Of a DNA stretch of 32,587 nt, positions 1-32,587 are shown piece after piece. The position numbers and the translations under genes were made by a program. Location: positions 1-32,587 of the forward strand of contig JABHBJ010000099.1 of assembly GCA_018673955.1 (NCBI GenBank), given 5' to 3'. Origin of the DNA: Chloroflexota bacterium (GTDB taxonomy: Bacteria > Chloroflexota > Dehalococcoidia > Lucifugimonadales > Lucifugimonadaceae). The notes beneath the pieces were generated by a model. The model ran no database searches. It was not told the DNA's origin and was given only the letters and a program-made list of their open reading frames with translations. Positions within the stretch are counted from its first letter, which is position 1, and each line of letters starts with the position of its first letter.

Positions 1-2542
1 CACCGAGCACGAGTCGTAAATCCGACTCACCAATCTCATCAGCCTCTAGAACCAAGCTCAGCAGTTCACGATTCAAGCTCACGCCGCTCTCGCTCTTCGC
101 CTTGCGTATAGCTGAAATAGCGTCACAAGCCGCTTGGAACGATCCGGTAACTTCCGAAGCCGGAATCGAATCAAGCTCTTCGGGAGTCGGCCAAGGTGCT
201 TTGTGAATCGACAGGTGACCCGTTTCCTCAGCAAACACCCAGCTCCAAATTTCGTCGGTGATAGTCGGAACAATTGGAGCGAACAATCGCAGAACAACGT
301 TCAGGCCCAATCGTAAAGTCGCAACTGCCGATGCCCTGCCCGCTGGATCGTCTTCCGAGCGTGACCGGCGTTTTAGAAGCTCAATGTAGTTGTCAGTAAA
401 TGCGCCCCAGAAGAACTTCTCAGTCTGCTGCAGTGCAAATGAGAACTCGAACTTCTCGAATGCCTCTCCCGCCGTTCGAACCACCTCTTTGAGCTCAGCA
501 ATAAATGCTCTATCAAGCTCGTTTACGATCGGCCCATCTTCGGCGGTCTGACCCAGCACGAACTTACCGGCGTTATAGAGCTTGGTGACCAGCTTGCCGC
601 CGATCTTGAATATCGCCTCGTCGTGCGATGCGTCAGTGCCCAGCTTGAACGAAGCCGACCAATATCGCACGGCGTCCGCGCCAAACCTGTCGAGCGTATC
701 GACCGGGGTGACCACGTTGCCCTTCGATTTCGACATCTTCTTTCGATCCGGATCAAGCACCCAACCGGAAAGGTTGATGTTGTGCCACGGAACCGATTCC
801 TGATGCAGCATCGCCTTAGCAATCGTGTAGAACGCCCACGTTCGAATGATGTCGTGCCCCTGTGGACGAATGTCCATCGGGAACAATGTGTTCATCTGGT
901 CGTCTTCGTCTCCCCAACGAGCAACGGTTTGCGGGCTAAGCGACGAAGTAAACCACGTGTCGAAAATATCGGGTTCTCCGGCGAATCCACCGGCAAGTCC
1001 CCGCTGACTCTCGTCGTAGCCGGGAGCGGCGACCGATTCAGGGTCGACCGGCAGCATGTCAGGTGTTGCAATTATCGCTTGGTCGTACTGTGCTTCACCC
1101 TGGTCGTCGAGCGGGTACCAAACTGGAATCGGAACCCCAAAGTAACGCTGACGCGAAATACACCAGTCGACGTTCAAATTCTCAGTCCAGTTTTCGAACC
1201 GTTTGCGCATAAACTCGGGATGCCAGTTGATCTTACGACCCATTTCGATCATCTGATCGGTTTTGTCGAGCATTCTTACGAACCATTGGCGAGTTGTCAG
1301 ATACTCGAGAGGACTGTCGCCCTTCTCGTAAAATCTAACTGGGTGCTGAATCTGTATGGGTTCATCCTGCAAAGGCGCACCATTACAGGTCGAGGAGTTC
1401 GCAGGATCTCGCATGAGATCAACAACTAACGACTTAGCAGAAGGTGCGCGCTTGCCAACGATCGTCTGATAATTCTCATTCGCCTTTTCAGGATTCGTGC
1501 TGGCCCAGCCATCCTCGCCGCCAAACTTGTGATCGAGAATACGACCATTTCGACCCAGTATCTGGCGAAGCTCTAGTCCCTCTTCACGCCACCATGCAAC
1601 GTCAGTTTGGTCACCAAAAGTACAAACCATAAGAATTCCGGTCCCTTTTTCAGGATCGGCTTCAGCGCTAGGGAAAATCGGAACTTTGGCGAAGAACCCA
1701 GGAGTTACGGCGTGCTTACCGAACAGACCCTTGAACCGCTCGTCGTCGGGGTGAGCCGTAATGCCCACACAAGCCGCGAGCAATTCAGGTCGAGTAGTCG
1801 AAATCACGAAACTTTTAATCGGTGTATCTTCTTCGAATACACCGAATTCAATGTCGTGATACGCGCCACCTTTTTCTCGATCCTCAACTTCAGCCTGTGC
1901 GACCGCTGTCTGAAAATCAACGTCCCACATGGTCGGTGATTCGAGCTGGTACACGTGGTTTTTCTCGTGAAGATCTAAGAAGCTACGCTGAGCGATTCGA
2001 CGACTCTTGTCGTCGATGGTCGCATACTCATCGCTCCAATCGATCGAGTAGCCCATGCGATCGAACGTTTCCTTGAAAACGATCTCGTCCATCTCGGTAA
2101 CAACTCGGCAAAGCTCGATAAAGTTCTGCCTGTTGATTACTAACTGTCTGTCCTTTTTAAGACCCAATTCCGCTCGTTTAGCCTCAACGTCGAGGTTTTC
2201 GATGTACGGAACGTTGCGTTCAGCCCGTACTGAGAAATAGTTCTGAACCCGCCGCTCGGTAGGAAGACCGTTATCGTCCCATCCCATCGGGTAGGCAACG
2301 TTCATGCCGGTCATGCGCTTGTACCGTGCCAGCAGGTCCTGGTGGGTGTACGAGAAGATATGCCCGATGTGCAGCGATCCACTGACAGTCGGTGGTGGTG
2401 AGTCGATTACGAACGATTTCTCGCGCGGTGCGTTAGGGTCACGCTTTTCAACGCCCAACTCGCTCCACCGCTTGCGCCAGTGCAGTTCACGCTCACTAAT
2501 ATCAAAGCGCTTTGGAAGATCACCAAACTCAATCGATTTCAA
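1..2542 (-). CDS. valS: Valine--tRNA ligase (ValRS), 3' end beyond the window
   Basis: Class I aminoacyl-tRNA synthetase that charges tRNA-Val in the cytoplasm. About 847 codons are visible with no stop, so only a short C-terminal piece is missing from a family of roughly 850-900 residues. The HIGH signature is at residues 58-61, preceded by PPPTVSGSL, which is characteristic of ValRS. The KMSKS loop (KKMSKSKGNV) lies at about 601-610 and is in frame with the start. The segment GWDDNGLPTERRVQNYF matches the ValRS subtype that has DDNGLPTE after HIGH. I chose the TTG at 2540-2542 because AGGA lies about 12 nt upstream and homology begins right after it. Upstream is a valine T-box leader with a terminator, so expression is probably controlled by uncharged tRNA-Val. 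Confidence 0.96.
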   Translation of the reverse strand, partial: MKSIEFGDLPKRFDISERELHWRKRWSELGVEKRDPNAPREKSFVIDSPPPTVSGSLHIGHIFSYTHQDLLARYKRMTGMNVAYPMGWDDNGLPTERRVQNYFSVRAERNVPYIENLDVEAKRAELGLKKDRQLVINRQNFIELCRVVTEMDEIVFKETFDRMGYSIDWSDEYATIDDKSRRIAQRSFLDLHEKNHVYQLESPTMWDVDFQTAVAQAEVEDREKGGAYHDIEFGVFEEDTPIKSFVISTTRPELLAACVGITAHPDDERFKGLFGKHAVTPGFFAKVPIFPSAEADPEKGTGILMVCTFGDQTDVAWWREEGLELRQILGRNGRILDHKFGGEDGWASTNPEKANENYQTIVGKRAPSAKSLVVDLMRDPANSSTCNGAPLQDEPIQIQHPVRFYEKGDSPLEYLTTRQWFVRMLDKTDQMIEMGRKINWHPEFMRKRFENWTENLNVDWCISRQRYFGVPIPVWYPLDDQGEAQYDQAIIATPDMLPVDPESVAAPGYDESQRGLAGGFAGEPDIFDTWFTSSLSPQTVARWGDEDDQMNTLFPMDIRPQGHDIIRTWAFYTIAKAMLHQESVPWHNINLSGWVLDPDRKKMSKSKGNVVTPVDTLDRFGADAVRYWSASFKLGTDASHDEAIFKIGGKLVTKLYNAGKFVLGQTAEDGPIVNELDRAFIAELKEVVRTAGEAFEKFEFSFALQQTEKFFWGAFTDNYIELLKRRSRSEDDPAGRASAVATLRLGLNVVLRLFAPIVPTITDEIWSWVFAEETGHLSIHKAPWPTPEELDSIPASEVTGSFQAACDAISAIRKAKSESGVSLNRELLSLVLEADEIGESDLRLVLG

Positions 2543-2600
2543 GATTACTAATTCCTACTTGGTCTTATCGACCAATCTAACCACCTGAAATGCAGGTAAT

Positions 2601-2648
2601 AAAAAAACCCATCCAGATCAGAAGTAAAAACTTCTTCAAAGGACGGGC
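2601..2648 (-). terminator. T-box-associated intrinsic terminator before valS
   Basis: On the minus strand CCCGTCC (2641-2647) pairs with GGATGGG (2608-2614) using one G-U pair, and is followed by seven T (2601-2607). The 5' arm lies directly after the T-box sequence, so antiterminator and terminator folds would be mutually exclusive, as in transcriptional T-boxes. Confidence 0.85.
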
Positions 2649-2880
2649 TGACCGCGGTACCACCTTCGTTGAACACAGCCGTAAACATAACGACCACGAA
2701 CCACTCAATTAGCTGTAACGGGGCAACCGGGCGAACTTAGGAATTTCGAAATAAACGAAATATTCAGTCCACCAGCTCGGAGACGACTTCACGGTTGCGA
2801 GGGTTCCGGTTCACACCAACCACCGGATCTCTTTGACCCTACAAACTCGCTACTACTTCTCGTCGAAGCTGATTCAATAT
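2601..2880 (-). promoter_or_regulatory. T-box riboswitch (valine) leading into valS
   Basis: The minus-strand leader of valS carries the hallmark T-box sequence AAGGTGGTACCGCGGT (plus coordinates 2651-2666), which pairs with the tRNA acceptor end in the antiterminator. Upstream is a Stem I-like region with a GGTGTGAA element (GGUGNRA motif, near 2810-2817) and an AGTAGTAGCGAG segment resembling the loop-E side. On the 3' side of Stem I, GAAGTC contains the likely specifier codon GTC (2785-2787), a valine codon that agrees with the downstream gene. A competing terminator follows the T-box. The 5' boundary is approximate. The promoter probably lies near 2885-2925, but no convincing -35/-10 pair is visible. 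The T-box motif is seen directly; the Stem I fold and the specifier are inferred. Confidence 0.92.
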
Positions 2881-2929
2881 CACATTTAGGCTAGCGGCTA
2901 CTCAATTCAATTGCAATGGCAAATACTGC

Positions 2930-3745
2930 TTATGACTCGGCATGAGCCTTGCGCTTACGTCTTGGTTTTTTGTTCATCTGACGATGCAGTACGTCAGCGT
3001 GAACCAGCTTTTTTCGACGTACATCGTTCTGACGCATTCGCTCTAATTTCGCTAGACCTTTGCGGGTGTCACTAGCGATTTTAGCGGGATCAGATCGTTC
3101 CATTCGCAACTTGAACAACCAATAAGTGAAGGCATCTTCGGACCCGAGAGTATGCTCGTCTCGATGTCGCCGGCCGCCACGCGCTGATATAGCACCTGCC
3201 TCCAACTTGAATACTTCCCACAACTGATCACGAGTGTTGCCGTAGAGCGTTTCGTAAGCGAGTTCCAACGAGTGGTCGCTTAACTGCCACCCTCCCCCTA
3301 CTCGCCTATGAGTGATCTCTTCCTCGACTGCGGTAACAAGCGACTGTTCGACAGTTACGCCATAGAAATACGAGAGATGCGCTCTGCCTTTTTCCACACC
3401 AACGGCGCGCATGAAATCGGGTTCTTCAAATCCGGCGAACAATACGGGATCAGACAGCCAATCGCACCAAACATCTTGATCGATTTCGGCTTTACATTCT
3501 CGTAGTAATCGTCTAGCGAGTAACTGCCAATCAAATGCTTCCCCGCCTATCAAATAAACGTACGATTCGTCAGCGATTTGCTCTTGCGCCAAGGGCCATA
3601 CTGCAATGGCTTCGAGTACTGCCAGCTTCCACGCATCGCCAAGCGGACCAGCGAGCAGAACATCTGACTTCAGACGCGAAATCATCTCGGCCGTTTCTTT
3701 CAGCGAAGTGCGGATTTGGGTGCTTGATTCTTTACTGCTGACCAC
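2930..3745 (-). CDS. Conserved hypothetical basic protein downstream of polX
   Basis: 271-residue soluble protein that I do not recognise. It has no signal peptide or transmembrane segment. The middle is rich in Trp and acidic residues (DQDVWCDWLSDP around 90-101), and the C-terminal third is strongly basic, ending in KKPRRKRKAHAES, which suggests nucleic-acid or ribosome contact (inference). Its ATG lies inside the 3' end of the polX-like gene with a 14-nt overlap, so the two are almost certainly co-transcribed and translationally coupled. A DNA-repair or RNA-related role would fit the neighbour but is unproven. The valS T-box leader begins shortly after its stop codon. Confidence 0.8.
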   Translation of the reverse strand: MVSSKESSTQIRTSLKETAEMISRLKSDVLLAGPLGDAWKLAVLEAIAVWPLAQEQIADESYVYLIGGEAFDWQLLARRLLRECKAEIDQDVWCDWLSDPVLFAGFEEPDFMRAVGVEKGRAHLSYFYGVTVEQSLVTAVEEEITHRRVGGGWQLSDHSLELAYETLYGNTRDQLWEVFKLEAGAISARGGRRHRDEHTLGSEDAFTYWLFKLRMERSDPAKIASDTRKGLAKLERMRQNDVRRKKLVHADVLHRQMNKKPRRKRKAHAES

Positions 3746-5501
3746 GAGATTTATTGAATGCGTAGCGCTCTGATTTTGGCAGAGCTAGAAATGCCATCAA
3801 TTCGGCATAGTTAAGTGTGTTGATCACACGATTGGCTTCAACCCAACCGCGAACCGCTGTATTAACCCCGAAACGCATGTTGTCGAACTGCCACGTTCGG
3901 TGCGAGTCGGTATTAACTGCAAAGATTACACCTATATCGACCGCCATTCGTACGTGATCGGCTCTTAAATCGAGCCGGTCTGGTGACGCATTAATCTCCA
4001 TCACAGTGCCCGTACGAACCGCCGCTTCAAGAACAGCGGGGATGTCGATCTCAACGGGCGATCGCTTGCCAAGCAGGCGCGCCGTCAGGTGGCAAATTAC
4101 ATCCACGTGCGGACTCCCCATCGCGTCGATAACTCGCTGCGTCATCTTCGCGCTGTCCTGATCCATTCCAGAGTGAATCGAAGCAATGACGAGGTCGAGA
4201 TCAGCAAGTAATTCATCACTGTAGTCGAGTGATCCATCAGGTTTGATGTCCATTTCCGTCCCGGTCAACAACCTCATTCCTGAAGATTCAGCCAGTTCTC
4301 GAACTGCAGTATTGTGCGCGATTAACATGTCAGGACTGAGCCCATTTGCGATGGTTGCGCTTGGCGAGTGATCGGTAATAGCGAGGTACTCGAGTCCTCG
4401 CTCTTGAGCCATGGAGACCATATCTTCCATTGAGTAGCGACCGTCCGACCAGTTCGTATGCGAATGCAGATCCCCCTTCATATCTGACTCGGTGAGGATG
4501 TTGCCGAAATCTTGTTTCGCTGCCAGTTCGATCTCGCCGGAGTCTTCTCGCATCTGTGGTGGAACGAATGCCAACCCCAGGCGTTCGTAAATATCTTGCT
4601 CCGACTCAATATCAGAAGACGGGCTATTTGCTGGATTAAGAAGACCACTCGTACTAAACGTCATCCCACGCTCGCTCCCCAGCGCTTCGAGACGAGTTCC
4701 GTGGTCGACCGACCCAGTCGCGTACACAAGTGCCCCAGCAAACGCCTCAGGGGTGACAAGCGTTATTGAAAATTGAAAGCCCTTGGCATCTGTGAACACA
4801 GCGGTAGGTTTGTCATGAACAATAACTTCGCGAACGTTCGAAAGAGTCGTAAATGCATCGATGACGCCGTGAATGTCAGCCTCTGGCGCGCTGCACACAA
4901 TATCGATATTGCCGATTAGTTCGGCAGAACGTCGAACACTTCCAGCAACTTCGATATCTACGATGCCCTCACATCGAGTTTTTAGCTCGGCGATAACATC
5001 GATCGCCATCTGAGTTGCCGAGCCCAGCCCAATACGACTGCCTTGCTGGACACGCAGTTTGGCGTGCCGAAGAATCTGAGTAGCGCCCTTCTTGCTGATT
5101 CTGGGCAAGTTCTGAAACTCGCCCGATTCGATAGATGCTTCTAGCTGCTCGAAGTTAGAAATATCAAGTTCAGTAGCCGCAGTGACGGCCGTCTTGGGTC
5201 CTATTCCAGGGATTTGGACGAGCTCGAGAATCCCATCAGGAAGCTCTTCAAGAAGTTCTTCCAACAGTCCAAGCCGTCCAGTTCGAACAAGTTCCTGAGT
5301 CTTCTCCACAATCGCATCACCGAACCCAGGAATTTCGGCTAATTTCTCTGCATCGTCAGCGATATCAACAATCGGATACGGCAGGCTCTTGATCGCGTCA
5401 GCAGCCTTCGAATGGGCACGTACTTTGAACACGTTCTCACCCTTCGCCTGCATCAGCACAGCGACATCGGCGAACACCTGAGAAATCGAGTTATTGTCCA
5501 T
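3732..5501 (-). CDS. polX: PolX/PHP-family protein with degraded polymerase active site
   Basis: 589-residue protein with bacterial PolX architecture. It has an N-terminal HhH region with two GxG motifs (EIPGFGDAI near 56-64, QIPGIGPKT near 96-104), a Pol-beta nucleotidyltransferase domain (about 150-320) and a C-terminal PHP phosphoesterase domain (about 340-580). PHP metal ligands look complete: H346/H348 (HSH), D353, H378, E416, H443, H471, D532 and H534. The polymerase domain is different. The usual GDxD catalytic pair is GNID (N198, D200), and the third carboxylate, normally in a VDLR-like strand, is S245 in FQFSIT. Both substitutions were confirmed from the nucleotides. The protein is therefore probably a PHP nuclease/phosphoesterase on a DNA-binding scaffold rather than an active gap-filling polymerase (inference). 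It overlaps the downstream basic protein by 14 nt. Confidence 0.93.
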   Translation of the reverse strand: MDNNSISQVFADVAVLMQAKGENVFKVRAHSKAADAIKSLPYPIVDIADDAEKLAEIPGFGDAIVEKTQELVRTGRLGLLEELLEELPDGILELVQIPGIGPKTAVTAATELDISNFEQLEASIESGEFQNLPRISKKGATQILRHAKLRVQQGSRIGLGSATQMAIDVIAELKTRCEGIVDIEVAGSVRRSAELIGNIDIVCSAPEADIHGVIDAFTTLSNVREVIVHDKPTAVFTDAKGFQFSITLVTPEAFAGALVYATGSVDHGTRLEALGSERGMTFSTSGLLNPANSPSSDIESEQDIYERLGLAFVPPQMREDSGEIELAAKQDFGNILTESDMKGDLHSHTNWSDGRYSMEDMVSMAQERGLEYLAITDHSPSATIANGLSPDMLIAHNTAVRELAESSGMRLLTGTEMDIKPDGSLDYSDELLADLDLVIASIHSGMDQDSAKMTQRVIDAMGSPHVDVICHLTARLLGKRSPVEIDIPAVLEAAVRTGTVMEINASPDRLDLRADHVRMAVDIGVIFAVNTDSHRTWQFDNMRFGVNTAVRGWVEANRVINTLNYAELMAFLALPKSERYAFNKSRGQQ

Positions 5502-5705
5502 GAGCTATAGGATAAACTTCGTGCCAGTACGGCGGTTGCCAGATTCTTTCTTACCCGCGGAAATGATCAGAATGTCTATAGCCATGGCGGCAACCCACTC
5601 CAACAACAAAAACGCCCTGCAGCCACTACATAACAACCAAGAACCAAACGCCCGATCTCTCAGAAAAAGTTCCGATGGCACCCAATAGCAACGGATGACA
5701 CTCTA

Positions 5706-8459
5706 TTAGACGTCCTGCTTTGCCTGCTTGCGTTGTAGTCGCTCGATCTTTCGGCGTTCAGAACGACTCATCTTGCGACCATCAGGCGTGTGAGTAGGAA
5801 CGTCCGACAGACTATTTCCACCAGAACGTGCACCACCATGACCCGAGTTCACGCTCGCCATCACTGAATGCTGGTTAGCAAGTGCGTTCGCCTTCTGGGT
5901 CGATACGTCGGCATCTTCCTTCACAGCGTTCACTTCTACAGTCTGAGTTGGAGGCGGCTGATGCGTCAAGGCAACTCGGAAGATCGTCTTAGCAATAGTT
6001 GCCTTGATCGTAGAGTCGAACGCAGTAAACATTTGGAAAGCTTGGTGCTTGTAAGCAACAAGTGGATCACGCTGCCCCGCCGCTTCAAGACCAATTCCCT
6101 GCCGCATGTTGTCCATCGACGTCAGGTGCTCGACCCAGTGCTCATCAATAGTTCGCAGCATAATCGTGCGTTCGAGTTTGTTGAGCAGTTCCGCGCCAAA
6201 CTCCTCGGTCCGCTTATCGTAGATCAAGTCGATCAAACTGAGAAAAGCCTCTTCGGCTTCCTCCGTACGCATCTCGTATATGTCGTCTTTTTCCGGGAAC
6301 CCCTCGAAGGTCGGGAAGACCGTCATAAGCTCTCGATAAAGACCATCCACATCGTAGTTCTCAGGTCCACCGTTGATACGTTCATTGACGATTAGACGAA
6401 TCTCTATTTCTAGGTACTCGCTAATCGTCGAACGTAGCTCTTCACCATCAATAATCTTGTCTCGAAGCTGATAAACAATGTCTCGCTGTGTGTTCACAAC
6501 GTCATCGTAATCAACGAGATATTTTCGAATTTCGAAGTTCTGTGCTTCGACTTTTGTCTGAGCAGTTTCTACTGACTTGGAAACCATCTTGTTCTCGATA
6601 GGGACATTCGCTTCCCATCTAAACAGACTCATTGCACCTCGAATTCGGTCGCCGCCGAAACGTCGAACAATGTCATCCTCAGTAGACAGGAAGAACTGAG
6701 TCTCGCCGGGGTCGCCCTGACGACCGCATCGACCACGAAGCTGATTGTCGATCCGACGCGACTCATGCCGTTCGGTTCCCAGCACGAACAATCCGCCTTT
6801 TCCGACAATCGTGTCGTGATCTGAATCCCAGCCGTTTTCAGAAGGCGTCGTTACATCGGGATTACCACCGAGAATAATGTCGGTTCCACGACCAGCCATG
6901 TTTGTGGCAACAGTTACAGCGCCAGCCTTGCCAGCTTCTGCGACGACATTAGCCTCGCGTTCGTGCTGTTTTGCATTGAGTACGTTGTGCGGGATGTGCT
7001 TCTTCTTGAGGAGGTCACCTAGGAGCTCTGATTTATCGATGCTGGTCGTACCAACAAGCACAGGCCGACCATCGTAGTAAAGTTCGGATATACGCTCGGC
7101 GATTGCGTCCCACTTAGCTTCCTCGGTCATGTAGATGAAGTCGCCGTGGTCGATTCGTTGAATAGGCTTGTTGGTGGGAATTTCGACCACTTCTAGCTTG
7201 TAAATCTTGTCGAGTTCTTCAGCTTCTGTAGTTGCCGTTCCTGTCATACCGGCGAGCTTGTTGTACATGCGGAAGTAGTTCTGAAGTGTGATCGTTGCGT
7301 AGGTGTTCGACTCGCGCTGAACTTTTACGCCTTCTTTCGCTTCCAGCGCCTGATGAAGTCCATCAGAGAATCGACGCCCGCTCATCAATCGTCCCGTAAA
7401 TTCGTCGACGATGACCACATCTTGCCCCTGTACGACGTATTCACGGTCTCGTGCGTAAATGTGCTCGGCACGAATTGCGTTCTCGGTGAAGTGAGATAGA
7501 ACGTCGTTCTCAACACCGTACAAGTTCTCGATGTTCAGCTCACGTTCGACAGCTGCGATTCCTTCTTCGGTAAGAACAATCGACTTGCGTTTCTCCTCGA
7601 TTTCGAAGTGAACATCAGGGCTAAGTCGTTTCGCCAAAACAGCGAATTTACGATATTCCTGACCTTGTTCTTTTGCCGGACCGGAAATAATGAGAGGCGT
7701 TCGCGCTTCGTCGATGAGAATGCTGTCGACTTCGTCAACGATCGCATACACGCGCCCTCGCTGAACTCGTCGATCGATTTCTTCAACCATGTTGTCACGA
7801 AGGTAGTCGAACCCAAACTCGTTGTTAGTCCCGTACGTGATATCGCAGGCGTATGCCTCTCGCTTACTCGCCGACTGGAAATTATCTTCAGGCGTACGAA
7901 CCAGAGGCGCAGCATCAGCTTCGTCGTGCTTGCCGTCAATCTGAATAGACAGCGGAGCATCAGGATTGAATACCCAAGATCCATCGTTCTGCAAACAGCC
8001 CACTGTGACGCCGAGCGCGTGATGAATGATGCCCATCCAACCAGCGTGTAGCTTGGCGAGGTAATCGTTCACCGTAATAATGTGTGCGCCTTGGCCGGTA
8101 ATGGCGTTCAAGTACGCCGGCAAGGTAGCAACAAGAGTCTTACCTTCACCCGTGCGCATTTCAGCTACTTTGCCCTGGTGAAGAACGATTCCGCCAATCA
8201 TCTGCACATCGAACGGCCTCATGCCAACAACTCTTCGCGATGCCTCTCGAACAGCAGCAAAAGCCTCGGGCAGAATGTTGTCGAGAGTTTCCCCGCCTTC
8301 CCACCGTGATCGGAAGTCGGCGGTTACGCCCTTCAACTGCTCATCAGTGAGTTTCTCAAAGTCCGATTCGAGATCATTGATCTCGTCGACTATCGGCTGG
8401 ATGTCTTTTAGGGCTTGTTGGTTGGAATCGCCAACCAGTTTGTTGAAAAACTTGAGCAT
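5706..8459 (-). CDS. secA: Preprotein translocase ATPase SecA
   Basis: 917-residue motor ATPase that drives Sec-dependent export through SecYEG at the membrane. Visible signatures are Walker A MRTGEGKT (about 101-108), the TVNDYLA segment, the Walker B-like box DEVD (242-245) followed by SILIDEARTPLIISG, the motif TNMAGRGTDI, and LRGRCGRQGDPG. A helical wing/scaffold region follows, including the conserved RTIDEHWVEHL segment. The C-terminal tail is short, basic and Gln/Lys rich and lacks the cysteine zinc motif seen in SecB-interacting SecA proteins, as in many bacteria without SecB. It sits 60 nt downstream of prs on the same strand, so co-transcription is likely. 204 nt separate its stop from the polX start, and I see no clear terminator there. 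Confidence 0.98.
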   Translation of the reverse strand: MLKFFNKLVGDSNQQALKDIQPIVDEINDLESDFEKLTDEQLKGVTADFRSRWEGGETLDNILPEAFAAVREASRRVVGMRPFDVQMIGGIVLHQGKVAEMRTGEGKTLVATLPAYLNAITGQGAHIITVNDYLAKLHAGWMGIIHHALGVTVGCLQNDGSWVFNPDAPLSIQIDGKHDEADAAPLVRTPEDNFQSASKREAYACDITYGTNNEFGFDYLRDNMVEEIDRRVQRGRVYAIVDEVDSILIDEARTPLIISGPAKEQGQEYRKFAVLAKRLSPDVHFEIEEKRKSIVLTEEGIAAVERELNIENLYGVENDVLSHFTENAIRAEHIYARDREYVVQGQDVVIVDEFTGRLMSGRRFSDGLHQALEAKEGVKVQRESNTYATITLQNYFRMYNKLAGMTGTATTEAEELDKIYKLEVVEIPTNKPIQRIDHGDFIYMTEEAKWDAIAERISELYYDGRPVLVGTTSIDKSELLGDLLKKKHIPHNVLNAKQHEREANVVAEAGKAGAVTVATNMAGRGTDIILGGNPDVTTPSENGWDSDHDTIVGKGGLFVLGTERHESRRIDNQLRGRCGRQGDPGETQFFLSTEDDIVRRFGGDRIRGAMSLFRWEANVPIENKMVSKSVETAQTKVEAQNFEIRKYLVDYDDVVNTQRDIVYQLRDKIIDGEELRSTISEYLEIEIRLIVNERINGGPENYDVDGLYRELMTVFPTFEGFPEKDDIYEMRTEEAEEAFLSLIDLIYDKRTEEFGAELLNKLERTIMLRTIDEHWVEHLTSMDNMRQGIGLEAAGQRDPLVAYKHQAFQMFTAFDSTIKATIAKTIFRVALTHQPPPTQTVEVNAVKEDADVSTQKANALANQHSVMASVNSGHGGARSGGNSLSDVPTHTPDGRKMSRSERRKIERLQRKQAKQDV

Positions 8460-8519
8460 ATACGGCTACTGGTTCACCAAGAAGCATCAGCCCGATCAGA
8501 AGCATTCACCAATTACCAA

Positions 8520-9479
8520 CTAGTTGATAGTGAATAGCTCTCCAACCGAGCGACCTTCGTGGATTCGCCTGATTGCTTCTCCAAGAAGCGGAGCGATTGA
8601 AATTACTTTGATCTTTGAGTTTACTTTGTGTTCCTTCAGAGGAACCGTGTCAGTTATTACCAATTCTTTGATATGTGAAATACTAGTAATACGGGAAGAT
8701 GCTTCCCCTGGCAGAACACCATGGGTTGTAACAACGTAAATATCCTTAGCTCCGCGTGCGGTAATCGCTTCAACAGCTGAGATTACGGTTCCACCAGTGC
8801 TTATCTCATCATCAAACAGTATTACGGGTCGATCCCCCACCTCACCAATTACGTTCATACTCTCCACTCGGTCTTCATTTCCGAGACGGCGCTTTTCCAC
8901 AATAGCCAGAGGTGCGCTAATCGCATCTGCAAAGTAACGAGCTTTTTTCGATATTCCAATATCGACCGCAACAACAACTGGGTCTTTCAGATCACGCTTG
9001 ATGAAGTAATCGACCAGCTTCGGCATCGCTGTCAGTTCGTCTACCGGCACGTGGAAGAATCCTTGCACCTGTCCAGCGTGCAAATCGACCATAATCGCTC
9101 GATCAGCACCCGCTGTCTCGAGAAGATCCGCTATTAGTCGACCGGTAATCGGCACGCGTGGTTGATCTTTTTTATCGGTGCGTGCATAGCTGTAATAAGG
9201 AATTACCGCAGTGATACGACCAGCCGACGCACGCTTGGCTGCATCGATCATAATCAACATTTCCATGATGTTATCGTTCACTGGCTCGACGTCCGACTGA
9301 ACAATGAACACATCTTTTTGACGAACATTTTCGAGAATCTTGACGAACGTGTTGTCGTTGGTGAACTTGAACACTTCGATCTTACCGAGATCCTGTTGAA
9401 GGTAGTCGCAGATTTTTTGTGCCAACCCTGGGTGTGAGTTCCCAGAAAAAATTACTGGATTTCCGTTGACTCCGTACAT
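8520..9479 (-). CDS. prs: Ribose-phosphate pyrophosphokinase (PRPP synthetase)
   Basis: Makes PRPP from ribose 5-phosphate and ATP for nucleotide, His and Trp synthesis. This is a class I enzyme of 319 residues. It has the metal/ATP segment DLHAGQVQGFF (about 132-142), the KRR catalytic flexible loop (196-198) and the PRPP loop DDEISTGGT (223-231; the usual DT is ST here). I chose the ATG at 9477-9479. It overlaps the TAA of the upstream gene (TAATG) and has GGGGA just upstream, whereas the ATG 18 nt earlier has no ribosome-binding site. The junction suggests translational coupling with the enoyl-CoA hydratase-like gene. secA follows after 40 nt plus a 20-nt leader. Confidence 0.97.
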   Translation of the reverse strand: MYGVNGNPVIFSGNSHPGLAQKICDYLQQDLGKIEVFKFTNDNTFVKILENVRQKDVFIVQSDVEPVNDNIMEMLIMIDAAKRASAGRITAVIPYYSYARTDKKDQPRVPITGRLIADLLETAGADRAIMVDLHAGQVQGFFHVPVDELTAMPKLVDYFIKRDLKDPVVVAVDIGISKKARYFADAISAPLAIVEKRRLGNEDRVESMNVIGEVGDRPVILFDDEISTGGTVISAVEAITARGAKDIYVVTTHGVLPGEASSRITSISHIKELVITDTVPLKEHKVNSKIKVISIAPLLGEAIRRIHEGRSVGELFTIN

Positions 9480-10294
9480 TAAATCCCCTTGAACCATGGA
9501 CGTCGTTTTTCGCGATGCGCAGCCATACCTTCGATATGGTCTGCCGAGGATAGCGTGATTGCCTCGGCTGCGGCGGACATTTCGAGGGAAGTTTCGAGGT
9601 CCATCGACATTCCATTTCGCATCATCGTCTTAGCGAGGCGAATTGCAACAGGCGGTCCTGTGGCGATGCGGCGCGCCATCTTCTCAGCAGTGGCGATTAG
9701 TTCGCCTTCAGATACCACGCTGTTCAGGAAACCAAAGGACAATGCCTCATCGACTTCCATGAAATTCCCCGTGTACATAAGCTCGGCTGCTTTGGCCGAT
9801 CCAAATAATCGAGGGTAGAGCCATGTTCCCCCATAACCGGGAAATAGACCAACGTGAACATAAGCGGCCATGAAACGCGCCAACTCGGATGCGATTCTAA
9901 TATCGCACGCACAGGCAAGATCAAAGCCAGCACCAACTGCAGGGCCATTGATAGCGGCAATCACCGGTTTTTCCATTTTGTGGATACCAAGAATGACTCT
10001 TTGCGCGAGCTTGAATCCGCGCCGCAAATCTTCGGCACCACCAGACCCCGCTTTGTGAGGGCCATCTCCCGGTCCACCGATCATTTCGTCGGTGTCAGCA
10101 CCTGAGCAGAAAGCTCGCCCTGCACCGGTAATGATTACTGCGCGGACGGAATCATCAACCGCTACCTTGTCTAGGAGAACGGCAAGAGATCCTAGCAATT
10201 CATTGCTTAGAGAATTCAGCCGCTCGGGACGATTTAGGGTGATCGTAGCGAATCCAAGCTCACTATTTATATGCAGATTCACGCTTTGAGTCAT
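9479..10294 (-). CDS. Enoyl-CoA hydratase/isomerase family protein
   Basis: 271-residue crotonase-fold protein acting on acyl-CoA thioesters. The oxyanion-hole regions are present: FCSGADTDEM (62-71) and NGPAVGAGFDLA (116-127), followed by DIRIASELARF and the GLFPGYGGTW turn. Aligned by eye with classical hydratases, the first catalytic Glu (Glu144 of rat mitochondrial hydratase) is Asp125 and the second (Glu164) falls on Tyr145. Ordinary hydratase activity is therefore uncertain, and an isomerase or another crotonase activity is equally plausible. The stop codon overlaps the prs ATG. A GAGG lies 5 nt before the ATG, and a 10-bp palindrome ACTTTAAAGT (10307-10316) is just upstream. Confidence 0.92.
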   Translation of the reverse strand: MTQSVNLHINSELGFATITLNRPERLNSLSNELLGSLAVLLDKVAVDDSVRAVIITGAGRAFCSGADTDEMIGGPGDGPHKAGSGGAEDLRRGFKLAQRVILGIHKMEKPVIAAINGPAVGAGFDLACACDIRIASELARFMAAYVHVGLFPGYGGTWLYPRLFGSAKAAELMYTGNFMEVDEALSFGFLNSVVSEGELIATAEKMARRIATGPPVAIRLAKTMMRNGMSMDLETSLEMSAAAEAITLSSADHIEGMAAHREKRRPWFKGI

Positions 10295-10491
10295 CAGAGC
10301 CTCGGCACTTTAAAGTCGGAGGAAATAAGCCTAAATTTTAGCACCGCGCCTATACCTAATATCCGAGAATTCTCACCTGTCTCGAGTTATTTTTAGACGC
10401 ATCTCGTAAGTACAGTGCTGCACTCGGGCGAAGTTGAACTACAACTCGGTTCAATACGAATATCGACTTTTTCCAAATCGAACTATCTTTA

Positions 10492-10683
10492 CTACGCGGC
10501 CTGTTGACTGGGTTGAATCACTGGAACGGCAGGCGTCATGCGTGGAGTGAACAACCGATCAGCCATCTCGGGCGAAAGGGCTTTAGAGAATCCACATTGG
10601 AGACACCTCAGAAATGTTCCATGGGTGTCGCTATCGAGGTTAACGTCACCGGAGCATCTCCGGCAGGATTTGAAATACAGCAT
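10492..10683 (-). CDS. Small zinc-ribbon protein
   Basis: 63-residue protein with two CxxC knuckles (C7/C10 and C27/C30) separated by 16 residues, the spacing of a rubredoxin-like or TFIIB-like zinc ribbon. The C-terminal half is Pro/Gln-rich and probably disordered. The ATG at 10681-10683 is preferred over the in-frame GTG nine nt upstream because AGGAGAGG (10692-10699) sits 8 nt before the ATG, an ideal Shine-Dalgarno distance. It lies 165 nt downstream of the ArsC-like gene on the same strand. The specific role is unknown; a nucleic-acid-binding or structural zinc domain is an inference. Confidence 0.75.
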   Translation of the reverse strand: MLYFKSCRRCSGDVNLDSDTHGTFLRCLQCGFSKALSPEMADRLFTPRMTPAVPVIQPSQQAA

Positions 10684-10848
10684 TCCAGTCACCTCTCCTG
10701 TTTATTCAGGATCGATTAAGAAGTGAAAAAATCTTAGCTCCAGCACGCGATCGTTCAGATCATCTCTGTCAGTACCACATATGCGTACCAACACACTAAT
10801 TTTCGAGCCGATGGTTCATTGCCGTCGGCTCATCGTCTAGGTTCCGGA

Positions 10849-11196
10849 TCAGATCAATTCGTCGTATGCGCCCTGTTTGAACCCAAACACAATCTGATCG
10901 CCGTCAGTGAGCATCGGTCGTCTTATCAAGCGAGGTTGCTCGATCATCAACTCGATGAGTTCGTCATCGGTAGCTCTACCGCGAAGTTCTCTAAACGGCT
11001 TCGAACTTGGGCTTTTCCACGCAAACATTTCGTCAACCGATGTTAGATCGCTCAGTTTTTTAATTTCAGCTGCCGAAAGCTGTTCCTTAAAGAAATCACG
11101 AAATTCGTACTCAGCGTTCGATTCATTGAGAACCCGACGGGCTTTCTGGCAAGTACTTCAACGCGACCAGCAGTAAAACTTCAACTCTTTGGACAT
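10849..11196 (-). CDS. ArsC/Spx-family thioredoxin-fold protein, probable selenoprotein (in-frame TGA = Sec13)
   Basis: Reading 11196 to 10849 gives a 115-residue ArsC/Spx-like protein only if the TGA at 11158-11160 is decoded. The N-terminus reads LKFYCWSR-U-STCQKARRVL. Aligned with Spx (LYTSPSCTSCRKAR) or ArsC, the TGA falls exactly on the catalytic cysteine, giving U13xxC16. The remainder shows ordinary family features: EFRDFFKEQLS, ELIELMIEQPRLIRRPM (the family RRP motif) and a DGDQIVFGFKQ strand, ending in a genuine TGA at 10849-10851. AAGGAG lies 9 nt before the ATG. A hairpin suitable as a bacterial SECIS lies just downstream of the UGA. It probably acts as a thiol/selenol oxidoreductase; arsenate reduction is not assured. 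Standard gene callers would truncate or miss it. selA/B/C/D are not in this window. Confidence 0.85.
11129..11160 (-). promoter_or_regulatory. Candidate bacterial SECIS element at the in-frame TGA
   Basis: Directly after the TGA (11158-11160) the minus strand can fold AGAA (11144-11147) with TTCT (11129-11132), and inside it CCC (11139-11141) with GGG (11133-11135), closing a GTC loop. An AG bulge sits between the two helices. The loop begins with G at the 20th nucleotide after the UGA. That matches the known preference of bacterial SECIS for a G at the top of a small apical loop about 16-37 nt from the UGA. The fold was drawn by eye with no energy calculation. Confidence 0.6.
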
Positions 11197-11307
11197 TTAT
11201 TGCATCTCCTTGATGTGAATTTAATAGCAAATAAGTGACTCGTTACGACACACTTCTTGCTACCGTAACAATGCGAAGCCATATAGATATTACGATCCTG
11301 ATCCTAG

Positions 11308-12738
11308 ATGAGTGACCAGCCCTACAACAACCCGTTCCAAGTAGAAGAACGATCATTGCGATCGCTTTTTACACGCGCGTTCGCTAAATCGCGTCCTGGT
11401 TCACCGAATCTTTCAAACCTAAGCATCTACGCATTTGGACTTTCGGGGGTTTGGACTGGAATTGGCGCAGGAATACTGCCGTTCAAGGTGATCGAAGCTC
11501 TCGAACTAGGCGGCATCTCTGTACTCGGCTACGCCCTTGATAAAAACGGCGCACTAGGATTAATTTCTTTACTTGGATTAATTGTTGCCGCTGCTGCCCA
11601 GCTTGCGGCGGGGGCTCTAAGCGACCGTGACGACCGGCCCGGCAAACGCCTGCTTTACCTGCTCGTCGGCGGAATCGGCTTGAGTGTGATGACGATCCTA
11701 TTTGGATTTACCAGTTCGTTCATCACACTGATCCTCGCCATCGTCGCAATGCAATTATTCGGCAACTCTGCTCAAGGGCCAGCAAATGCGCTAATCATCG
11801 ATCATGTTCCAGTCCAAGAAAGAGGCGCCGCTGCAGGAGTATTGAACCTGTGGCGACTTCTAGGTGCAGGAACAATCACCGTAGTTGTTCTTCAGTTCAT
11901 GGCGAGATACGACAAGCAGGACTCACCTGAATGGCTCTGGTATTCGATAGCCATGATGACTATTGCAGTGATGGTCAGTGTGCTCTGGACTGTAGTCACG
12001 AACCGACCAAAAGATGGCTGGTTCATCCCAACGCTTAGAAAGAAGACCGTTAATACTGTTGAATCTACGCATTATGTTTCCGAAACAACCTCTGGTGCAA
12101 AACCAGGCATCAGCGGAAGCTACCTAGCATTTCTAGTTGCATTGGCATTCACCATCGCTGCAATGTCATCGTTGCAGATATATGCGCTCTTCTTCTTACA
12201 AGATGTTGTCGGCCTAGAAAACCCGGCTAATGGAGCCGATCTATTGGTGGTGGCGATCGTCGTGGCAGCCGCATTGGCCGTACTACCAGCAGGTCGACTT
12301 GCCGACCGATGGGGGCGCACCAGTTTATTTATGATCGCTGGGACGGCCGGGGTAGCTTCTTCACTTCTTCTACTGTTTGTCAGTTCGATCGGTGAGGTAC
12401 TCGCAATAGGACTTGTCATTGGAATATCAGTCGGATTGTTCATGACACTAACGTGGGCTGTTGCAAACGACCTCGTGAGCCGATCTGGGGCCGCCAAAGA
12501 GCTTGGTTACACAAGCGTTGCCACGTTAGTCGGTGCAGCTGGTGCACGATTCGCTGGCGTCGGCATCGATGAACTAAATGACGTTTCTGAGAATCTCGGT
12601 TACAGAATGATTCTCGTAGCGGTTGCCATGTCTTTCGCTTTTTCCTCTCTAATTCTCGCGAGAATCTCCAAAGATTCGAGCTTCACTGAAGCAACAAAAA
12701 CCAGCGAAGCGGCTATCGATCCGTCTATATCTGACTAA
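11308..12738 (+). CDS. Major facilitator superfamily transporter
   Basis: 476-residue inner-membrane protein with about 12 hydrophobic segments split into two six-helix halves by a hydrophilic stretch near 235-270. The loop between helices 2 and 3 contains GALSDRDDRPGKRLL, a form of the MFS GxxxDRxGRR/K signature. The second half has the equivalent GRLADRWGRTSLF. The N-terminal 35 residues are polar. The substrate cannot be read from the sequence; the general resemblance is to MFS_1 carriers for sugars or drugs. The ATG has no obvious Shine-Dalgarno sequence. The gene is divergent from the ArsC-like gene, with 111 nt of AT-rich sequence between them that must hold both promoters. Confidence 0.93.
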   Translation: MSDQPYNNPFQVEERSLRSLFTRAFAKSRPGSPNLSNLSIYAFGLSGVWTGIGAGILPFKVIEALELGGISVLGYALDKNGALGLISLLGLIVAAAAQLAAGALSDRDDRPGKRLLYLLVGGIGLSVMTILFGFTSSFITLILAIVAMQLFGNSAQGPANALIIDHVPVQERGAAAGVLNLWRLLGAGTITVVVLQFMARYDKQDSPEWLWYSIAMMTIAVMVSVLWTVVTNRPKDGWFIPTLRKKTVNTVESTHYVSETTSGAKPGISGSYLAFLVALAFTIAAMSSLQIYALFFLQDVVGLENPANGADLLVVAIVVAAALAVLPAGRLADRWGRTSLFMIAGTAGVASSLLLLFVSSIGEVLAIGLVIGISVGLFMTLTWAVANDLVSRSGAAKELGYTSVATLVGAAGARFAGVGIDELNDVSENLGYRMILVAVAMSFAFSSLILARISKDSSFTEATKTSEAAIDPSISD

Positions 12739-12889
12739 ATTTCTCTCGATTGTCCTTTGGCACTTAGGTGTCCTCGTAATGTAATTAGTATCCCGCGTAA
12801 CGAGACTCTTGATCGATATTCAGCGTATCGAAATACGGTGCCCGTTAGTAAACGATTACCGAAGCAATGCTCTGGGTATCAGCAACTAA

Positions 12890-13228
12890 TTGGCAAATAA
12901 TCGTAAAACAATAAACGTGCGCATTGGTCCTGTTGCTTTTGATGTACAGATTTCTAAACGTTTCCGGGGATCGTCGGGCCGGCCTCTGGCAATACACAAG
13001 GCAAATATGATGGTTCTTGACGGCGGTTCATCAGGACTTCGAATCTTAAGTAACGGCGTAAGTGCCGATACTGTTTCGTGGCCCGAATGTGTGGTTAAAC
13101 TGCCGATTTCACTTATGGCAGATAAGCCAGATCCTCATGAATTGACGATTTCGCTTGATTCGAGAGCTGGGCTTCTTTGTTTCTCCCTGTATCGGCCGAA
13201 TGCAACGATGAGGTTGGCAGGCAACTAA
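12890..13228 (+). CDS. Small hypothetical protein, TTG start
   Basis: 112-residue ORF that I do not recognise, with no membrane segments or known motifs. It alternates hydrophobic strands (VRIGPVAFDVQI near the N-terminus, LLCFSLYRP near the C-terminus), suggesting a small beta-rich domain. The start must be TTG or internal, because an in-frame TAA lies directly before the TTG (TAATTG). No Shine-Dalgarno sequence is visible. In favour of it are its position in an otherwise empty plus-strand gap and the absence of a better reading on either strand. It could be spurious. Confidence 0.45.
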   Translation: MANNRKTINVRIGPVAFDVQISKRFRGSSGRPLAIHKANMMVLDGGSSGLRILSNGVSADTVSWPECVVKLPISLMADKPDPHELTISLDSRAGLLCFSLYRPNATMRLAGN

Positions 13229-13332
13229 TAGAAGCCGTTTTGTTGCTGTAAAAACTGATCGATACCACACGTTACAAAGTTATTGTGTGATATTGAATTG
13301 CTGGCATCCCCAACAAGAACCTACAAACGTTG

Positions 13333-13398
13333 CAGGTTTCGTCGATATACTTAGCGCCGTTCGGGCTGGTTCGCATCTTTTCTGATCGACGAAACCTG
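13333..13398. repeat. 14-bp perfect inverted repeat upstream of ispH
   Basis: CAGGTTTCGTCGAT (13333-13346) is repeated in exact reverse complement as ATCGACGAAACCTG (13385-13398), separated by 38 nt that contain smaller GC-rich complementary pieces (GCGCC/GGGCT area). It ends 58 nt before the ispH start codon. As RNA it would form a strong leader hairpin; as DNA it could be a pair of operator half-sites. No T-run follows, so it is not a standard terminator. Confidence 0.7.
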
Positions 13399-13456
13399 TC
13401 CACGCACGCAAAGACGATTCTCATCAGCTCGATTTCACAAGTTAGGCCGCCAATAC

Positions 13457-14419
13457 ATGGACGTGTATCTCGCCAGTCCCCGAGGCTTCTGTGCCGGAGT
13501 CGATCTCGCTGTCGACATCGTCGATCTCGCCATTCAGAAGTACGGCGCGCCAGTCTATGTGAAACATCAGATCGTTCACAATCCCAAAGTGGTAGCCGAT
13601 GTCGAAGCAAAAGGCGCAATAACCGTCGAGAAGGTGGAAGAAGTCCCTGAAGGCGCAGTGGTGGTCTTCTCCGCTCACGGATCTCCACCGTCCGATTACG
13701 CTACCGCCAAACAACGTGGTCTAACCGTTCTTGATGCCACCTGCCCACTCGTCACCAGGGTTCACAACGAGGCGAAGAAATACACCAAGGAAGGCAAAAA
13801 GATTGTTCTCGTCGGACACGTAGGTCACCAGGAAGTCATTGGAACCACGGGACAAGCCGATATGACTTTGATCGATGAACGAGAAGATTGGGATTTGCCT
13901 CACTGGAATAAAGACACCGAAATCGCTGTTCTCACCCAGACCACCCTTTCGGTAAACGACACTGCTCTGGCAATCTCAAAAATCAAGAAGAGCCACCCCA
14001 ACGCCGTTATTCGTGACGATATTTGCTACGCAACGACTAATCGTCAGGCGGCTGCGACAGAGCTTGCTGATATAACAGAGCTTGTACTAGTGATCGGCGC
14101 GCAGAGCAGTTCAAACTGCAATCGACTCAAAGATGTTGCCATCAAAAAAGGCGTGCCTGCACATCTCATCAACGGCCCCGAAGAACTCGATCTATCTTGG
14201 CTTCAAGGGATCGAAAAAATCGGAATCACATCAGGAGCTTCGACTCCTGAAAAACAGGTGAAAGCCGTTATCGAGGCAATATCACCCGAAAACGTCTACC
14301 GGGTCGGCCCCGGTGAAGAAAGCATCACTTTCGCCATACCCAGAAATCTAAGAGACATGGTTGGCAATGGAATCCGCAGTAGCAGCGAAGATGACATAAT
14401 TTTCAATGAAAATAACTAG
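13457..14419 (+). CDS. ispH: 4-hydroxy-3-methylbut-2-enyl diphosphate reductase
   Basis: Last enzyme of the MEP isoprenoid pathway. It reduces HMBPP to IPP and DMAPP with a [4Fe-4S] cluster in the cytoplasm. The protein is 320 residues, normal for IspH. The three cluster cysteines are visible: C12 (RGFCAGV), C96 (DATCPLV) and C190 (DDICYATTNRQ). Substrate-contacting residues are also present: H41 (IVHNP), H74 (SAHGSPP), H124 (GHVGHQEV) and the SSSNCNRL segment. An enolase-superfamily gene starts inside its last codons (14-nt overlap), so the two are co-transcribed although their pathways are unrelated. The leader carries a long inverted repeat that may regulate the pair. Confidence 0.97.
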   Translation: MDVYLASPRGFCAGVDLAVDIVDLAIQKYGAPVYVKHQIVHNPKVVADVEAKGAITVEKVEEVPEGAVVVFSAHGSPPSDYATAKQRGLTVLDATCPLVTRVHNEAKKYTKEGKKIVLVGHVGHQEVIGTTGQADMTLIDEREDWDLPHWNKDTEIAVLTQTTLSVNDTALAISKIKKSHPNAVIRDDICYATTNRQAAATELADITELVLVIGAQSSSNCNRLKDVAIKKGVPAHLINGPEELDLSWLQGIEKIGITSGASTPEKQVKAVIEAISPENVYRVGPGEESITFAIPRNLRDMVGNGIRSSSEDDIIFNENN

Positions 14420-15527
14420 CATTGAATGCCTAGTACTCGATGAAGAGTACCCATATGTAATCCTTCACACTGACGAAGGAATCACAGGGTTCGGTGAGTG
14501 TTTTCGTCGCGCTCCATACGTTTCGAAAGCTGCCATCGAAACGATCTTCGCCCCTCTCGTAGTCGGTAAATCTCCGTTCGATTCGGAAGAGATTTGGGAC
14601 AACATGTTCAAGGCGGGTGCAGTTGCTGGTCCACAAGGGGCACTGCTTACCGCTGCATCTGGAATTGACATAGCACTCTGGGATCTCAAAGGTAAGGCAT
14701 TAGGCACCCCTATCTACAACCTCATCGGCGGTAAGCGGCGCGAAAAAATCAAAGTCTACGCTAGCTCGCTTGCTCGAGACATGGCACCCAAAGATGAAGC
14801 GCTCCGTGTCGCCCGGTTTCGTGACGAGGGCTACTCTGCTTACAAGTTACACTCTGCCATTCCCGGCAAGATCGACGATCAGAGAGATTTGACGATCGAA
14901 ACGGTAAGGGCAATCCGCGATGAAGTCGGGTACGACATGGGTGTAATGGTCGACGTGAACAGCGCCTATTCAGTGCACCACGCCATCGAAATTGGTCGCA
15001 AGCTAGAAGATCTTGGTGTGTTCCATTTCGAGGAGCCTGTACACGTCAGAAACTACGCAGGCATGGCCGAAGTTGCCGACGCGCTCGACATTCCTATCGC
15101 TTCGGGAGAAAACTCATTCACCCGCTGGGAGCACTTAACTCTCATACGTGAAGGGCGACCTGATATTGTTCAGCCCGATGTAGTCAAAGTCGGCGGCATT
15201 ACCGAATTTTTGCGGATAGAAGCGGTGCTATCTGCTCACGGTGCAACGATGACGACGCACAACACACAGCCATACGGCTCGACAGCAGCACACGCTCACC
15301 TGCTCGCACCTAGCAACAATTTCCCCTACGCGCAGGAATACAACATCGAGGAAGTGGGTATTCGAGATAACGATTCGATTCTCGATACGCCTTATGAGGT
15401 CGAAGACGGATTCATCAGAATCCCAGACGGACCTGGACTCGGACTGGACTATAACCTCGAAAAAATGCGAGCACGAAGCAGCGACCGACCATCACAACTC
15501 TCAGACGTATGGGGTCACATGCAATAG
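14406..15527 (+). CDS. Mandelate racemase/muconate lactonizing-type enolase superfamily protein
   Basis: 373-residue enolase-superfamily enzyme (COG4948) that probably dehydrates or epimerises a sugar acid or related carboxylate by abstracting an alpha-proton with Mg2+. An N-terminal capping domain is followed by a barrel with metal ligands D183 (MVDVNSAY), E209 (FEEPV) and E235 (SGEN). The His-Asp dyad of the mandelate-racemase subgroup is D258 (QPDVVKVGG) and H285 (TTHNT). The second-strand catalytic motif, usually KxK, reads K147-L-H149, so the base on that face differs from the second family member in this window. The gene overlaps ispH by 14 nt and ends 9 nt from a convergent MFS gene. 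The substrate is unknown. Confidence 0.93.
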   Translation: MKITSIECLVLDEEYPYVILHTDEGITGFGECFRRAPYVSKAAIETIFAPLVVGKSPFDSEEIWDNMFKAGAVAGPQGALLTAASGIDIALWDLKGKALGTPIYNLIGGKRREKIKVYASSLARDMAPKDEALRVARFRDEGYSAYKLHSAIPGKIDDQRDLTIETVRAIRDEVGYDMGVMVDVNSAYSVHHAIEIGRKLEDLGVFHFEEPVHVRNYAGMAEVADALDIPIASGENSFTRWEHLTLIREGRPDIVQPDVVKVGGITEFLRIEAVLSAHGATMTTHNTQPYGSTAAHAHLLAPSNNFPYAQEYNIEEVGIRDNDSILDTPYEVEDGFIRIPDGPGLGLDYNLEKMRARSSDRPSQLSDVWGHMQ

Positions 15528-15536
15528 GGGTGTTGG

Positions 15537-16865
15537 CTAACCTCGTTCTTCGGTCGAGAAACCTGTGATCAGCTTCGGCCATTTCAATACCGAAAGCACC
15601 AGTGCTATCAGCCCAACTATTGCGTATCCGGTAATCGTAAAGGGCACTCCGTATTGCTCGATCAGCCAACCGCCAATCACCAATCCCATCGGTAGTCCGT
15701 AAACTGCCAGCATCCGAATGCCCATCACCCGCCCACGCATTTCAAATTTGGTGAACGTCATCAGCACCACCGACATCGAAACCATACAGAAGCTTATCGA
15801 TGCTCCTATCAGCGCCAACAACAGTAGCCCGAGAGGATCTGAATCGGTCTGGGCGAACAAAATCAGCAGTATGTACCAAACGGCCATTGTGAGCATCATG
15901 AACCGCTCAGGGCGGCGCGAATTGGCGACTACCGCCATCAACATCGATCCTAGCAACGCACCTATAGCGAACACCGCAACCATCAGCGCCAGTCCGTTTT
16001 CATCGTGCTTATAAACGTCTCTGGCAACCACTGGAAGTAGCCCGTTCGTAAGTGGAAACGCCGTTGCATTTACTAGGAACGCAAGGAACATGATCGGCTG
16101 AATAACCGACGAATCGACCATGTACCTCAATCCCTGCTTCATATCGGTAATAGGGTTAGCGCGCTTGACAGGAATGCTCGATCGGACTGTGCTGATCCCA
16201 AGACCCACCAACACGCTCAACGTGTAGAAAATCGTAACGCCAACATACGCCCATCCGAGTCCCAGTTTCGACAATAACGTCGCACCTAACAACGCCCCAA
16301 CGATACGGGCAGTATCTTGAGTTGTTCTCGCTAAACCTGACGCATTCATCAACAGGTTTCGCGGGACAGTATCAGCGATTAGCGACTGCCTAAGAACGTT
16401 GTCGGCGGGCCTTAACATTCCGCTAATACTGGCTATCGCAAACACGTGCCATGGCTGAATCAAATCGGTTACAGCCAATATCAAAAGTGCCAGCGCTGAA
16501 AGTCCAGCACCTGTGCGAAGCACTATTAACATCAACTTACGACTCATACGGTCGGCGATAACACCAACAACTGGCGCAGTAAGCGTTCCCGAGAATCGCA
16601 ACGCACCAAGCAGTCCAACTAATAGAGGAGAATCGGTTGCGACAAGGATGTACCAGCCAAGGATCAGAGTTTCCATCTCCGACCCCCAAGTCGTCATCGC
16701 ATCTGCCGACCATTGGAATCGAAAACTTCGGATCTTGAATGCAGCGAACGGACTAACTTTTGTGTTCGGATCTTGAGTTACCGAAGTTGGACGTTGCTCA
16801 GTGCTCAAATTATTCGCAACATAGGTTTGTGGAAGGCCCAGCGGAACTCCCAAATGTATGAACAA
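15537..16865 (-). CDS. MFS transporter (MFS_3/efflux-like)
   Basis: 442-residue membrane protein with about 12 hydrophobic segments. The early part (RFQWSADAMTTWGSEME, then GWYILVATDSPLLVGL) and the loop GVIADRMSRKLMLIV resemble the MFS_3 group that includes enterobactin exporter-like and uncharacterised efflux carriers. The start is uncertain: the longest form begins with TTG at 16865 and has about 45 extra polar residues. An in-frame TTG at about residue 20 is also possible, and neither has a clear ribosome-binding site. The gene is divergent from the DUF192 lipoprotein gene, with only 26 nt between the longest start and the neighbour's GTG, which makes a shorter protein more plausible. Confidence 0.9.
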   Translation of the reverse strand: MFIHLGVPLGLPQTYVANNLSTEQRPTSVTQDPNTKVSPFAAFKIRSFRFQWSADAMTTWGSEMETLILGWYILVATDSPLLVGLLGALRFSGTLTAPVVGVIADRMSRKLMLIVLRTGAGLSALALLILAVTDLIQPWHVFAIASISGMLRPADNVLRQSLIADTVPRNLLMNASGLARTTQDTARIVGALLGATLLSKLGLGWAYVGVTIFYTLSVLVGLGISTVRSSIPVKRANPITDMKQGLRYMVDSSVIQPIMFLAFLVNATAFPLTNGLLPVVARDVYKHDENGLALMVAVFAIGALLGSMLMAVVANSRRPERFMMLTMAVWYILLILFAQTDSDPLGLLLLALIGASISFCMVSMSVVLMTFTKFEMRGRVMGIRMLAVYGLPMGLVIGGWLIEQYGVPFTITGYAIVGLIALVLSVLKWPKLITGFSTEERG

Positions 16866-16891
16866 CGAACTTCGTCAGCTACCATCGATCC

Positions 16892-17512
16892 GTGAATAAT
16901 CCCATCTGCAACGCGAAAGTCATCTTATTCGCCCTAGTGACGGCGGCAAGTATCGCACTAATTGCCGCATGTTCGACGGGCGAACAAGCCTCCCCGACCC
17001 CAACAGCGGTAGTTCTACCATCCCCGGGGGCATTTATCGATTCAGCCGATTGCAGCGATCTTGTGTTTGAACATCTAGGTCAATTAGAGGTGACCGTAAG
17101 CTTCGGCGATCTAGATCTGCGAGTCATCGTTGAAATCGCCGACGAACCAGCCGAACGCGCACAGGGCCTGATGTGTCGAGAATCAATTCCAAATGGCACA
17201 GGAATGTTGTTCTACTACCCAGGGCCAAAAACAACTGGGTTCTGGATGCACAACACCTACGTGCCAATCGACATCCTTCACATCGACCGTTCCCACAATA
17301 TCGTCGATAAAATCACGATGACGGCTTGCCCTCGTGTCGGGTTAAGCGACGATGACTGGCAAGTGAAGTGCGCCACTGAATCAAACGACTACGTGCCCAA
17401 TGGCGAATGGTTCACTGCACTAGAACTGCCAGCAGGATGGCTTGAATCGAACGGTATTGCAGATGCCGATATGGATGACGTGAAGGTCAACTGGATAACA
17501 TTGGCCAATTAG
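16892..17512 (+). CDS. DUF192 lipoprotein
   Basis: 206-residue exported lipoprotein. The N-terminus has a hydrophobic signal segment and a lipobox (LIAAC, Cys27), followed by a Thr/Pro-rich linker (ASPTPTAVVLPSP). The DUF192 domain (COG1430, about 65-205) shows the family landmarks RAQGLMCRESI, GMLFYYP and FWMHNTYVPIDILHID. A variable insert with two cysteines (TACP and VKCATES) follows, which may form a disulfide outside the membrane. The biochemical function of DUF192 is unknown. The start is GTG at 16892, which gives a sensible signal peptide, though no Shine-Dalgarno sequence is visible. The mutase gene follows after 50 nt and could be co-transcribed. Confidence 0.92.
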   Translation: MNNPICNAKVILFALVTAASIALIAACSTGEQASPTPTAVVLPSPGAFIDSADCSDLVFEHLGQLEVTVSFGDLDLRVIVEIADEPAERAQGLMCRESIPNGTGMLFYYPGPKTTGFWMHNTYVPIDILHIDRSHNIVDKITMTACPRVGLSDDDWQVKCATESNDYVPNGEWFTALELPAGWLESNGIADADMDDVKVNWITLAN

Positions 17513-17562
17513 ATTTCAAGTTCGGATGAAGCAACTAGAACGAATAAGGAAACGCACGAGAA

Positions 17563-19542
17563 TTGGCTAACAGTAAGCAAAAAGCACTTCTGGCAGTAAT
17601 CGATGGTCTCGGTTTCAACCGAGGACGATCAAAATCGGTTGTTGAAGCCGCTTGGTCACAACTCGACCAGAGCGATAAAGAACTAATCGTGTCGGCCGCA
17701 GAACGCATTGGACAGGACTCCGTTTGGGCGAAAAATTTACTGTACCCAGTTCATGTCGAATCGCTCGACGCCGACACGCCAACGCGTGACGCACTCACGT
17801 GGATAGGCGATCTTCAAACTTGCCGTGGATTCCTGAATGCTGGCCTGACCGAACGCATCGATTCTCTTGTCGAATCCGTAGCCGACGAACAACGATACGT
17901 TCCGTGGGCCTCGGCTGCTCGCAATCTTTCGTCGTTGCGAAACACCAATCTCACGATACCTACCAGCGCGTCGGGTATCTGGGCCGGATTCGAGGATCTC
18001 GACCCCGCAGTTCAAGGCAATTCCGAAACCGGTCATCAACAGATCGGCAACACGCAACTCGCACCTCAACTCCCACTAGAGATCACCAACTCTATCAACA
18101 CAGGCGAGTTCTTCGATAACCCAGCTTTCAACAGGACGATAACCGGTGCCAAAGAACGTGGATCGACGATCAATTTTTGCTTTCTACTCTCAGGAGTCGG
18201 TGGCGGCGACGGACGCGTTCACAGCGCATGGAATCACCTCGAAGCGCTCTTAGAGTTAGTCTTCATCCGGCATGGAATCTCGCCTAAGAAAGTCCAAATA
18301 CAAGCGATTCTCGATGGTCGTGATTCAGCCGGTAATAGTTCTATCGTCGCCGTAAACGGCTCTGGTGACTTCGTTGGGCAGCTTCAAACGCTTCTATCGA
18401 AATACGACGCCGAATCGTCATTAGCTTGGCTCGTTGGTCGCTCGACCGCCATGGACCGCGACTATAGAGAAGCAGCGGCCAAAGCCGACTTCGATCTGTT
18501 GACTGGCAATGCAGGTGAACAAGTCGCCAACATCGCAGCGGCTCGATCGATCATCTCCTCAACCCATGATTCAGGCAAGACCGATCAGGACATCCCACCG
18601 ATTGCCGTTCTCAAAGCCGACGGATCAGTGCCATCTATCGCAGTCAATGATGCGTTTATTGATCTCAATTTCCGTTCCGATCGACAACGATCAAAAATCG
18701 GTGTCCTCGCGGGCGCACGCGAGTTCCTAGAATCTGAAGGCGACTCACGCGGGCGAAAGTGGAGCGGCTCGTGGATCGACCACAATCTAAATTTAGACAT
18801 TTGCGCAATCGCCGAATACCACCCTATATTCGAGTCTGAATACGGTGTATCAGTCGCATACCAAACCGAGCCTCACTCGGAGAATTTTCTTGCTCAATGG
18901 CCGGAGATCGTAGGCGAAGATGAATACACACTTGTTGCTGAAAGCGTGAAGTCATCCCACATGGGCTACTTCTTCCGAGGTCGGCGTGAAGACCCAGTGA
19001 ACGGTGCAAATGAAACTCGATTCGTGACGCCGTCTCACGGCGAAAAGGACGGTGTGCTGACCGATACTGACTTCTACCTTCACCCCGGCATGCGAGCAAA
19101 GGAAGTCACAGCCGATGTAGTAACAGCAATTGAGAGAGGCGCATCACGCCTGATCTGCTGCAACATTGCTGCCCCCGACATGGTGGGGCACCTTCTACCA
19201 GCGCGCTATGAAGAAGCCAAAGCCGCCTACCGGGCTGCAGCCGAGGCTCTTGTCGAAATGGCGGACGTTGCTAAAAAAGCCGGAATTTACATGGTGATTA
19301 CGTCTGACCACGGCAATATCGAAGACGACACTTCTGCTCACTCGATTAACGATGTACTGACGACGATCATTCGAACCGACGGTGCTGAATTGGTCGTCGG
19401 CATACCGGATTATCAGGCGAGACTCTTCGATGTAGCCCCTACCGTGCTAGAACTCATAGGTGGGTCTCAAGCACTAGAAGACACCACAGGGTCGGCTCTC
19501 CACGAACGTTTCGTGGGCAGGCGGTTGGTCGCTACCAGGTGA
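17563..19542 (+). CDS. gpmI: 2,3-bisphosphoglycerate-independent phosphoglycerate mutase, enlarged form
   Basis: 659-residue alkaline-phosphatase-superfamily enzyme that interconverts 3- and 2-phosphoglycerate. Signatures, in order: metal Asp14 (AVIDGLG), phospho-serine motif GNSETGH (Ser154), ILDGRDS, GRSTAMDRD, NFRSDRQRS, SSHMGYFFRGRRE, APDMVGHL, and ITSDHGNIED. All the catalytic boxes are present. The protein is well above the usual length of about 510. The distance from Asp14 to Ser154 is about 140 residues rather than about 50, so an extra segment of roughly 90 residues sits between the first metal ligand and the nucleophile. Further extra sequence lies in the phosphotransferase insert domain. 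The start is TTG with AAGGAA about 10 nt upstream. Confidence 0.93.
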   Translation: MANSKQKALLAVIDGLGFNRGRSKSVVEAAWSQLDQSDKELIVSAAERIGQDSVWAKNLLYPVHVESLDADTPTRDALTWIGDLQTCRGFLNAGLTERIDSLVESVADEQRYVPWASAARNLSSLRNTNLTIPTSASGIWAGFEDLDPAVQGNSETGHQQIGNTQLAPQLPLEITNSINTGEFFDNPAFNRTITGAKERGSTINFCFLLSGVGGGDGRVHSAWNHLEALLELVFIRHGISPKKVQIQAILDGRDSAGNSSIVAVNGSGDFVGQLQTLLSKYDAESSLAWLVGRSTAMDRDYREAAAKADFDLLTGNAGEQVANIAAARSIISSTHDSGKTDQDIPPIAVLKADGSVPSIAVNDAFIDLNFRSDRQRSKIGVLAGAREFLESEGDSRGRKWSGSWIDHNLNLDICAIAEYHPIFESEYGVSVAYQTEPHSENFLAQWPEIVGEDEYTLVAESVKSSHMGYFFRGRREDPVNGANETRFVTPSHGEKDGVLTDTDFYLHPGMRAKEVTADVVTAIERGASRLICCNIAAPDMVGHLLPARYEEAKAAYRAAAEALVEMADVAKKAGIYMVITSDHGNIEDDTSAHSINDVLTTIIRTDGAELVVGIPDYQARLFDVAPTVLELIGGSQALEDTTGSALHERFVGRRLVATR

Positions 19543-19572
19543 AATAACCCCGCTCTGTTCGATACAAAACTC

Positions 19573-19845
19573 GGTCTAGCTTGGGCGCTGACTCACAAGA
19601 TGGGTGCCCGCCACTTGACTGGGTGTCGGGACATGGTAACTTCTGGTGTATCGGTCTTCCGAAAGACCTACACAAAGAGGGTTCGAAATCAGGTGAAAGC
19701 GACGATTAAATGATCGGCGCAATCGGAAATATGGGCTAGACATCTCCCCTGCCCACAAGGCAAAGTCCTAGACCAAAGTTCAAGAGGTCATTCAGTCGCT
19801 CAGACGCGAGAAAGCCTCCTGTGGGTGCATGAGGCTTTCTTTTTT
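19573..19845 (+). ncRNA. Candidate structured non-coding RNA with its own terminator
   Basis: The 372-nt gap between two convergent genes contains no credible ORF but shows an RNA-like fold. A closing stem pairs GGTCTAG (19573-19579) with CTAGACC (19768-19774), extended after an internal loop by GGGC (19583-19586) with GCCC (19751-19754). Inside are three local hairpins. They are CCCGCCAC/GTGTCGGG (19607-19630, one mismatch), GTGTA-GGTCTT/AAGACC-TACAC (19646-19673, two-nt bulge), and GCG-CGAT/ATCG-CGC (about 19699-19720, one mismatch). A strong intrinsic terminator on the same strand ends the unit. No protein gene follows on this strand, which argues against a riboswitch. I could not match it to tmRNA, RNase P, SRP, 6S RNA or a tRNA. 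The 5' end and promoter are undetermined. Confidence 0.6.
19810..19845 (+). terminator. Intrinsic terminator of the candidate ncRNA
   Basis: GAAAGCCTC (19810-19818) pairs perfectly with GAGGCTTTC (19831-19839) across a 12-nt loop and is followed by six T (19840-19845). The opposite strand has no T-run, so it terminates plus-strand transcripts. Confidence 0.92.
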
Positions 19846-19870
19846 AACGCATATCAAGAGTGATAACGTC

Positions 19871-19891
19871 ATCCTGAATTAGATTCAGGAT
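19871..19891 (-). repeat. Perfect 9-bp hairpin downstream of the SDR gene
   Basis: ATCCTGAAT (19871-19879) and ATTCAGGAT (19883-19891) are exact inverted copies around a TAG loop, 24 nt past the stop of the minus-strand SDR gene. No T-run follows on the minus strand. It may stabilise the transcript's 3' end or act as a weak or factor-assisted terminator. Confidence 0.6.
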
Positions 19892-19914
19892 ATCGAACTT
19901 TCGAAACCTCGCAC

Positions 19915-20685
19915 CTACCAGGCGATCTCGCCACCATCGATAACAAGTTCCGTGCCCGTCACCCATCCCGCTTCGTCGGAAGCTAAATAGAGAATCCCAT
20001 ACGCAATATCTATCGGCAATCCGAGTCGTCCCATCGGCGTCATCGCCAATCGAGCGTCACGTATTTCTTTTTGAGAATGAATATCCAGAGTCATTGGCGT
20101 ATCTGTAAAGCCGGGATGAACCGAGTTCACACGAATGTTGTCTGGAGCGTACTGAACCGCAGCCGCCTTACTGAATGTCCGCGCCGCACCTTTTGACGCG
20201 TGGTACGCCGCACCCATAGGCGATCCAACAATCCCGAAGATCGACGAAACGTTCACCACCGACCCGCCGCCGTTCTTCCTCATCGCTGGAATAGCCGTCT
20301 TAGTCCCAAGCATGACAGCAGTAGAGTTCACTGCGAAAACAGCGTCCCAATTCTGGACGATCGTATCTTCGACAGTCGCCCTACCTTTCGCCCCCGACAT
20401 CCCGGCGTTATTGACCAAGATATCGAGCCGTCCCCATTTCGCGATCGTCTCTTCGACAACCTCGACCCACTGACTCTCTTGAGTGACGTCGAGCTTGCGG
20501 TACATCGCAACTTCGCCATTCTGGTTCAGTTCAGCTTCGAGCGCATTACCTTTAGCATCGTCGATATCAGCGATCACTACGCGAGCGCCTTGCTCGACGA
20601 ACAAACAGGAAGTAGATTCTCCGATCCCCGATGCTCCACCTGTAACGATGACCGTTTTTCCTTCGAGACGATTACCTGAGGACAT
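19915..20685 (-). CDS. SDR-family NAD(P)-dependent oxidoreductase
   Basis: 256-residue classical short-chain dehydrogenase, soluble, interconverting an alcohol and a ketone. The cofactor motif TGGASGIG is at 15-22, followed by an acidic residue at the end of the second strand (D40 in VIADIDD), which favours NAD over NADP. NNAG is at 92-95. The catalytic set is Ser147/148 (NVSS), Tyr161 and Lys165 (YHASK). The C-terminal GxxxxVTGTELVIDGG is typical. The substrate is unknown. AAAGGAA precedes the ATG. The enolase-superfamily gene lies upstream on the same strand, 144 nt away with a REP-like hairpin between, so the two may act on the same sugar acid or hydroxy acid (inference). Confidence 0.95.
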   Translation of the reverse strand: MSSGNRLEGKTVIVTGGASGIGESTSCLFVEQGARVVIADIDDAKGNALEAELNQNGEVAMYRKLDVTQESQWVEVVEETIAKWGRLDILVNNAGMSGAKGRATVEDTIVQNWDAVFAVNSTAVMLGTKTAIPAMRKNGGGSVVNVSSIFGIVGSPMGAAYHASKGAARTFSKAAAVQYAPDNIRVNSVHPGFTDTPMTLDIHSQKEIRDARLAMTPMGRLGLPIDIAYGILYLASDEAGWVTGTELVIDGGEIAW

Positions 20686-20730
20686 TTTTAATTCCTTTTC
20701 GGATGCTTCGTAAGTTGCTCACAATAAGTC

Positions 20731-20760
20731 CCTTCTCCCTGGGGAGAAGGTTAGGTTGAG
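20731..20760. repeat. REP-like intergenic hairpin (CCTTCTCC...GGAGAAGG)
   Basis: CCTTCTCCCT and GGGGAGAAGG (20731-20750) form a nearly perfect palindrome and are followed by TTAGGTTGAG, continuing GGGTAAA. This resembles the dispersed intergenic repeat type with a CCCTCTCCC/GGGAGAGGG core followed by TTAGGGTGAGGG, seen in many bacterial genomes. It lies between two same-strand genes. No T-run is present on either side. Confidence 0.6.
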
Positions 20761-20829
20761 GGTAAAATGTTCGTTAGGATACGAATACGATCCCAACTTC
20801 CTTTTTGTGCCGCATTCAACGAAACACGC

Positions 20830-21942
20830 TCAGCTGATTACGTTGTTCTTCAATGAATCTGGATTTATTTCTAGTCCGAGTCCGGGTCGATCCGCAAATG
20901 GTTTCCAAGTACCGTCATCACCGTACGGTGGCACCTCCGTCCACCAAACATTCTGGCTGTGCTCGTCTGCTCCGAGAACTTCAACGACCTTGAGATTTGG
21001 AGTAGCCATCGCACAGTGCAAGTGAACCAGCGATACGGCATGAGGGGCAACAGGCAAGTTAAACGCGTCGGCCATGGCAGCAACTTTCATCCATTCAGCA
21101 ATACCCGTAACCCGGTGGACGTCTGGCTGAACGATATCCACACCACCCGCCATCAGTAGATCCTTGAAACCATACTTGGTGTACTCATGTTCGCCTGTAG
21201 CAACTGGAATCGTAGTTGCCTGCGAAATCTGAGCCAATCCAGGAATATCATCAGCCAACACAGGCTCTTCAAACCAGCCCACATCGAACTGTTCAAAGAT
21301 CTTCGACATCTTTATAGCCTGCTTGGCGTAGTACCCGTTGTTGGCATCAACGTAAATTTCGACCTCATCTCCGACTGCGTTTCTTACCGCGGCGAGTCGC
21401 TCGATATCTTCTCGTTCGGACTTACCGAAATCCTTGCCCACTTTCATTTTCACACGAGGAATACCCCGCTCAATATATCCCATTTGTTCGGCAACCAATT
21501 CATCCTCAGAATAGTTCGTCCAACCACCCGATCCGTAAATCGGAACCGCCTCATGCGCAGGGCCCAGTAATCGGTAAATAGGCTGATCCAGTACTTTGCC
21601 CTTCAGATCCCATAAAGCAATATCGATAGCCGCAATTGCTTGAAAAGCCACACCCTTTCGACCAAATCCACGTACTCGCCAATACATGTCCTGCCAGAGC
21701 TTCTCGATCATGAACGGATCCTGACCGATCAATACCCCGCTCAGGTTGTCGTGAATCACAGCCTGAATCGAGCGATGCCCCGGTGCATAGCCAAGACCAA
21801 TCGTGCCTTGATCTGTATGGATGTGAACGAATAGCTGGTTCTTACCTTTAGCATTGGGATCAATAGCCGGAATCGTCGCATCCTGAATTACGTACCCGTC
21901 AGGGTCGTGCAGCATCGTGGTTGTGATTTCGGTGATTTTCAT
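20830..21942 (-). CDS. Mandelate racemase-type enolase superfamily protein (KxK form)
   Basis: 370-residue enolase-superfamily enzyme. The start at 21942 (MKITEITT) is preferred to the ATG 84 nt upstream because AGGATCAGT directly precedes it and homology to other family members starts at MKIT. Catalytic Lys pair K165-M-K167. Metal ligands D199 (VDANNGY), E225 (WFEEPV) and E251 (ATGEHEY). Asp-His dyad D274 (QPDVHRVTG) and H301 (APHAVS). This is the standard mandelate-racemase subgroup arrangement, suggesting a sugar-acid dehydratase or a racemase. It lies upstream of an SDR gene and divergent from an MFS carrier of the OFA type, together forming a plausible uptake-and-oxidation module for an organic acid (inference). 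Confidence 0.94.
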   Translation of the reverse strand: MKITEITTTMLHDPDGYVIQDATIPAIDPNAKGKNQLFVHIHTDQGTIGLGYAPGHRSIQAVIHDNLSGVLIGQDPFMIEKLWQDMYWRVRGFGRKGVAFQAIAAIDIALWDLKGKVLDQPIYRLLGPAHEAVPIYGSGGWTNYSEDELVAEQMGYIERGIPRVKMKVGKDFGKSEREDIERLAAVRNAVGDEVEIYVDANNGYYAKQAIKMSKIFEQFDVGWFEEPVLADDIPGLAQISQATTIPVATGEHEYTKYGFKDLLMAGGVDIVQPDVHRVTGIAEWMKVAAMADAFNLPVAPHAVSLVHLHCAMATPNLKVVEVLGADEHSQNVWWTEVPPYGDDGTWKPFADRPGLGLEINPDSLKNNVIS

Positions 21943-22131
21943 ACTGATCCTGCCAATGTTTCTTTTCGATTCAGAGCGACAGATTACGCCGGTTCTAATA
22001 AATTGTGTATATCCAGAATCAGACATTTGATCAACGACCGAGTCGATTCATCCATGCATCACGACACAAATGGTCGTACTCTTCTTGCTTCTAATCCTGT
22101 TCCGCCTCGCAAAGTTAACCTGCCCTAATCA

Positions 22132-23394
22132 ATGACAACCGAGAAACCAACCGACCAGAAGTCTAGAGTCGGACGCGTCTTCTACGGTTGGTGGGTAGCA
22201 CTTGCCGGCGCGATGAATATGCTCGTCAGCTCCGGTCCAACGTTTCAAGCTGCAAGCACGCTGTTCAGAGCCATTGAAGATGAATTCGGCTGGTCACGCG
22301 CACTCGTAGCCGGAGTCGCTTCTTTCGGACGATTTGGTGGCGCAATGCTTGGCCCTCTTGAAGGCTGGCTCACCGACAAGTTCGGTACTGGAAAAATGGT
22401 CGTTGCCGGTTTTACTATTGGTGGTGGCGGACTCATCTTCTATTCCCAACTTCAGGGACCAATTCAGTACTACGCCGCCTACTTCATCATTTCACTCGGA
22501 TTCTCAATTGGCGGATTCGTGCCTTCGATGTCGGCTGTCAACGCATGGATGCCCCATAAACGTGCCACAGCAATGGCTATCGTCATTGGCGGTTCGAGCC
22601 TAGGTGGCGTGCTCGTTCCGGCAATCGTCTGGGGTATCAACAACCACGGCTGGCGCGAAACTACGTTCGTCATCGGAATCATCACCATCGCTGTTGGTCC
22701 TCCTCTTGCGTACATAGCTGGCAAGCGTGCCCCTGAATACAGTGACTTGATGAAACAGGTTTCGAATCCTGATGATAAGGATTCAACACCGAAGTTCCAG
22801 CACGACTTCACCGCGAAACAGGCACTAAGAACACGGGCGTTCTGGTCGATATCTATCACCCACACTCTCACAAACCTCTCTGTCGGGGCAGTATCAGCTC
22901 ACATATTCTTCCAGCTAACCGACCCGGGCGGAGTAAATCTGTCCGATTCAAGCGCTGCAACAATCATTCCAATCATGGCGATATCTTCGTTCGCATTTCA
23001 AATGATGGGTGGTTTCTTAGGAGATAGGATAAGCAAGCGCACAATCGTTCCAATTCTCATACTCCTTCAAGGAGTGTCAATGGTGGTACTCGCTTTGGCT
23101 GTCGGGTACATAGGGGCCTTAGTGTTCGCAGTCGTTTGGGGGATAGGATTTGGCGGTCGAACGCCAATGCTTCACGCCATGCGAGGCGACTATTTCGGGC
23201 GCAAGCACTTCGGGGTGATCTTGGGCATGTCAGCCTTCCCAATGGCAATGGGCATGATGGCAACTCCGGTAATTGTCGGCAGGGTTTACGACAACACGGG
23301 ATCCTATGATTCATCGCTTTTCACCCTTGCCGGATTCTGCATCATTGCGGCGGCCACGATTCTGCTTGCGACGAAGCCAGCTACGCCCAAGTAA
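22132..23394 (+). CDS. MFS transporter, OFA/monocarboxylate-like
   Basis: 420-residue membrane protein with about 12 hydrophobic helices. It opens with RVFYGWWVALAGAMNMLVSSG, the characteristic first helix (FYGWW) of the oxalate/formate antiporter and monocarboxylate porter group. The loop GPLEGWLTDKFGTGKMV is the MFS signature, and DRISKRTIVPIL is the equivalent in the second half. It probably moves a carboxylate; the exact substrate is unknown. It is divergent from an enolase-superfamily gene with a 189-nt shared upstream region, which supports joint regulation. The ATG at 22132 has no strong Shine-Dalgarno sequence. Confidence 0.93.
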   Translation: MTTEKPTDQKSRVGRVFYGWWVALAGAMNMLVSSGPTFQAASTLFRAIEDEFGWSRALVAGVASFGRFGGAMLGPLEGWLTDKFGTGKMVVAGFTIGGGGLIFYSQLQGPIQYYAAYFIISLGFSIGGFVPSMSAVNAWMPHKRATAMAIVIGGSSLGGVLVPAIVWGINNHGWRETTFVIGIITIAVGPPLAYIAGKRAPEYSDLMKQVSNPDDKDSTPKFQHDFTAKQALRTRAFWSISITHTLTNLSVGAVSAHIFFQLTDPGGVNLSDSSAATIIPIMAISSFAFQMMGGFLGDRISKRTIVPILILLQGVSMVVLALAVGYIGALVFAVVWGIGFGGRTPMLHAMRGDYFGRKHFGVILGMSAFPMAMGMMATPVIVGRVYDNTGSYDSSLFTLAGFCIIAAATILLATKPATPK

Positions 23395-23431
23395 CCGCCC
23401 CGACTAGCGACAATTAAGCTCGGATCGTCCT

Positions 23432-23815
23432 ATGAACTATCGGCATCAAATAATTCATGGCGCTTTGGGGATACCGCGAGCCGTCTCTCCGCTACTTCGG
23501 CGGCACCTACGATTTGCCTTTCATAGCGAACCTGCCCAATCGGCGGAACGCCTAGCGCGCACACCCTCGAAGCTACGAAGCAATACACTGGCAGACCAAA
23601 GTAAAAACGACACGAACAAACTGAACTCGGCAGTCGTAGACCGTACATGGCTTGGAGCACTGGCATTCTCGGCAATCGCTGTCGTGGTGGTGCTTACCAT
23701 TGCTGTCATTGCCAATCTTGCCATCGGGAGAATTATCCACTGGGACATAGTTTCTGTTCTCGGCTCGATCGGATTCGTGTTCCTAACGATTGGTCGCAAG
23801 TTCAAATCCATTTGA
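23432..23815 (+). CDS. Small hypothetical membrane protein, start uncertain
   Basis: 127-residue ORF whose C-terminal 60 residues look genuine. Two strongly hydrophobic segments (about 73-95 and 102-118) are separated by a short polar turn (GRIIHWD), and the protein ends in a basic tail (GRKFKSI). The N-terminal 60 residues are Arg/Ser-rich and less protein-like, so the true start may be an internal non-ATG codon. I do not recognise the family. Together with the frameshifted gene that follows, it fills the 1-kb stretch 23395-24400, the least well-preserved part of the window. Confidence 0.45.
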   Translation: MNYRHQIIHGALGIPRAVSPLLRRHLRFAFHSEPAQSAERLARTPSKLRSNTLADQSKNDTNKLNSAVVDRTWLGALAFSAIAVVVVLTIAVIANLAIGRIIHWDIVSVLGSIGFVFLTIGRKFKSI

Positions 23816-23880
23816 TCCAGCCCGCCTAGCCCAGAACACCAACTTGAACGCAGTACCTTGTTCCTGATATTTTTTGGAGC

Positions 23881-24292
23881 ATGCGCAACAACGAATCGTC
23901 TAAAAAGTTCGACAAGCCTCTGGATACGGTATTTTCCGGAGCTTCGAGGTTTGCCATCGAGCTAGTCCGCATGGATCGTCGGCTCCTGGGCCGCTGCCGA
24001 TCTGACAGGCAGCTGGCTCGCAACTATTCCTGCCCTAGCGATCCTAGTAGCGCTGCCCGGAGTATTTTCGACAACAGGCGATAAACTACATGTTGTAGTT
24101 GCCGTACCCGGCAGAATCCGCTTCGCAATCGAAGTCTTGCTAGCCGCAATCGCCTCAGCACTGCTCGCGTGGACCTATATTGGCGCCATTCTCATTGCAA
24201 TCATCGCCGTAGTAATGTTTGTCACCGGCGCACCCCGTGCCAAATGGCTGCTCAGCAACAGTGCTCCCGATTGGCCACTACCAACGAAGTAA
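23881..24292 (+). pseudogene. YrdB/DUF2568-like membrane protein with a single-base frameshift
   Basis: Two abutting reading frames make one protein. Frame 1 runs from the ATG at 23881 through SGASRFAIELV. One base later (near 23971-23973, sequence CTAGTCCGCATGG) the +1 frame continues with AWIVGSWAAADLTGSW and runs to TAA at 24290-24292. The joined product, about 136 residues, has four hydrophobic segments and the layout of the small YrdB/DUF2568 family (RFxxEL, a mid-protein Pro/Phe turn, then RxRFAIEV). The +1 frame has a TAG just upstream, so it cannot start independently there. One extra C would explain everything, either a real mutation or a sequencing/assembly error. No function is known for the family. 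Confidence 0.7.
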
Positions 24293-24400
24293 GCCAAAAG
24301 TGGGTTCTGCACGTAGAATTAGCTGGTTTGAGTAAATTAGAACTCGCCGGGCTGGCGAGCACGCCCACCCTCCCGATTCAGAATTCCCAAAGATTCCCTT

Positions 24401-26035
24401 ATGCGATCAATTGCTGACCTCGCGGCCGACATGGGCCTCGATTCTTCTGTTCTAGAACCCTACGGTCAGGACAAAGCCAAAATTCCGCTCGATGCCTTCC
24501 CTGACTCTGCTGAAAAGGGAAAGTTGATCGTGGTAACGGCGATCACTCCGACCCCGGCAGGTGAAGGAAAGTCGACCACTGCAGTAGGACTCACCCAAGG
24601 TTTAGCCAAGATCGGTAAGAAACCAATTCTGACCATCAGGCAGCCCGCACTCGGTCCTGTTTTCGGTCATAAAGGTGGCGGCACTGGTGGAGGTAAATCG
24701 ACCGTTCAGCCAGCAGTCGACATTAATCTTCATTTCACAGGCGACTTCCATGCCATCGAGTCAGCACACAACTTACTGGCCGCCATGGTCGACAACGCTG
24801 TCTACCGAAACGCTATCGACGATTTCGACGCAACTGGAATCACTTGGCGACGAGTGACCGACACCGAAGACCGTGCACTTCGCACAATCGTGACCGGTGC
24901 GGGTGGCAAACTTAACGGTCCGGTTCGTGAAGCAGGGTTCGACATCAATGCTGCATCTGAAATCATGGCGATCTGTGCTCTCACAAACTCTTACGAAGAT
25001 CTTCGAGAGCGAATTGGCGACATCGTAGTTGGTTGGAAAAAAGACGGCACAACTCCTGTCACTGCTCGTGAAATCAAAGGAATCGGCTCGATCATGGCGC
25101 TTCTTCGCGACGCCATCAAGCCCAACCTTGCACAAACCGCGGAAGGTCAACCAACTATCGTTCATATGGGTCCGTTCGGCAATATAGCCCACGGTTGCTC
25201 ATCGATCATCGCTGACAAGCTTGCGATCAACTGCGGAGAGTACGTCGTAACAGAAGCTGGATTCGGTGCCGATCTCGGTTTTGAAAAATTCATGGATATC
25301 AAAGTTCGCCAGGGCGGTCCCAAGCCCTCGGCAGCAGTCGTGGTCGCTACAATTCGCGGGCTCAAATGGCACGGCGGTGTGGCAATAAAAGATATGGCTG
25401 GTGCCAATCCAGAAGCAGTACGTCGCGGTGGCGAAAATCTAAAAAATGCATTGCGTATTGTTGGTCTATACGGTCTTCCAGCCGTGGTCGCCATCAACCG
25501 CTTCCCTACTGACACTCCTGAAGAAATCGCTGTAGTCAAAGAAGTTGCGATGGCTGCAGGAGTTATTGGAGTCGAAGAAGCAAAGGGGTTCGCCGAGGGC
25601 GGAGATGGGATGATCGATTTGGCACACGCTGTTGTAAAAGCTGCGAACCAGCCCTCCGACGTCAAGCTTCTATATGAAGACGATGACGACTACTTCGACA
25701 AAGTCGAAAACATGGCAAAATCGCTCTATCTTGCTGGCGACGTGAAGTGGGGACCGATGACCAAGACCACCGCACGTCGATTCGCAGCGAACGGCTGGAA
25801 CTTTCCGGTCTGCATTGCCAAAACCCACCTTTCTATCTCGGCCGATCCCAAATTGAAAGGTGCGCCAAGCGGACACACACTTCCTATCAGGGAATTGCGT
25901 ATTCTTGCCGGTGCACGACAAATAGTTACGCTTGCTGGCGATATCATCACTCTTCCGGGTCTTCCATCAAAGCCGAATGCGTGGGATATTGATCTCTCGG
26001 ACGATGGTGAAATCACCGGAATCCTAAGCACGTAG
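24401..26035 (+). CDS. fhs: Formate--tetrahydrofolate ligase
   Basis: ATP-dependent formation of 10-formyl-tetrahydrofolate from formate, feeding one-carbon metabolism in the cytoplasm. 544 residues, close to the family norm of about 555. The ATP-binding loop TPTPAGEGKSTT is at 49-60. Family landmarks follow: RQPALGPVFGHKGGGTGGG, DINLHFTGDFHAI, GPFGNIAHGCSS, EAGFGADLGFEKF, and KTHLSISADP near the C-terminus. The start at 24401 fits the family N-terminus (IADLAADMGL). The gene could serve serine/purine metabolism or oxidation of methyl groups and formate; no folD or other C1 gene is adjacent. The zinc-ribbon gene follows after 64 nt on the same strand. Confidence 0.97.
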   Translation: MRSIADLAADMGLDSSVLEPYGQDKAKIPLDAFPDSAEKGKLIVVTAITPTPAGEGKSTTAVGLTQGLAKIGKKPILTIRQPALGPVFGHKGGGTGGGKSTVQPAVDINLHFTGDFHAIESAHNLLAAMVDNAVYRNAIDDFDATGITWRRVTDTEDRALRTIVTGAGGKLNGPVREAGFDINAASEIMAICALTNSYEDLRERIGDIVVGWKKDGTTPVTAREIKGIGSIMALLRDAIKPNLAQTAEGQPTIVHMGPFGNIAHGCSSIIADKLAINCGEYVVTEAGFGADLGFEKFMDIKVRQGGPKPSAAVVVATIRGLKWHGGVAIKDMAGANPEAVRRGGENLKNALRIVGLYGLPAVVAINRFPTDTPEEIAVVKEVAMAAGVIGVEEAKGFAEGGDGMIDLAHAVVKAANQPSDVKLLYEDDDDYFDKVENMAKSLYLAGDVKWGPMTKTTARRFAANGWNFPVCIAKTHLSISADPKLKGAPSGHTLPIRELRILAGARQIVTLAGDIITLPGLPSKPNAWDIDLSDDGEITGILST

Positions 26036-26099
26036 ACGCTAGATATAATTCAGCTCACCTCATCAGAACCAAACAAACCGAATCAAACCACGAGTAAGA

Positions 26100-26456
26100 A
26101 TGACTTCCGAAGCACGTCCCACATTCACATGTAAAGTTTGCGCCAAGGTGATGACACCACGATTCCTACCGTCGTCAGCACCGAACTGTCCTGCTTGCGG
26201 AGCCGACACCGCCCCGAACCAAACAGCCATCGATTCTGGGCTGACTACGTTCTGCGCTAATTGCCACACAACTGGCAGCGTGTACGAATCCGACAACTGC
26301 ACCAATTGCGGTGCGGCGTGGGGGCACTGGTCAGGCGGCGAGACAGTCGAACAAGCCCCGGAAACTTCTAGTGCTGGCGACCGAGTCCTGTACAAGTCAA
26401 CTCGCGGTGCCGAGGGCGGCACCGTTCCTCGCTGGAAAATCGTCGAACCAAGCTAG
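26100..26456 (+). CDS. Four-CxxC zinc-ribbon protein
   Basis: 118-residue soluble protein with four CxxC pairs, C11/C14, C30/C33, C52/C55 and C67/C70, enough for two zinc ribbons in tandem. The C-terminal 45 residues are polar and probably flexible. The ATG at 26100 follows GAGTAAGA. I do not recognise a specific family. Tandem ribbons of this kind often mediate protein or nucleic-acid contacts. The adjacent ZnuA-like gene and its operator-like sites are downstream, so a link to zinc storage or sensing is conceivable but unsupported beyond proximity. Confidence 0.8.
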   Translation: MTSEARPTFTCKVCAKVMTPRFLPSSAPNCPACGADTAPNQTAIDSGLTTFCANCHTTGSVYESDNCTNCGAAWGHWSGGETVEQAPETSSAGDRVLYKSTRGAEGGTVPRWKIVEPS

Positions 26457-26509
26457 CCCCGCCTGATGAGGTTTTCGTAGATCGAGCAAACATTAAATTC
26501 ACTCATTTA

Positions 26510-26524
26510 TGATACCTAGTATCA
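26510..26524. promoter_or_regulatory. Operator-like site 1 upstream of the ZnuA-like gene
   Basis: TGATACCTAGTATCA is a dyad (TGATAC/GTATCA around CTA). Its reverse complement, TGATACTAGGTATCA, matches site 2 at 26587-26601 at 14 of 15 positions. It lies about 50-65 nt upstream of the putative -10 box. Confidence 0.6.
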
Positions 26525-26573
26525 TATTTTGCCTGCTATGATTACTTGTACCAACTCAAGCGTCTCTTTTTCA

Positions 26574-26579
26574 TATAAT
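26574..26579 (+). promoter_or_regulatory. Putative -10 box of the ZnuA-like gene
   Basis: A perfect TATAAT lies at 26574-26579, and a second TATAAT at 26581-26586, in a very AT-rich stretch. No convincing -35 box is seen at 16-18 nt. Either -10 would place the transcription start within or just after operator-like site 2, close to the ATG at 26603, so the message may have a very short leader. Confidence 0.5.
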
Positions 26580-26586
26580 TTATAAT

Positions 26587-26601
26587 TGATACTAGGTCTC
26601 A
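26587..26601. promoter_or_regulatory. Operator-like site 2 overlapping the ZnuA-like gene start region
   Basis: TGATACTAGGTCTCA ends one base before the ATG and differs from inverted site 1 at one position. It occupies the place of a ribosome-binding site, so a bound repressor would block initiation. By context a zinc- or manganese-responsive repressor (Zur or DtxR/MntR type) is the natural candidate, but the motif matches no consensus I know. Confidence 0.6.
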
Positions 26602-26602
26602 A

Positions 26603-27544
26603 ATGATTATTCCTCGCAACGCACTATTGATGATCCTGATCGTGGCAATTTCCGTTGTCGTTGCAGCCTGTGCTGGCGATCTCGAACCGCCTGCAGACGG
26701 CGAGGTCACCGTAATAACGACTACTTACCCTCTGACCTTTTTATCGGAGAAAATTGGCGGAGATCGAATAACCATAAATCAACTGGCTAAGCCGGGAGTG
26801 GAGGCGCACGATTTCGAGCCTGCACCATCAGATATCCGAGCTATCTCAAACTCTGATCTATTTATCTACAATCACCCTGCATTTGAGTCTTGGGCATTAA
26901 GCGCTGCTGCTTCTGCTGCAAGTGCTGACGGCGACAATTCGCCGACTGTCACAGTTCAGACGATTAATCTCGAATTGGCTGGTGAAAATCACGGTGGACA
27001 TGCAGAAGACCATTCGACATTCGATGCGCACGTTTGGCTCAATCCTCTAGAGGCACAAGAACAAGCCGACCGAATACTGTCCGCATTCATCGAAGTCGAC
27101 CCCGAAGGCGCACAGATTTACACGCGAAATGCCGATGGACTCGATGTTGAACTTCAGGCACTGGACGATCTAATCGGCAAGCAAATCGCACGCTGTGAAC
27201 TCGATAGCGTGGTCGTCTCTCATCTAGCGTTCGGGCACATGGCTGAACGCTATGGCTTCAGCCAAATCGGACTCGCGGGATTATCTCCTGAGTTCGAATC
27301 TGGACCAGCGCAGATCGCAGGCGTAATCGGAAAAATGAACGAGCTAGGCATATCGCACATCATGCAAGAACCGAACGTAAGCGATCGGCTAGCGGAAACC
27401 GTCGCAGCCGAAACCGGTGCGAAACTTCTCACTCTTCATCCACTTGAAGTCAGAACCTCGGAACAGGCATCGAACGGCATCGACTATCTCGAAATCATGA
27501 AGTCGAATGCCGGTGCTCTTCAGGCAGCGCTCCGCTGCAGCTAA
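26603..27544 (+). CDS. ZnuA/TroA-family metal-binding lipoprotein
   Basis: 313-residue cluster A-I substrate-binding protein that captures Zn2+ or Mn2+ outside the membrane for an ABC importer. The lipobox is VAAC (Cys23) after a hydrophobic signal. The domain has the metal ligands expected of the family: H68 (EAHDFEP), H142 (DAHVWLNP) and H206 (VVSHLAFGHMAERYG), with an acidic fourth ligand candidate in the MQEPNVS loop (E255). A short His-rich stretch (ENHGGHAEDHS, 127-137) precedes the second ligand and favours zinc. No permease or ATPase gene is adjacent, since the next gene is convergent, so it must work with a transporter encoded elsewhere. Two matching operator-like sites flank its promoter. 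Confidence 0.94.
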   Translation: MIIPRNALLMILIVAISVVVAACAGDLEPPADGEVTVITTTYPLTFLSEKIGGDRITINQLAKPGVEAHDFEPAPSDIRAISNSDLFIYNHPAFESWALSAAASAASADGDNSPTVTVQTINLELAGENHGGHAEDHSTFDAHVWLNPLEAQEQADRILSAFIEVDPEGAQIYTRNADGLDVELQALDDLIGKQIARCELDSVVVSHLAFGHMAERYGFSQIGLAGLSPEFESGPAQIAGVIGKMNELGISHIMQEPNVSDRLAETVAAETGAKLLTLHPLEVRTSEQASNGIDYLEIMKSNAGALQAALRCS

Positions 27545-28128
27545 TCGGATGACTGGCTAATCACATTCAATTCAAACCGCTCCAATCGCTTCCAAACGCC
27601 GCCCCATGCAACGCCATCACGCCCCATTAGATCGATAGTCGACACGCTAAGCGAATCGCCGAAGTCAACGTCTTTAAGCATCTTCATCGCAACCTCCACA
27701 CCCTGCTCACCCGCCTCGTTAACGATGCTCATGTGAACACCGTACGGGTCGTCTTTGTACGCAGGTTTTCCGAGCGGTGAAATAGTGGCAACCAACTCGT
27801 CATGAAGCGCCTGAATCTCAGGATTAACGTCAAATCCTAAAATCAAACTATCGCTAGAATCCCAGACCTTCATACCAGCCGTTCCGAGTTCAAACGGTTC
27901 GTGGCGACCTGCAATTTCGCGAATCGTCTCGATCATTCCGTCGAGGCTAGCAATCCCATAAAGCGTGCCCTTTACAGTGACATGGGCCGGTATCTTGGCC
28001 CGTTTCTGTCCCGCTGCCCGCTCAATCTCAAGAAGTGGTTCAGTGAGTTCGGGAGGAGCAGGAATGACGATCGTGTAGCACGAGTAGCCAAATTCGTCGT
28101 TTTCCAGATGAGTTGATGGATTAACCAT
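27541..28128 (-). CDS. 2H phosphoesterase (2'-5' RNA ligase/LigT-like)
   Basis: 195-residue protein with the two HxT/S motifs of the 2H phosphoesterase superfamily, H49-V-T51 (PAHVTVKGT) and H132-M-S134 (YGVHMSIV), about 80 residues apart as expected for the two-lobed fold. Such enzymes hydrolyse 2',3'-cyclic phosphates or ligate or cleave 2'-5' bonds in RNA or nucleotides. The true substrate cannot be read here. The gene is convergent with the ZnuA-like gene and the two stops overlap by 4 nt. DUF3500 lies upstream on the same strand, 39 nt away, and the two may be co-transcribed. Confidence 0.88.
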   Translation of the reverse strand: MVNPSTHLENDEFGYSCYTIVIPAPPELTEPLLEIERAAGQKRAKIPAHVTVKGTLYGIASLDGMIETIREIAGRHEPFELGTAGMKVWDSSDSLILGFDVNPEIQALHDELVATISPLGKPAYKDDPYGVHMSIVNEAGEQGVEVAMKMLKDVDFGDSLSVSTIDLMGRDGVAWGGVWKRLERFELNVISQSSD

Positions 28129-28167
28129 GGTTACCTTGCTTTAAAGTTCTAGCCGTAAATCGAACGA

Positions 28168-29166
28168 CTAGTGCGATGCCCTGTAGTGAGAAGCCAAAAG
28201 ATCTTCACCAAAGTCGTGGGCGTAGTCACGCAGCACCGAGTGAATGTGATTCGCCTCGTTCTGCGTGTTGTCGTATTCGATCAGGAATCGTGGATGCCTA
28301 ATTGCGTAATAGTGCGGCGCTCCAACCTCAGCAGGTCCTGCCCAAGCGAACGTCACATCATAGAATCCGGCCGATTCAATCTCGCGCCAATAGTTCGAAG
28401 CAAGATCGTCCGAGGCTCGCGTCACATAGTGCCTTACAAGCGCCACAAGTTGATCACGCTGCTGATCACCGAGCAAACTGAATCCAATGCCCCTAGGTGC
28501 GATGTTGGGATCTGCTGAACGAACATTCGTAGTCAAAATATCGGCAGGGGCAATCTCGTCAACAACTGCCAGTTTCACCTGCTCTCCATCCATCGACGTT
28601 AGCAGCGCTCGGGCCCAATCCTGCTCCTCGACAAGCGTTCGTTCGCCTTTGCGGTCACCATGTCGAATTACGGCCGGGTTCGCACCGAAAAACAGCGGCA
28701 AAATCGAAACATGTTCGCCATTCACGATGTTCGCAGTAAGACCAATGTGGTGACCACCAACACGGAAACCCCAAGCTTTGTCGATAGTTCCCGGGGTACC
28801 GAAAACACTAAACCAGTATCGGTCGGTATTTCGCTCCCACTGAGAAATATTTTCGCTGATCTTTTCCCACTCGCCCAAGATGGTCTCGAGTTCGATGATT
28901 CTATGAGCAGTCGCCGCCCCACGTGCGCTGTAGCCGGTCTCCATCATCGTAAACGCAGCCTTACGCTGAGCATCATTCATTTCACGAAGACTAAGCCCCT
29001 CACGTTCGATCGGTGTGTAAGCCCACTTGTATCGCTCATCGCCAGCGAAACTAAATGATGCCGTCGCTCGCTGTGAATCATCAAGCGAGTTCAAAAAATC
29101 GTTCGCTGCGGCAGTCATTCGTTTTACTCGGTCAGGAGCTGAAGATGGGATTGGCGACGATGTCAT
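28168..29166 (-). CDS. DUF3500 family protein
   Basis: 332-residue soluble protein of the DUF3500 family. Recognisable segments are YKWAYTPIEREGLSLREM (the RW-YTP.eR.Gl signature), the FGTPG and WGFRVGGHHIGLTANI region (GHH motif), FFGANPAVIRHGDRKGERTL, and a C-terminal HYYAIRHPRFLIEYDNTQ segment. The conserved GHH and the terminal His/Asp-rich region suggest a metal or substrate site, but no activity is established for the family. The start at 29166 is chosen over the ATG 75 nt upstream because AAAGGAA sits 6 nt before it and the extra N-terminal residues look unrelated. An amidohydrolase lies upstream on the same strand. Confidence 0.85.
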   Translation of the reverse strand: MTSSPIPSSAPDRVKRMTAAANDFLNSLDDSQRATASFSFAGDERYKWAYTPIEREGLSLREMNDAQRKAAFTMMETGYSARGAATAHRIIELETILGEWEKISENISQWERNTDRYWFSVFGTPGTIDKAWGFRVGGHHIGLTANIVNGEHVSILPLFFGANPAVIRHGDRKGERTLVEEQDWARALLTSMDGEQVKLAVVDEIAPADILTTNVRSADPNIAPRGIGFSLLGDQQRDQLVALVRHYVTRASDDLASNYWREIESAGFYDVTFAWAGPAEVGAPHYYAIRHPRFLIEYDNTQNEANHIHSVLRDYAHDFGEDLLASHYRASH

Positions 29167-29291
29167 CGAGGTTCCTTTTGAGATGTAATCGGGCGAATGC
29201 CCAACTATAAGCCAGCGTTCGGCATCATGGGGAGAATCCACGAAGCATCAGCACCTGAAAATTGTCGACTCACAACGAACTTAGCTAGCGC

Positions 29292-30125
29292 CTAGTCATC
29301 CCAAGTGCCGAACAACCGTTCACAGGTTCCACCCAGAATCTTATCGCCAAGCCCTGGCCCCATCGCAGGTTCAATCTTGTCAGCAATCTCCCAACCTTTG
29401 GAGTAGCCCGTCTGCTCCACGATGAACGGGAAGTCAGTACCCCACATGAGTCGATCAGCCGAGTATGCCTCGATCAGCCTGTGGACCCACCCGAACATAT
29501 CCACATAGGGAAATTCTTGATTTGAAGCACGTGGAAACTCAGAAAGCTTCACGTTGATCTGTGGATAGCGGCTCATAGCGAGCAATTGCTCGAACTCTGG
29601 AACTTCCGTTCCGTCAGTCGACGGAACGCAGTGCCCAAAGTGGTCGACAATCGCCTCAGTATCCGGGTACACCGACGCAAGCGTCTCGATCTCATGGTAG
29701 TTATTCGGACTCACAAGGAAACCCACTGGAATCCCTAATTCGCCAGCGCGCTTGTACAGCGCCCTGCCAACATCACCGTTCATCAACTCACCCTCGCGCC
29801 ACATCGCAGGGTTGAACCGTACCCCTCGATATCCTCGACCAACGAGGTCTTCGAGCATAGCTACCGGATCCGCAGACTGTGGATCAACAAGGCACATACC
29901 AACGAATCGATCAGGCCACTGATCCAAGGTGTCATCAACGTACGAATGGTCGAAACCGTGAACAATCGGCTGCACGATAAGCGATCCAGCCACGTCTGCC
30001 TGATCCATCAAATCGAGTAAAAACTCGGCATCACCACGTGCCGTCGGCGGCTCTTGACCAGCCCTGTACGGGTAGGTGTCAGGATCGTGCGCCCAAACAT
30101 GCAGATGTGAATCGATTTTCTTCAT
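29292..30125 (-). CDS. Amidohydrolase family protein (Amidohydro_2, COG3618-like)
   Basis: 277-residue TIM-barrel metal-dependent hydrolase. It opens with the metal-binding HxH (H7, H9 in DSHLHVW). H162 (VDHFGH) and D231 (LMWGTDFPF) complete the usual set, as in 2-pyrone-4,6-dicarboxylate lactonase and L-rhamnono/fuconolactonase relatives. Members of this group often open lactones or decarboxylate small acids; the substrate here is unknown. It sits upstream of DUF3500 and is divergent from two xylose-isomerase-like TIM barrels across a 267-nt gap, an arrangement that suggests a degradative gene set. Confidence 0.9.
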   Translation of the reverse strand: MKKIDSHLHVWAHDPDTYPYRAGQEPPTARGDAEFLLDLMDQADVAGSLIVQPIVHGFDHSYVDDTLDQWPDRFVGMCLVDPQSADPVAMLEDLVGRGYRGVRFNPAMWREGELMNGDVGRALYKRAGELGIPVGFLVSPNNYHEIETLASVYPDTEAIVDHFGHCVPSTDGTEVPEFEQLLAMSRYPQINVKLSEFPRASNQEFPYVDMFGWVHRLIEAYSADRLMWGTDFPFIVEQTGYSKGWEIADKIEPAMGPGLGDKILGGTCERLFGTWDD

Positions 30126-30392
30126 AACGTCTTCTCGAGTGTCATTGTCACAGAGTTAGTCCACGCCATTAACGCCAACCCTCTCACAGATTGGCGAAGC
30201 TTACGTGATCCCCATCAACACAGATAGAAGCTTGTTACAAAACCACTATCGCTTCAAGAAACACTCTCGCACCCCCTTGATTCGACGCTCCGCGGTGGTA
30301 CATTCGCTGCCATCCCGACATACAAGCTCGTCGTCATCGTTGGTTTTTCAGTTTTGGATCCAGTCCGTCGACCAGCATAGAAACGAGTCACT

Positions 30393-31232
30393 ATGATCAA
30401 ACTAAGCCTGCAATCACTCTCCTACCGCGACACGTTCAATGCGGGAAATATCGATCTGCTTGGGATCATCGACAAAGCGGCCGAGTACCAAATGGACGGC
30501 GTCGATCTGCACTTCACACATTTCGCTTCGACCGATGACGACTACCTCGAAGAAGTAAAGCAGGCGTGTCTCAAACGTGGGCTCCACATGTGCTACATCG
30601 GAGTTTCGAACAACTTCGGTAAGACGGGTGAAGAGCTTCGTGAACAGATCGATCTAATGAAAAAGTGGATCGATGTTGCCGCAAAAATGGGCATTCCAAT
30701 GATTCGAGCATTCGGTTCATGGCTCCCTGAAGGCGAAACTGAAGAACAAGCATGGCCTCGCCTCGTAGCCTCGACCAAAGAGGTAGCCGAGTACGGCCAA
30801 TCAAAAGGTGTTGTCGTCGGTCTGCACAACCACAACCACGGCTGTATCCCCGCTACCGGAGATCAGGTGATTCGACTTCTCGACGATGTCGACAATCCTT
30901 ACTACTCGCACATACTCGACACAGGCCAGTACCGCGGATCACCCGGTGCTTCTTTCGGCGAGCGCGGACAAGAAGACCCACAGTGGAACTTCTACGGCTC
31001 TATCGAAACATCGGCACCACGCGCTGTCCACGTTCGAGCGAAAATCTACCGAATCGCCAGCGGCACAGAGGCGTGGCTCGACTATGAACGCATCATGCCA
31101 ATCATCAAGAACGTCGGCTACAACGGCTGGATGTCCATCGTGTTCGAAGGTCAGGACGAGCTAGACGAACCAGCAGCAGTCCCTCTGGCAAACACCTACC
31201 TACGATCAATGCTCGCAAAGCACGAGATGTAG
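30393..31232 (+). CDS. Xylose isomerase-like TIM barrel protein (sugar phosphate isomerase/epimerase family), copy 1
   Basis: 279-residue member of the AP endonuclease family 2/IolE-Hyi type barrels (COG1082). Metal-site candidates are the HNHNH cluster at 145-149, D176 (HILDTGQY) and E252 (IVFEG), at the barrel's C-terminal strand ends. LHNHNHGCIPATG followed by LDTGQYRGSPGA is shared almost exactly with the next gene, as is the RAKIYR...WLDYERI segment, so the two are tandem paralogues. They probably isomerise, epimerise or dehydrate a small sugar or keto acid. The gene is first in a plus-strand cluster ending in RidA; spacing to the next gene is 24 nt. Confidence 0.92.
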   Translation: MIKLSLQSLSYRDTFNAGNIDLLGIIDKAAEYQMDGVDLHFTHFASTDDDYLEEVKQACLKRGLHMCYIGVSNNFGKTGEELREQIDLMKKWIDVAAKMGIPMIRAFGSWLPEGETEEQAWPRLVASTKEVAEYGQSKGVVVGLHNHNHGCIPATGDQVIRLLDDVDNPYYSHILDTGQYRGSPGASFGERGQEDPQWNFYGSIETSAPRAVHVRAKIYRIASGTEAWLDYERIMPIIKNVGYNGWMSIVFEGQDELDEPAAVPLANTYLRSMLAKHEM

Positions 31233-31256
31233 GCGAGTCGCCAAACAAGAGCACTC

Positions 31257-32087
31257 ATGAACCCCATCTACCTCCAGGCCCTCTCATTTCACGACACATA
31301 CGGAAACGGCGACGACTGCATTCACGCGGCAGCCGACATGGCTGCTGAGCTCGGTATAGCGGGAGTCGATATTGAAGATCGACTCTTGGCCTCGTACGAG
31401 CCAGAGTACCTTCAAGAACTAGCGCATTCAGTCGAAAGTCGTGGTGTGGAGTTCGGCTACGCCGGTGTGATAGTCCTGTTCCAAGAACCTGTCTCGTCGA
31501 TTCCGGATGAACTCGACCGAGCGAGAGCGCTGATCGATGCAGTACCGCATCTGGGTATAAACGCTGTTCGACTTCCCGGAAACGGCGTGGTGAACGGTCA
31601 AACGCTCGAATTCACGTTCGGGGAAGTTCGCAAGAAGTTCCAGACTATCTGCGACTACGCTGCGAACGCAGGCGTCAAAGTATTTCTGCACAACCATAAT
31701 CACGGTTCAACGCCAGCGACCGGTGCTCTGGTGCTCAAAATGCTTGATGAGGTCGATAGCCCGGCACTTTCATACGTTCTCGATACTGGGCAATTTCCGG
31801 GTTCACCCGGTTCGTCGGGTCCCGGTAGTCCAACTAACCTAGCTGACGAGCAGCTATACGAATCCGTCGAGATGTGTGCGCCGAGAGCCGATATGGTACG
31901 GACAAAGTTCTATTTTGCATCCGCTGGTGACGAGCAATGGCTCGATTACCCACGTATAGTTCGCATCTTGAAAAATGCACAGTTCGATGGTCCGATATCG
32001 ATCGTCTATGAGCCGCGCGGCGATGTTCTCTCGAAAGATGCTCTACCGGCGGCCGTTAGATACTTGACCTCTTTATTCAACCAATAA
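31257..32087 (+). CDS. Xylose isomerase-like TIM barrel protein, copy 2 (paralogue of the preceding gene)
   Basis: 276-residue paralogue of copy 1. The key positions align without gaps: HNHNH at 145-149, PATG at 153-156, LDTGQ at 175-179, and a Glu in IVYEPRG near the end. Differences concentrate in the first 120 residues and in the loop after GSPG (GSSGPGSPTNLADE here, FGERGQEDPQWN there), the region usually lining the substrate pocket. The two copies may therefore act on different substrates, or form a heteromer (inference). ATG at 31257, 24 nt after the previous stop, so probably the same transcript. Confidence 0.92.
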   Translation: MNPIYLQALSFHDTYGNGDDCIHAAADMAAELGIAGVDIEDRLLASYEPEYLQELAHSVESRGVEFGYAGVIVLFQEPVSSIPDELDRARALIDAVPHLGINAVRLPGNGVVNGQTLEFTFGEVRKKFQTICDYAANAGVKVFLHNHNHGSTPATGALVLKMLDEVDSPALSYVLDTGQFPGSPGSSGPGSPTNLADEQLYESVEMCAPRADMVRTKFYFASAGDEQWLDYPRIVRILKNAQFDGPISIVYEPRGDVLSKDALPAAVRYLTSLFNQ

Positions 32088-32136
32088 CGACAAACTGATT
32101 CGACCACACAGTGGCGAAACAAAAAAGGAAACATGC

Positions 32137-32587
32137 ATGGGAACGTTCTACGACAACTCCATAGTCCCTGACCATCTGAGACGTGACTTCGATGTTTACG
32201 ATCGAATCAATGAACTCAAAATGGATATGGGGTCGTTCGAAACCGATGTAAAAAGCCTCAAAGGCGCGGGAATCAGTGGAATCGTTTTCCACGAGTCGGG
32301 TCTTGTCTATCTCTCAGGTCACGGATATGGCCCCGGCCAGATGTACGACGACCCAGACCGAATCAAAGAGGGTCAGGACGCAGCACAGTGGATCGCCAGC
32401 TCGATGATCAAGCGCCTCCACTGGGGTTTGACTTGCGGTGGTGAAGGCGGCGACTTGAACGACGTAATCTATACTGTGAAAGCATTGGGCATGGTCGTAT
32501 CAACCGACGTAGCGTTCAATGGTGGACCAGCAGTTATGAACGGCTTCTCCGAACGCTGGCAGTCAGTATTCGGCGGTGGCCAAGGTG
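32137..32587 (+). CDS. RidA/YjgF-family protein, 3' end beyond the window
   Basis: 150 residues are visible. The region from about 50 onward has RidA-like features: VYLSGHGYGPG, a helix with QDAAQWIASSMIK, GDLNDVIYTVKALGMV, then GGPAVMNGFSERWQSVFG. RidA proteins hydrolyse reactive enamine/imine intermediates or serve as related deaminases in amino- and keto-acid catabolism. The N-terminal extension of about 50 residues is longer than in classical RidA (about 130 residues in total). The start at 32137 has AAGGAA about 8 nt upstream. Its place behind two TIM-barrel isomerases supports a shared catabolic pathway. Confidence 0.85.
   Translation, partial: MGTFYDNSIVPDHLRRDFDVYDRINELKMDMGSFETDVKSLKGAGISGIVFHESGLVYLSGHGYGPGQMYDDPDRIKEGQDAAQWIASSMIKRLHWGLTCGGEGGDLNDVIYTVKALGMVVSTDVAFNGGPAVMNGFSERWQSVFGGGQG

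Follow-up and report, generated by a model that had tools for sequence, protein, structure and literature searches.

Selenoproteins related to arsenate reductase (ArsC) that carry a UxxC motif are already known from marine metagenomes, as the initial annotation of the gene described here had stated (PMC2398784, PMC1088965). The GOS selenoproteome table contains an entry named 'Arsenate reductase 2', which is assigned to cd03032, carries UxxC, and is given with the number 42, which we take to be sequences (PMC2398784). A UxxS arsenate reductase was described in a survey of the Sargasso Sea (PMC1088965), and two ArsC-like selenoproteins appear in a 2006 survey that names Desulfotalea psychrophila for one of them (PMC1794560). 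Reviews from 2022 and 2026 recognize both UxxS and UxxC families of the ArsC type (PMC9312934, PMC13188914), and the more recent review assigns ArsC-type families TIGR00014 and NF041106, the latter being the UxxC 'Arsenate reductase-like protein' (PMC13188914). In a study of sponges, most bins of symbionts, from various phyla, had SelA and SelB (PMC5649159).

SAR202 bacteria are described as abundant in the dark ocean, and Candidatus Lucifugimonas marina JH1073 is a cultured SAR202 bacterium (PMC10444878). Literature searches for selenoproteins of SAR202 or Chloroflexota, and for ArsC-like or Spx selenoproteins, returned among the papers listed no report on this gene or on other selenoproteins in SAR202, and 'selen' was absent outside the reference lists from the text of several SAR202 papers. 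The gene examined here lies on a stretch of 32,587 nucleotides (the window) from a genome of 2.21 Mb (103 contigs, 87.1% complete) that is congeneric with Candidatus Lucifugimonas marina (SAR202, Chloroflexota). The nearest named contig belongs to Chloroflexi MAG SI053_bin67, with 97% identity in the ArsC-like protein. These kin suggest that the whole order belongs to SAR202.

An ArsC/Spx-type gene with an in-frame TGA codon

The gene occupies positions 10849-11196 of the minus strand, which is open through a TGA codon at 11158-11160, as the initial annotation had stated. When this TGA (UGA) is read as selenocysteine (Sec), translation yields 115 residues including Sec13 (M...CWSR-U-STCQKAR...ELI), and the frame then ends with a TGA stop codon at 10849-10851. 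Codon 13 forms the first position of a UxxC motif that is closed by Cys16 (TGC, 11149-11151), and a Shine-Dalgarno-like AAGGAG at 11206-11211 is located 9 nt ahead of the ATG start codon at 11194-11196. Pfam ArsC (PF03960) spans residues 8-113 of the read-through product with 56.1 bits (E 4.8e-15; gathering score 24), and TIGR01617 arsC_related spans residues 5-114 with 80.7 bits, or 80.5 in a second scan, against a cut-off of 75.05. Because both matches cross the TGA, the two sides of this codon belong to one domain, and the HMMER alignment places residue 13 on C10 of Spx (7f75), the first Cys of its CTSC motif. Thus, the proposals that a single ArsC/Spx-like domain is interrupted by the TGA and that this codon falls on the catalytic Cys of the CxxC motif both hold. 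We estimate a probability of roughly 0.9 that the gene encodes a true selenoprotein, with a predicted thioredoxin-like ArsC/Spx fold of 115 residues and a Sec13-x-x-Cys16 active site.

Without recoding, the same frame retains an ORF of 59 codons (10849-11028). Since a gene caller that does not recode would see these 59 codons or nothing, many annotations probably shorten the gene or miss it. The initial annotation had expected standard annotation of this genome to lose it. The window genome gave a single ArsC-like match at E values up to 1, so that no Cys paralogue was seen in its assembled part. Codon 9 (11170-11172) encodes an extra Cys in the genus, producing the arrangement C9-W-x-x-U13, and elsewhere in the order this position is mostly Thr, Trp, or His.

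The protein is under purifying selection, with a pN/pS of ~0.21 as the mean of 136 pairs within the genus, where synonymous sites are near saturation. Among 97 aligned proteins, residue 13 is Sec or Cys in all 97, Cys16 is conserved in 96, and L23, P88, R93, and P94 are each present in all 97. An AlphaFold2 model has a pLDDT of 93.4, and its first helix (residues 14-25) begins directly after Sec13. Spx and ArsC-like proteins are the top Foldseek matches to this model, and entries titled Spx reach TM-scores of 0.79-0.89 by query length at 26-29% identity.

The neighbors of the gene within the window are a divergently oriented MFS gene and, on the downstream side, an enoyl-CoA hydratase-type gene. 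The neighborhood changes from lineage to lineage, and the neighbors to which a name can be given appear to have housekeeping or metabolic roles. When the neighbors (MutS, a MutL-like ATPase, an SDR, homoserine dehydrogenase, a PPIase, and others) were checked for a clue to function, none was found and no substrate was named. MutS makes up the upstream cluster in 36 of 138 loci (L081, L090, L098, and similar loci), with Pfam MutS_I on one member, and a mutL-looking gene lies downstream in 49 of 138, for which Pfam gave only an ATPase domain on the scanned part. Elsewhere in the window, a T-box leader (2636-2875, minus strand; Rfam RF00230, 111 bits) precedes a gene for a class I tRNA synthetase (2-2542, minus strand; Pfam tRNA-synt_1) that extends past the window edge. 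From its sequence, we take this synthetase gene to be valS, probably.

Codon 13 and the selenocysteine machinery in related genomes

The window genome, which is 87% complete, contains selA, selB, selC, and selD, on whose presence the initial annotation had made its reading depend. Scores are above the respective cut-offs for SelA (515.9 bits), SelD (363.2 bits), SelB (326.9 bits, or 345.8 when the neighbor in frame is added), and tRNA-Sec (66.4 bits), and ARAGORN reports a tRNA-SeC with a TCA anticodon. The tRNA-Sec model also matches tRNA-Ser genes in this genome, one of them above the cut-off, and we therefore used SelA and SelB as the presence tests across the order. The selD gene of the window genome itself holds one in-frame TGA. 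In the genus, selD was matched in 17 of 19 genomes searched, and one in-frame TGA is present in 17 of 17 loci (L021 and the genus selD loci). The frame was located in 11 of these 17 loci (a wrong frame was obtained in 6), and a hairpin with a GGU-type loop lies farther downstream in 9.

Among the matches listed, 10 of 12 genus genomes first matched the SelB model only over positions ~2-350. At the selB locus G000:C46 (L009, L014, L200), G000 shows a second piece at 536-580 of the model. Many other genera match the SelB model end to end, and some other genera are also split. The SECIS-binding part of SelB in the genus may have diverged.

The read-through protein, with Cys substituted for Sec, was used as the query against 197 genomes drawn from the order and was matched in 144 of them. 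Counted per genome, codon 13 is TGA in 136, TGC or TGT in 8, and without a match in 53. Counted per locus, with named duplicates and outgroups included (n = 173), it is TGA in 152, TGC or TGT in 19, and something else in 2, namely one fragment and one distant hit that is out of register. In a draw across the phylum, a match was obtained in 47 of 400 genomes, and 42 of these showed one TGA among the matches listed. Inspection of 28 loci from this draw found TGA directly before xxC in 27 and Cys in one, with four of the loci aligned one codon aside. One of the 28 (L261) belongs to the window's own order, and the remaining 27, from other orders and classes, have TGA in this position in 26 cases. 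A scan of viral contigs found no relative of the protein.

SelB scored above the cut-off in 175 of the 197 order genomes and SelA in 169. The 14 genomes that fall below both cut-offs comprise 1 with TGA, 2 with Cys, and 11 without a match, as opposed to 135 with TGA among the other 183 genomes (Fisher p 9.7e-7, kinship uncorrected). The lone TGA genome in the former group is G149, which is 55% complete. Among all 136 TGA genomes, 4 have SelA with SelB under the cut-off, 9 have SelB without a SelA match, and 1 has neither. SelA and SelB are both present without a match to the ArsC-like protein in 34 genomes. Overall, most of the genomes drawn from the window's order retain both the machinery and the TGA gene.

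The Cys form occurs in all five genomes drawn from genus g7, where SelA and SelB are present, and also in G031 and G042, which have neither protein, and in G041, which has SelB and no SelA. Because g7 keeps SelA and SelB yet encodes Cys, Sec seems not to be essential for function. Quick protein trees show 5 changes of the Cys label with outgroups (177 rows) and 4 within the order (145 rows), on trees in which many forks are open due to the small number of alignment columns. An independent-pairs test of the Cys state against SelA absence yielded 4 pairs only, with a mean of 2.7 in the expected direction and 0 opposed, which is not significant. The order thus offers repeated Sec/Cys differences, some alongside absence of the machinery, plus two hairpin positions (see below) within one gene family.

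These distributions bear on two explanations that do not involve Sec. A pseudogene, or an assembly or sequencing error, would require that the TGA arose by chance in a Cys gene, and such a change from TGT or TGC takes one substitution in a sequence known from a 103-contig assembly of 87% completeness. However, the recurrence of TGA at codon 13 in 136 of 197 order genomes means that chance is not a reasonable account, and the same codon precedes xxC in nearly all inspected loci of other orders and classes. The initial annotation had noted that a random nonsense mutation would rarely hit this codon. A one-contig genome from the window's genus (G086) also carries the TGA gene. Furthermore, homologues have TGA or Cys at codon 13, the frame behind it is open, and the selection described above acts downstream of the TGA, with no pseudogene decay. 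These comparative data refute the pseudogene and error explanation. Genome-wide reassignment of UGA, or its read-through as Trp or another residue, is consistent with the open frame alone, but the gene itself ends in TGA, as do 2 of 20 large window ORFs that were picked. Moreover, 19 of the 21 loci without TGA have Cys at the aligned codon and 0 have Trp, and the genome contains a dedicated tRNA-Sec together with SelB. We therefore give reassignment almost no probability and retain the reading of the gene as one that encodes a selenoprotein.

A hairpin downstream of the TGA codon

Published criteria for bacterial SECIS elements specify a loop of 3-9 nt with G in one of the first two positions, located 16-37 nt from the UGA, an upper stem of at least 4 bp, and an MFE of -7.5 kcal/mol or lower (PMC13188914). 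The hairpin of the window gene (11128-11146, minus strand) has 7 bp with one 1x1 mismatch and an apical loop GUC at 11136-11138. It conforms to the published rule in its loop, in the 19 nt from UGA to loop, and in its stem (5 bp unbroken), and deviates from it in energy, with -4.8 kcal/mol for the bare hairpin and -6.3 in a 45-nt fold. Thus, the SECIS-like hairpin that the initial annotation had cited in support of translation does exist as a short structure, but it is thermodynamically weak. In a scan of bare hairpins, the -7.5 limit is passed by 3 of 26 genus loci, 85 of 126 other TGA loci, and 1 of 19 Cys loci.

In TGA genes from other genera, a hairpin of 7 bp with a 5-nt loop lies behind the TGA (A1, 120 distinct stretches of 48 nt aligned without gaps). 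Here, 96.7% of 840 cells are paired, and 5 of the 7 pairs have changes on both sides, a number reached by 6 of 500 shuffles. The covariation score is 0.484 versus 0.280 in shuffles, none of which (0/500) is as high, and slid registers all score far lower. The full set of 7 pairs is present in 111 of 125 sequences from outside the genus versus ~1% of synonymous randomizations, although the hairpin was discovered on these same sequences. The Cys loci (n = 19) retain 0-4 of the 7 pairs. Of the 7 usual pairs, only 3-4 are present in five TGA loci from outside the genus (L093, L102, L106, L109, L198), and four of these loci (L102, L106, L109, L198) have CGTGGCTCCACG behind the TGA in place of the usual hairpin. 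L178, which is also low in pairs, contains an N.

We rejected the register of the other genera for the window's genus, where only 19.3% of cells would be paired. The hairpin of the genus is shorter and lies 4 nt closer to the TGA, and its closing pair and loop are C-GUC-G in 14 of 17 distinct sequences, a combination also seen in the other register in 12 of 121 distinct stretches. In these 17 sequences, 99.2% of 119 cells are paired. Covariation within the genus is modest, with two pairs changed on both sides in 4 cells. As many such pairs occur in 73 of 500 shuffles, and the score is reached in 7 of 500. By inspection, the distant genus g143 of f74 in the same phylum has a hairpin that resembles this one and lies in the nearer register. 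A conserved and covarying family hairpin is therefore found outside the genus, whereas covariation within it is weak. The window's own copy is weak, and the case for a SECIS element there rests on how well the hairpin is conserved among congeners and on the covariation seen in the other genera. Comparison across the family shows a codon that is either TGA or Cys, that accompanies the machinery, and that is followed in most members by a covarying hairpin.

Candidate functions and relation to known families

The protein is most likely a Sec-dependent reductase of the thiol-disulfide type, for which arsenate would be one candidate substrate among others. Sequence and comparative evidence support a model in which SelB and Sec-tRNA(Sec) decode the UGA at codon 13, aided by the small hairpin with its G-U loop just downstream. 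In the catalytic step that we propose, an oxidized substrate, which might be a disulfide, an oxyanion, or another oxidized thiol, would be positioned close to the invariant Arg93-Pro94 and attacked by the selenolate of Sec13. The resulting adduct would be resolved by Cys16 to give a selenenylsulfide, which thioredoxin or a comparable reductant would presumably reduce to regenerate the protein.

Two more specific functions were weighed against this general one. An arsenate reductase with Sec as its nucleophile would fit the Pfam ArsC match and the invariant Arg-Pro pair, whose Arg we take to be R94 of ArsC. A Cys-containing relative from Nitrospira (L070) exceeds the cut-off of the arsenate reductase model TIGR00014 (115.1 versus 106.05 bits). 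Nevertheless, we consider this function unlikely for the window protein, which scores only 37.4 bits with that model. No ars gene was recognized in the 20 largest neighbor clusters (13 named by Pfam and 7 by eye) across 138 loci, in which some genomes are represented twice. In addition, ArsC of one type uses a single Cys and is coupled to glutaredoxin, from which the UxxC pair differs. An RNA polymerase-binding regulator of the Spx type, with the Sec-containing U-C pair as its oxidant sensor, is less probable still. Spx is among the closest solved folds, R93-P94 aligns with R92-P93 of Spx, and the score of 80.5 bits exceeds the 75.05 cut-off of TIGR01617, a model named for Spx/MgsR RNA polymerase binding. 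However, just 3 of 10 order proteins scanned with scores pass this cut-off, and the window protein falls short of all three Spx models: NF002459 (43.8 bits, cut-off 123), NF009885 (37.4 of 152), and NF009210 (35.9 of 159). Likewise, the positions of R47 and G52 in Spx, which we take to contact the alpha subunit of RNA polymerase, are occupied by Asp50 and a gap in the alignment. A redox regulator of transcription in which an Spx-type polymerase partner uses the Sec-Cys pair, in place of a disulfide, as its switch is quite improbable, and we favor the thiol-disulfide-type reductase.

This gene is a real selenoprotein gene of an ordinary kind, present in most genomes drawn from the SAR202 order and also elsewhere in Chloroflexota. 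It is also carried by a strain of the genus that is in culture, which makes the prediction directly testable.

Among the described proteins, Spx of B. subtilis and SACOL0876 (2m46) share the fold and the position of the CxxC motif with the window protein but have Cys where it has Sec, and Spx further differs in the polymerase-contact residues R47 and G52, which are not kept. The UxxS arsenate reductases (TIGR00014; Sargasso Sea, GOS) have the ArsC fold with Sec at the catalytic Cys, whereas the window protein has UxxC and scores 37.4 against a cut-off of 106.05. NF041106, the ArsC family (seleno)protein model, resembles the window protein in being ArsC-related, with UxxC and either Sec or Cys, but the window protein reaches only 40.4 bits against a cut-off of 85. 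Comparison of NF041106 with alignment A4 gave a weak match in 83 of 97 members (best E 2e-10), and by comparison with the window protein these members lie far below the cut-off. A search with this model at 1e-12 matched 0 of 118 order genomes, but the control genomes also gave 0 matches.

A close description is that of the GOS 'Arsenate reductase 2', which in its table row is likewise marine, with an ArsC/Spx-type domain and UxxC. We take its domain model, cd03032, to be ArsC_Spx. That entry comes from metagenomes and no organism is named in the passages that describe it, whereas the window gene is placed in SAR202 genomes. By this table description, the window family is probably the same as, or overlaps with, 'Arsenate reductase 2'. 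What is new is the assignment to SAR202, together with an ArsC/Spx subfamily that is missed by one NCBI ArsC selenoprotein model, NF041106.
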